In this document: positions 1 to 47,885 of the stretch, piece by piece
How positions within the stretch are numbered: the stretch's first letter is position 1
Layout of the letters: each line of letters begins with the position of its first letter
DNA from: Prevotella conceptionensis 9403948
GTDB taxonomy: Bacteria; Bacteroidota; Bacteroidia; Bacteroidales; Bacteroidaceae
Direction: 5' to 3'
Length of the DNA stretch: 47,885 nucleotides
NCBI RefSeq assembly: GCF_000312305.1
Contig: NZ_HE999447.1
Location: 73,514-121,398 of the forward strand
Program-made: the position numbers and the translations under genes
Notes under the pieces: generated by a model
Seen by the model: only the letters and a program-made list of their open reading frames with translations
Told to the model about the DNA's origin: nothing
The model's database searches: none

Positions 1-440
1 TGTTTATGCCTTTTGCCTTGCGTTAAGCACCATTTTACACTGCATTTAGCACCATTTCACCTTGCATTTAGCACCATTCTACCTTGCATTTAGCACCAAA
101 ACGCACTGCATTTAGCACCAAAATGCACTCTATTTTGCACCAAAACGCACTTCGTTTTGCTGCAAATAGCCCCAAAATGGGTGTTAGCGACGGTCTGCTT
201 AAATAAATATTCATTATTCCGCATTCACAAACTACCCCCTTTTTGCACCATAACAAACCGTCGTGAGAATCGATTTTTTGCGGCAAGGTTGGCAGTTGAT
301 GGGCAGAAAGGGCACTCAGAATGTTAAAATTATTACTAAAAACTAGACAAAAGAAATTATGCCCTATGCACACGCGTGGGCAAATTTCACGGGCAGCACG
401 TACGCTTGCAAACGCCAGCACGAGTGGTTGCAGGGCAGGA
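1..440 (+). repeat. Composite intergenic repeat, copy 1 (left-truncated by window edge)
   Basis: First of four related copies (others near 12588-12890 inverted, 20322-20945 and 40108-40865). It contains seven 22-bp tandem units (about 20-173), then a CCCCAAAATGGG segment, then a core with the near-invariant string GAGAATCGATTTTTTGCGGC (about 266-285) and GGCACTCA (311-318). A tail with CACGCGTGGGCAA (370-382) and a GTGGTTGCA-type end follows. The conserved block and AACTCA array found upstream in copies 3 and 4 would lie to the left of the window. I do not recognise the family. It could be a non-autonomous mobile element or a structured RNA locus. Confidence 0.8.
20..173 (+). repeat. 22-bp tandem array, about 7 units
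   Basis: Units follow the pattern GCATTTAGCACCA plus a nine-base variable half such as AAACGCACT or TTTCACCTT. Spacing is strictly 22 bp, about two helical turns. The last unit runs into AATAGCCCC. The same array type occurs at 20661-20770 and 40439-40590. There are no unique spacers, so it is not a CRISPR array. Confidence 0.8.
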
Positions 441-493
441 TTTTGCATTTAGAAAAGCCGCAGAACACCCCATTGCACACTTTCTTACCCCTA

Positions 494-528
494 TTTTGCA
501 GGCATTACGCGCTTTTGTTGTAACTTTG
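494..528 (+). promoter_or_regulatory. Possible promoter for the DUF4375 gene
   Basis: A TAACTTTG -7 box (521-528) lies 30 bases before the start codon, with a TTTTG at 494-498. The 22-base spacing is slightly long for the Bacteroidota consensus (19-21), so only the -7 box is convincing. Confidence 0.4.
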
Positions 529-557
529 TACACCATAATAACATATAACATTCAAGT

Positions 558-1067
558 ATGCCCAACAAAGTAACAGTTAGCGACGCCGCTTTAAGACAAG
601 CAGCGGAAGAGGGAATGGACGCCTTTGTAGACATCTTTGTAGATGCCATCAATGCCTCTGTGGGCGGAAAGCTAACCGCCGACACCATGTCACAACTCAA
701 CGCCAGCCAAATAACACTCTTGGCTTATCGCATTCTGCGCGACGAGGTGATGGACGGCGGTTTCATCCAACTGATACACAACGGTTATGGCGGCTTTATC
801 TTCCTCAATCCCTTTGCCATGATGGTCAAGCAATGGGGCATCACAGAATTGGGGCGACTCATCAGCAAGGTACACTCCAACTACAAGAAGTATCATGAGG
901 AGATAGAGAAAGACTGTACCGACGAAGAGTTCATGTCGCTTTTCGAGCGGTTCCCTATTTTCGACGACTTCGACGACACTTTCGTTGAACACGAGGAGGA
1001 GTGGACGGCTGCCATAGCACAGTATATAGACGGGCATATAGAAGAGTTTGCAGAAATTGTGAACTAG
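558..1067 (+). CDS. DUF4375 (DMP19-like) domain protein
   Basis: A 169-residue acidic cytosolic protein with no signal peptide or membrane segment. The central stretch DEVMDGGFIQLIHNGYGG (about residues 62-79) and the following LNPFAMMVKQWG look like the DMP19/DUF4375 family, whose members carry a 'D-GGF-Q---N-YG' motif. Family function is poorly known; DMP19 from Neisseria is a DNA-mimic protein, but I would not transfer that role. The C-terminal half is very acidic, with DD and EE runs. It stands 60 bases ahead of the smpB start on the same strand and may be co-transcribed with it. Assignment rests on the motif only. Confidence 0.7.
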   Translation: MPNKVTVSDAALRQAAEEGMDAFVDIFVDAINASVGGKLTADTMSQLNASQITLLAYRILRDEVMDGGFIQLIHNGYGGFIFLNPFAMMVKQWGITELGRLISKVHSNYKKYHEEIEKDCTDEEFMSLFERFPIFDDFDDTFVEHEEEWTAAIAQYIDGHIEEFAEIVN

Positions 1068-1127
1068 AACGGCTGTTGCATGGAGCAAACCTGCTAACAA
1101 GCCACATTTAGAAAGAAAGGACAAACA

Positions 1128-1606
1128 ATGGGCAAAGAAACAGATTCGATAAGAAAAAAAGCGCCGTACAGATAAGAAACAAGAAGGCATCGTTTGAATA
1201 CTTCTTCGTTGAAACATTTATGGCTGGCATCGTTCTTACAGGAACGGAAATAAAGTCTATCCGTATGGGCAAGGCCTCGCTGGTAGACAGCTTTTGCTAC
1301 ATCAACAATGGTGAAATGTGGGTAAAGGGCATGAACATTTCGCCCTATTTCTACGGCTCGTATGCCAACCACGAGGCCAAACGCGACCGCAAGCTGTTGC
1401 TCACCAAACGCGAGATACGCAAACTTCAAGAGGCAACCAAGCAAGTGGGCTTTACCATCGTGCCGACACTCGTGTTTATCGACCCACATGGACGGGCAAA
1501 GGTTGACATCGCACTGGTGCGTGGTAAGAAAGAGTTCGACAAGCGGCAAACACTTAAAGAGAAAGAAGACCGCCGACAAATGGACAGGGCGATAAAGCGG
1601 TATTAA
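1128..1606 (+). CDS. smpB: SsrA-binding protein SmpB, apparent -1 frameshift near the N terminus
   Basis: SmpB binds tmRNA and brings it to stalled ribosomes for trans-translation. From the ATG at 1220 onward the reading frame gives the classic core ([19 protein letters not shown]) and a lysine/arginine-rich tail ending in [16 protein letters not shown]. SmpB normally has about 30 more N-terminal residues. These are present ([16 protein letters not shown]) but lie in a frame with no ATG, GTG or TTG before 1220. A well-placed ATG at 1128, preceded by AGAAAGGA, reads [11 protein letters not shown] and stops at 1173-1175. The two frames join exactly if a -1 shift occurs in the A7 run at 1154-1160, giving about 159 residues, the normal length. 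The cause may be a sequencing indel, real slippage, or a true mutation with start at 1220. Confidence 0.85.
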
Positions 1607-1706
1607 GAAGGCTGGTTATAATAGTGCCACAGGCCGTTTTACAAAACCAATGCAGAGTTAGTACAACACGCCGATGGGCGTAAATGGGAAAGGAAAGGTC
1701 GACAAG

Positions 1707-4472
1707 ATGAAAATTCAGGATATAATTAAACAGCGCATCATGATACTCGACGGTGCGCTGGGAACCATGATTCAAGACTACAACTTGGAGGAAAAAGACT
1801 TCAGAAATGCCGATTTGGCAGAACATGAAGGTCAGCTAAAAGGCAACAACGACGTGCTGAACATCACTCGTCCCGACCTCATTCTCGACATTCACCGCAG
1901 GTATTTGGCCGCAGGTGCCGACCTCATTGAGACTAATACTTTTTCTTCGCAAGTCGTATCGCAAGCCGATTACCAACTCGAACACCTATCGCGCCCGATG
2001 GCCTTGGCTGGTGCAAGACTGGCACGAAAGGCCGCCGACGAATTTAGCACACCCCAATGGCCGCGCTTTGTGTGTGGTTCGGTTGGTCCTACGAACAAAA
2101 CCTGCTCGATGAGTCCCGACGTTAGCGATGCCGCCGCACGCGACATTACCTACGACCAACTATTTGATGCCTATCGCGAACAAGTGGGCGCGCTGATAGA
2201 AGGCGGTGTAGATGCCATCTTGATAGAAACCATTTTCGACACGCTTAACGCCAAAGCCGCCATCGACGCTACCATAACCGAGATGCAGGCACAAGGCATT
2301 GAACTACCCATTATGCTGAGCATGACGGTGAGCGACTTGGCAGGACGAACCCTTAGCGGACAAACCATTGAGGGATTTCTTGCCAGCATCAGTTCGTATC
2401 CTATCTTCTCGGTTGGGCTTAACTGCTCTTTCGGTGCCGACCAAATGAAACCGTTCCTCAAAGAATTGGCCAGCAAAGCCCCCTATTACATTTCGGCCTA
2501 CCCCAATGCAGGACTGCCCAACACGATGGGACAATACGATGAGACCGCAGAAAGCATGTCGCCGCAGATAGCCCAATTTATAAACGAAGGCTTAGTGAAC
2601 ATCATAGGCGGCTGTTGTGGCACCGACGACAAGTTTATTGCCAGCTATGCGGCTTTGGCCAAAGGGAAAACGCCACACGCCGTGGTGAACAAACCCGCCA
2701 CGCTTTGGCTCTCTGGCCTAGAAATGCTAAACGTTACGCCCGAAGTTAACTTCGTTAATGTGGGTGAACGATGCAACGTGGCAGGTAGCAAAAAGTTTCT
2801 TCGACTTATCAAGGAAGGACAATACGACGAGGCCATAAGCATTGCACGCAAACAGGTAACCGATGGCGCATTGGTGCTAGACATCAACATGGACGACGGT
2901 TTGCTTGATGCGGAAAAAGAAATGACCACGTTTCTCAACATGATTGCGGCTGAACCCGACATCGCACGCGTGCCCATCATGATCGACTCTTCTAAATGGG
3001 AGGTCATCATGGCAGGCCTTAAATGTGTGCAAGGCAAATGTATCGTCAACTCCATTTCGCTGAAAGAGGGCGAAGAACAGTTTATTGAACACGCACGAGC
3101 CTTAAAGCGCTTTGGCGCAGCATGCGTGGTGATGTGTTTCGACGAGCAAGGACAAGCCACAACCTTTGAACGGAGAATAGAAATTGCGCAGCGCGCATAC
3201 CGCATTCTTACGCAAGAAGTGGGCATGAACCCACTAGACATCATCTTCGACCCGAATATTTTGGCCATCGCAACGGGCATTGAAGAACACGACAACTATG
3301 CATACGAGTTCATTCGCTCGATAGCGTGGATACGTAAGAACCTGCCTGGCACGCATATCAGCGGCGGCGTGAGCAACCTTTCGTTTTCGTTTAGGGGCAA
3401 CAACTATATTCGCGAGGCCATGCACGCCGTTTTTTTGTACCACGCCATCAACGAAGGCATGGACTTTGGCATCGTAAACCCATCGTCGAAAGTTACTTAC
3501 AGCGACATCCCCACAGACGAACTGGAAATTATCGAAGATGCTATCCTCAACCGAAAGCCCAATGCGGCCGAGGCCTTGATTGAGTTGGCCAACAAGAAAA
3601 AGGATGAGGAAGAACAGCGGAAGGCAGGTTTGGCAAGCGGCGACAGCAATACACAAAGGCAAGAAGAGGAGCAATGGCGAAGTTTGGAACTGGACGAACG
3701 TCTGAAATACGCCCTTCGCAAAGGCATTGGTGACCATCTGGATGAAGACTTGCACTTGGCTTTGGAGCATTATCCGCATGCCGTAGACATCATTGAAGGC
3801 CCTTTGATGGCAGGCATGAACGAGGTTGGCGAACTTTTCGGGGCAGGCAAGATGTTTCTTCCACAAGTTGTAAAGACGGCACGAACGATGAAACAGGCCG
3901 TGGCCATTCTGCAACCTTACATCGAGAAAGAAAAGAAAGTGGGAGCAACGAAAGCCGGTAAAGTTATCCTGGCTACGGTGAAAGGCGATGTGCACGACAT
4001 TGGCAAGAACATCGTGGCGGTGGTGATGGCTTGCAACAACTACGAGGTGATAGACCTTGGCGTGATGGTTCCTGCCGAACAAATAATTAAGAAGGCCATT
4101 GAAGAGAAGGCGGACATTATTGGCTTGAGTGGACTTATCACACCTTCGCTAGAAGAAATGATTAACGTGGCACAAGAGATGGAGAAGGCTGGTTTGGACA
4201 TCCCCATCATGATTGGGGGTGCTACCACTAGCCAACTGCATGTTGCTTTGAAGATTGCACCCGTGTATGGAGGACCTGTGGTTTGGATGAAAGATGCTAG
4301 TCAAAACTCGTTGGCTGCCGCCAGACTGCTGAACAAGAGCGAAGAAACAGCCTATGTTAATGAACTGAACGACAAATACGAGAGTTTAAGGGCTGGCTAT
4401 CAAGACAAGCAACAAAAGCTGTTGCCCATAGAAGAGGCGCGTAAAAATCGGCTTAGGCTGTTTGATGATTAA
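1707..4472 (+). CDS. metH: Cobalamin-dependent methionine synthase, lacking the reactivation domain
   Basis: Transfers a methyl group from 5-methyl-tetrahydrofolate to homocysteine through a cobalamin cofactor, in the cytosol. The start at 1707 is chosen over 1674 because it has a GGAAAGG ribosome site and begins with the family's MKIQDIIKQRIMILDGALGT. Order: homocysteine-binding barrel (about 1-330) with zinc cysteines near 239 (LNCSFG) and 301-306 (GGCCGT); pterin-binding barrel (about 345-610, starting FVNVGERCNVAGS); cap and B12 domains (about 640-900) with DVHDIGKN at 761-768 (the His is the lower cobalt ligand) and GGATTS near 837. At 921 residues it stops in the linker after the B12 domain. 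E. coli MetH (1227) continues with the AdoMet-dependent reactivation domain. No stand-alone activation protein is visible in this window. Confidence 0.95.
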   Translation: MKIQDIIKQRIMILDGALGTMIQDYNLEEKDFRNADLAEHEGQLKGNNDVLNITRPDLILDIHRRYLAAGADLIETNTFSSQVVSQADYQLEHLSRPMALAGARLARKAADEFSTPQWPRFVCGSVGPTNKTCSMSPDVSDAAARDITYDQLFDAYREQVGALIEGGVDAILIETIFDTLNAKAAIDATITEMQAQGIELPIMLSMTVSDLAGRTLSGQTIEGFLASISSYPIFSVGLNCSFGADQMKPFLKELASKAPYYISAYPNAGLPNTMGQYDETAESMSPQIAQFINEGLVNIIGGCCGTDDKFIASYAALAKGKTPHAVVNKPATLWLSGLEMLNVTPEVNFVNVGERCNVAGSKKFLRLIKEGQYDEAISIARKQVTDGALVLDINMDDGLLDAEKEMTTFLNMIAAEPDIARVPIMIDSSKWEVIMAGLKCVQGKCIVNSISLKEGEEQFIEHARALKRFGAACVVMCFDEQGQATTFERRIEIAQRAYRILTQEVGMNPLDIIFDPNILAIATGIEEHDNYAYEFIRSIAWIRKNLPGTHISGGVSNLSFSFRGNNYIREAMHAVFLYHAINEGMDFGIVNPSSKVTYSDIPTDELEIIEDAILNRKPNAAEALIELANKKKDEEEQRKAGLASGDSNTQRQEEEQWRSLELDERLKYALRKGIGDHLDEDLHLALEHYPHAVDIIEGPLMAGMNEVGELFGAGKMFLPQVVKTARTMKQAVAILQPYIEKEKKVGATKAGKVILATVKGDVHDIGKNIVAVVMACNNYEVIDLGVMVPAEQIIKKAIEEKADIIGLSGLITPSLEEMINVAQEMEKAGLDIPIMIGGATTSQLHVALKIAPVYGGPVVWMKDASQNSLAAARLLNKSEETAYVNELNDKYESLRAGYQDKQQKLLPIEEARKNRLRLFDD

Positions 4473-4511
4473 GTTGTAGCGTGACATTAACATTATAATA
4501 TACGACAACCA

Positions 4512-5207
4512 ATGAAAAAGAAAATGCTTTTCTTTGCGCTCCTTTTGTTCAACATGGCCGGTTTGGGACATGCCCAAAAGGCTGTGCATAAAGATTATTA
4601 CCGCTCGGCTATAAAGGCTATAAAAAACAACAATCTGGCTGAATTGGCAGCCAATATGAAGTATATAAACAATGTAGATTCCTTTATTCCCTTGGATTCT
4701 TACCACTCCTATTCGCTGTTAGGATATGCCTGCCTATATAAAAACAAGTCTGCCATACAGAAATTGATTGCCATGAAAACGAACATAGACGAGGCTTTTG
4801 CCGACGAGATATTTATATATGATGCACTTTACATGGCTATTAACAATGAAGATGAAGACTTGGTGAAACAACTACTGACTATGGGAGCAGACCCAAACAG
4901 GCCTTATAACGAGAATGGACTGTGCCCTTTGGCGGCAAGTTGCAATGTGAACAACGTAGCAATAGCCTCGCTGCTATTAAAACACGGCGCAAAAGCCGAT
5001 GGATTGGGCAACTTAGGTGGCGACTATATCGAATGTCCGCTAATCAAAGCCGTCATAAAAGGAAATAAAGATATGGTTCTGTTGCTGTTAAAACATGGAG
5101 CAAAGAAAGGAATAAAGGACGAAGAGGGGCGAACTGCGCTCTATTATGCAAAACAGCTGAAGCACACCCCAATCATACGAATACTAGAGAAAGCACCAGG
5201 TAACTAA
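4512..5207 (+). CDS. Secreted or periplasmic ankyrin-repeat protein
   Basis: A 231-residue protein with a signal peptide (MKKKMLFFALLLFNMAGLGHAQ, cleavage likely after Ala21). At least three recognisable ankyrin repeats follow, for example LLTMGADPNRPYNENGLCPL, LLLKHGAKADG and LLLKHGAKKGIKDEEGRTAL. These pack as helix-turn-helix pairs used for protein-protein contact. It starts 39 bases after metH on the same strand, but a link to methionine synthesis is not implied. No terminator was seen after it. The partner is unknown. Confidence 0.8.
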   Translation: MKKKMLFFALLLFNMAGLGHAQKAVHKDYYRSAIKAIKNNNLAELAANMKYINNVDSFIPLDSYHSYSLLGYACLYKNKSAIQKLIAMKTNIDEAFADEIFIYDALYMAINNEDEDLVKQLLTMGADPNRPYNENGLCPLAASCNVNNVAIASLLLKHGAKADGLGNLGGDYIECPLIKAVIKGNKDMVLLLLKHGAKKGIKDEEGRTALYYAKQLKHTPIIRILEKAPGN

Positions 5208-5650
5208 AGTTTCCCACTTGTGATTTTCCGCCCTATTTCCACTTATATGCTCATTTCAACATACCGCAAACGGGACATTTCACATCGTGGCAATGTATGT
5301 TAACGACTGCGTGGCAATCTGGTTCCGCAGTCGCGGAAGACAGAAGGCCGACAAGAGACATCATCTTTTCGGCATCCGCATGGCCAGCTCCGAGTCTCTC
5401 CATCGTTTCGCAAACGTCGATGACGAGATTGTTCCACAAGGGCAATCAGGAGATTCTCTATTAGCACTATGTTTGCAGACTAGAAACACAAATGAGGCTG
5501 ACACAAAACAATCAGCAATGCGAAAAAATGTCAGTTAAGGCATGCCAAGATGTCAATCAACGATTTTGGCACGCTTTTCGTATAGCATAGGTCGAACGCC
5601 TAATCATAAGGCATTCCTTGAAAAGAGATTTAATTTAAAACTTAAATACA
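5208..5650. other. Intergenic region between the ankyrin gene and groES
   Basis: It holds no convincing gene. A 64-codon minus-strand frame (5251-5445) ends in CHDVKCPVCGM, but has only a TTG start directly after a stop and no ribosome site. It may be a decayed gene end. The right part contains the groESL control region (5540-5580). Confidence 0.5.
5540..5580 (+). promoter_or_regulatory. groESL control element: dyad GCATGCCAA-N17-TTGGCACGC with sigma-54-like right arm
   Basis: Nine-base arms (5540-5548 and 5566-5574) pair with one mismatch. The right arm reads TTGGCACGC-TTTTCG, resembling the -24 half of a sigma-54 promoter (TGGCACG); the expected TTGC at -12 is not matched well. It lies about 75 bases before groES. 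No CIRCE element (TTAGCACTC-N9-GAGTGCTAA) is present. It is either an operator for a repressor or a degenerate sigma-54 promoter. Confidence 0.4.
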
Positions 5651-5920
5651 ATGAACATTCAACCATTAGCAGACAGAGTATTAGTTTTACCCGCCCCCGC
5701 CGAGGAGAAAGTGGGCGGCATCATTATCCCCGACACGGCTAAGGAAAAGCCACTGAACGGAACCATCGTTGCAGTGGGTGAAGGCACGAAAGACGAGAAA
5801 ATGATTTTGAAAGAGGGCGACAACGTGCTGTATGGCAAGTATGCCGGCACCGAACTAGAATACGAAGGCAAAAAATACTTGATGATGCGCCAAAGCGATG
5901 TGCTGGCCATTGTAAAGTAA
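5651..5920 (+). CDS. groES: Co-chaperonin GroES
   Basis: The 89-residue lid of the GroEL folding chamber. It starts with [20 protein letters not shown] and has the mobile-loop region with [13 protein letters not shown], then the conserved VGEGT and the beta-barrel end [14 protein letters not shown]. Length is normal for Bacteroidales. It is followed after 132 bases by groEL, with a hairpin (about 5949-5987) that may be a processing site between the two. Confidence 0.97.
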
Positions 5921-5948
5921 TAAGGCCGTTGTTTACCCATGCGATATT

Positions 5949-5987
5949 TGGGGCTATGGTGTGCAATGTACACTATTCTACCCCAAC
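5949..5987 (+). other. Hairpin between groES and groEL
   Basis: TGGGG-CTAT-GGTGT pairs with GTACACTATTCTACCCCA around a small loop (imperfect stem). There is no U-tract, so it is not an obvious terminator. It could set groES/groEL mRNA processing or stability. Confidence 0.35.
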
Positions 5988-6031
5988 ACAGAAACAGTAG
6001 GCTGGGTTCTACTCCTTATTATTATATATAA

Positions 6032-7681
<1,650 letters not shown>

Positions 7682-7726
7682 GATAGTTACAAAAAGGCTC
7701 AAAAAAGTGCCAAAACGGCTAAAAAT

Positions 7727-7760
7727 AAGGGCGTTTATCTTCGGATAGGCGTCCTTTTAG
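7727..7760 (+). terminator. groEL terminator with UUCG loop
   Basis: AAGGGCGTTTATC (7727-7739) pairs with GATAGGCGTCCTT through two or three G-U pairs around a TTCG tetraloop, followed by TTTAGCTTTTCTTT. Confidence 0.8.
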
Positions 7761-7802
7761 CTTTTCTTTGCATACTGATTTGAGTTTTTTAAATAAAAAT
7801 CT

Positions 7803-7833
7803 TTTGTAGTTTAATGAGAGTTGACTAATTTTG
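7803..7833 (+). promoter_or_regulatory. Consensus promoter for the 7840-7957 leader/sRNA unit
   Basis: TTTG (7803-7806), exactly 19 bases, then TAATTTTG (7826-7833). This is a perfect match to the Bacteroidota housekeeping promoter and predicts a start near 7839. Confidence 0.75.
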
Positions 7834-7852
7834 CAAATGTAAAGAAGATACA

Positions 7853-7894
7853 ATGGAGCAATCCATTCAAAGATATTTTTTTGATTTGTTTTAG
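7853..7894 (+). CDS. Possible leader peptide MEQSIQRYFFDLF
   Basis: Thirteen codons, ATG start five bases after AAAGAAG, TAG stop. It is too short for similarity arguments. Support comes only from the ribosome site, the promoter just upstream and the terminator just downstream. The aromatic cluster YFF suggests a ribosome-stalling or codon-sensing role, which is inference. Confidence 0.4.
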   Translation: MEQSIQRYFFDLF

Positions 7895-7923
7895 TAGATT
7901 AGTTTTTAAGTAGTTTGTTTTGG

Positions 7924-7957
7924 AAATCGGTTGTCGGGAGACATCCGATTTTTTTAT
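7924..7957 (+). terminator. Intrinsic terminator of the leader unit
   Basis: AAATCGGTTGTC (7924-7935), loop GGGA, GACATCCGATTT (7940-7951): a 12-bp stem with one mismatch, followed by an uninterrupted T run. It lies 58 bases ahead of the next gene. Confidence 0.85.
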
Positions 7958-8014
7958 TGCATATTTTTCGGGCTTTTGGCCATTACACCATAACTTTTTG
8001 TTACCTTTGTGTTC

Positions 8015-8200
8015 ATGAAAATAAGAATAAACTGGAAACGCATCCTTGTTCTACTCCTTGTATCGGCAGGCTTGGTCTACATCACCAAGTCGTTCCTCAT
8101 GTCTGCTGGCATATTTTTGCTGCTCTTTGCAGCCGACAGCTTATTGGCTAGATACGACGAAGACTGGAGAAGACGCAAACAAAGGGAAGAACACGAATAA
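8015..8200 (+). CDS. Small membrane protein (61 residues)
   Basis: It begins MKIRINWKR, then has two closely spaced hydrophobic segments (about 10-23 and 28-43), and ends in a highly charged tail (RYDEDWRRRKQREEHE). Topology is probably a hairpin in the inner membrane. A TACCTTTG box (8002-8009) ends only five bases before the ATG, suggesting a nearly leaderless message. It is followed after 28 bases by the kinase/RapZ-C fusion on the same strand. No family recognised. Confidence 0.6.
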   Translation: MKIRINWKRILVLLLVSAGLVYITKSFLMSAGIFLLLFAADSLLARYDEDWRRRKQREEHE

Positions 8201-8228
8201 GAAGATTAAGCAAACGAAGGCGCACAAA

Positions 8229-9770
8229 ATGGAAAAACTAGCTGAACTATATAAGCGATGGAAAGGTACGGCTCCAGCCATGATGGCTCAATTGCCCGAA
8301 GCGGGGAGCAACCGAAAGTATTACCGACTAACGGGTGAAGACGGAGAAAGCGTTATTGGCGTGGTGGGAAACAGCAGGGACGAAAACCACACCTTTATCT
8401 ATCTTACACGCCACTTTACGGAAAGGCGATTGCCCGTGCCTCGCATTCTAGCCGTAGACGAAGACGAATTGCGTTACCTGCAAACCGACTTGGGTAGCAC
8501 TTCTCTATTTGACGTTTTGCGCGGCGGGCGCGAATCGGGAGGAAGGTACAACATGCACGAGAAACAATTGCTTACTGCCGTTATACGCGAACTGCCCAAC
8601 ATACAGATAAGAGGTGCGCGCGGATTGGATTGGCAAGTGTGTTATCCACAGCCGGAGTTTGATGTCGATAGTGTGCTTTTCGACCTTAACTACTTTAAAT
8701 ATTGCTTTCTTAAAGCCACAGAACTTGAATTTCATGAGCTAAAATTAGAGGCTAACTTCCGCCTTTTTGCTAAGGATTTGACGTCGGAAAAGAGCGAAAG
8801 CTTTCTTTATCGCGACTTCCAAGCGCGCAATGTGATGCTCGACAGTAATGGAAAGCCCTACTTCATCGACTACCAAGGCGGCCGAAAGGGTCCGTTTTAC
8901 TACGATTTGGCCTCGTTCCTATGGCAGGCGGCAGCCAAATATCCCTTTAAACTGCGCCGCGAACTAGTTTACGAATACTACAACTCGCTGAAAAACTACA
9001 CCGAAGTGCCATCGGTAAGGCATTTCGTTGAACGTCTCAGTCTTTTCGTCCTGTTCAGAACATTACAAGTATTGGGTGCTTATGGGTTCAGGGGCTACTT
9101 CGAACACAAGAAACATTTCATCAATAGCATTCCGCCAGCCATTGATAACTTGCGCGAGTTGCTTAAATTAAAGAAATTCTTCCCCTACCCTTACATGATG
9201 GATATGCTGAGGCGACTGACCGAGTTGCCGCAATTCGCCCACATCGAAGAACCTGCACTGAGTCGTGCCGACGGCTTTAAGACAACTTCCCACACCGTAT
9301 ATAAGGCGCACCCACAAGATGGACCCGCCACGTTCTCCAAGTACGACGGCAAAGGGCCGCTAGTGGTTAACGTTTACAGTTTTTCTTATCGCAAGGGCAT
9401 TCCCGAAGATACGTCGGGCAATGGCGGCGGATACGTATTCGATTGTCGTTCTACGCACAACCCCGGACGTTACGAACCTTATAAGCAATTAACGGGACTT
9501 GACGAGCCTGTTATCCGTTTTTTGGAAGACGATGGTGAGATACTAAACTTCCTTGATGGCGTTTATGCCTTGGCCGATCACCACGTGCGCCGTTACATTC
9601 AGCGCGGTTTCACCAGCCTGATGTTTTGCTTTGGCTGCACGGGCGGTCAGCATCGCAGCGTTTATTCGGCACAGCATTTGGCCGAACATCTGCATAATAA
9701 GTTTGGCATTGAGGTGCACATCACCCATCGCGAGCAGAACATCAGTTCGGTTTTGCAGGCAAAACGCTAA
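8229..9770 (+). CDS. APH-type sugar kinase fused to a RapZ C-terminal domain
   Basis: 513 residues with two parts. Residues about 1-340 form an aminoglycoside-phosphotransferase-like kinase: catalytic loop YRDFQARN (HxD-type, His replaced by Tyr) and metal Asp in FIDYQGG. Residues about 378-513 match the C-terminal half of RapZ: FDCRSTHNPGRYE, LTGLDEPV and GCTGGQHRSV near 468, the loop that in E. coli RapZ binds glucosamine-6-phosphate. The Walker-A N-terminal domain of RapZ is absent. The next gene is a MurU-like nucleotidyltransferase, recalling the AmgK-MurU pair, which turns cell-wall amino sugars into UDP-MurNAc. I infer an anomeric amino-sugar kinase with a sugar-phosphate-sensing domain. 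The ATG at 8229 is chosen because it begins the kinase fold; an upstream start would overlap the previous gene. Confidence 0.8.
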   Translation: MEKLAELYKRWKGTAPAMMAQLPEAGSNRKYYRLTGEDGESVIGVVGNSRDENHTFIYLTRHFTERRLPVPRILAVDEDELRYLQTDLGSTSLFDVLRGGRESGGRYNMHEKQLLTAVIRELPNIQIRGARGLDWQVCYPQPEFDVDSVLFDLNYFKYCFLKATELEFHELKLEANFRLFAKDLTSEKSESFLYRDFQARNVMLDSNGKPYFIDYQGGRKGPFYYDLASFLWQAAAKYPFKLRRELVYEYYNSLKNYTEVPSVRHFVERLSLFVLFRTLQVLGAYGFRGYFEHKKHFINSIPPAIDNLRELLKLKKFFPYPYMMDMLRRLTELPQFAHIEEPALSRADGFKTTSHTVYKAHPQDGPATFSKYDGKGPLVVNVYSFSYRKGIPEDTSGNGGGYVFDCRSTHNPGRYEPYKQLTGLDEPVIRFLEDDGEILNFLDGVYALADHHVRRYIQRGFTSLMFCFGCTGGQHRSVYSAQHLAEHLHNKFGIEVHITHREQNISSVLQAKR

Positions 9771-9814
9771 CGAGAGAACATCGTTGGCAGTCAGCCAAAA
9801 GGCGCGACGAAACC

Positions 9815-9845
9815 TTTGCCGAGTGAAAAAATATGGTTAAATTTG
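9815..9845 (+). promoter_or_regulatory. Consensus promoter for the MurU-like gene
   Basis: TTTG (9815-9818), 19 bases, TAAATTTG (9838-9845), 29 bases before the ATG. The nucleotidyltransferase can therefore be expressed independently of the kinase gene. Confidence 0.75.
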
Positions 9846-9874
9846 CAACACAATAAAATACAAACAGCACGAGC

Positions 9875-10651
9875 ATGATGCAAGCAATGATTTTTGCGGC
9901 AGGTTTGGGAACAAGACTTAAACCGCTTACCGACACCATACCCAAGGCTTTGGTTGAGGTTGGCGGAGAAACCTTACTGCAACGCACCATCGAAAGGCTG
10001 AAAGCTTGCGGTGTAAAAAGCATGGTGATTAATGTTCACCACTTTGCGCAAGCCATCATAGACTATCTTCAAGCCAACAATAACTTCGGCGTGGAGATTG
10101 CCGTAAGCGACGAATCACAACACTTACTCGATACGGGAGGCGGACTGAAAAAGGCAGCCCAGCTCTTTTCGCCCACAGCAAACATCCTCATTCACAACGT
10201 AGACATCATTAGCAATGTAAACTTACAAGCGTTTTATGCCCACCAAGCACAGAGCGATGCCTTGCTACTTGTAAGCCAACGCGAAACAAAACGCTACCTA
10301 CTTTTCAATGACGACATGCGGCTTGTTGGCTGGACGAACGTGGAAACGGGAGAAGTACGCTCGCCCTACCCCACACTCAACCCACAGACATGTAAGAAAC
10401 TGGCCTTCGCCGGAATCCATTCGTTTTCGCCAAAGCTTTTCGAAAAGATGGAGAAATACCCTGCTAGGTTCGGCATTATCGACTTTTATCTCGACCAATG
10501 TGCCCAAAACGACATCCGCGGATACGAACAACAGGGGCTGCAACTGCTCGATGTGGGCAAGCTTAACACGCTAGAACGTCTGCCAAAGCCCAAGGCAGGC
10601 AGTCTTGCCATCAGCGATGCAGACATCTTACAACATTTATATGCGCAATAA
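9875..10651 (+). CDS. MurU-like sugar-1-phosphate nucleotidyltransferase
   Basis: 258 residues of the NTP_transferase family. The signature [20 protein letters not shown] (residues 6-25) includes the GxGxRLxPLT nucleotide loop and the catalytic PK lysine. HNVDIISN supplies the metal Asp. In Pseudomonas MurU (about 223 residues) makes UDP-MurNAc from MurNAc-1-P. The position directly after a kinase of the AmgK superfamily supports the same recycling role, though mannose-1-P or another sugar-1-P cannot be excluded. Two in-frame ATGs (9875 and 9878) are equally possible starts. Confidence 0.75.
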
Positions 10652-10658
10652 ACAATAA

Positions 10659-10703
10659 GGTTCTTCGCCCCGTCTACAAGCGATTGGAAACGAACGAAGA
10701 ACC
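10659..10703 (+). other. Hairpin between the MurU-like gene and guaA
   Basis: GGTTCTTCG (10659-10667) and CGAAGAACC (10695-10703) are perfectly complementary, with a 27-base loop. There is no U-tract. It sits 22 bases before the guaA start, where it could affect guaA translation or mRNA processing. It does not resemble a purine riboswitch. Confidence 0.4.
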
Positions 10704-10725
10704 GAATTTCATACTCAACGACAAC

Positions 10726-12270
10726 ATGCAACAAAAGATTATCATCTTGGATTTCGGGTCGCAGACCACACAACTCATTGGTCGCCGTGTGCGCGAGCTC
10801 GACACTTTCTGCGAGATTTTACCCTATAACAAGTTTCCCAAAGACGACCCCTCCGTCATTGGCGTCATCCTTAGTGGCTCGCCCTACTCCGTTCACGATA
10901 AGGAGGCGTTTAAAGTAGACTTAAACGACTTTATCGGAAAATATCCCGTGTTGGGCATTTGCTATGGCGCGCAGTTCATCTCGCATGCTAATGGCGGAAA
11001 GGTAGAGCAGACGGGAACCCGCGAATACGGCCGTGCCCACCTGCAAGATATATGCTTAGACAACCCCTTGTTCGCAGGCTTCGAGCATAATTCGCAGGTA
11101 TGGATGAGCCACGGCGACACCATTACGGCCATTCCAGAAGGCTATCGTGTCATCGCCTCCACCAACGATGTTAAGTTTGCGGCCTATGCAAGCGAGCAAA
11201 ATCCCGTTTGGGCGGTTCAGTTCCACCCCGAAGTGTTCCACTCCACCCAAGGAACAACACTCCTTAAAAACTTTGTTGTGAACATCTGCGGAAGTAAACA
11301 ACAATGGAGTGCGGCATCGTTTGTGGAGAGTACAGTTAACGAATTGAAAGCGCAATTGGGCGACGACCGAGTTATTTTGGGACTTAGCGGGGGCGTTGAT
11401 TCCAGCGTTTGCGCCGCATTGCTCAACCGAGCCATCGGCGATAAGCTCACCTGCATCTTCGTAGATCATGGCATGTTGCGCAAAAACGAGTTCCAAAAGG
11501 TGATGGAAGCCTACAAGGGACTAGGCTTGAATGTTGTTGGCGTTGACGCCAGCGATAAGTTTTTTGCCGACTTAAAGGGCGTTAGCGACCCCGAAGAAAA
11601 GCGAAAGATTATCGGTCGCGATTTTGTTGAGGTGTTCAATGCCGAGGCTAAGAAGATTACCGACGCCAAATGGTTGGCCCAAGGCACCATCTATCCCGAC
11701 CGAATTGAAAGCCTTAGCATCACGGGCATGGTTATCAAGAGCCACCACAACGTGGGCGGACTGCCCAAGGAAATGCACTTGCAACTGTGCGAACCCCTGC
11801 AATGGCTGTTCAAAGACGAGGTTAGGCGCGTTGGTTTGGAAATGGGAATGCCCCAACGACTTATCAAACGCCATCCTTTCCCCGGTCCAGGGCTTGCCGT
11901 CCGCATTCTTGGCGACATCACACGCGAAAAGGTGCGCATACTACAAGAGGCCGACGACATCTACAGTGAGAACATGCACAACTATATTTGCGAAGACGGC
12001 GAAGAACTATACGACAAGATTTGGCAGGCCGGAACTGTTCTGCTTTCTTCGGTTCGCAGTGTAGGCGTAATGGGCGACGAACGCACTTACGAACACCCTG
12101 TGGCCTTACGTGCCGTGACAAGTACCGACGCAATGACCGCCGACTGGGCTCACCTACCCTACGACTTCATGGCTAAGGTGTCTAATGAGATTATAAATAA
12201 GGTGAAAGGCGTAAACCGCGTATGTTACGACATATCGTCGAAACCGCCTTCGACTATCGAATGGGAATAA
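10726..12270 (+). CDS. guaA: GMP synthase (glutamine-hydrolysing)
   Basis: Amidates XMP to GMP, with ammonia channelled from glutamine. 514 residues: N-terminal class I amidotransferase (about 1-195) with nucleophile Cys in GICYGAQ and the His-Glu pair in QFHPEV; ATP-pyrophosphatase domain with the PP-loop [14 protein letters not shown]-terminal dimerisation domain ending in [13 protein letters not shown], the usual GuaA end. The start at 10726 is used because it gives the family N terminus [16 protein letters not shown]; a longer frame from 10684 adds 14 unlike residues. Confidence 0.97.
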
Positions 12271-12344
12271 AAATGTGGGCATTAGCCTAACCTTTTGCAT
12301 ACCCCAATAGAAAAGTCGTTTTGCCTTTTAATACTTTTCTTTAA

Positions 12345-12400
12345 ATTGAGAGGAGTGTTTTATCTTTGTGTGTTAAAACCAAGATAAACACTCCTCTCCA
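12345..12400. repeat. Inverted repeat GAGAGGAGTGTTT(T)ATCTT, shared with 39757-39812
   Basis: Arms of 18-19 bases are perfect except for one extra T, with a loop of about 15 bases. A related sequence (AAATTGAGA, TCTTTGTG, AAGATAAACACTCCT) lies at 39757-39812 just before the AACTCA array of repeat copy 4. There the left arm has decayed. It may double as a guaA terminator, although no T run follows. Confidence 0.6.
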
Positions 12401-12587
12401 TGTATGCAGCACAGAACAAAGATACGATAAAACCAGAGAGTTAACCCCATTTGTCCGTGGCAAAAGGCGATTATGTATCAAAAAATACCCTGGCAGAAGT
12501 TATTCAATCTCTTTTCCATAAGCCGAAACTGTCTGCCAACGGCGGATTGCTTCTGCATTTCCATAATTCTGTCGCCGTGAGTCGTGG
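12401..12587. other. Intergenic, no gene seen
   Basis: Sequence between the inverted repeat and the tail of repeat copy 2. The open frames here read into the repeat and have no ribosome sites. Confidence 0.5.
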
Positions 12588-12890
12588 GCTGCATGCCTTG
12601 CAACCGCTCGCGCAGATGACAGTAAGCGCACGTGCTTTTCGTACCGTTTGCCCACGTGCGTGTTTGCGACACAGTTGTTCTTTTGTATAGTTTTCGACAA
12701 GAATTTTAACATTATGAGTGCGTTTGCCGTCCGCCAATCGTCCACTTGCCGCAAAAAATCGATTCTCGCGAGGGTTGTTTTTGATGCAAAAGCGGTTAGT
12801 TGTGAATGCAGCCAAAATGAATTTTTATTTAAAATAACCGCCATCTACCCCATTTGGAGAGCCATTTGTTGCTAAATGAAGTGCAATATG
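12588..12890 (-). repeat. Composite intergenic repeat, copy 2 (inverted, short)
   Basis: On the minus strand it reads in the same direction as the other copies: one 22-bp unit (CATATTGCACTTCATTTAGC), GGCGGTT, AATAAA, GCATTCACAACTA, then GAGAATCGATTTTTTGCGGC, CGCACTCATAATGTTAAA, CACGCACGTGGGCAAA and a tail GCGGTTGCAAGGCATGC that matches copy 4. The tandem array is reduced to about one unit, and the AACTCA array and conserved block are missing. This defines the minimal core plus tail. Confidence 0.75.
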
Positions 12891-12914
12891 GGCAATTGGC
12901 CACTGCTTATAATA

Positions 12915-12950
12915 AAACATCCCACCAAGCAAATGGCGGGATGTTCGTAA
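12915..12950 (-). terminator. rpoD terminator
   Basis: AACATCCCACC (12916-12926) pairs with GGCGGGATGTT (12935-12945). On the minus strand it is followed by TTTTATT. It lies 25 bases past the rpoD stop. Confidence 0.8.
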
Positions 12951-12970
12951 TCATTGTTAAGGGCAATGTG

Positions 12971-13843
12971 TTAGCCCAGATATTTCATTAAAATCTTTGC
13001 GTTGCCGCTGTCGCGCAGTTTGGCAATGCTCTTTTCACGTATTTGTCTCACGCGTTCGCGTGTAAGTCCTAGTTGGTCGCCAATCTCTTCAAGTCCTTTT
13101 TCGTGGCAGCCAATACCGAAACACTCTCGGATAATGGTTATTTCCCTATCTTTAAGCACCTTTGCCAAAACGCTATTCAGTTCAAGTGCCATCGACTCGT
13201 GGTCGGCTTGCTTGTCTGTTCGGCTATCGTCGCCAGAAGCCATCACGTCGAGCATGCAATTGTCCTCTCCATCTTGGAAAGGCGCATCAATACTCACGTG
13301 GTGTCCGTCTGCCATCAGGCTCTGTCCGATTTTCTCCTCGTCGATGTTTGTTGCATCCGACAATTCCGAAACGGAAGGATGACGTTGGTTCTCTTGTTCA
13401 AACTTATTTATCTCGTGATTGATTTTGTTGAGCGAACCAACTTGGTTGAGGGGTAACCTCACAATACGACTTTGTTCAGCAATGGCTTGAAGGATGCTTT
13501 GGCGTATCCACCAAACGGCGTACGAGATGAACTTGAAACCACGTGTCTCGTCGAACTTCTGTGCAGCCTTAATTAAGCCAATGTTACCCTCGTCTATCAA
13601 GTCGGTGAGCGTCAACCCCTGATGCTGATACTGTTTCGCAACAGACACAACAAAGCGTAGATTGGCCGTAACCAGCTTGTCTTTTGCCTTCTCGCCCTCT
13701 GGGCCACCCTTCCTTATCTTCTGGGCAAGCTCTATCTCCTCGTCAATTGAAATCAATGGAGCCCTTCCTATTTCAACAAGGTATTTGTCAAGTGCCTCAC
13801 TAGAACGATTGGTAATGCTTTTTTGAATTTTTAATTGCCTCAT
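12971..13843 (-). CDS. rpoD: Primary sigma factor RpoD (SigA type, no region 1.1)
   Basis: The 290-residue housekeeping sigma factor that directs RNA polymerase to the -33/-7 promoters seen across this window. Region 1.2 starts near residue 16 (LDKYLVEIGRAPLIS). Region 2 has NLRFVVSVAKQYQHQGL, LIDEGNIGLIKAA and FDETRGFKFISYAVWWIRQ. Region 3 follows RIVRLPLNQVG. Region 4 carries the helix-turn-helix LEEIGDQLGLTRERVRQIRE. The short length without region 1.1 is the usual Bacteroidota form. Confidence 0.95.
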   Translation of the reverse strand: MRQLKIQKSITNRSSEALDKYLVEIGRAPLISIDEEIELAQKIRKGGPEGEKAKDKLVTANLRFVVSVAKQYQHQGLTLTDLIDEGNIGLIKAAQKFDETRGFKFISYAVWWIRQSILQAIAEQSRIVRLPLNQVGSLNKINHEINKFEQENQRHPSVSELSDATNIDEEKIGQSLMADGHHVSIDAPFQDGEDNCMLDVMASGDDSRTDKQADHESMALELNSVLAKVLKDREITIIRECFGIGCHEKGLEEIGDQLGLTRERVRQIREKSIAKLRDSGNAKILMKYLG

Positions 13844-13908
13844 TTTTTAACCTCACATCAATTTTAAATGTCCGTTAACTTGTTTTTAAAACATGCCGTA
13901 AAACCTTG

Positions 13909-13939
13909 CAAAGTTAATGAAAAAAAACTAGATATGCAA
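13909..13939 (-). promoter_or_regulatory. rpoD promoter
   Basis: On the minus strand TTG (13937-13939), 20 bases, TAACTTTG (13909-13916). The predicted leader is about 60 bases. Confidence 0.65.
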
Positions 13940-14011
13940 GTTTTTGCCAATGTATTACTACCAAGAAGTGTGCCAAGCCGTACATCTTGCAAAAAGAAAT
14001 GTCGAAATGTT

Positions 14012-14042
14012 TTTGTAGGCTTAAAAAAAAACGCTAACTTTG
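14012..14042 (+). promoter_or_regulatory. Promoter for the GDP-fucose cassette
   Basis: TTTG (14012-14015), 19 bases rich in A, TAACTTTG (14035-14042). The start site near 14049 would give a 260-base untranslated leader before manC. Confidence 0.75.
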
Positions 14043-14048
14043 CCTGCG

Positions 14049-14307
14049 GTGAAAGCTTGGAAAATAAGCACACAACACTTAATGGACGATAAAAACGATT
14101 TGTCATTATATGGTCTTCACCGATAAAACGATGAATAACAGGCAAGAAACGTTATGCCTTGTTTCAAACAATTAACAATCAGCACAATACAAGGGAGCGT
14201 GCAGGCACAATAACCGCTCATCTACAAGCGTATGCCGCAAAACAAAACAAAGAATAGCCTGTTTTGCCTGCCGCCAAGCCCTGCAAGGATATAAATATAA
14301 CGATTTT
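14049..14307 (+). other. Long 5' leader of manC
   Basis: About 260 bases with no conserved domain-encoding frame. It contains short ORFs, for example MDDKNDLSLYGLHR from 14082 and a 14-codon frame from 14131. No riboswitch was recognised. A ribosome site near 14296 (AAGGATATAAATATAACG) is only partly convincing. Confidence 0.4.
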
Positions 14308-15372
14308 ATGAGCACGAACAATTTTAATCATCTCGTCATCATGGCAGGTGGAGTTGGCAGTAGGTTTTGGCCAATGAGCACCGAAGAGAAACCCAAGCAA
14401 TTTATCGACGTGCTTGGCACGGGGCGTTCGTTGTTGCAACTCACGCTCGATAGGTTCGAAACAGTATGCCCTCCGTCGAACGTATGGATTGTAACCAACA
14501 AGAAATACCAAAGCGTGGTGGCCGAGCAGCTGCCAGAAATCGACCCAAGCCACATCTTACTCGAACCATGCAGGCGCAACACAGCCCCCTGCATCGCATA
14601 CGTCAGTTGGCGAATAAAAAAAGAATGCCCTGGAGCTAATGTCATCGTCACCCCTAGCGACCATGTGGTAACCGACGTACAGGAGTTTAGACGCGTGGTT
14701 AATTCATGCCTTAAATTCACAAGCGAAACAGATGCCATACTCACATTAGGTATGAAACCCACACGTCCCGAAACGGGATACGGATACATTCAGGCCGACC
14801 TAAGCGTCAATTCGGCCCGCAATACCGAGGTGTTCAGAGTCGATTCGTTCCGCGAAAAACCCGACCTGCCCACGGCAACAGAATATATCAGCAAAAACAA
14901 CTACTTCTGGAATGCAGGCATTTTCATTTGGAGTGTTCACACCATTGTTAACGCTTTCAGGGTTTACCAGCCTGCAATGAGCAAGCTTTTCGAAGGATTG
15001 ATGCCCTATTATGGAACCCCTGAAGAGCAAGCGAAGATTGACGAGACGTACCCTCAGTGCGAAAACATCTCGGTAGACTATGCCATCATGGAGAAAGCAG
15101 AAGAGATTTTCGTTTGTCCTGCCGAGTTCGGATGGAGCGATTTGGGCACTTGGGGCAGTCTTTGGGAACAGTCTAAACGCGACCTTTACGGTAATGCCTG
15201 CATCGGAAACAACATTAAGCTCTTCGATTCGCACAATTGCATCGTGCACACTACCCAAGAGCAACGTGTGGTGATACAAGGGCTTGACGATTGCATCGTG
15301 GCCGAACAAGATGGCATTTTGCTTATTTGCAAGCGAAGTGAAGAACAACGTATAAAACAATTCAGCGAATAA
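14308..15372 (+). CDS. manC: Mannose-1-phosphate guanylyltransferase
   Basis: Makes GDP-mannose from mannose-1-phosphate and GTP in the cytosol. The 354-residue single-domain form has the signature [20 protein letters not shown] (residues 12-31), with the catalytic lysine in KPKQF, and the sugar-binding FREKPD. The phosphomannose-isomerase domain fused to many ManC proteins is absent. It is first in a three-gene cassette with gmd 14 bases and fcl about 1.1 kb downstream, all on one strand. Confidence 0.93.
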
Positions 15373-15386
15373 CAAACATAATTAAC

Positions 15387-16472
15387 ATGGAAAGAAAAGT
15401 TGCGCTCATCACAGGCATCACCGGTCAAGACGGCAGTTACCTGGCTGAGCTCTTAACTGAGAAAGGCTACGACGTACATGGATTGCTCAGGCGTTCGTCG
15501 TCGTTCAACACGGGGAGGATAGAACATCTCTACCTAGACGAATGGGTTAGGGACATGAAAAAGCAGCGCCCCGTCAACTTGCACTGGGCCGACATGACCG
15601 ATTCGTCGTCGCTTATCCGCATCATCGGCGAAGTTCGCCCCACCGAAATATACAACTTGGCTGCACAAAGCCACGTGAAAGTGTCGTTCGAAGTACCCGA
15701 ATACACCGCCGATGTTGACGCAACGGGCGTGTTGCGACTGCTTGAGGCTGTGCGTATCTGCGGACTAGAAAAGCAATGCCGCATCTACCAGGCCTCCACT
15801 TCCGAACTTTATGGCAAGGTGCAAGAGGTTCCACAGAAAGAAACCACACCCTTCTACCCACGTTCGCCCTATTCGGTGGCCAAACTATACGGCTATTGGA
15901 TTGTGAAAAACTATCGCGAAAGCTACGACATGTATTGCTGCAACGGCATCTTGTTCAACCACGAGAGCGAACGAAGGGGCGAAACCTTCGTTACGCGTAA
16001 GATAACGCTCGCCGCATGCCGCATCAAACAGGGATTTCAAGACAAGCTTTATTTGGGTAACCTCGATGCCAAGCGCGATTGGGGATATGCCAAAGACTAT
16101 GTGGAATGTATGTGGATGATGCTGCAACAAGAGCAACCCGAAGACTTTGTCATCGCTACGGGCGAAATGCACACCGTTCGCGAGTTCTGCGAGCTTGCCT
16201 TTAAAGAGGCAGGGATTAATATCCGCTGGGAAGGCCAAGGTGTAAACGAGAAAGGTATCGACGTTCAAACCAATCGCGTGCTCATCGAGGTAGATCCCAA
16301 ATATTTCCGCCCATGCGAGGTTGACCAACTTCTTGGCGATCCCACAAAAGCAAAGACGAAGTTGGGATGGAGTCCTACCAAAACGTCTTTCAAGCAATTG
16401 ATTAAAAAGATGGTGGAACACGACATGCTGTTCGTTAAAAAACTATATATCAAGGCGCAGATGCCCGAATAG
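15387..16472 (+). CDS. gmd: GDP-mannose 4,6-dehydratase
   Basis: Converts GDP-mannose to GDP-4-keto-6-deoxymannose. 361-residue extended short-chain dehydrogenase: NADP loop [14 protein letters not shown] (9-22), [15 protein letters not shown] for 2'-phosphate and sugar contact, catalytic STSELYG with the [10 protein letters not shown] Tyr-Lys pair, and [15 protein letters not shown] for substrate binding. All catalytic residues are visible. It lies 14 bases after manC. Confidence 0.96.
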
Positions 16473-16499
16473 GCCTAACAGCCCCATTTAACCAGCAAA

Positions 16500-17672
16500 A
16501 TGCTACATAAAGATACGAAAATATATGTGGCCGGACACCGAGGACTTGTTGGGTCGGCCATTTGGAAGAACCTCCGAACAAGGGGGTATCACAACCTTGT
16601 GGGGCGCACACACAGCGAACTAGACCTCACCAACCAAGCGCAAGTGCGCGCCTTCTTCGACGAAGAACAGCCAGAGGCCGTGGTATTGGCCGCTGCACAT
16701 GTGGGAGGCATCATGGCCAACTCGCTATATCGGGCCGACTTCATCATGCTGAACATGCAGATGCAATGCAACGTAATTAGCGAATCATTTCGCCACAACG
16801 TTAAAAAGCTACTCTTTTTGGGTTCAACATGTATATATCCTAAGAACGCAACCCAGCCAATAAAGGAGGATGAGCTGCTTACTTCGCCCTTGGAATACAC
16901 CAACGAGGAGTATGCACTAGCCAAAATATCCGGCCTAAAAATGTGCGAGAGCTACAATTTGCAGTATGGTACGAACTATATTGCCGTGATGCCTACCAAC
17001 CTATATGGGCCAAACGACAATTTTCACTTGGAAAACAGCCACGTTATGCCTGCCATGATGCGAAAGATTTACCTGGCCAAGCTTATCCACGAAAGCAATT
17101 GGCAGGCTATTCGCACCGACTTAAACAAACGCCCAGTGGAAGGTGTTGACGGAACTGCCCAAAAACAACGCATTTTAGAAGTGCTCTCTAAATATGGTAT
17201 TGCCGACAATGCGGTACAACTGTGGGGTACGGGCAAACCACTTCGCGAATTTTTGTGGAGCGAAGACATGGCCGACGCCAGCGTACACGTACTGCTTAAC
17301 GTGGATTTCAGCGACATCATCGGCATTGAGAAATACTCTTCGGTGTTCTATGGGGCTGAAACCAACAGCCAAAACGACCGAAACTCGAACGCTGGACGTG
17401 GTGGTGCCATTCCCGCATTGGGCGAAATAAGGAACTGCCACATCAATGTTGGTACGGGAAAGGAGATTACAATCAAACAATTGGCGCAACTTATAGCGCA
17501 GGTTGTCGACTTTAAGGGCGACATTCAGTTCGATTCCACCAAACCAGATGGCACTCCACGCAAACTCACTGATGTTACAAAGCTGAACAATCTTGGCTGG
17601 AAACACAAGGTTGAGATTGCCGATGGTGTTTCAAAACTCTTCGCTTGGTATCAAAACGACCTGAAAGCATAG
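16500..17672 (+). CDS. fcl: GDP-L-fucose synthase
   Basis: Epimerises and reduces the Gmd product to GDP-L-fucose. N-terminal NADP loop GHRGLVGSAIWKNL, GSTCIYP, and the catalytic Tyr-Lys in YALAKISG. At 390 residues it is about 70 longer than E. coli Fcl (321). The extra residues sit in an insert after the MMRKIYLAK segment (KRPVEGVDGTAQKQRI) and a loop RNSNAGRGGAIP, which is common in Bacteroidota. It completes GDP-fucose supply, likely for O-glycans or capsule, and is closed by a strong terminator. Confidence 0.95.
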   Translation: MLHKDTKIYVAGHRGLVGSAIWKNLRTRGYHNLVGRTHSELDLTNQAQVRAFFDEEQPEAVVLAAAHVGGIMANSLYRADFIMLNMQMQCNVISESFRHNVKKLLFLGSTCIYPKNATQPIKEDELLTSPLEYTNEEYALAKISGLKMCESYNLQYGTNYIAVMPTNLYGPNDNFHLENSHVMPAMMRKIYLAKLIHESNWQAIRTDLNKRPVEGVDGTAQKQRILEVLSKYGIADNAVQLWGTGKPLREFLWSEDMADASVHVLLNVDFSDIIGIEKYSSVFYGAETNSQNDRNSNAGRGGAIPALGEIRNCHINVGTGKEITIKQLAQLIAQVVDFKGDIQFDSTKPDGTPRKLTDVTKLNNLGWKHKVEIADGVSKLFAWYQNDLKA

Positions 17673-17769
17673 CGACAGACATCCCCTACGTTCAGTTGCG
17701 CAGAAATGATGTTTTCTTAGACCTCAACTTGTAGACATTTGAATGAATGTTGCATTTTAGCATTACAAC

Positions 17770-17818
17770 AAACGGGTTACAATTGGACAACTCTCCCAAT
17801 TGTAACCCGTTTTTTATC
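17770..17818 (+). terminator. Terminator of the GDP-fucose cassette
   Basis: A perfect 17-bp stem (17770-17786 with 17796-17812, AAACGGGTTACAATTGG) with a nine-base loop and a T-rich end. Confidence 0.9.
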
Positions 17819-17870
17819 CCTAACACGGTTATCAAGACATTTATTAATCTCTTTCAAACGCACCCTCTCC

Positions 17871-18076
17871 GTTAAGCCCCAATCAGTCTTTAGGGCATGT
17901 TCTGGTTTTGTTCGCTTGCCGGCATGTTGTCTGTCTTATCCTTGAAGGCGTAGTGTTCTACATCGAGCGAATAAGGTAGGCAAGATGCCGGCAAGCAAAC
18001 GAATGATGAACACGAAACGGTGGAAACAACCTAAAATAATTGATAAGCGGTGTGACTACCGATTGGGGTTAAAACT
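17871..18076. repeat. 200-bp imperfect inverted repeat, MITE-like or structured
   Basis: Outer arms TTAAGCCCCAATC (from 17872) and GATTGGGGTTAA (18061-18072) are complementary. Inner arms GTTCGCTTGCCGGCAT (17910-17925) and ATGCCGGCAAGCAAAC (17985-18000) pair with one mismatch, and the similarity continues into CTTATC/ATAAGG. The loop is about 30 bases. The arms differ in length by about 35 bases, so it is either a decayed palindromic element or two opposed copies of one unit. No ORF lies inside. Confidence 0.6.
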
Positions 18077-18292
18077 TTCTTCGTCAAGAACTGCTGAATT
18101 CAATCCGTGTTCCAACCGAAGACCACTTACACGGAAGAACTTTTAGGGTGGATGATGGTCTGAAAGGGGCTTACCTTTCGAAAACAAAATCCGCAATGCC
18201 TATTCAAGAGCATTGCGGATAGAGCAATCGAGCCGATTTGAAGTTTGCAGTCAGCGAGATAAAAAATAACATAAGCAATATGGCTAAACGAA
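18077..18292. other. Intergenic with small hairpins
   Basis: CCGTGTTCC and its weak partner near 18105-18135, and a perfect 11-bp stem ATCCGCAATGC (18189-18199 with 18210-18220) that on the minus strand is followed by ATTTTGTTTT. The latter may be a second terminator for the NlpE-like gene. No coding region seen. Confidence 0.5.
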
Positions 18293-18337
18293 ATCATCCC
18301 GCACGGAGAGACATACGCCCCAACCGTACGGGATGAT
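18293..18337 (-). terminator. Hairpin after the NlpE-like gene
   Basis: ATCATCCCGCACGG (18293-18306) pairs with CCGTACGGGATGAT (18324-18337), with one non-Watson-Crick pair. The tract after it on the minus strand (TTTCGTTT) is a modest terminator signal. Confidence 0.6.
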
Positions 18338-18365
18338 AAAATGGTTTTACTTCTTAATGCTGTAA

Positions 18366-18827
18366 TTACTTAACCAGCTTCAAGGTGTAGTCGTTGCCAC
18401 TGGCAGCCTCTTCCAATTGGTCGTTAACAACGCTCAAAGTAGCGTCGTCTTTAACGAGCAGATAAAGAGCGTTATCCTTGTCCATAGGTAACTTGTAAGC
18501 CGTTACAGCCTTACCCTTAACGTCTTTCTTAATCATTTCAACGTTGCCGGTGTAGGTCTTCACGTCGTCTTTGCCGTCCTTAGCCTGCAAGTAAACCTCT
18601 TCCATCGTGAAGGTCTTTGCAGAGTCGCCAGACAAAGTTACAGTATACTTGATACCAGGACCGTCTGCTGCGGGGATAGTTCCGCTATAAGTCATGCCTG
18701 TTGCAGCATTTGTTGTGTCAACAGCCATAACCGAGTCCTTAGGATTTTCTGCCTTAGCGTTCTTGCCCGTTTGGTTACAAGAAGCGATAACTGCGCAAGC
18801 AGCTACCATCATAAATAACTTTTTCAT
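18366..18827 (-). CDS. NlpE N-terminal-like lipoprotein
   Basis: A 153-residue lipoprotein: MKKLFMMVAACAVIAS followed by lipobox Cys17 (VIASC). Then a Ser/Thr-rich linker and a beta-rich domain with YSGTIPAADGPGIKYTVTL and YTGNVEMIKK, matching the N-terminal (copper-resistance NlpE) domain, with the small-barrel pattern of G-IP-ADGPGI. In E. coli NlpE senses surface or copper stress; here only the N-terminal domain is present, so a signalling role cannot be assumed. It has its own promoter and is divergent from a thiol-oxidoreductase-like gene. Confidence 0.75.
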   Translation of the reverse strand: MKKLFMMVAACAVIASCNQTGKNAKAENPKDSVMAVDTTNAATGMTYSGTIPAADGPGIKYTVTLSGDSAKTFTMEEVYLQAKDGKDDVKTYTGNVEMIKKDVKGKAVTAYKLPMDKDNALYLLVKDDATLSVVNDQLEEAASGNDYTLKLVK

Positions 18828-18860
18828 GTTTCTCTTTTTATGTTTTAATTAAATCGGATG

Positions 18861-18890
18861 CAAACTTAGAACAAAAAACGCATAAAACAA
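18861..18890 (-). promoter_or_regulatory. Promoter of the NlpE-like gene
   Basis: Minus strand TTG (18888-18890), 19 bases, TAAGTTTG (18861-18868). Confidence 0.7.
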
Positions 18891-18988
18891 TGATTTGTAT
18901 TCATAAAAGAGTTTAAAATGATGGATAAAAGTTGTTTTATGAGTAACTTTGTGCTTAACAACATAAACCAAATCATAAAGACAACACA

Positions 18989-19885
18989 ATGAGCAAAGTA
19001 ATCATAACCAACGTTACCGACCCAGTTTGCCCTTGGTGCTGGGGCGAAGAACCCTTTTTCAGAAAGTTAGAGACCCATTTCCCAAACCTTATAACTTGGC
19101 GAAACGTTATGGGCGGCCTTGTTGAGGATATGAATAAGAACAAACCGGCCGACATGGACGTCCGCTCCTATTATAATAAGGAAAACAAAGACTTCATAGC
19201 CCATTGCCTGGAAACGGCCGATAAACACCACATGCCCATCAAAGCGGAAGGATTCAACCTCTTTTCTGAAACAGAAAACTCATCTTTCCCCCTTTGCATC
19301 GCCTTTAAAGCGGCGCAAATGGCCGACACGAAAAAGGCCGTTCTCTTTCTGTATAACTTGCGCGCGGCAGTTATGGCCGAGGCCAGACAAGCTATATCCG
19401 AAGCCGAACTTATTGCCATTGCCGACGAAAGTGGCATCGACATCGCCGCTTTTCTCGACCCATTGAACGATGGTTCGGCCGAAAAAGCTTTTTGGCAAGA
19501 CGTTGAAGAGGCCAAAGCCCTCAAAGTTGAGGTGTTTCCCACCTTTGTTTTCGAGTACGAAGGCAAAAAGATGGCTCTTAAAAGTTTCCGTGATTACAAC
19601 ACGATGGCTGCCATGATAAAGGCTGTTAGTGGTGGAAAGCTATTGCCACAAGCCGTTAGTTTCTCGCCAGAGACTTTGTTCGTACTAATGGAAACGCATC
19701 CCCGACTAGCTGCCGAAGAGGTGAAAGAGGCTTTCGACTTTGCCGACTTGCAAACTATGGAGGATGCCATTGCTCCACTTTTGGCCACTGGAGAACTGAT
19801 AAAACAACCTGCCGACAACAGCTATTTCGTGAGAAAGCCTGCCAAAGGCATGGCATGCGACCTAACAACAGGTATCTGTAAATAA
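18989..19885 (+). CDS. FrnE/DsbA-family thiol oxidoreductase-like protein
   Basis: A 298-residue cytosolic protein (no signal peptide). A thioredoxin-fold redox motif CPWC lies at residues 14-17 within DPVCPWCWGEEPF, an all-helical insert follows, and the cis-proline loop is VEVFPTFVF near residue 178. About 70 further C-terminal residues (ETLFVLMETHPRLAAEEVKE onward) look like a winged-helix-type add-on. It is related to FrnE-like isomerases, here probably acting on cytosolic dithiols. A TAACTTTG box near 18944 may be its promoter. Confidence 0.75.
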   Translation: MSKVIITNVTDPVCPWCWGEEPFFRKLETHFPNLITWRNVMGGLVEDMNKNKPADMDVRSYYNKENKDFIAHCLETADKHHMPIKAEGFNLFSETENSSFPLCIAFKAAQMADTKKAVLFLYNLRAAVMAEARQAISEAELIAIADESGIDIAAFLDPLNDGSAEKAFWQDVEEAKALKVEVFPTFVFEYEGKKMALKSFRDYNTMAAMIKAVSGGKLLPQAVSFSPETLFVLMETHPRLAAEEVKEAFDFADLQTMEDAIAPLLATGELIKQPADNSYFVRKPAKGMACDLTTGICK

Positions 19886-19933
19886 CATCATACGCCGAGG
19901 AACGTATCCTTGTTTGCAGGAGATAAGAGAACA

Positions 19934-19970
19934 GGGGGGGAGTATTGCATAGGTAATACATCCCCTCTTC
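19934..19970 (+). terminator. Terminator after the FrnE-like gene
   Basis: GGGGGGAGTATT pairs imperfectly with GTAATACATCCCC, followed by TCTTCCTT. Confidence 0.6.
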
Positions 19971-20067
19971 CTTGCTGCGAACAAGCTCTCACCCAACTCC
20001 ACTCCTACAACTAGGAGTAGAAACGACAAACCGCATATCCGCTATTAACTGCTTAGATAAAACTCCG

Positions 20068-20322
20068 AACCTCCCCAAACTCACAAGCACCATCAACCCA
20101 CAAACTAACCAACTCCATTAACTCACAACTCACAAACTCATCAACCCACAAACTAACCAACTCCATTAACTCACAACACGTCAACTCACAAACTCATTAA
20201 CCCACAAACTAACCAACTCCATTAAATCACAAACTCATCAACTCATCAATTCATCAACCCATCGACTCACAAACTCACAAACTCACAAACTCACAAACGC
20301 ATCAACTCAAAATCTTAAAATA
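20068..20322 (+). repeat. AACTCA-type low-complexity array
   Basis: Dozens of near-copies of AACTCAC / AACTCATC / AACCCAC at 7-10 base steps, with a larger unit of about 56 bases (AACTCACAA...AACCAACTCCATT) repeated two to three times. Purine-poor and G-poor on the plus strand. Directly followed by repeat copy 3. Confidence 0.85.
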
Positions 20323-20945
20323 TTATCTTTTATTTTACAACGCCGCTCTTTTTTTCGCTCTGTTCTAGCGAAAATATAGGCCATAAAGCAGGTAAATTAC
20401 CTCTTTTTCTAACCTTTCACGCTATTCGTTTTGTCCATTTTTAAGAATACAACCTGCATTTTGCACCATTTAGCCTTTCTAGTTTGGTTGACTGCCCGTA
20501 ATTCTTCAAGCCCAATTATCCGCTTTTAGTCCCTAAAATCTCACTTTTTAACGAAAACTTCGTCCTTTCGGGACACATTTCAATATCTAAAAAAGGGTTT
20601 GTTTATACCATTGCGGCGTATATTTATGCTTTTTGCCTTACATTTTGTACTGCGTTTAGCACCTTTTTACCTTGCATTTTGCACCAAAACGCACTGCATT
20701 TTGCACCAAAACACACTGCATTTTGCACCAAAACGCACTGCGTTTTGCACCATATTGCACTACATTTAGCACCAAATAGCCCCAAAATGGGTGCAAATGG
20801 CGGTTCTTTATAATAAATATTCATCTTGCCAGCATTTATAACTACCCCCCTTTTGCACCTAAACCAACCTTCGCGAGAATCGATTTTTTGCGGCAAGGTG
20901 AGCGATTGGTGAACAGAAAGGGCACTCATAATGTTAAATTTAGCA
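20322..20945 (+). repeat. Composite intergenic repeat, copy 3
   Basis: Begins with a block shared with copy 4 (TTTTATTTTACAA, then GTTCTAGCGAAAATATAGGC near 20363, then TTTGCACCATTTAGCCTTTCTAG near 20459, which is a solitary array unit). Then ATACCATTG, TTTATGCTTTTTGCCTT, the 22-bp array, CCCCAAAATGGGTG, GGCGGTT, AATAAATATTCAT, GAGAATCGATTTTTTGCGGC and GGCACTCATAATGTTAAA. The tail seen in copies 1, 2 and 4 is lost here and replaced by unrelated sequence. Confidence 0.85.
20661..20770 (+). repeat. 22-bp tandem array in copy 3
   Basis: Four to five very regular units (GCATTTTGCACCA plus AAACGCACT and variants), the most homogeneous of the three arrays, suggesting recent expansion. Confidence 0.8.
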
Positions 20946-21363
20946 CCGAATAGTTTACAAATGTTCGAGGATTGAGTTGCCTTTTAAACAAGACAAGGTT
21001 GGAATGGACATCGTTCCCACCAACTAACACCGTAGCAGTTGTTACACAGTAAGCGGCAAAGGGAGTGGTCTAGGCAATTGCAGGAATGACTCCTACCAAA
21101 AGACCTGTGAAAATGAAAGCACTAATCTCAAAACCATGTTGGCCTAGGCACCCCATCACTTACAGAACGGCGGTTATGGTGGGCTGCAACAACTAGCATA
21201 AACCTCATGAAGATTGTGGTTAAGCGTTAAATAAAACTAACAATCAGGGTGTTTAGAAACAAGGTTCGTTCTTTTGTCGTATTTTTGCAAGGTGAATAGT
21301 TGTGCGCCGTAAACAAGGGTGCACATACTTGGTTGCCGGTAGGCACAATCAATGGTTTTGCAC
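20946..21363. other. Intergenic, possibly decayed coding sequence
   Basis: Base composition looks more gene-like than the repeats around it. Short open stretches in one frame (for example TNTVAVVTQ and KRPVKMKALISK) are broken by several stops. I could not identify a parent gene. A TATTTTTG box near 21280 could serve the next gene. Confidence 0.3.
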
Positions 21364-21684
21364 ATGAACAAAAACAAACACATCAGACGTTTTCTTGCAT
21401 GGATGTTCATCGTAACATTCATGTCGGTGTTTGTTATCAAAGACTTTCATGCACACGAAGACCATTCTTCCAAGGTGCATCTCGCATGCGACGGCACGAC
21501 AAAAGCCCTAAAATCATCGTGTTTCATCTGCGACTTTGTCATGCACAACGCTGGCGCGCCCATACTACAGGTCTATCGGCCAGCAGTGTTTGCCACTATC
21601 CTCACACCTTACATTTTCACCCAACAAGTTGTTTACCGCCATGTTGAAGCGGTAAATAGCCACTCGCCGCCTACACGCGCTTAA
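21364..21684 (+). CDS. His/Cys-rich small membrane protein ahead of a TonB receptor
   Basis: 106 residues from the internal ATG at 21364; an upstream ATG at 21352 adds four residues. One N-terminal membrane segment (about 9-27), then a probable extracytoplasmic stretch with HAHEDH, HLAC and SSCFICDF, and a second hydrophobic segment (about 70-86). The clustered His and the CxxC-like pair suggest transition-metal binding. Similar small proteins often precede metal TonB receptors in Bacteroidota, and proteobacterial DUF2946 proteins have a comparable plan. Family identity is not proven. Confidence 0.6.
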   Translation: MNKNKHIRRFLAWMFIVTFMSVFVIKDFHAHEDHSSKVHLACDGTTKALKSSCFICDFVMHNAGAPILQVYRPAVFATILTPYIFTQQVVYRHVEAVNSHSPPTRA

Positions 21685-21782
21685 CTTTTCCAGCCATTAC
21701 ACCCCCATTGCATCCATATCAGTGGGACAAGTGCGCCTTTTCGGATAGGTATAATGGGCTGCATTTACATTTTAATCACAGG

Positions 21783-21803
21783 CGGCCGAACAAGGTTCGG
21801 CCG
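21783..21803 (+). other. Hairpin in the leader of the TonB receptor gene
   Basis: CGGCCGAAC (21783-21791) and GTTCGGCCG (21795-21803) pair perfectly around AAG. It lies 86 bases before the receptor start with no T run. No cobalamin-riboswitch box was recognised around it. Confidence 0.5.
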
Positions 21804-21889
21804 ACTCCTCCAATCAGTAATTGTACACTGTTTGCTTGACGTGCCGAAACGATAAATCGCAATGCACGCAAGCTAACACACATTGACGT

Positions 21890-24052
21890 ATGGTTAAAAG
21901 AACTTTTCTTTGCGTCGCACTCGTTGCGAACATTGCGCTGTGGGCTACTGCAAAGGTGCAAAGCACCGCACAACCCAACTTGTTAAGCCAACAAACCGAC
22001 ACGACGACAAACATGAACAAAAAGAGCAACAAGTCGGTTTTTGGCAAGGAACACAACATCAAGGAGGTTGTTGTAACAGGCGTGCACCAACAAGCCAGCA
22101 TCAACAGCGTAAGCGACAGGATAGGCGAAAACCTTATCGATCGCTCTATGGGCAAATCGCTTGCTTCCATTCTCGAACATGTTAGTGGAGTAAGCTCCAT
22201 TCAGACAGGGACAACGGTGGCCAAACCCGTTATCAACGGCATGTATGGCAACCGAATACTCATCGTTAACAATGGGGCGCGGCAGACTGGACAGCAATGG
22301 GGAGCCGACCATGCACCCGAAATTGACCAAAACAGCAGCGGTTCTATCGAGGTTATCAAAGGGGCAGAGTCTGTAAGGTATGGCTCTGAGGCTTTGGGCG
22401 GAATAATCGTGATGAACCAAAAGGCACTACCTTATGGGCTAAGTGGCGTTTCAGGCCACTTACGAACGCTCTATGGCAGCAATGGCAAGCGCTATTCTGT
22501 TGTGACACAAGCAGAAGGGACGATGCCTTTCAACAATAGTTTGGCTTGGCGACTGCAAGGGACCTACGCCAATTCGGGCGACCAAAGCGCAGCCAAATAC
22601 TTGCTTAACAACACGGGCTATCGCGAACACGACTTCTCCGCATCATTGGGCTATAAGTACAACAACCTTAAATTGGAAGGCTATTACAGCATGTACAACT
22701 TAAAGTTAGGTGTTATGCTAAGCGCACAAATGGGTAGCGAAGACTTGTTAAAGCAGCGTATAGAACTGGGGCAACCCGTGGAAGTATCGCCATACACCAG
22801 GCATATCGACTACCCTTTCCAGCATGTCGTTCACCATACGGCCATTGGTAAGGCCTTTTTCGATGCAGGCAAGTACGGCAACTTTCAATGGCAGACTGCC
22901 TTTCAGTACGATGACCGCAAAGAAAACCGCATCCGAAGGATGAACCTTTCGGATATTCCCGCCGTTAGCCTGTTCCTTACTTCATTTCAAAACCAACTGA
23001 AATGGAATTTGGCCTACAACAGATGGAACACCGAGGCCGGCGCATCTTACTTGCACATTCGTAACCGCAACCAAGCGGGAACGGGCGTTGTGCCCCTTAT
23101 CCCGAACTACACCGAGTATGACTTAGGCATTTATGCCATACAGAAGTATCGCCACGAGAATTGGACGGCAGAGGCAGGCATACGCTTTGACAACCAAGAA
23201 ACGCGTGCGTCGGGCTACGACTATACGGGTAAGCTCTATGGCGGGCACCACATTTTCAGTAACTTCTCGTACAATCTTGGTATGAGCTATCGTTTGAACG
23301 AGCAGTTGAAACTAACTTCTAACTTAGGTTTGGCGTGGCGTGCACCACACGTGCACGAGCTTTACAGCAACGGAAACGAGCTGGGTTCGGGCATGTTCGT
23401 CATGGGCGACTCAACCATGCACTCGGAACAGAGCACAAAATGGGTCACTTCGCTATCCTACCGCTCAGCCTTTGCAGAGGTTAGGGTAGATGCCTACCTG
23501 CAATGGATAAACGGATACATCTACGACGAACCAGAAAGAGGCAAGTATGTCACGGTGATTTCAGGTTCATATCCGCTTTTCCAATACAAGCAAACCGATG
23601 CCTTCCTCCGAGGGGTAGACTTCGATGTGCGGCTAAAACCCATGCAACACTTGGAATACCACCTGCTTTCAGGCCTTATCTGGGCCAACGAAAAGCGGAC
23701 AGGCAACTATCTGCCCTATATCCCATCGGCGCGTTTCGACCACGACTTGACCTGGGAAGACATTCGCGTGGGTAAGGGCAACGCATGGTTACAATTAAAG
23801 CACAGGCTGGTTTTAAAGCAGACGCGCTTTAACCCCGCAAGCGACCTCATCGACTTTACGCCTCCCACATACAACCTCTTCGGGTTTGAGGCAGGCATAG
23901 AATGGCCGCTTAGCGATCGGAATAAATTGCGTGTGCTGTTGGCTGCCGACAACCTCTTTAACAAAGAATATAAGGAATACACCAACCGCTCGCGTTATTA
24001 CGCCCACGATATGGGGCGCGACATGCGGCTCTCCATCGGCTGGTTCTTCTAA
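21890..24052 (+). CDS. TonB-dependent outer-membrane receptor, probably for a metal or metal complex
   Basis: A 720-residue protein: signal peptide (about 1-25), then the plug from about residue 60 (VVVTGVHQQASINSVSD, VSGVSSIQTG, KPVINGMYGNRILIVNNGA, IEVIKGAESVRYGSEALGG) and a 22-strand barrel ending in an aromatic GWFF, typical of outer-membrane insertion. There is no carboxypeptidase-like N-terminal extension and no SusD neighbour, so it is not a glycan SusC. The plug resembles ZnuD/metal-type receptors, and the flanking genes are His-rich. Substrate (zinc, copper, haem) is inferred, not shown. The sequence is intact. Confidence 0.85.
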   Translation: MVKRTFLCVALVANIALWATAKVQSTAQPNLLSQQTDTTTNMNKKSNKSVFGKEHNIKEVVVTGVHQQASINSVSDRIGENLIDRSMGKSLASILEHVSGVSSIQTGTTVAKPVINGMYGNRILIVNNGARQTGQQWGADHAPEIDQNSSGSIEVIKGAESVRYGSEALGGIIVMNQKALPYGLSGVSGHLRTLYGSNGKRYSVVTQAEGTMPFNNSLAWRLQGTYANSGDQSAAKYLLNNTGYREHDFSASLGYKYNNLKLEGYYSMYNLKLGVMLSAQMGSEDLLKQRIELGQPVEVSPYTRHIDYPFQHVVHHTAIGKAFFDAGKYGNFQWQTAFQYDDRKENRIRRMNLSDIPAVSLFLTSFQNQLKWNLAYNRWNTEAGASYLHIRNRNQAGTGVVPLIPNYTEYDLGIYAIQKYRHENWTAEAGIRFDNQETRASGYDYTGKLYGGHHIFSNFSYNLGMSYRLNEQLKLTSNLGLAWRAPHVHELYSNGNELGSGMFVMGDSTMHSEQSTKWVTSLSYRSAFAEVRVDAYLQWINGYIYDEPERGKYVTVISGSYPLFQYKQTDAFLRGVDFDVRLKPMQHLEYHLLSGLIWANEKRTGNYLPYIPSARFDHDLTWEDIRVGKGNAWLQLKHRLVLKQTRFNPASDLIDFTPPTYNLFGFEAGIEWPLSDRNKLRVLLAADNLFNKEYKEYTNRSRYYAHDMGRDMRLSIGWFF

Positions 24053-24097
24053 AAAAACAACAAACATTGACAATTAAACAACAAAACTAATAAGGTT

Positions 24098-25132
24098 ATG
24101 AAAAAGAATTTTTTCAAATCAATGCTGGCACTATCTTGTGCTGCATTATTCGCACTAGCATTCACCGCTTGTGACAACAAAGTGGACACACCGGTTGACG
24201 AAACGAAAAACAAGTTACACGAAGACCCCGTGAAGGTAACTGTGCAGCTGGTTCAAGGCCACATGCACGCCAATTGGCTTTACGTTGACACGGAGGGAGG
24301 ATTCCACCAAGACTCTGAATCGAAAGCAAAATACTTGAAACGCATCCAAGAAATAACCTACGAGGTAAAGCCCGGCAAAGGTTGGACGCTAGCAGAAGGC
24401 AGTGCCGACAAGTTCTATGTGGTGAAAGCCCACGATTATAGTACAGAAAAAGGGTTCGAAAATCCCGCCCCTGTCTATCTCTTGTTCATCAAATACTATA
24501 ACGCCAAAGGCGAATACATAAACGGACAATTTGTGAAAAATGGTCAGGATGCCATTCACCAGCACTTCTTTACGGTTGAAAACGTGAAAGAACTGATGAG
24601 CGGAAGGGACGTATCCAGTAAGCCCAACACCCCAGATTACATCGCTTACAAATACACAGACACCACACCCTGGGACAAAACGGTGAAATACGACGGTGCC
24701 AAACTGACTGGCACCACCAATCCCATCGGGCTTAAAGGGGTGATGAAATTTTTGAAAGACGATGTAACGATGGACCTCCGCATTAGGCTATATCATGGAT
24801 TTCAAGGAAAGAAGGACCCTCGCACGGGTAAATTCAGTCCCTATTATCGATTCTCGCCCATGCAGTTGCAACAGGGAACCTGGGACATAAACTTCACCGT
24901 TCCTGTGGTGGTGTATGCAGACAGGGAAGATTACATCGGAGAAGATACCTTTAAGGAGGACATGGACATTGACAATTTTCCAGAAAATGGTTTTAAAGAA
25001 GATGTAAGCAACAAACTGATTCACCGCATTATGAAGGCCCTTAACCTTTCATGGACAGAGGCTCTTCGCGATTATCACAAGTCCATCTTCACAACAGCAC
25101 CACACGACTTAGGCAAAGGTATTTGGTTGTAA
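24098..25132 (+). CDS. His-rich lipoprotein, partner of the TonB receptor
   Basis: A 344-residue lipoprotein with a signal peptide ending in lipobox FTAC (Cys25). Histidines cluster in GHMHANW near residue 55, GGFHQD, AIHQHFF near 150 and RDYHKS/APHD close to the C terminus, suggesting metal or haem capture at the cell surface. It starts 45 bases after the receptor gene and ends at a strong terminator, so it is very likely co-transcribed. I do not recognise the family. Confidence 0.65.
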   Translation: MKKNFFKSMLALSCAALFALAFTACDNKVDTPVDETKNKLHEDPVKVTVQLVQGHMHANWLYVDTEGGFHQDSESKAKYLKRIQEITYEVKPGKGWTLAEGSADKFYVVKAHDYSTEKGFENPAPVYLLFIKYYNAKGEYINGQFVKNGQDAIHQHFFTVENVKELMSGRDVSSKPNTPDYIAYKYTDTTPWDKTVKYDGAKLTGTTNPIGLKGVMKFLKDDVTMDLRIRLYHGFQGKKDPRTGKFSPYYRFSPMQLQQGTWDINFTVPVVVYADREDYIGEDTFKEDMDIDNFPENGFKEDVSNKLIHRIMKALNLSWTEALRDYHKSIFTTAPHDLGKGIWL

Positions 25133-25168
25133 GGCTTTTACAAGGGGCCATACAGAACTGCCCATTAT

Positions 25169-25222
25169 AACGAACAACGTGCGTTTCGATACAAGCGAAA
25201 CGCACGTTGTTCGTTTATTGTT
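25169..25222 (+). terminator. Strong terminator between the lipoprotein gene and oxyR
   Basis: A perfect 20-bp stem (25169-25188 with 25196-25215) with a seven-base loop and TTATTGTTCT after it. The genes converge here, so it probably serves both strands. Confidence 0.9.
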
Positions 25223-25261
25223 CTCCGCTACATCAGAACTTGCAATAAAGAGAAACGTATT

Positions 25262-26188
25262 CTATATCTTTTTCTGCGTCTGCCTCAACGTCAGCATGTC
25301 CTTAGGTACGCTCGCTTGTATCTCTTCAACAAGCAGGCTGCGCAGTGTTTTGCGAATAAAGTTCTTGCCGGTTATCATCACAATCTCGCGTGTTGGCACA
25401 GGGATGGCAAAGGGGCGCACAAGGCGTTTGTGGGTTTCGTCTAGCTGGTGCACGGCCAATTCGGGTATGAAGGTGATGCCCTTGCCGCTTTCAACAATAC
25501 GCATGAACGTTTCGATGCTGCCTAAGGTATAGGCTTTCTTGGCAGCCGAAGCTGCTTTAAGGTGGCAAAACTTCACCAATTGGTCGCGAAAGCAATGCCC
25601 TTCATCAAGCAACCACAGATATTCGCCCGTTAGGTCGGCTGTTTTTATGCTCTCTTTGCTGAACAACGGGTCGCCATCGGCCACGTATGCAAAGAACTGT
25701 TCGTAGAACAACGGCAGGCTATCAAACTCGTCCAATCCCTCTAATTGTGCCAATATGCCCGCATCTACATCGCCCCGAACCAAGGCCCGTTTCAAGTCTT
25801 CGGTCTTCATCTCCACGATGCGCACATCCATATCGGGATATTTGTTCATTAGTTGAGGGAAGAAACGTGGTATAAGATAGGGGGCGATGGTGGGTAAGAT
25901 GCCGATGGTGAAAGTTCCGAGCAAGGAATGTTTCTCCTCTTCCACCGTCTCTTTGAGCTTTCGCGCACGCAGCAACACTTTCCATGCCTGTTCCACAACC
26001 AATCGTCCAGTGGAAGTTGGGGCGATGGGCTGACTCTTTCTGTCGAATATTTTCAGTCCTAACTCGTCTTCTAACTTCTGCACCATCGAGCTTAATGTTG
26101 GCTGCGTAACGCCACAATATTCGGCAGCCTTGGCAAAATGGCGGAACCTAAACACCGCCATCACATATTCTAGTTGTTGTAAAGTCAT
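25262..26188 (-). CDS. oxyR: LysR-type peroxide sensor OxyR
   Basis: 308 residues. The N-terminal winged helix-turn-helix is FAKAAEYCGVTQPTLSSMVQKLE (about 18-40). In the sensor domain the two redox cysteines are Cys199 and Cys208 (EGHCFRDQLVKFC), exactly the spacing and numbering of E. coli OxyR, where peroxide makes them form a disulfide that switches on defence genes. This makes OxyR far more likely than a general LysR regulator. No catalase or alkyl hydroperoxide reductase gene lies in the window. Confidence 0.93.
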   Translation of the reverse strand: MTLQQLEYVMAVFRFRHFAKAAEYCGVTQPTLSSMVQKLEDELGLKIFDRKSQPIAPTSTGRLVVEQAWKVLLRARKLKETVEEEKHSLLGTFTIGILPTIAPYLIPRFFPQLMNKYPDMDVRIVEMKTEDLKRALVRGDVDAGILAQLEGLDEFDSLPLFYEQFFAYVADGDPLFSKESIKTADLTGEYLWLLDEGHCFRDQLVKFCHLKAASAAKKAYTLGSIETFMRIVESGKGITFIPELAVHQLDETHKRLVRPFAIPVPTREIVMITGKNFIRKTLRSLLVEEIQASVPKDMLTLRQTQKKI

Positions 26189-26213
26189 TCTATCTATATT
26201 GTTTTGCGTGATA

Positions 26214-26245
26214 CAAAGTTACAACATTAAAGCAACAACACCAAA
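26214..26245 (-). promoter_or_regulatory. oxyR promoter
   Basis: Minus strand TTTG (26242-26245), 20 bases, TAACTTTG (26214-26221), 26 bases before the start codon. Confidence 0.65.
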
Positions 26246-26333
26246 GTTTCTTGATAATTAAGATTTGCAGATGGGCAATGGCGTAAACAAGTAAGTGCCA
26301 ACCGTATTACATCTGGCAGTAGACAGAATGCAA

Positions 26334-26365
26334 ACGCGAGCCTAGGCTAGGGCCTAAGCTCGCGT
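26334..26365 (-). terminator. Hairpin after the glycogen operon
   Basis: ACGCGAGCCTAGG (26334-26346) pairs with CCTAAGCTCGCGT (26353-26365), allowing one G-U type pair. No clear T run follows on the minus strand, so termination there is inferred from position. Confidence 0.5.
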
Positions 26366-26469
26366 AACTAATAATTTACCTGGCAATTGGGAACATAAAA
26401 ATAATTTGTTGCACCAACAACACTTGGTAAAAAGTATGTAGGAAGAATGTAGGCTATCCTATTGCCCTT

Positions 26470-27870
26470 TTACTTGCCTTCTGTTTTTGGGGCAACCTTC
26501 TTGGCAGTGGCACGCTTTGCCTTTGGTTTCACCTCTCCCTTATCCAGCATGGCGCGGAGCTTATCGTCTTCGGCCTCAATCTTGGCAATTTTGGTTTGCA
26601 AACGAACAATCTCCTTTTCTTTCATTTCTATTTCATCGCCTTGGTTCTTAATGGTTGTGAGTAAGCCATTCAGTTCTTCGTTGCCGATGTCTTCGGGATA
26701 AAGGCTGTTTACCCTGTTGATGAAGTCGCCAAGGATATTCATATAATTGGTGAAAGCGTCGAACGGACTGCTGTAAATGCCGCGGTCGATAGCCACTCCC
26801 GTATTCTTGGTGGTCATAAAGCGGAAGTTGTTAGAGGCTTGCAGATAGTCCCAATCTTGGTTGATGCGCGAGTCGTTGGCAATTCTCACCCTATCGGCCA
26901 CGCTATATAGCTTGTTGAAAGCCTCGCGTTGCATGGGATTACCCAGCCAACTGCTCACATCGCGTTCTTCGTCAATCCACGACAGGGCATACGGAACGTC
27001 TAAAGCGGCCACGCTTTTCATCTTTGCACATATCTCGGAGGGTGTTGAGAAGTTTATTCCTGCCTGTTTGGCACAAACGGGTATGGCTTTCAGGAACTCT
27101 AAGATGTTGCTTGATAAGGGCTGCGCAATACCCAAAGCCGAAAGCTCCATAAAGATGTTGATAACTTGCTCCTCTTCGGGCAAAGCTGCTATCTTGCCAA
27201 CATACCTGTCTGCGAAGAGTGGATACTCGTCCCACTCGCTGTTGTTAAAGCGCAACGACACGTCATCGCTTAAACGGATGTCGCGCAAAAGCAGTTTCAG
27301 ATTGGGTGCCATGTTGCAATGGTAGAGGTAATGGGGCGACTTCCAACCCAATACGTGCTTAGCTCCCTCGGTTAACATGCCCTTAAAGCCCATGTGCGAA
27401 GCCTTCAACCCAATGTCGTCGTTATAGATGAGCGAAGAGTTTCTCAACACCTTGGGTACTTGTCCGAAATATTCCTTTATCTTTTGGCATTGTTTCTTCA
27501 CTTCGGCCTCAAAACTGTCTTCGTTGATGAGTGATGCCAAACCATGCGAATAAGGCTCGGCCAAGAATTCGACACAGCCCGTATCGTTTAGTTCTTGCAG
27601 CTTGTCCAACACTTGCGGTGCGTGCATCTCCAATTGTTCGATGCCCACGCCCGAAAGTGAAAAGGCCACCTTGAAGTACTGGTCGTTGGCCTTAATCATG
27701 TCGAGTAGTGCATTTAGCGCAGGCATATAAGAGCGTTCGGCAATGTCGGTTATGGTTCGTTCGTTCTCGAAGTCGTCGTAATAGTAGTGGTCGGTACCGA
27801 TATCGAAAAACCTGTACCGCTTGAGATGGATAATTTGGTGTATCTCAAAATATAAACATATCGTTTTCAT
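26470..27870 (-). CDS. Glycoside hydrolase family 57 (alpha-amylase type)
   Basis: 466 residues, cytosolic. It opens with the GH57 start ICLYFEIHQIIHLKRY (catalytic-barrel His near residue 11) and continues with FSLSGVGIEQLE and the nucleophile region VEFLAEPYSHGLASL (the Glu is the candidate nucleophile). The last 60 residues are a coiled coil (KEIVRLQTKIAKIEAEDDKL) and a Lys-rich tail (PKAKRATAKKVAPKT), unusual additions. It is the third gene of the glycogen operon (GDE, GT, GH57) and probably hydrolyses or transfers alpha-glucan. The start is set by the conserved N terminus. Confidence 0.9.
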   Translation of the reverse strand: MKTICLYFEIHQIIHLKRYRFFDIGTDHYYYDDFENERTITDIAERSYMPALNALLDMIKANDQYFKVAFSLSGVGIEQLEMHAPQVLDKLQELNDTGCVEFLAEPYSHGLASLINEDSFEAEVKKQCQKIKEYFGQVPKVLRNSSLIYNDDIGLKASHMGFKGMLTEGAKHVLGWKSPHYLYHCNMAPNLKLLLRDIRLSDDVSLRFNNSEWDEYPLFADRYVGKIAALPEEEQVINIFMELSALGIAQPLSSNILEFLKAIPVCAKQAGINFSTPSEICAKMKSVAALDVPYALSWIDEERDVSSWLGNPMQREAFNKLYSVADRVRIANDSRINQDWDYLQASNNFRFMTTKNTGVAIDRGIYSSPFDAFTNYMNILGDFINRVNSLYPEDIGNEELNGLLTTIKNQGDEIEMKEKEIVRLQTKIAKIEAEDDKLRAMLDKGEVKPKAKRATAKKVAPKTEGK

Positions 27871-27894
27871 CGTTTTATTGTTTTAAAGGCTGCA

Positions 27895-29163
27895 TTAGTT
27901 CTTGTTAATTGTTCTCTCGTAAAGCGTGCGTATCCAAAGACCAACTTTCTCCCAAGTAATTTGGTCTACCTCGTTTTTTCCCTCTTCTTGGAGGTAATGG
28001 AACAGGCTATCGTTGTGGCAAATGGAGTAAATGGCGTCGGCCATGGCGTGTATGTCCCAATAGTCTACCTTGATGCAATTGGTCAATATCTCTGCGCAAC
28101 CGCTTTGTTTGGAAATGATTGAAGGCGTACCGCATTGCATGGCCTCGAGAGGCGAAATGCCAAAAGGTTCGCTTACAGACGGCATTACATATACATCAGA
28201 GGCTTTGAGGCACTCGTAAACCTGCTTGCCGCGCATAAATCCAGGGAAGTGGAACCGGTCGGCAATGCCGCGGTTGGCAGCCAGATAAATCATTTGGTCC
28301 ATCATGTCGCCCGAGCCAGCCATACAGAAACGCACGTTTCGGGTGCGGTGCAACACCATAGTGGCCGCCTCAACAAAGTATTCGGGTCCCTTTTGCATGG
28401 TGATGCGTCCAAGGAAGGTTACAACCTTTTCCTTATTATCGTGATTAGGGCGTGGAATGTCTTGCAGTTCTTGCGCCAAGGGATATACGGCGTTGTGCAC
28501 GGTAAAACACTTACGCGGGTCTTGATGGTACTGGTTGATAACCGTTTGGCGAGTAAGTTCAGACACGCACATTATGCAGTCGGCGTTGTCCATACCATCT
28601 TTCTCGATTGAATAAACCGTTGGGTTTACCTTTCCGCGCGAACGATCGAAGTCGGTAGCATGTACATGGATGCAAAGCGGCTTGCCCGACACCTGCTTGG
28701 CATGAATTCCCGCGGGATAAGTGAGCCAGTCGTGTGCGTGAATGATATCGAACGACTGCTGCCTAGCCACTACGCCTGCAACGATTGAGTAGTTGTTAAT
28801 CTCTTCGTGCAGGTTGTCGGGGTAGCGTCCGGAAAACTCCACGCAACCCAGGTCGTTCAAGTTCATGTAGTTGAAGTCGGCATATATGTGGTCTCTCAAT
28901 TCATAATAGTATTCGGGAGACATTACGTTGCCTAACCTTTCTTTAAGATAGTCATAGTTTACGTCGCGCCATGCCACGGGAACGCAGTTCATGGCCACGA
29001 TGTTGGCGGCGTTCTTGTCTTCGTCGCCCCAAGGTTTGGGCAGGCAGAAAGTTATTTCCATGTCGCCTTGGGCATGCAACCCTTCGGTGATGCCAAAGCT
29101 TGCCGTACCAAGACCGCCTAAGATGTGAGGAGGATACTCCCAACCAAACATTAGTACTTTCAT
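27895..29163 (-). CDS. GT4-type glycosyltransferase, glycogen/starch synthase-like
   Basis: 422 residues. The N-terminal nucleotide-sugar loop is FGWEYPPHILGGLGTAS, with the GGLG typical of glycogen synthases. The C-terminal domain has the EX7E motif in SEPFGISPLEAMQCG. The layout of debranching enzyme, synthase-like GT and GH57 is a conserved Bacteroidales block for storage glucan. It lies 18 bases after the debranching gene and 24 bases before GH57, so the three are one operon. It is likely an alpha-1,4-glucan elongase; GDP-glucose use is not determined. Confidence 0.88.
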   Translation of the reverse strand: MKVLMFGWEYPPHILGGLGTASFGITEGLHAQGDMEITFCLPKPWGDEDKNAANIVAMNCVPVAWRDVNYDYLKERLGNVMSPEYYYELRDHIYADFNYMNLNDLGCVEFSGRYPDNLHEEINNYSIVAGVVARQQSFDIIHAHDWLTYPAGIHAKQVSGKPLCIHVHATDFDRSRGKVNPTVYSIEKDGMDNADCIMCVSELTRQTVINQYHQDPRKCFTVHNAVYPLAQELQDIPRPNHDNKEKVVTFLGRITMQKGPEYFVEAATMVLHRTRNVRFCMAGSGDMMDQMIYLAANRGIADRFHFPGFMRGKQVYECLKASDVYVMPSVSEPFGISPLEAMQCGTPSIISKQSGCAEILTNCIKVDYWDIHAMADAIYSICHNDSLFHYLQEEGKNEVDQITWEKVGLWIRTLYERTINKN

Positions 29164-29181
29164 TATTCAGTTCCTCCGTTG

Positions 29182-31128
29182 TTATTGATATGAGTATTTT
29201 TCAAGTAGTTCTAAAGTTCTCAGTATTTCGCCTACGTTCATGGCGAACGATATTGCGCCACGACCATGGAAAGGAGGGTTGCCATCGAATAGTTCGGGAA
29301 TGGTTCCGAGACAATGGTAGAACATCTCATCTTCGTAGCCAACCATCTGCCTTTCGATAAAGCTTAGGCGCGTACGCTTATAGAGTTTGAGGCACGCTTC
29401 CATGTAAAATCCGCCCAACCAAGGCCATGCGGTTCCCTGATGGTAGGCATAATCGCGTTGCAGCTGCGACCCTACGTACATGGGATTGTATCCTCCACTC
29501 TTGGGCGACAAGGTTCTAAGTCCCTTGGGGGTGAGCAACTCCCGCGTGCAGACATCAAGAACGCTCTTCTTTTGGTTCAACTCTAATGGCGAATAGTCTA
29601 ACGCAACGGCGAAAATCATGTTCGGACGCACGCTCCAGTCTACCATATTGCCGTCAACATAGTCGTAAAGGTAGCCGTATTCGTTCAAGAACGTGTCCAC
29701 AAAGGCTTTCTTACACCGTTCGGCCATCTCTTCCAAGTTCTCTGTTTCGTGGGGTTCGCCCATGTCGGTGGCGATGGTTGCAGCGAATTTCAGTGCATTA
29801 TACCACAGGGCATTGAACTCTACGATGTATCCGGAGCGAGGAACTGCGGGCTTGCCATTGATGGTTGAGTTCATCCAAGTTACGGCTTTGTCTTTTCCGT
29901 TGGTCCTAATAAGTCCGTTGTCGTCGAGTGTAAGGTTTGGATGCTTGTTACTCCTTATATATATAATGATGTCTTTAACCAGCTGTCCATACTTTTCAAT
30001 GCACCGTTCCTTGCCAGTTTCTCGTCCATATTGCTGTATGGCCCAAATCGCCCACAACAAAACGTCGGGCTGTTCTATCTCTGCAATCTTGACAGTTAGG
30101 GGCTTGTCGTCCATAAACTCGCGCAATCCTCTTTCCGCCGTGCGCATAACCGCCTCGAAATAACTTTCTTCTTCAATGGCTAATGTTAAACCAGGCAAAG
30201 CGACGAAGGTGTCGCGTGCCCTGCACTTGAACCAAGGATATCCGGCTAGGATGTACTCGTCACCATCTCCCTCACTGATATGGAACTGGTGAGCAGCATT
30301 TATCAAACAGTGGAGAAAGTTGTCGCGAGGGCTTCTCTCATTCACCTCATCTTCAAACAATTGACAGAGGCCTTTTGTTGTAAACTCTTTGATGGAGGCA
30401 GAGAACACGATGCTTTCGCCCTTTTTGATGTTCATCTCGAAGTAACCAGGCACATAAAGATCCTCGTTGGCATCGTAACCGCGTTCTTGTTCCTTTGGAT
30501 ATTCTAAGCCACGATACCAATTTGGTTCGAACACAAACGTATTCTTCTTACTGAACTGCATGAACAAATCAGGATAACCTGCATACATGCAAGTCTTTAT
30601 GCCGTTCTCCACTTCGTGGTACTCGCGTGACGCCACGGTGTTTTCGTGCGTGTACTCCCGCACGCTCCTAAATGCGAGGAAGGGTTTGAAACGCAGAGTG
30701 GTGGCCGAGTGCGCATCTTCTAAGGTGTATCGAATAAGTATCCGGTCCTCGAAGTGCTGGAAAACCATTTCCTTTCTCAGCAGCACTCCCCCAACCCTAT
30801 ACAAGGTTGTGGGCACCTTATCGCAGTTGAACTCGCGGATGTATTTGTGTCCGTTAGGACTGTACGTGTTTCCGCGGTACTTATGCACCCCAAGATTGAA
30901 CACTGCGCCGTGTTGAACCACAGAGACATCAAGTGCAGAGAGCAGCACATGATTGTCGTCGTCGATTTCAGAAATTGGCAGAACGAGTAGGCCATGATAC
31001 TTCCTCGTATTGCAATCTAGTATAGACGAACAAGCATACGCTCCCGACCGATTAGTCCGCAGCAACTCTTTAGGTAACGTTTCCTCAAGATTGGTCATGA
31101 GGGATTTTTCAAATCGTATATAACCCAT
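29182..31128 (-). CDS. Glycogen debranching enzyme (amylo-alpha-1,6-glucosidase family)
   Basis: 648 residues. An N-terminal beta-sandwich domain (about 15-230) contains TNRSGAYACSSILDCNTRKYHGLLV. The C-terminal helical barrel (about 290-645) has GYPWFKCRARDTFVALPG with a likely catalytic Asp, and KTLSPKSGGY-type segments near the end. It removes alpha-1,6 branches of cytosolic glycogen. First gene of the operon, transcribed from the promoter at 31203-31234 and divergent from a Crp/Fnr gene. Start at 31128 is the ORF's first Met and fits the family. Confidence 0.9.
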   Translation of the reverse strand: MGYIRFEKSLMTNLEETLPKELLRTNRSGAYACSSILDCNTRKYHGLLVLPISEIDDDNHVLLSALDVSVVQHGAVFNLGVHKYRGNTYSPNGHKYIREFNCDKVPTTLYRVGGVLLRKEMVFQHFEDRILIRYTLEDAHSATTLRFKPFLAFRSVREYTHENTVASREYHEVENGIKTCMYAGYPDLFMQFSKKNTFVFEPNWYRGLEYPKEQERGYDANEDLYVPGYFEMNIKKGESIVFSASIKEFTTKGLCQLFEDEVNERSPRDNFLHCLINAAHQFHISEGDGDEYILAGYPWFKCRARDTFVALPGLTLAIEEESYFEAVMRTAERGLREFMDDKPLTVKIAEIEQPDVLLWAIWAIQQYGRETGKERCIEKYGQLVKDIIIYIRSNKHPNLTLDDNGLIRTNGKDKAVTWMNSTINGKPAVPRSGYIVEFNALWYNALKFAATIATDMGEPHETENLEEMAERCKKAFVDTFLNEYGYLYDYVDGNMVDWSVRPNMIFAVALDYSPLELNQKKSVLDVCTRELLTPKGLRTLSPKSGGYNPMYVGSQLQRDYAYHQGTAWPWLGGFYMEACLKLYKRTRLSFIERQMVGYEDEMFYHCLGTIPELFDGNPPFHGRGAISFAMNVGEILRTLELLEKYSYQ

Positions 31129-31202
31129 ATAGCTATACTTTAAGGTTTAATTGTTAGTCATCAAGTTCAGAAGATTGGTTAGGATGTCAACTCTTCATCC
31201 GC

Positions 31203-31234
31203 CAAAAGTACAAAAATATCGGCTTTAACACAAA
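31203..31234 (-). promoter_or_regulatory. Promoter of the glycogen operon
   Basis: Minus strand TTTG (31231-31234), 20 bases, TACTTTTG (31203-31210), predicted start about 65 bases before the debranching enzyme. Confidence 0.65.
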
Positions 31235-31382
31235 TAAAAGCTGATGAAATTGCAAAAATAACCTTTTTTCTACTTCATTCAGATAAAAAAGAGAACAACA
31301 AACCCGCTCCTTAGAAGAAAAATGTGTAATTTTGTATGCAATTCTGTTAATCACTACAAGACTGAGTAAAGCCAGGAAAATT

Positions 31383-32087
31383 ATGACAGCTAAAATTCTA
31401 GTATCAAGGGAGGAAGTGATTGGTATCATTTCCGAACACTGGGCTCCCCTTTCGAAAGCCCAACAAGAACTGTTGGCCGACAATGTGCGGATTGTTACAT
31501 TTACAAAGAACGACATCATATATAGAGGAGGTGAATCTCCACACGAAGTGATGTGCCTTGTGTCGGGTAAGGTTAAGGTATATAAGGATGGCGTTAATGG
31601 TAGAAGTCAAATTATCCGCGCTATTAAGGCTGTGGAATTTTTCGGTTATCGGGCTTTCTTCGCAGGCGAAGAATATAAAACTTCGGCTATGGCCATCGAC
31701 ACGTGCGTCGTTGCTTTCATACCTATCAAATTGGTGGTGAAGTTCATTCACGAAAACACGGCCGTCTCGTCTTTCTTCATTCGGCATTTGGCAAGATTGC
31801 TAGGCTCGTCTGATGAGCGAACGATAAATCTTACACAAAAGCACATACGAGGGCGACTAGCCGAGACGCTGTTGTTCTTAAAAGACAGCTATGGAGTGGA
31901 AGAAGACGGCTACACACTAAACATATATCTCAGCAGAGAAGATATCGCGAGCATGTCAAACATGACAACAAGCAATGCCATACGCACATTGTCCTCGTTT
32001 GCTGCCGAAAACATGGTTGCAATAGACGGCCGCAAGATACGCATCATGCAAGACGAAGAGTTGCGCAAAGTTAGCAAACTGGGTTAA
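31383..32087 (+). CDS. Crp/Fnr-family transcription regulator
   Basis: 234 residues. The N-terminal cyclic-nucleotide-like beta-barrel (about 25-140) has RGGESPHEVMCLVSGKVKVY and FFGYRAFFAGEEY. The C-terminal winged helix (about 165-225) has LSREDIASMSNMTTSNAIRTL. There is no N-terminal Cys cluster, so it is not an oxygen-sensing Fnr. The key cAMP-site RxS pattern is not obvious, so the ligand is unknown. Start at 31383 chosen because the upstream extension from 31332 overlaps its own TAATTTTG box (31327-31334). Divergent from the glycogen operon, which it may control. Confidence 0.88.
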   Translation: MTAKILVSREEVIGIISEHWAPLSKAQQELLADNVRIVTFTKNDIIYRGGESPHEVMCLVSGKVKVYKDGVNGRSQIIRAIKAVEFFGYRAFFAGEEYKTSAMAIDTCVVAFIPIKLVVKFIHENTAVSSFFIRHLARLLGSSDERTINLTQKHIRGRLAETLLFLKDSYGVEEDGYTLNIYLSREDIASMSNMTTSNAIRTLSSFAAENMVAIDGRKIRIMQDEELRKVSKLG

Positions 32088-33016
32088 TCGGGTATCAAAA
32101 AGTTTATCACTTCTTGCTCTACCAAAATCTTAAACTCGCCAACGGGCGTGTTCATCGGCCTTCCATCAATGCCAACCAAGGCGTGATTGGCATCCATGAA
32201 TTCAACCATGCGTGTGCGATAAGGGTGCACGCTACGATGATTTAAGAATTTACCACGCAAAAACAAGTAAATACCTTCAAACAATTTCATCATCTTAGGA
32301 TGATACACTACCGACACATCCAATAATCCGTTGTAGGGAACTGCATTGGGCGTTTGACCGTACCCCAAAGCGTTTCCAACGCAGATGGTCATTATCTTGC
32401 GGTTCAGCACTTCTTCATTAATTTTCAAACGCATCTTATATTCTAGCCTTTGGAAGGCCAGTAGCACGAAAGAGAAAAGGAAAGACAAGGTACGCGACCC
32501 AAAAAGGCGTCGTGTTTGCATGCGCAAGTTCATGATGGTGGCAATCAGCCCAACGTTTACGCAATTCAGAAAGTATCGCCGGCAGTTCTTCCCCTCCTTA
32601 TTAATATAGCGAATGAGGCCCAAATCTATCTTCCTTACGCGTCTTTTCTTCAACCATTTCACGATAGAGTCCACATCGCCGTCCTTCATTCCCCAGAAAT
32701 GAGCAAAGTCGTTCATCAGTCCGTTGGGTATAACGCCCAACGCTATGCCGTCTCTCGTTTCTTTATCAACGCGCATCAGGCAATTAACAGCATCGTTAAG
32801 GGCGGAGTCGCCCCCAACAACAACTATGGTTTGATAACCATTTTCGATAAACATGGTTATCAATCGCTCAACGCTATTGGCGTTTTCGCTCTGCACATAG
32901 TCAAAGTCGATGCCGTTGTCCATCAGGCTACGTTCCACCCTGCTCCAACGAACTCCCCTGCTGTACATCCCTTTCTTGGGACAGTACAATATTGCCCATT
33001 TCTTGTTTGCTGCCAT
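32084..33016 (-). CDS. Diacylglycerol/lipid kinase family protein (YegS/DAGK fold)
   Basis: 310 residues from ATG 33016 (MAANKKWAILY). A longer frame would overlap miaA. N-terminal nucleotide-binding half with VVVGGDSALNDAVNCLM (the GGDGT motif reads GGDSA, a change at the usual Gly-Thr), and LGVIPNGLMNDFA matching the GxxNDFA phosphate-contact loop. C-terminal half is a beta-rich YegS-like domain with VGNALGYGQTPNA. It phosphorylates a membrane lipid or related alcohol; exact substrate unknown. It starts 4 bases after the miaA stop and overlaps the Crp/Fnr gene end by 4 bases, convergently. Confidence 0.85.
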   Translation of the reverse strand: MAANKKWAILYCPKKGMYSRGVRWSRVERSLMDNGIDFDYVQSENANSVERLITMFIENGYQTIVVVGGDSALNDAVNCLMRVDKETRDGIALGVIPNGLMNDFAHFWGMKDGDVDSIVKWLKKRRVRKIDLGLIRYINKEGKNCRRYFLNCVNVGLIATIMNLRMQTRRLFGSRTLSFLFSFVLLAFQRLEYKMRLKINEEVLNRKIMTICVGNALGYGQTPNAVPYNGLLDVSVVYHPKMMKLFEGIYLFLRGKFLNHRSVHPYRTRMVEFMDANHALVGIDGRPMNTPVGEFKILVEQEVINFLIPD

Positions 33017-33020
33017 ACTA

Positions 33021-33977
33021 TTATCTTCTCTTTCCGTAAATAGTTTCGTCTTCTTTTTCCATCCACCTTTCAATTTGCGCTAGCCTGTCGGCCATTGGCA
33101 TGCTAGCGTTTAACCAGTGGATGTTAAACCCACGCCGTTCCATGCCTCTAAACCACGTCATCTGCCGTTTGGCAAACTGGTGAATGGCTATCTCCAACTT
33201 CTTGAACATATCATCGTACGACATTTCTCCAACCACATAGGCCGTAACGTACTTGTATTCCAGCCCATAGTACATCAGGTCTTCTTTCGCAATGCCGTTC
33301 TTTTCAAGCAGTCCACGCACCTCTTCTACCATCCCTTCTTCCAATCTGGCTTTCAGTCGAGTAGTTATTCGCTCTCTGCGTACGTCTCTGTCAACGTCTA
33401 ATCCCACGATGAGCGAACTCACGGCTGGCAGCCTCCGTGTATCAACGGGACGGCGTAAGTTGTGAAATTCAATTTCTATTGCCCTTATGGCACGACTTAC
33501 CGTATCAACATCCGTTTCGTTGTGCATTACCGAACCGTTCCTTGCCTTCAACCATATCAACAGCTCTTTTAACTCGGTTAACGTTCGTGCGGATAGTTTT
33601 TTGCGCAAGTTGTCGTCTTGTGGAACAGGCGACAAGGCGTAACCTTTCAGCACCGCCTCCATATAAAGACCCGTTCCGCCGCACAATATGGGCAGCACTC
33701 CCCTATGGGTAAGGTCTTCGTATGCGGCGTTGAAGTCTTCTTGAAACCTAAATAGGTTATACTTCTGCCCTGCATCCTCTATATCTATAAGGTGGTAAGC
33801 AATTTGTTTGCCGTCCACATTATATTCAGACAGGTCTTTACCTGTACCAATATCCATGCCCCGATACACCTGTCTACTATCCGCGCTGATAATCTCGCCA
33901 CCCGTTTTGGCGGCAAGATTAACAGCCAAGGCAGTTTTGCCACAGGCAGTTGGACCCAATATCGTTATCATCTTCAC
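33021..33977 (-). CDS. miaA: tRNA dimethylallyltransferase
   Basis: Adds an isopentenyl group to A37 of tRNAs that read codons beginning with U. 318 residues: Walker A GPTACGKTALAV (8-19), ISADSRQVYRGMDIGTGK, CGGTGLYMEAVLKG, and the C-terminal insertion and FAKRQMTWFRG segment that contacts tRNA. A second in-frame ATG at 33971 is equally good. Its TACCTTTG box (about 33983-33990) lies inside the T-run of the gapA terminator. Confidence 0.95.
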   Translation of the reverse strand: MKMITILGPTACGKTALAVNLAAKTGGEIISADSRQVYRGMDIGTGKDLSEYNVDGKQIAYHLIDIEDAGQKYNLFRFQEDFNAAYEDLTHRGVLPILCGGTGLYMEAVLKGYALSPVPQDDNLRKKLSARTLTELKELLIWLKARNGSVMHNETDVDTVSRAIRAIEIEFHNLRRPVDTRRLPAVSSLIVGLDVDRDVRRERITTRLKARLEEGMVEEVRGLLEKNGIAKEDLMYYGLEYKYVTAYVVGEMSYDDMFKKLEIAIHQFAKRQMTWFRGMERRGFNIHWLNASMPMADRLAQIERWMEKEDETIYGKRR

Positions 33978-33998
33978 AAAGGCAAAGGTAATAAAAAA

Positions 33999-34023
33999 AG
34001 CCGTCCTAACTTATAGGACGGCT
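33999..34023 (-). terminator. gapA terminator (bidirectional)
   Basis: AGCCGTCC (33999-34006) and GGACGGCT (34016-34023) pair perfectly; on the minus strand TTTTTTA follows, on the plus strand CGTTTTTG. Confidence 0.85.
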
Positions 34024-34053
34024 CGTTTTTGTTCAGTTTAACGCTAAAAATAA

Positions 34054-35133
<1,080 letters not shown>

Positions 35134-35218
35134 TTACAAAATGGTTTAACAAATCAAAATGTTAGCCTAAACAATGCTTTTTTTCCTCAATTGCACCGCA
35201 AAGTTACGAATTTATTTC

Positions 35219-35226
35219 TATATTTG
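35219..35226 (+). promoter_or_regulatory. Possible -7 box of mscL
   Basis: TATATTTG (TAnnTTTG) 43 bases before the mscL start. The upstream -33 element is not at the expected spacing. Confidence 0.4.
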
Positions 35227-35268
35227 CATTGGATTTCACAAATAATTATTATCAACAACAAAAAAACA

Positions 35269-35658
35269 ATGAGTAAATTTTTAAACGAGTTTAAAGACTT
35301 TGCCATGCGGGGTAACGTGTTGGATTTGGCAGTCGGCGTTATCATAGGCGGAGCTTTCGGCAAAATCGTCTCTTCTGTCGTAGACGACTTGCTGATGCCC
35401 GTTATCGGAATGCTAATCGGAGGGTTGGATTTCAAGGGGTTGTCTATCACCATTGGTGAAGCTAAAATCATGTATGGCAATTTCATCCAGAATGTTATCG
35501 ACTTCACGATTATAGCTTTCTGCATCTTCTTGCTCATCAAGGGCATCAATTCTCTCTCGCGAAAGAAAGAAGAACCTGCTGCTCCAGAGGCACCAGCAGA
35601 GCCCAGCAACGAAGAAAAACTGCTTTCAGAAATTCGCGACTTGCTCAAAAACAAGTAA
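35269..35658 (+). CDS. mscL: Large-conductance mechanosensitive channel MscL
   Basis: 129 residues, inner membrane. The N-terminal amphipathic helix ([20 protein letters not shown]) leads to TM1 with the pore-lining [18 protein letters not shown] and TM2 near residues 75-95 ([14 protein letters not shown]). The C-terminal bundle helix ends in [14 protein letters not shown]. Opens under extreme turgor to release solutes. Start 35269 is the family start; upstream frame from 35104 is spurious. Confidence 0.97.
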
Positions 35659-35682
35659 TAATCACAGTTTCAACAAACCCAC

Positions 35683-35719
35683 AAAAGCACCTGTCGAACA
35701 TTCGTCGGGTGCTTTTTTA
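35683..35719 (+). terminator. mscL terminator
   Basis: AAAAGCACC pairs with GGGTGCTTTT around a loop, followed by TTTTAT. Confidence 0.9.
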
Positions 35720-35817
35720 TTGGTGAAATGCGACAAAAAATCCATAACGACGCTATGCTAAACCTGAGTCCTCACAACATCCCACCTAACTTTAAAGCAG
35801 TATTTTCTTCCTTTGGT

Positions 35818-35848
35818 TTTGCCAATTCGATAATGTGAAGTAATTTTG
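35818..35848 (+). promoter_or_regulatory. mutS2 promoter, predicting a leaderless mRNA
   Basis: TTTG (35818-35821), exactly 19 bases, TAATTTTG (35841-35848), then only four bases to the ATG at 35853. Transcription starts should fall at or next to the A of ATG. No ribosome site precedes it. Confidence 0.75.
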
Positions 35849-35852
35849 CAGT

Positions 35853-38393
35853 ATGATTTATCCGAATAATTTTGAGCAGAAAATTGGCTTTAACGAGGTT
35901 AGAACCTTATTAAAAGGAAAATGTCTGTCTACACTTGGCACCACCAAGGTAGACGATATGACCATGAGCCACAATGCCGACGAGATACAAACATGGCTTA
36001 CGCAAACGCGCGAGTTCAGGCTTTTGCAAACCCAAGCCGAAGATTTCCCCCTTCAATACTTCTTCGACCTGCGCCCCACCCTTTCGCGCCTGCGCATCGA
36101 AGGGACACATCTCGATGAGCAAGAACTCTTCGACCTGCTACGTTCGCTCGACACCATCCACCAAGTAGTGCGGTTTCTCAACCGTACCACCGAGGGCCAA
36201 GTGGCTATCGAGGGTCAAAACGCGCGCTTTCCCTATCCTTCACTCCAACTGCTAACCGTAGATGTGGCCACCTTTCCCGACATTGTGCGCCGCATTACGC
36301 AGATTGTAGACAAGTTTGGAAAGATAAAAGACAGTGCATCGCCCGAACTGGCGCGCATCAGGCGCGAGCTGGCGCAAACCGAAGGAAGTGTTTCGCGTAT
36401 CCTCAACTCTATCCTCCGCAATGCTCAACAAGAGGGATTGGTAGAGAAAGACGTTACGCCTGCCATACGCGAGGGGCGACTTGTGATACCCGTTTTGCCT
36501 GGAATGAAACGCAAAATCGGCGGTATCGTCCACGATGAGTCGGCCTCTGGGCGTACGGTATACATCGAACCGACCGAAGTTGTGGAGGCAAACAACAAGA
36601 TAAGAGAATTAGAGGCAGACGAAAAAAAGGAGATTGTACGCATATTAAAAGAGGTGTCCAACGACATTAGGCCACACATCGCCCCCATGACGGCCTCTTA
36701 TCAGCTATTGGCGCACATCGACTTTATACGTGCCAAGGCAGAGTTGGCCCGAACCTTCAAGGCCATCGAACCGCAGATAAGCAACAAACCGCTCATCGAT
36801 TGGGGGCAAGCCGTACATCCGCTATTAAGGCTTTCGTTAGAGAAACAGGGCAAAAGGGTTGTACCTCTTGATGTTACACTCACTCCACAAAAGCACATAC
36901 TCATCATTTCTGGCCCCAATGCAGGTGGCAAGTCCGTGTGCCTTAAAACCGTAGGTCTGCTCCAATACATGGTTCAATGTGGCTTATCCGTACCCCTGGG
37001 CGACACTTCGCGGGTGGGCGTGTTCCAAAACGTGATGATAGACATTGGCGACGAGCAAAGTATCGAAAACGATCTCAGCACCTATTCGTCGCATCTGCTC
37101 AACATGAAGATGATGATGAGGCATGCCAACGATAAGACCCTCATCCTCATCGATGAGTTCGGAACGGGCACCGAACCGCTCATCGGTGGTGCCATAGCCG
37201 AGTCTGTGCTTACCCAGTTTTGTAACAAGGGTGCGTTTGGCGTCATCACCACCCACTATCAAAACCTAAAACATTTTGCAGATACGCACGATGGCGTGGC
37301 CAATGGAGCCATGCTCTATGATAGAAAGGAGATGCAGGCCCTCTTTATGCTGTCTATCGGACAGCCAGGAAGTTCGTTTGCCATCGAGATTGCACGCAAA
37401 ATAGGTCTGCCCGAAGAGGTAATACAAGATGCATCGCGTATTGTGGGCGAAGACTATATACAGAGCGACAAGTACTTGCAAGACATTGTGCGCGACAAAC
37501 GCTATTGGGAAAACAAGCGAGCCACCATACACAAACAAGAGAAAGAATTGCAAGTTACCATCGAACGTTATGAAAAAGACATTGAGGAGATTGGCAAAAC
37601 AAGGAAAGATGTACTGAAACGGGCGAAAGAACAGGCCGAAGAACTGCTCCGCGAAAGCAACAAACGTATAGAAACTACCATCCGTGAGATTAAGGAGGCA
37701 CAAGCCGAAAAGGAACGCACTAAACGCATTCGCGAAGAACTGAGCGAGTTCCGCACCTCGGTTGAACAAGTTGATGCGGCTGCCAACGACGAGTTTATCG
37801 CCAAGAAGATTGAACAGATAAAGCGAAGAAAGGAAAGGCACGAAAAACATATTAAGGAAAAGGCCGAGAAACAGAAGAAAGCTGCCGAACAAATAAGGGA
37901 GGCCGTGAATAAGAAACAGTCGCCCACGGGCGAGATTAAGCCTGGCGATGCTGTTAAGATGAAAGGCCTTTCAACCGTTGGGCGTGTAGAATCGCTCGAC
38001 AATAACGGCATGGCCTTGGTGGTGTTCGGGGGTATGCGTTCTAAAATGGACGTCAAACGACTTGAACTGGCTACCCAAACGGAGAAAGAGCAGGCCCAAC
38101 AATACACCATGAGTAAAGGAACGCGGCAAACTATCGACGAACGTAAGAGCCACTTTCACCAAGATCTCGACATCAGAGGCGAGCGTGGCGACGAGGCACT
38201 TAATGCCGTGATGCACTTCATCGACGATGCCATTCTTGTGGGCATGCCCCGTGTGCGCATCCTCCACGGCAAGGGCAACGGCATTCTTCGCCAACTTATC
38301 CGACAGTACCTAGCCACCGTACCCAACGTAACATCATTTAAAGACGAGCATGTGCAGTTCGGCGGTGCAGGCATTACGGTGGTCGACCTATAA
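35853..38393 (+). CDS. mutS2: Endonuclease MutS2
   Basis: 846 residues. The N-terminal clamp/core (about 1-310) lacks the mismatch-recognition domain of MutS. ABC-type ATPase: Walker A GPNAGGKSVC near residue 352 and Walker B LILIDEFGTGTEP near 432. A long coiled coil (about 510-680) is rich in KE. The C-terminal Smr nuclease domain ends in LDIRGERGDEAL and RILHGKGNG with the catalytic His. MutS2 limits recombination or rescues collided ribosomes. The sequence is intact. Confidence 0.96.
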   Translation: MIYPNNFEQKIGFNEVRTLLKGKCLSTLGTTKVDDMTMSHNADEIQTWLTQTREFRLLQTQAEDFPLQYFFDLRPTLSRLRIEGTHLDEQELFDLLRSLDTIHQVVRFLNRTTEGQVAIEGQNARFPYPSLQLLTVDVATFPDIVRRITQIVDKFGKIKDSASPELARIRRELAQTEGSVSRILNSILRNAQQEGLVEKDVTPAIREGRLVIPVLPGMKRKIGGIVHDESASGRTVYIEPTEVVEANNKIRELEADEKKEIVRILKEVSNDIRPHIAPMTASYQLLAHIDFIRAKAELARTFKAIEPQISNKPLIDWGQAVHPLLRLSLEKQGKRVVPLDVTLTPQKHILIISGPNAGGKSVCLKTVGLLQYMVQCGLSVPLGDTSRVGVFQNVMIDIGDEQSIENDLSTYSSHLLNMKMMMRHANDKTLILIDEFGTGTEPLIGGAIAESVLTQFCNKGAFGVITTHYQNLKHFADTHDGVANGAMLYDRKEMQALFMLSIGQPGSSFAIEIARKIGLPEEVIQDASRIVGEDYIQSDKYLQDIVRDKRYWENKRATIHKQEKELQVTIERYEKDIEEIGKTRKDVLKRAKEQAEELLRESNKRIETTIREIKEAQAEKERTKRIREELSEFRTSVEQVDAAANDEFIAKKIEQIKRRKERHEKHIKEKAEKQKKAAEQIREAVNKKQSPTGEIKPGDAVKMKGLSTVGRVESLDNNGMALVVFGGMRSKMDVKRLELATQTEKEQAQQYTMSKGTRQTIDERKSHFHQDLDIRGERGDEALNAVMHFIDDAILVGMPRVRILHGKGNGILRQLIRQYLATVPNVTSFKDEHVQFGGAGITVVDL

Positions 38394-38564
38394 GTTGAAT
38401 GTTCTCATCACACATAAACGTCCAAGGCTAAGTTTACTTGAACATGGCTGTGGCAGTAAACATATCTTTCGAGGAACAAGAAAAGAGTTGGCTGAAATCA
38501 CACCATAATCATATTATGGCCATTGATAAAAATAAAATGAATGCCTGCATCAAGCAGCAATTGC
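38394..38564. other. Intergenic, no gene seen
   Basis: Short region between mutS2 and its terminator. A small palindrome CATAATCATATTATG lies near 38504. Confidence 0.5.
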
Positions 38565-38600
38565 AAAGGACGCCTTATATATAAGGTGTCCTTTTCTTTC
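38565..38600 (+). terminator. Terminator downstream of mutS2
   Basis: AAAGGACGCCTTA (38565-38577) and TAAGGTGTCCTTT (38582-38594) pair with a G-U, loop TATA, then TCTTTC. It is 170 bases past the mutS2 stop. Confidence 0.8.
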
Positions 38601-38772
38601 AACCCCCTTTTAAAGTAAACATATAATGCGGTGACTTCCATTTCTACTACAATCAGGAGACGTTCATCCATAGTTCTCGTTTAAATTGAACAATAAATAG
38701 GATAAAGCGAAGAAGATTGAAGATTATTGTAAAATAAAGTTGCTTTTATGATGAAGATGTAAAATTAAATCA

Positions 38773-38780
38773 CTAATTTT
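38773..38780 (+). promoter_or_regulatory. Possible -7 box of the lipoprotein gene
   Basis: TAATTTTG without a good -33 partner, about 115 bases before the start of the lipoprotein. Confidence 0.35.
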
Positions 38781-38871
38781 GCAGCGTAAGTTGTGGCGGA
38801 TTTCCAGACAAATCACCATGGGGATTGGCGCAGAACTCCTCTACAATATCATGATTCAACATTAATACACC

Positions 38872-38898
38872 ATGGAAAAACTAAAAAAACATTTATGA
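38872..38898 (+). CDS. Eight-codon upstream ORF, overlapping the lipoprotein start
   Basis: Reads MEKLKKHL and its TGA overlaps the lipoprotein ATG as ATGA (38895-38898), the arrangement expected for translational coupling. Whether it is translated is not shown by sequence. Confidence 0.35.
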   Translation: MEKLKKHL

Positions 38899-39362
38899 AA
38901 ACAACATTTTCTAAAACATCCAAGCTCATTGCATTGACAATGATGCTCCTCGCTTCGTTTACTGTTTTCACCGCTTGCGGCAGTGATGACGACGATGAAT
39001 CTAACACTGTAAAAATTGATGGTCAAGAAACTAAGGTGGTCAGCATGACTGCCCAAGAAACTGATGAAGATGCAATCATTGTATTGGGAATAGAATCAAT
39101 AGAGAAGAATGAAAGACCGTTAGAAACGCTTAACTTATCGCTCTCCACCAAGGATTATGGTAAAACTGTTCATTGCGAATCTAGTGGTATTACTAGTTCT
39201 CTTTTCGATAATACGGCTAAGTTAGATAGAGGAAGTCAATTTACGGTAAGTAAGAACGAAGATGGCGTTTACAAAATAACGTTCCAGTTAGCGCAAACTT
39301 TGGGAAAAAAGACAAGGACCGTAGCAGGAAAGTACGAAGGAAAGCCCAACACAGCCAAATAA
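38895..39362 (+). CDS. Small lipoprotein of unknown function
   Basis: 155 residues: signal peptide MKTTFSKTSKLIALTMMLLA ending in lipobox FTAC, then an acidic patch (GSDDDDE). The mature part is beta-rich with KTVHCESSGIT, a Cys that may be structural, and a Lys-rich C terminus (KKTRTVAGKYEGKPNTAK). I do not recognise a family. Bounded by terminators on both sides (38565 and 39479), so it is a single-gene unit. Confidence 0.7.
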   Translation: MKTTFSKTSKLIALTMMLLASFTVFTACGSDDDDESNTVKIDGQETKVVSMTAQETDEDAIIVLGIESIEKNERPLETLNLSLSTKDYGKTVHCESSGITSSLFDNTAKLDRGSQFTVSKNEDGVYKITFQLAQTLGKKTRTVAGKYEGKPNTAK

Positions 39363-39478
39363 TTCAAGGAAAGCAGCTTAATATGCAGCGTTAGACAACT
39401 ATTTGTAACATATCCATAAGTGGTGGTGTTAGCTAGGGCAGTGATTTAAATCCTGCGCAAGCTACATCACCACGAATT

Positions 39479-39535
39479 AAGGCTGTGTCCCTCCCCACTA
39501 TAATATTATAGGGCCTGGAACACGGCCTTTTGAAC
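39479..39535 (+). terminator. Terminator after the lipoprotein gene
   Basis: AAGGCTGTGTCC pairs with GGAACACGGCCTT (one bulge), then TTTGAACTTATTTT. Confidence 0.7.
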
Positions 39536-39756
39536 TTATTTTGTAACTTAGTGGGTAAAACATGCCCTTTTGAAAGGTCAATAGACAAACTAATGCGCAC
39601 TTTTAACTACCACTCACTAAAGCTCCGTAAGTGCAGAACCACAAGCATATATTAATGAAAGTCTGAAACAAAAAGGTTCTTAGATTGGCATAACTAACTG
39701 AAACATGAGTATCTTTATGTATTGAAGTCGTCTTGGTTTCTAATGTTTTATAAATT

Positions 39757-39812
39757 GAGAAAAGTTTGCCGTCTTTGTGATGCCAACACAAGATAAACAC
39801 TCCTAATCATAT
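39757..39812 (+). repeat. Decayed partner of the 12345-12400 inverted repeat
   Basis: AAATTGAGAAAAGTTTGCCG and TCTTTGTGATG, then AAGATAAACACTCCTAATCAT: the right arm is preserved and the left arm has diverged. It sits directly upstream of the AACTCA array of copy 4. Confidence 0.6.
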
Positions 39813-39840
39813 ACGATGTGCAGGACAAATCAACCATCGG

Positions 39841-40108
39841 CATGTCAACTCTCAGACTTATCAACTCAAAAAACATCAACTCACAAACTTGTCAACTCAA
39901 AAACTCATCAGCACTTCAACTCATCAGCTCATCAACATACAAACTCATATCAACTCACAAACTCACCCAATCACCAACTTATAAATTCATATCAACCCTC
40001 AAACCCACAAACTCACCCAACCATCAACTCAATAATTCATCAACTCATCAACTCAATAATTCATCAACTCATCAACTCAATAATTCATCAACTCATCAAC
40101 TCAAAAAC
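39841..40108 (+). repeat. AACTCA-type array of copy 4
   Basis: Heterogeneous AACTCA/AACTCAT units up to about 40020, then a cleaner 24-base unit (CAACTCATCAACTCAATAAT plus TCAT) about three times (40024-40104). Encodes only Asn/Ser/Thr/His/Gln-rich frames. Confidence 0.85.
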
Positions 40109-40865
40109 TTAAATACTTATTTTTTATTTTACAAATCCATTCTGATTTTCACTCCGTTCTAGCGAAAATATAGGCTATAAAGTTGGTAAAAAGTCACCCT
40201 TTCTAGCCTTTCACACCTTTTCCATTGTCTATTTTTGAGAACAAAAGCTGCATTTTGCACCATTTAGCCTTTCTAGATTGGTCGTTGACTCATAATTTTT
40301 CATGCCCAAAGACTCGCCTTTAGACCCTAAAAACCCACTTTTAGGCGACTATTTCACCCTTTTCAGCCACGTGTTTCATGGTTCGAAAGGGTCATATTTA
40401 TACCATTGTCGTGTATGTTTATGCTTTTTGCCTTGCGTTAAGCACCATTTTGCACTGCATTTAGCACCATTTCACCTTGCGTTTTGCAGCAAAACGCACT
40501 GCATTTAGCACCATTTTACCTCGCATTTAGCATCAAAACGCACTGTGTTTTGCGGCATATTGCAGTGCATTTTGCTGCAAATAGCCCAAAAACTGATACA
40601 AAGGGCGGTTCATTGGAATAAATATCCAGTTTGTTAGCATTCACATAACAACACTTTTTGCATCAAAACCAACCTTCGCGAGAATCGATTTTTTGCGGCA
40701 AGGTGAGCGATTGGTGAGCAGAAAGGGCACTCACAATGTTAAATTTCTTACTAATAACTAGACAAAAAAAGATAATACTGTATACACGCGCATGGGCAAC
40801 AGCACTGAAAACGCGTATGCTTACTATCAGCCTGCGCAAGCGGTTGCTAGGCATGCTGCACAAGT
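40108..40865 (+). repeat. Composite intergenic repeat, copy 4 (most complete)
   Basis: Order: shared block (GTTCTAGCGAAAATATAGGC near 40158; solitary unit TGCATTTTGCACCATTTAGC near 40249), ATACCATTG, the 22-bp array (about 40439-40590), GGCGGTT, AATAAATAT, GAGAATCGATTTTTTGCGGC (about 40680-40699), GGCACTCACAATGTTAAA, then the tail ending GCGGTTGCTAGGCATGC near 40857. It shares the block with copy 3 and the tail with copies 1 and 2. Confidence 0.85.
40439..40590 (+). repeat. 22-bp tandem array in copy 4
   Basis: Seven units, more diverged than in copy 3, with the same GCATTT(A/T)GCACCA start. Confidence 0.8.
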
Positions 40866-41012
40866 TGACAAGCTGACGGGTTAACAAGTAGACAAGCTGA
40901 CGGGTTAACAAGTTGACAAGCTGACAAGCTGACGGGTTAACAAGTAGACAAGTTGACAAGTAGACGAGTGGACGAGTGGACAAGTGGACATGTTGACAAG
41001 TAGACGAGTTAA
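40856..41012 (+). repeat. 10-bp GTTGACAAG / GCTGACGGG array
   Basis: About 15 units of roughly 10 bases (ACAAGTTGAC, AAGCTGACGG, GTTAACAAGT, AGACAAGTGG). One unit equals one helical turn, suggesting a possible curved or protein-decorated segment. It follows the tail of copy 4 directly. Confidence 0.8.
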
Positions 41013-41061
41013 CGAACTAATGTTGACTTAAAACTATAACTCGCAATGTGATGAACTTATA

Positions 41062-41128
41062 ACTTTATAAACTCATAAACTTATAAGTCCTTAACCTCAC
41101 AAACTCATAACCTCACAAAACTCATAAC
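41062..41128. repeat. Short AACTCATAA / AACCTCACA array touching recQ
   Basis: Units of about 10 bases (AACTCATAAC, CTCACAAACT) run up to the recQ stop codon, so recQ has no ordinary terminator in view. Confidence 0.7.
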
Positions 41129-41129
41129 C

Positions 41130-43061
41130 TCACTCTAAAATATAAAGGAAACTACCATCAAGGCGTACTTCCTCTTCGTGAATGAGGTATTCGAGTGCCA
41201 CATCTAAACCCTTTTGAGGTAAGTTTAGCTTGTGAAGTTCGGTTATATGGTGCCGTTCGCCATCTTTCAACAAATTTAGTATGGCGTTACGAGCCGTGAT
41301 TGTTTGCCCATTGCTAGGTTCGGACGAGGCATGTTCCAAGCAAACATCGCATTGTTGGCAATCTTTGTGTCGCTCTTCGCCAAAATATATAAGGAGTTGG
41401 CGACTTCGACAAACATCCCCATTTGTGGCGTAAGCCTGCATAGCATTGATGCGAGCAACATATTGCGCCTTGCGTTCTTCGTATATCTCCTTGCTTAACA
41501 CAACCCGTTCGCCGTCTACCCTATCACGCAGATAGGTTATAAACGGTGTTTTGCGTTGCGGAATAAAGTTGATGATGTTGCGCTGGGCTAGATTTTTTAG
41601 TATCACATACACCTGATGTGTGGTCAGTTCGGCCTCTTGTGCCAATAAACTTTCATCTATATATACGTAATTGCTGAACAATCCGCCGTAGTTTCTTAGC
41701 AAAGCAGTAATCACGGCCTCTTCAAACGCACTCCCCTCATCTAGGCGATACAAGTCGTTACGCCCGAGCTTAAACATCACTCTTGCCCTTGCTTCTGGGT
41801 CCATTTCGTAATGTATGTAGCCTGCCCGCTCCAAAATCTGCAATGCCGAATGCGTTTGCACAGGGAAATGCTTAAACGTTCGGCAAAACTTGTCTATCTC
41901 GAATACGAACGAATAGCCTGCACCGCTGGCCACACCTATTTGGTAATAGTAGGCTAAATCCTCGTACACCTCTTTTATATACTCTTTTTCGGGAAAGGTT
42001 TCAGCCACGCGCTTGTTCAGTTTCCTGCGGTCGCTATTGTTCCATAGCAACACGGCATAAGCCTTTTTGCCGTCGCGCCCTGCCCTACCCGCCTCTTGAA
42101 AGTAGGCTTCAATAGAGTCGGGGCAATCCATGTGCACCACCAAGCGCACGTCGGGCTTGTCTATGCCCATGCCAAAGGCATTAGTGGCCACCATCACTCG
42201 CACCTCGTTCTGCTGCCAGCTGTTTTGTCGTTGGTTCTTTACAGCAGGTTCTAGGCCTGCATGATAGAAGGTTGCAGAGATGTTTGCCGAGGAAATGTGG
42301 GAGGCAATGTCGCTGGCGTGCTTGCGACTGCGCACATAAACGATGGCCGAACCAGCCACGGCGTTGAGAATATGTATGAGTTCGGTGTGTTTGTCCATAG
42401 CATCGCGAACGATGTAGGCCAGGTTTGAACGTTCGAAACTCATTCGGAACACGTTCTTTTGCTTAAAATCCAATCGCTCTTGAATGTCGTCAACCACCTT
42501 GGGAGTGGCAGTGGCTGTTAAGGCAAGCACCGCAACATCGGGTTTAAGCTTTCTAACCTCGGCAATGGCTAAGTAAGAAGGGCGGAAATCGTAACCCCAT
42601 TGGCTGATACAATGTGCTTCGTCTACGGTGACGAAACTGACTTCCATGTGCTTGAATTTGGTTTTGAAGATGTCCGAAAACAATCGTTCGGGCGACACGT
42701 AGAGGAGTTTTACGCCACCAAAAACGCAATTTTCGAGCGTTGTGATTATCTCGCGACGGCTCATACCCGAATAGATGGCGGCCGCCTGTATGCCTTTCTG
42801 CCGCAGATGGTCAACTTGGTCTTTCATCAAGGCTATCAAAGGGGTTATCACCACGCATACGCCAGGTATTACCAGAGCAGGCACTTGGAAGGTGATAGAC
42901 TTTCCACCGCCCGTGGGCATCAGTCCAAGCGTATCTTTTCCTTGGGCGATACTCTCGATGATGTCTCGCTGAATGCCACGAAAATCGGGGTAGCCCCAAT
43001 ACTCGCGCAACGTTCGTTTAAACGCATCGTGGGCGGTTTGCGTGCCGTTAGTTTCTTCCAT
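41130..43061 (-). CDS. recQ: ATP-dependent DNA helicase RecQ
   Basis: 643 residues. Motif I GLMPTGGGKSITFQVPALV, motif II VDEAHCISQWGYDF, motif IV/V TFYHAGLEP and ATNAFGMGIDKPDVR, motif VI QEAGRAGRDG. The RQC region follows, with the zinc cysteines CRSRQLL and KDCQQCDVC near 570-595, then a short winged-helix-like end. The HRDC domain is not visible, so the protein is shorter at that end than E. coli RecQ's arrangement. Starts 8 bases after the recJ stop: a recJ-recQ operon for recombination repair. Confidence 0.95.
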   Translation of the reverse strand: MEETNGTQTAHDAFKRTLREYWGYPDFRGIQRDIIESIAQGKDTLGLMPTGGGKSITFQVPALVIPGVCVVITPLIALMKDQVDHLRQKGIQAAAIYSGMSRREIITTLENCVFGGVKLLYVSPERLFSDIFKTKFKHMEVSFVTVDEAHCISQWGYDFRPSYLAIAEVRKLKPDVAVLALTATATPKVVDDIQERLDFKQKNVFRMSFERSNLAYIVRDAMDKHTELIHILNAVAGSAIVYVRSRKHASDIASHISSANISATFYHAGLEPAVKNQRQNSWQQNEVRVMVATNAFGMGIDKPDVRLVVHMDCPDSIEAYFQEAGRAGRDGKKAYAVLLWNNSDRRKLNKRVAETFPEKEYIKEVYEDLAYYYQIGVASGAGYSFVFEIDKFCRTFKHFPVQTHSALQILERAGYIHYEMDPEARARVMFKLGRNDLYRLDEGSAFEEAVITALLRNYGGLFSNYVYIDESLLAQEAELTTHQVYVILKNLAQRNIINFIPQRKTPFITYLRDRVDGERVVLSKEIYEERKAQYVARINAMQAYATNGDVCRSRQLLIYFGEERHKDCQQCDVCLEHASSEPSNGQTITARNAILNLLKDGERHHITELHKLNLPQKGLDVALEYLIHEEEVRLDGSFLYILE

Positions 43062-43069
43062 AGGCGCAG

Positions 43070-44818
43070 TTAAAGGGCATTGTGTTCGTCGTTCTCGTCG
43101 CTTTCGGTAAGCCTAATGTCTTCTATTTGCAGTTGTACGTTGTTGTGTCTAAACACGTTGTCTTCAATGGTATAGGCTATGTCAAAGCTGCGTTTCGACT
43201 TGATATAGCGTGCCGAGGCACTCTGGCCAAAGGCAATGCCGTTTACCACATTGCTCGATTTAGAGTCGATAAGTTCGAGCTTGATGTGTTCTTGCTCGCG
43301 CCCCACCACCTTACTGGTGCCATAATCGTAAACATTGTTGGTGCAAAAGCGCGGTTTAAGGTTGCCCGGACCGAAGGGCGAGAACTTTTTTAAGTCGTGG
43401 TGCATCTTCTTGGTGATGTCCTTAAAGTCTATTATCTCATCAATGTGCAGTATGGCCTCGGTCTGTTCGGGCAGTATATGGCAGTCTACATACTGGTGAA
43501 AGCGTTCTACAAAACGCGGAACATCGTCCCATCTCATGGTTAGTCCTGCGGCATAGGTGTGTCCGCCGAAGTTAATGAGCAAGTCGCGGCAACTCTTAAT
43601 GGCCGAATAAATGTCGAACCCCATGACGCTGCGAGCCGAACCTGTGGCAAAATCGCCATCGCGGGTAATGACAACAGTGGGTCGGAAGTAAATTTCTGTG
43701 AGTCGTGAGGCAACGATTCCAATCACGCCTTTTTTCCAATTCTCATCGTATAGTACAATGCTCGACTGCTTTTTCTGACTTTCTAGGCGGGCAACAATTT
43801 GGTTTGCCTCCTCGGTCATCTGCTTGTCGATGTCTTTGCGTTGCTCGTTGTATTCGTTAATGTGCTTAGCGCTTTGCAAAGCCACGTTGTAATCTTTCTC
43901 TACCAGCAGCGACACACTTTCTTTTCCACTCTCCATGCGCCCCGATGCGTTGATGCGCGGCCCTATTTTGAATACGATGTCGCTCATGGAAATCTCTTTA
44001 CCCGAAAGTCCGCATATATCTATGATGGCTTTTAAGCCCAAACTTGGGTTTTGGTTGAGTTGTTTCAGCCCATGAAAAGCCAAAATACGATTTTCTTCTT
44101 CCACCTGCACCAAGTCGGCAGCTATGCTAACGGCGCATAAGTCGAGCATGGGAATGAGTCGCGAGAAAGGAATGCCATTGTTTTTGGCAAAGGCTTGCAT
44201 GAACTTAAAGCCCACCCCGCAGCCCGAAAGGTGCTTAAAGGGATAATGGTCATCGGGGCGTTTGGGGTTGAGAATGGCCACTGCTGGCGGCATCTCTTCG
44301 TCGGGAACGTGGTGGTCGCATATAATGAAGTCGATGCCCAGCGATTTGGCGTAAGCTATTTCGTCGATGGCCTTAATTCCGCAGTCGAGGATGATAACAA
44401 GCTTTACGCCCGATTGGCGAGCATAATCTATGCCTTTGCGACTAACGCCGTAGCCTTCTTCGTAGCGGTCGGGTATGTAATACTCGATGTTTGAGTAGAA
44501 TTGTTGAAGGAATTTATACACGAGGGCAACCGATGTGCATCCGTCGACATCGTAGTCGCCATACACCATGATGCGCTCTTTACGTCCCATGGCATCGTTA
44601 AGCCTGTCTACGGCCACGTCCATGTCTTTCATCAGAAAGGGGTTGATGATGTCGTTGAGCTGCGGACGGAAGAAACGCTTGGCCGCACTTTCTGTTGTTA
44701 TGCCCCTACGTATGAGCAATTGAGCTAGAATTGTGCTCATATTGAGTTTCTCGCCCAATTCCTTTGCCGCAGATTGCATTTGTGGCGAAAGCGGTTCGTA
44801 TATCCATTTAAAGTGCAT
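43070..44818 (-). CDS. recJ: Single-strand DNA exonuclease RecJ
   Basis: 5'-3' ssDNA exonuclease acting with RecQ in RecF-pathway resection. 582 residues: YGDYDVDGCTSVALVY (motif I), DCGIKAIDEI (motif II), IICDHHVPDEE (DHH motif III), and DHHA1 domain with GIVASRLTE and FGGHTYAAGLTMR. C-terminal OB fold with KFSPFGPGNLKPRF. All metal-binding aspartates and histidines are present. Confidence 0.96.
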   Translation of the reverse strand: MHFKWIYEPLSPQMQSAAKELGEKLNMSTILAQLLIRRGITTESAAKRFFRPQLNDIINPFLMKDMDVAVDRLNDAMGRKERIMVYGDYDVDGCTSVALVYKFLQQFYSNIEYYIPDRYEEGYGVSRKGIDYARQSGVKLVIILDCGIKAIDEIAYAKSLGIDFIICDHHVPDEEMPPAVAILNPKRPDDHYPFKHLSGCGVGFKFMQAFAKNNGIPFSRLIPMLDLCAVSIAADLVQVEEENRILAFHGLKQLNQNPSLGLKAIIDICGLSGKEISMSDIVFKIGPRINASGRMESGKESVSLLVEKDYNVALQSAKHINEYNEQRKDIDKQMTEEANQIVARLESQKKQSSIVLYDENWKKGVIGIVASRLTEIYFRPTVVITRDGDFATGSARSVMGFDIYSAIKSCRDLLINFGGHTYAAGLTMRWDDVPRFVERFHQYVDCHILPEQTEAILHIDEIIDFKDITKKMHHDLKKFSPFGPGNLKPRFCTNNVYDYGTSKVVGREQEHIKLELIDSKSSNVVNGIAFGQSASARYIKSKRSFDIAYTIEDNVFRHNNVQLQIEDIRLTESDENDEHNAL

Positions 44819-44967
44819 TATCGTGTTGGTTTATTGATTCTTATCCTTAATGGCGGTTCAATAAACGAACCGCATAATATGCTGTAAAGTTACAAAATAT
44901 CTATGACATTTGCAGTGGGCTGGCTGAAAACCTTTGGTTCTTTTGCCCTGCAATGCCATGCGCGTTA

Positions 44968-46485
44968 TCATTTGGAAGTTCTAAATCCTTCCATGTTTTC
45001 GTACCGTCGTGTCATCATCCGCACGTAAACGTTCCTTATCCATAGGCGGTGGGTGGCAATACCGATAAGTCCCACGACACTAAGACATAAGTAACAGACC
45101 GCGGGGGGACAGAAAATGGAAAGCGTGCCTACGAATATAACGGGGGTAAGTAGTGCCAAGAGGCAAACGAAGATGTACAGATAGTTACGTTCCATATTTC
45201 GGCTGGACATGAGCGAGACGTTAAGTTTTTGAGTCCGCTTGTTGTAAACGGCCGACTGGAAGAAAACAAAGAACTGGAATCCGGCTGCAAAAAGACCGAA
45301 TCCCAACAACATAAGCAAACTGGCCTTACCTACGAACACCATTGGCAGCATAAGCATAAAGGGCACTATAAGCAAGCCACAATACACATAATACTTGGCT
45401 CGCAAAAGCGAATAAATGCTGTTGGGATGTACCATAAGCATGTCGATATAGTTTCCTTCCATGCTTAACAGTCGCGACAAGACTGAGAGAGCTAGTATGA
45501 CGAAGTTGTAGGAACACCAAAAACGCACCATTCCATCGCCATTGTAGGCTTGCGTGAAAGCGATGACAACACTTAAAAGTGCTATCAGAAAAAAGCTGTA
45601 AATGAACGTTTTGCGCGGAAACTTGTTGCGCGAAATCAATTTCCACTCCAAATGAGCGTATTCGCCAATCGCACCGTGCTGCCTGAGAAAGGCCAATCGG
45701 TCTTTCCCATCGACCTTGGTTGCAGCTTTCTCGCTGGTCAACTCGCGCCAAATGGCACGGAATTGCACTTCTCTGTTCAGCCAAACCACAGCTATAAGTA
45801 GAGCTAGAACAATGAGTAACGGCCACATTTCGCCTTGCGACAAGGCTATACCTAGGCGTGAATAAATGAAAAGTGACGATGCAAACGAGCCGTTTCCACC
45901 CAAAATCATGGGTATTGCCAAAAGGCTATACACGGTTAAAAGCCCCAATATCCATAATAAAGACTGCGAAACGAGGGTTCGGAAAAGCACATACAATTGG
46001 CTGTTAAGCAAGATGGCTAATCCAATAAATGCCAAAAGCAAGATGGTTGCAAGCAAGCCATAGCTGAACACCACCGACATCACGCAATAGGGGACAAACA
46101 ATACATACCACCATGTGTTGCCTAGATTAAAGAGCGAGGCACCTATAAAGCTTTCAATGCAAACCTTTCGGGGTAACGGCAGCAGTGCATAGCACTTGAT
46201 TATCTGTGCTGGCGTTTGCTGATAGGTGAAACGTATAAAGAGGTCTACCAACAGGATGATAGGCAAAATGCCCACTATTAGGCCAGCCGCGTTGGTGTCG
46301 CGCATGTTGTTAACCTTCAAAGAAAGCAGCACTGCAATAAACAACATATACGCGAAACCCATTATATAGCCTATATAAAATAGGTATTTGGCCGAACGAT
46401 TGTGCTCGTAGTCCAAGGCGCGGCGCATGGATAACGAACGATGTCTGTATAAAGTGCGGTATAATTGCAGGCGATTCATCGGCAT
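44968..46485 (-). CDS. Multi-pass membrane protein, probably DUF5687 (ABC-permease-like)
   Basis: 505 residues with about twelve hydrophobic segments, arranged as clusters (about 34-65, 75-105, 125-185, 190-235, 280-330, 350-385, 420-475) and a cytosolic loop near 240-275 (LTSEKAATKVDGKDRLAFL). The N terminus, with LYRTLYRHRSLSMRRAL, is basic. The pattern fits the DUF5687 family of Bacteroidota membrane proteins, thought to be ABC export permeases. The ATPase partner is not next door here. Family assignment is from overall form, not a unique motif. Confidence 0.6.
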   Translation of the reverse strand: MPMNRLQLYRTLYRHRSLSMRRALDYEHNRSAKYLFYIGYIMGFAYMLFIAVLLSLKVNNMRDTNAAGLIVGILPIILLVDLFIRFTYQQTPAQIIKCYALLPLPRKVCIESFIGASLFNLGNTWWYVLFVPYCVMSVVFSYGLLATILLLAFIGLAILLNSQLYVLFRTLVSQSLLWILGLLTVYSLLAIPMILGGNGSFASSLFIYSRLGIALSQGEMWPLLIVLALLIAVVWLNREVQFRAIWRELTSEKAATKVDGKDRLAFLRQHGAIGEYAHLEWKLISRNKFPRKTFIYSFFLIALLSVVIAFTQAYNGDGMVRFWCSYNFVILALSVLSRLLSMEGNYIDMLMVHPNSIYSLLRAKYYVYCGLLIVPFMLMLPMVFVGKASLLMLLGFGLFAAGFQFFVFFQSAVYNKRTQKLNVSLMSSRNMERNYLYIFVCLLALLTPVIFVGTLSIFCPPAVCYLCLSVVGLIGIATHRLWIRNVYVRMMTRRYENMEGFRTSK

Positions 46486-46521
46486 AAACGTTACGAAAGC
46501 AAAGGTGTTAATGGATTTGGC

Positions 46522-47133
46522 TTACCTCAAATCCACCACTTCGGCACTGGGAAAGTCTTTTGAATTAAAGCTGAAAAGATGGTCGGAGAGGTTTTTATGC
46601 TGGAAATTGCTTATCGTTATGGTGGTCCATTCGCCGCCACGTTTCATCTTTACCTGTTTGGGTTTGTACGTAGCGTCTACCAAAACATAGAGTTCGGGAA
46701 TGCCTTTGTTGCCTTTTTCGGCCACAAGATGCACTTGATAGTCGCGCCCCACCTTGTTCATAGACAGGTTGTAGCCGCTCTTATACATATTAATAAAGGT
46801 GTAAGGGTTCATGGCTGCCTGCTGACTCTGGTTAGGATTACTAACATTTACCTCGTTGGTTGAGGGCAGATAACTCCATTGTGTCTTGCCATTGAACCAT
46901 ACTGTGGCCTTCGATGTGCGCGCATAGAACTTGTTTCCCTTGATGGAAATGGTTCCGCTGATGGCTCCCAACTTGCCATTCGACAGCTTAAAGTTGGCCA
47001 AAGCCCCACCTTTATTGCCTACAATGGCGGCCGTTTTGTCCAACACTTTACGGGCATCGTTATCCTTCTGTGCCTTGGCTGCATTGAAAACAAACACCGA
47101 AAGGCAAATCAATAATAATACTTTCTTCAACAT
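46522..47133 (-). CDS. lolA: Outer-membrane lipoprotein carrier LolA-like
   Basis: A 203-residue periplasmic protein with signal peptide (MLKKVLLLICLSVFVFNAAKA, cleavage after AKA). The mature part has the half-open beta-barrel pattern of LolA, with GTISIKGNKFYARTSKATVW and TQWSYLPSTNEV, and the C-terminal FSFNSKDFPSAEVVDLR. Shuttles lipoproteins from the inner to the outer membrane. It follows ftsK by 85 bases, as ftsK-lolA does in many bacteria. Gene order supports the name. Confidence 0.85.
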   Translation of the reverse strand: MLKKVLLLICLSVFVFNAAKAQKDNDARKVLDKTAAIVGNKGGALANFKLSNGKLGAISGTISIKGNKFYARTSKATVWFNGKTQWSYLPSTNEVNVSNPNQSQQAAMNPYTFINMYKSGYNLSMNKVGRDYQVHLVAEKGNKGIPELYVLVDATYKPKQVKMKRGGEWTTITISNFQHKNLSDHLFSFNSKDFPSAEVVDLR

Positions 47134-47218
47134 AGCTGTGTTATTTGTTATATATCCTTATGTGATAATTCTGTTTTGTTGTGCCGATTGGCACGATATG
47201 GCAGGGCAACACGCGGAC

Positions 47219-47885
47219 TTATCCTGCCCCACGCAGCTTAGCCAACAGGGCGTTAAGCGTGTTTTCGTCGGTGATGAGCACCTCTCTGGGCTTGCTTGCC
47301 TTGCGCTATGCCCACGATGCCAGCCGCCTCCAACTGGTCCATCAGTCGCCCTGCGCGGTTGTATCCAATGGAAAAACGCCTTTGAACCATGCTTGTTGAG
47401 CCTTGTTGCGAGATAACAATGGCGCGAGCAGCCTCTTCGAAGTAGGGGTCAAGGCTGTTCATGTCGGCCGTTCCGCCACCACCCATGCCACCCTCTTCGG
47501 TGTTTGGTTCGGGCAGTTCCATTGGCTCTATTGGGCCAGGTTGGTCTGCAATGAACCTGTTGATGCGCTCAACTTCGGGCGTATCTACAAATGCGCACTG
47601 CACACGAACAGGCTCGTTGCCGTTAAGGAAAAGCATATCGCCGCGCCCGATAAGCTGATTGGCACCTGGGCGGTCGAGAATGGTACGCGAATCAATCATT
47701 GCGCTCACCTTGAAAGCCATTCGTCCAGGGAAGTTAGCTTTGATGTTACCTGTGATAATACTCGTTGTTGGGCGTTGGGTTGCTATCACCATGTGTATGC
47801 CTACGGCACGCGCAAGCTGTGCAATACGTGCTATTGGCAACTCTATTTCTTTGCCGGCAGTCATGATAAGGTCGCCGAACTCGTC
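47219..47885 (-). CDS. ftsK: DNA translocase FtsK/SpoIIIE, 3' part, frameshifted near the C terminus
   Basis: The window covers the last part of the motor beta domain (DEFGDLI, IATQRPTTSIITGNIKANFP) and the gamma DNA-reading domain (SMVQRRFSIGYNRAGRLMDQ). The expected ending is EAAGIVG..GSKPREVLITDENTL. After GIAQG the frame reads KQAQRGAHHRRKHA and stops at 47253. The next frame continues SKPREVLITDENTLNALLAK and stops at 47219. Removing one A near 47296-47297 restores a normal gamma end, so either a one-base indel or a sequencing error is present. The 5' part lies outside the window. It acts at the division septum to pump DNA to dif. Confidence 0.85.

Follow-up and report, generated by a model that had tools for sequence, protein, structure and literature searches.

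Why should a sugar kinase carry half of an RNA-binding regulator? The E. coli regulator RapZ is known to sense metabolites and bind RNA through its C-terminal half, the domain RapZ_C. In a 47,885-nucleotide stretch of Prevotella conceptionensis DNA (hereafter the window), this domain is found in one chain with a kinase, beside a gene resembling MurU. The original prediction for this locus proposed an amino-sugar salvage pathway whose kinase brings its own sensor for glucosamine-6-phosphate (GlcN6P). Here we ask which pathway the two genes serve, and what RapZ_C contributes to it.

The fused gene occupies positions 8229..9770 of the forward strand, an open reading frame of 513 aa. Pfam places an APH domain at residues 22-239 (48.9 bits, cut-off 23.2) and the RapZ C-terminal domain (PF22740) at residues 379-503 (110.4 bits, cut-off 27). 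An AlphaFold model (mean pLDDT 91.3), together with fold matches, places an APH-fold kinase at residues 1-338 (8229..9242, +) and a RapZ C-terminal fold at residues 377-505 (9357..9743, +), with a disordered linker between them (residues 349-375, 9273..9353, +; pLDDT <50). In an alignment of the window and its relatives, a measure spanning this linker ranges between 14 and 62 residues. The MurU-like nucleotidyltransferase (258 aa) lies at 9875..10651 on the same strand. Thus, the coordinates, the fusion and the adjoining gene of the original prediction proved exact by ORF check, Pfam and NCBIfam, and both of its domains were recovered in the predicted structure. A longer, TTG-started frame (8046-9770) was rejected as the gene because in relatives such as L064, L071 and L077 it is closed no more than 4 codons upstream of the position that corresponds to the ATG at 8229. 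'RNase adapter RapZ' is the name given to such a kinase in at least one public record.

Nor is the fusion an accident of assembly: RapZ_C was found in 27 of 247 Bacteroidota genomes, and is fused to the kinase in 22 of them, split but beside the kinase in four, and apart in one (G180). All 80 further loci that we collected are fused as well, a figure biased by selection, since out of 584 loci these were the 80 most similar to the fused query; the phylum sample is free of this bias. In 20 of the 27 loci of the phylum sample, no more than 115 bp separate the RapZ_C stop codon from a MurU-like match. Among the best 80 of 584, such a match lies within 250 bp in 55 and is fused in two. The AmgK-like kinase and the MurU-like gene are therefore co-encoded in the window and in related loci. 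Adjacency was used to judge the presence of MurU because the MurU model is too unspecific, matching 231 of 247 genomes at E <= 1e-15. In four distinct genomes (L078, L133, L167 and L168) kinase, RapZ_C and MurU form a single chain, with RapZ_C in the middle; an 874-aa ORF of G308 was dismissed as a triple fusion, as its MurU is in another frame. Five fused genomes (G013, G034, G131, G017 and G128) have no MurU at the locus and have similar-scoring matches to the MurU model on other contigs. No further partner recurs: outside the fusion's own cluster, no family of neighbouring ORFs (at least 90 aa) appears in more than 11 of the 80 loci.

The kinase half has the hallmarks of the APH fold. Residues 1-338 match the APH-fold kinase 3csv over 305 residues (Z 28.0, rmsd 3.0 A), and D196, N201 and D214, which in this fold supply the catalytic aspartate and the Mg ligands, are retained in all 65 aligned sequences (alignment A2, made of the window plus 64 loci from the set of 80; a second alignment, A3, comprises the window and 58). 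Thus, Pfam, the fold match and the alignment agree on an APH fold with its catalytic aspartate and Mg ligands in place. The catalytic loop reads Y194-R-D196, so that the histidine of the HxD motif is a tyrosine, as the original prediction had remarked. This is a family trait: among the 65 sequences the position is Tyr in 60, Phe in 4 and His in 1. A dead kinase was rejected as an explanation on the grounds that Tyr is the family norm, and the replacement says nothing against kinase activity.

On which sugar might this kinase act? Among NCBIfam kinase models that name a substrate, AmgK (NF045759) comes closest, scoring 58 bits on the fusion, well below its curated cut-off of 550, which none of the 247 Bacteroidota genomes reaches. 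The MurU-like protein is best matched by the MurU model (NF045761, 131.6 bits, curated cut-off 250) among 38 NCBIfam families matched, and by 4y7t among solved structures (E 1e-17). That both models fall far under their curated cut-offs speaks against a MurNAc route and would suit a cassette that makes another nucleotide sugar, with kinase and nucleotidyltransferase acting on GlcNAc or some other sugar instead of MurNAc. So would the GlcNAc 1-kinases 4ocu and 4ocj, which share the kinase fold (Z about 19), and the several sugar-1-phosphate nucleotidyltransferases that also match the second gene. The phylogenetic pattern argues otherwise. The etherase MurQ is absent from 15 of 193 genomes outside clade f17; every one of the 15 carries the kinase and 14 carry RapZ_C, across 7 family groups, which is the pattern expected of an anabolic MurNAc-salvage route. 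Because the genomes are related, Fisher values overstate the significance of such associations, and we put weight instead on the number of family groups. Absence of MurQ here means a best match weaker than 1e-20; where it was scored absent outside f17 the best matches lay between 1.1e-4 and 5.5e-12, and where it was scored present they were 3e-51 or better. In all, 178 genomes have MurQ by this rule and 172 exceed the curated cut-off. In addition, a genome in which no MurA was found (G259) keeps both the fusion and the MurU-like gene, AmgK remains the closest kinase model that names a substrate and MurU the best nucleotidyltransferase model, and neighbour clustering of the 80 loci revealed no sugar-nucleotide pathway genes recurring widely beside the cassette. 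We therefore regard a cassette for another sugar as improbable.

Homology, gene context and phylogenetic pattern together make it very probable that the two genes represent anabolic MurNAc salvage in its Bacteroidota form. The AmgK-like kinase would phosphorylate the anomeric hydroxyl of MurNAc (perhaps also of GlcNAc), and the MurU-like enzyme would convert the 1-phosphate to UDP-MurNAc, bypassing MurA and MurB. The amino-sugar salvage pathway of the original prediction thus gains support from the AmgK and MurU matches, the conserved adjacency and fusion, and the pattern of MurQ absence.

What, then, does RapZ_C do? Residues 377-505 superimpose on the crystal structure of the E. coli RapZ C-terminal domain, 5o5s, over 123 of 123 residues (Z 19.8, rmsd 1.6 A). 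The P-loop half of RapZ is missing: its place is taken by the APH kinase, and the full-length RapZ model PRK05416 matches through profile positions 152-277 only, with 92.5 bits against a cut-off of 244. The loop GCTGGQHRSV (residues 469-478, 9633..9662, +), a Cys-X5-Arg-Ser anion loop, is kept as had been predicted, and across the family as CTGGxHRS: C470, T471, G472, H475, R476 and S477 are present in 65 of 65 aligned sequences, and G473 and V478 are likewise invariant. The domain as a whole is also the better conserved half: in 25 of 25 loci and in 79 of 80 loci it resembles the window's copy more closely than the kinase resembles its counterpart there. Of the E. coli pocket residues H190, T248, G249, H252 and R253, with C247 nearby, all are retained except H190; a Gly takes its place in each of the 65 aligned sequences (the window and 64 loci). 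The fusion family also carries a five-residue GNGGG insert near this position. Among six RapZ proteins compared, E. coli included, the same position is His in five and Tyr in one.

In E. coli RapZ, H190A is reported to abolish GlmZ cleavage and glmS repression, and C247A and C247S to abolish RapZ activity (PMC9841335). The same source describes a crystal of the C-terminal domain with GlcN6P showing a likely chemically transformed product. The RapZ pocket has been likened to the loop of cysteine phosphatases, with hydrolysis of GlcN6P suggested and catalysis by the loop posed as a question (PMC7199280). NTPase and phosphatase activities are reported for the homologue YvcJ (PMC7525490); in the parts of that report drawn on here, the phosphatase activity is not assigned to the C-terminal half.

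Cysteine-dependent phosphatases carry the signature C-x2-G-x2-R-[ST]. CTGGQHRS (residues 470-477) fits it, with C, G, R and S invariant. In the reading we prefer, RapZ_C acts as a third, semi-autonomous working part of the salvage route, holding a phosphate group in a Cys-X5-Arg loop that resembles that of cysteine phosphatases. Most likely it would hydrolyse a sugar 6-phosphate, MurNAc-6P in the first place, and free MurNAc would pass to the kinase. In Pseudomonas this job belongs to the unrelated HAD enzyme MupP, so the equivalence would be functional only. Three observations support such a phosphatase. The loop Cys is invariant, in a domain that stays closer to the window's copy than the kinase does. 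Genomes with an AmgK-like kinase but no RapZ_C are confined to those in which no AnmK was found (54 of 54, from just two lineages: 53 of f17, and G009), and RapZ_C is present in each of the 18 genomes that combine the kinase with AnmK (one AnmK match, in G216, is weak at 1.2e-10 and was scored present). Finally, eight RapZ_C genomes have AnmK, which makes MurNAc-6P, and lack MurQ, and seven of these eight have no MupP-like HAD at E <= 1e-20; MupP-like HADs are about as scarce where the kinase is missing (14 of 166 genomes, against 3 of 27 RapZ_C genomes), so that their absence does not set RapZ_C genomes apart. The one group that stands out is f17, with a MupP-like HAD in 52 of 54 genomes, and these matches may be phosphoglycolate phosphatases.

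Other observations count against a phosphatase. MurQ is missing from 14 of the 27 RapZ_C genomes and present in 13, where a MurNAc-6P phosphatase would compete with it. Six RapZ_C genomes (G019, G031, G116, G124, G140 and G188) lack both AnmK and MurQ, and the window's own genome lacks AnmK; no source of MurNAc-6P was identified in any of these. No cysteine-phosphatase fold was among the 50 structure matches listed by VIA-align, and in a Foldseek search DUSP10 appeared only at an E of 2.9, although we do not take the lack of a clear fold match as evidence against such an activity. For the reading as a whole, G009 is a further exception, with kinase and MurU-like gene and no RapZ_C.

The original prediction saw in RapZ_C a GlcN6P sensor. 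Its loop residues are indeed invariant, while the sensor itself is not established, given Gly for His190 in 65 of 65 sequences, the GNGGG insert and the persistence of the domain in genomes where no full-length GlmS was found. In a broader form, the ligand of RapZ_C could be a UDP-sugar or an amino-sugar phosphate, GlcN6P or another, and its binding would tune the salvage kinase allosterically, up or down. Fusion to an enzyme is a usual form of allosteric control, and the invariant anion loop is consistent with it. The isolated E. coli domain is reported to bind GlcN6P with a KD of 10 nM by SPR (PMC7073468), and YvcJ to bind UDP-GlcNAc (PMC7525490). A pure sensor, however, would not need the invariant Cys, nor would it be expected to be better conserved than the enzyme it supposedly regulates. 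Moreover, the disordered linker of variable length and the separate RapZ_C ORFs of several genomes, which in G180 lie apart from the kinase gene, are easier to reconcile with a semi-autonomous domain than with a hard-wired sensor. We hold this alternative to be possible, and put it forward only tentatively.

Alternatively, RapZ_C could be mainly a module for dimerisation or scaffolding, keeping the kinase close to MurU for the transfer of MurNAc-1P. Its place between the two enzymes in the triple fusions would suit this role, but such a module would need no invariant Cys/His/Arg pocket, and five fused genomes have no MurU at the locus; we consider it distinctly improbable. Only homology to RapZ speaks for a role in the control of an mRNA, be it glmS or another, of the kind known from E. 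coli. Against it, the P-loop half is absent, the basic C-terminal RNA-binding tail of E. coli is not conserved in the alignments, the window has no Rfam match, and the RNA-binding region of RapZ is reported to occur only in Enterobacteriaceae (PMC7073468). RapZ_C also persists in eight of ten tested genomes where no full-length GlmS was found, apparently including the window's own genome (rated 92% complete). A role in RNA control is thus hardly to be expected.

Taken together, we give a phosphosugar phosphatase a slight edge over a sensor. The full statement, MurNAc salvage with RapZ_C as a third working part and a phosphatase step, falls somewhat short of probable. In its strongest form, RapZ_C would be an active cysteine-based phosphosugar phosphatase, with the fusion turning MurNAc-6P first into MurNAc and then into MurNAc-1P, while the triple fusions would take MurNAc-6P to UDP-MurNAc in one chain; this we rate as rather unlikely. 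If true, the E. coli RNA regulator RapZ would have as its base a domain of a salvage enzyme that turned sensor, and the fusion may name a missing MurNAc-6P phosphatase of these Bacteroidota. In many Bacteroidota, RapZ_C thus keeps company with two enzymes of amino-sugar salvage, lacking both the P-loop half and, apparently, any control of glmS. The domain can be purified and its likely substrates are in hand, so that the question of catalysis by the loop, sensor versus enzyme, becomes directly testable.

No paper treating RapZ together with AmgK or MurU was found among open-licence PMC papers, and none of the titles listed by wider word searches concerned the fusion. The kinase-RapZ_C arrangement is widespread and highly conserved, and seems to be undescribed. 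A route from MurNAc to UDP-MurNAc via AmgK and MurU has been proposed for Tannerella forsythia, as a branch beside MurT/MurK/MurQ, and for other Bacteroidetes (PMC5790795, PMC7670621); the sections of these papers covered here make no mention of a RapZ domain on the kinase. As in the Pseudomonas AmgK-MurU system (with MupP), an APH-fold kinase adjoins a MurU-like uridylyltransferase, and MurQ is lacking in about half of the RapZ_C genomes. In contrast to Pseudomonas, the Bacteroidota kinase scores far below the AmgK cut-off, bears RapZ_C, has Tyr or Phe for the HxD His in 64 of 65 sequences, and is seldom accompanied by a MupP-like HAD; RapZ_C itself has the RapZ C-terminal fold, not that of the HAD family to which MupP belongs. 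The N-acetylhexosamine 1-kinases 4ocj and 4ocu are likewise APH-fold kinases of the anomeric position of GlcNAc, but are 13% identical in structural alignment and match the kinase half only. With RapZ and YvcJ, finally, the fusion shares the C-terminal fold and the loop C-T-G-G-x-H-R-S, while it differs in having an APH kinase instead of the P-loop half, Gly for His190, the GNGGG insert and no basic RNA-binding tail.

The ORF at 8229-9770 encodes 513 residues, in which Pfam recognises both an APH kinase and the C-terminal domain of RapZ (RapZ_C), bearing out the original prediction that a kinase is here joined to RapZ_C; the structure matches described below agree. A MurU-like gene (9875-10651) follows downstream. 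Among NCBIfam models, the nearest kinase model to the fusion is AmgK, an anomeric MurNAc/GlcNAc kinase (58 bits; cut-off 550), and the nearest model to the downstream product is MurU (131.6 bits; cut-off 250). As both scores lie below the curated cut-offs, the fusion kinase and the MurU-like protein are distant relatives rather than members of these families. The top solved-structure match of the MurU-like protein is 4y7t (E 1e-17), which we take to be P. putida MurU; 8hhd, ranked third, carries the name N-acetylmuramate alpha-1-phosphate uridylyltransferase. Directly upstream of the fusion, 8015-8200 (+) encodes a hydrophobic small protein of 61 residues, with relatives in that position only in L064, L065 and L072 of the 80 loci searched.

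An AlphaFold model of the fusion, built from 65 sequences, has a mean pLDDT of 91.3, with residues 349-375 below 50. In VIA-align comparisons of this model, residues 1-338 resemble 3csv, a kinase of the APH fold (Z 28.0, rmsd 3.0 A over 305 residues), and match GlcNAc 1-kinases less closely, at Z about 19; residues 377-505 resemble the E. coli RapZ C-terminal domain 5o5s (Z 19.8, rmsd 1.6 A, 123/123 residues). Modeled in isolation (pLDDT 95.8), RapZ_C strongly matches only RapZ; phosphofructokinase comes next at Z 6.5, a likeness of RapZ already in print in passages of PMC5737377. AmgK and MurU in Bacteroidota have likewise been proposed (parts of PMC7670621 and PMC5790795). In the open-licence papers searched we found neither RapZ together with AmgK or MurU nor the fusion itself, and subscription papers may say more.

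RapZ_C is present in 27 of 247 Bacteroidota genomes: 22 loci carry it in the same ORF as the kinase, four in a separate ORF adjoining the kinase (L011, L025-L027), and one (L022) without a kinase at the locus. Within the organism's own family, 123 of 151 genomes have it (93/107 of those rated complete and clean); 117, classed by ORF length alone, lie within ORFs of at least 416 aa, and six lie in shorter ORFs with the kinase adjoining in another frame, through splitting or frameshift. A scan of 84,980 species, one genome each, gave at least 584 confirmed relatives, and the best 80 loci, picked by likeness to the fused query, are all fused. Of the 27 phylum loci, 20 have a MurU-like match within 115 bp downstream, and in one more the distance is 452 bp. 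Among the best 80 of at least 584, 55 have such a match no more than 250 bp downstream, 2 have it fused and 6 have it at another place in the locus; in the remaining 17 no match was found, three of these having at most 2 kb of downstream sequence left. Four loci (L078, L133, L167, L168) encode all three parts, kinase, RapZ_C and MurU, in a single frame, with 49-76% mutual identity. In a RapZ_C tree, 92 Bacteroidota domains form one group with modest support (0.65), and split forms are scattered at several places among fused ones. RapZ_C is nearer to the window's copy than the kinase is in 25/25 phylum loci and 79/80 others.

Several further arrangements were seen. G180 has RapZ_C as a gene of its own (L156 5935-6336), and the sole AmgK-like kinase found sits on another contig. 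A P. distasonis record labelled plasmid bears the fusion (L177 2963-4393), to which RefSeq gives the name 'RNase adapter RapZ', and a MurU-like gene follows. Streptomyces globisporus and Planobispora rosea carry stand-alone RapZ_C genes, annotated RNase adapter RapZ, on linear plasmids (L183 1501-1983; L184 1456-1998); the Planobispora copy adjoins a NUDIX hydrolase.

Genomes without MurA serve as a natural check on the proposed MurNAc salvage route. Within the genus of L109, a MAG deposited under the name Tannerella sp., the fusion occurs in 5 of 14 genomes searched among 41. A MurA match is missing in 4/41; two of these, G259 and G280, carry the fusion followed by a MurU-like gene, and it is absent from G294 (1.8 Mb) and G296 (1.7 Mb). 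Of 10 genomes searched for full-length GlmS, the completeness of most not being given, two have it; those without it are the organism's own, five of the Tannerella group and two with triple fusions. The best GlmS match in the own genome, rated 92% complete, is an SIS half only (C6:92873-93886, outside the window). If this absence is real, the organism would rely on external amino sugars. G259 resembles T. forsythia, described in part of PMC5790795 as lacking murA, murB, glmS and glmU, in having no full-length GlmS, and our guess is that it is T. forsythia.

What RapZ_C does beside the kinase can be read in at least two ways. Carried over by analogy from E. coli, it may be a sensor, since the E. 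coli RapZ C-terminal domain binds GlcN6P (passages of PMC7073468). Alternatively, RapZ_C would act as a phosphatase through its cysteine loop. Khan and Gorke, in part of PMC7199280, liken the RapZ pocket to the phosphatase loop of cysteine-dependent tyrosine phosphatases and raise possible GlcN6P hydrolysis; Islam et al. (portions of PMC9841335) report that RapZ C247S is inactive and that a crystal with GlcN6P showed a likely transformed product. Phosphatase activity is reported for YvcJ in an excerpt of PMC7525490, and ATPase and phosphatase activity for HpaP in a title in its reference list. Across the window and 64 loci, C470, T471, G472, H475, R476 and S477 are unchanged (65/65), as are D196, N201 and D214 of the kinase; at the HxD His position, 60 have Tyr, 4 have Phe and 1 has His.

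Gene content bears on the salvage pathway and, from both sides, on the proposed phosphatase. Outside clade f17, MurQ is absent in 15 of 193 genomes, of which 15/15 have an AmgK-like kinase and 14/15 RapZ_C, in 7 family groups; no kinase-less genome lacks MurQ (0/165). AnmK without MurQ occurs in 8 of the 27 RapZ_C genomes, 7 of which also miss a MupP-like HAD, a gap that a RapZ_C phosphatase would fill. No Bacteroidota genome reaches the MupP cut-off (0/247); a MupP-like HAD is found in 3/27 RapZ_C genomes versus 14/166 others, so its scarcity is not special to the former. In f17, 53/54 genomes have the kinase and 52/54 a MupP-like HAD (E <= 1e-20), and RapZ_C, MurQ and AnmK were found in none of the 54; its kinases (e.g. 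L028-L057) are nearer to AmgK, at about 100-132 bits. Against the phosphatase, AnmK and MurQ are both missing from six RapZ_C genomes, MurQ is present in 13, and in G009 the kinase and a MurU-like gene occur without RapZ_C. In the own genome, rated 92% complete, MurQ matches at 5.8e-90 and AnmK was not found. We slightly prefer a phosphatase over a sensor because the cysteine is invariant, conservation is strong, the linker is variable, separate genes exist and some genomes have AnmK without MurQ.

Compared with E. coli RapZ, the fused domain lacks the basic tail and has a GNGGG insert ahead of VFD. All 65 sequences (the window and 64 loci) have Gly where E. coli RapZ has His190. At this site, five of six RapZ proteins, counting that of E. 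coli, have His and the sixth Tyr, and His and Tyr occur in one each of the two stand-alone actinobacterial plasmid domains. From sequence, this altered position suggests that the fused RapZ_C may bind a ligand other than the GlcN6P of E. coli RapZ, and MurNAc-6P is our guess as a candidate.
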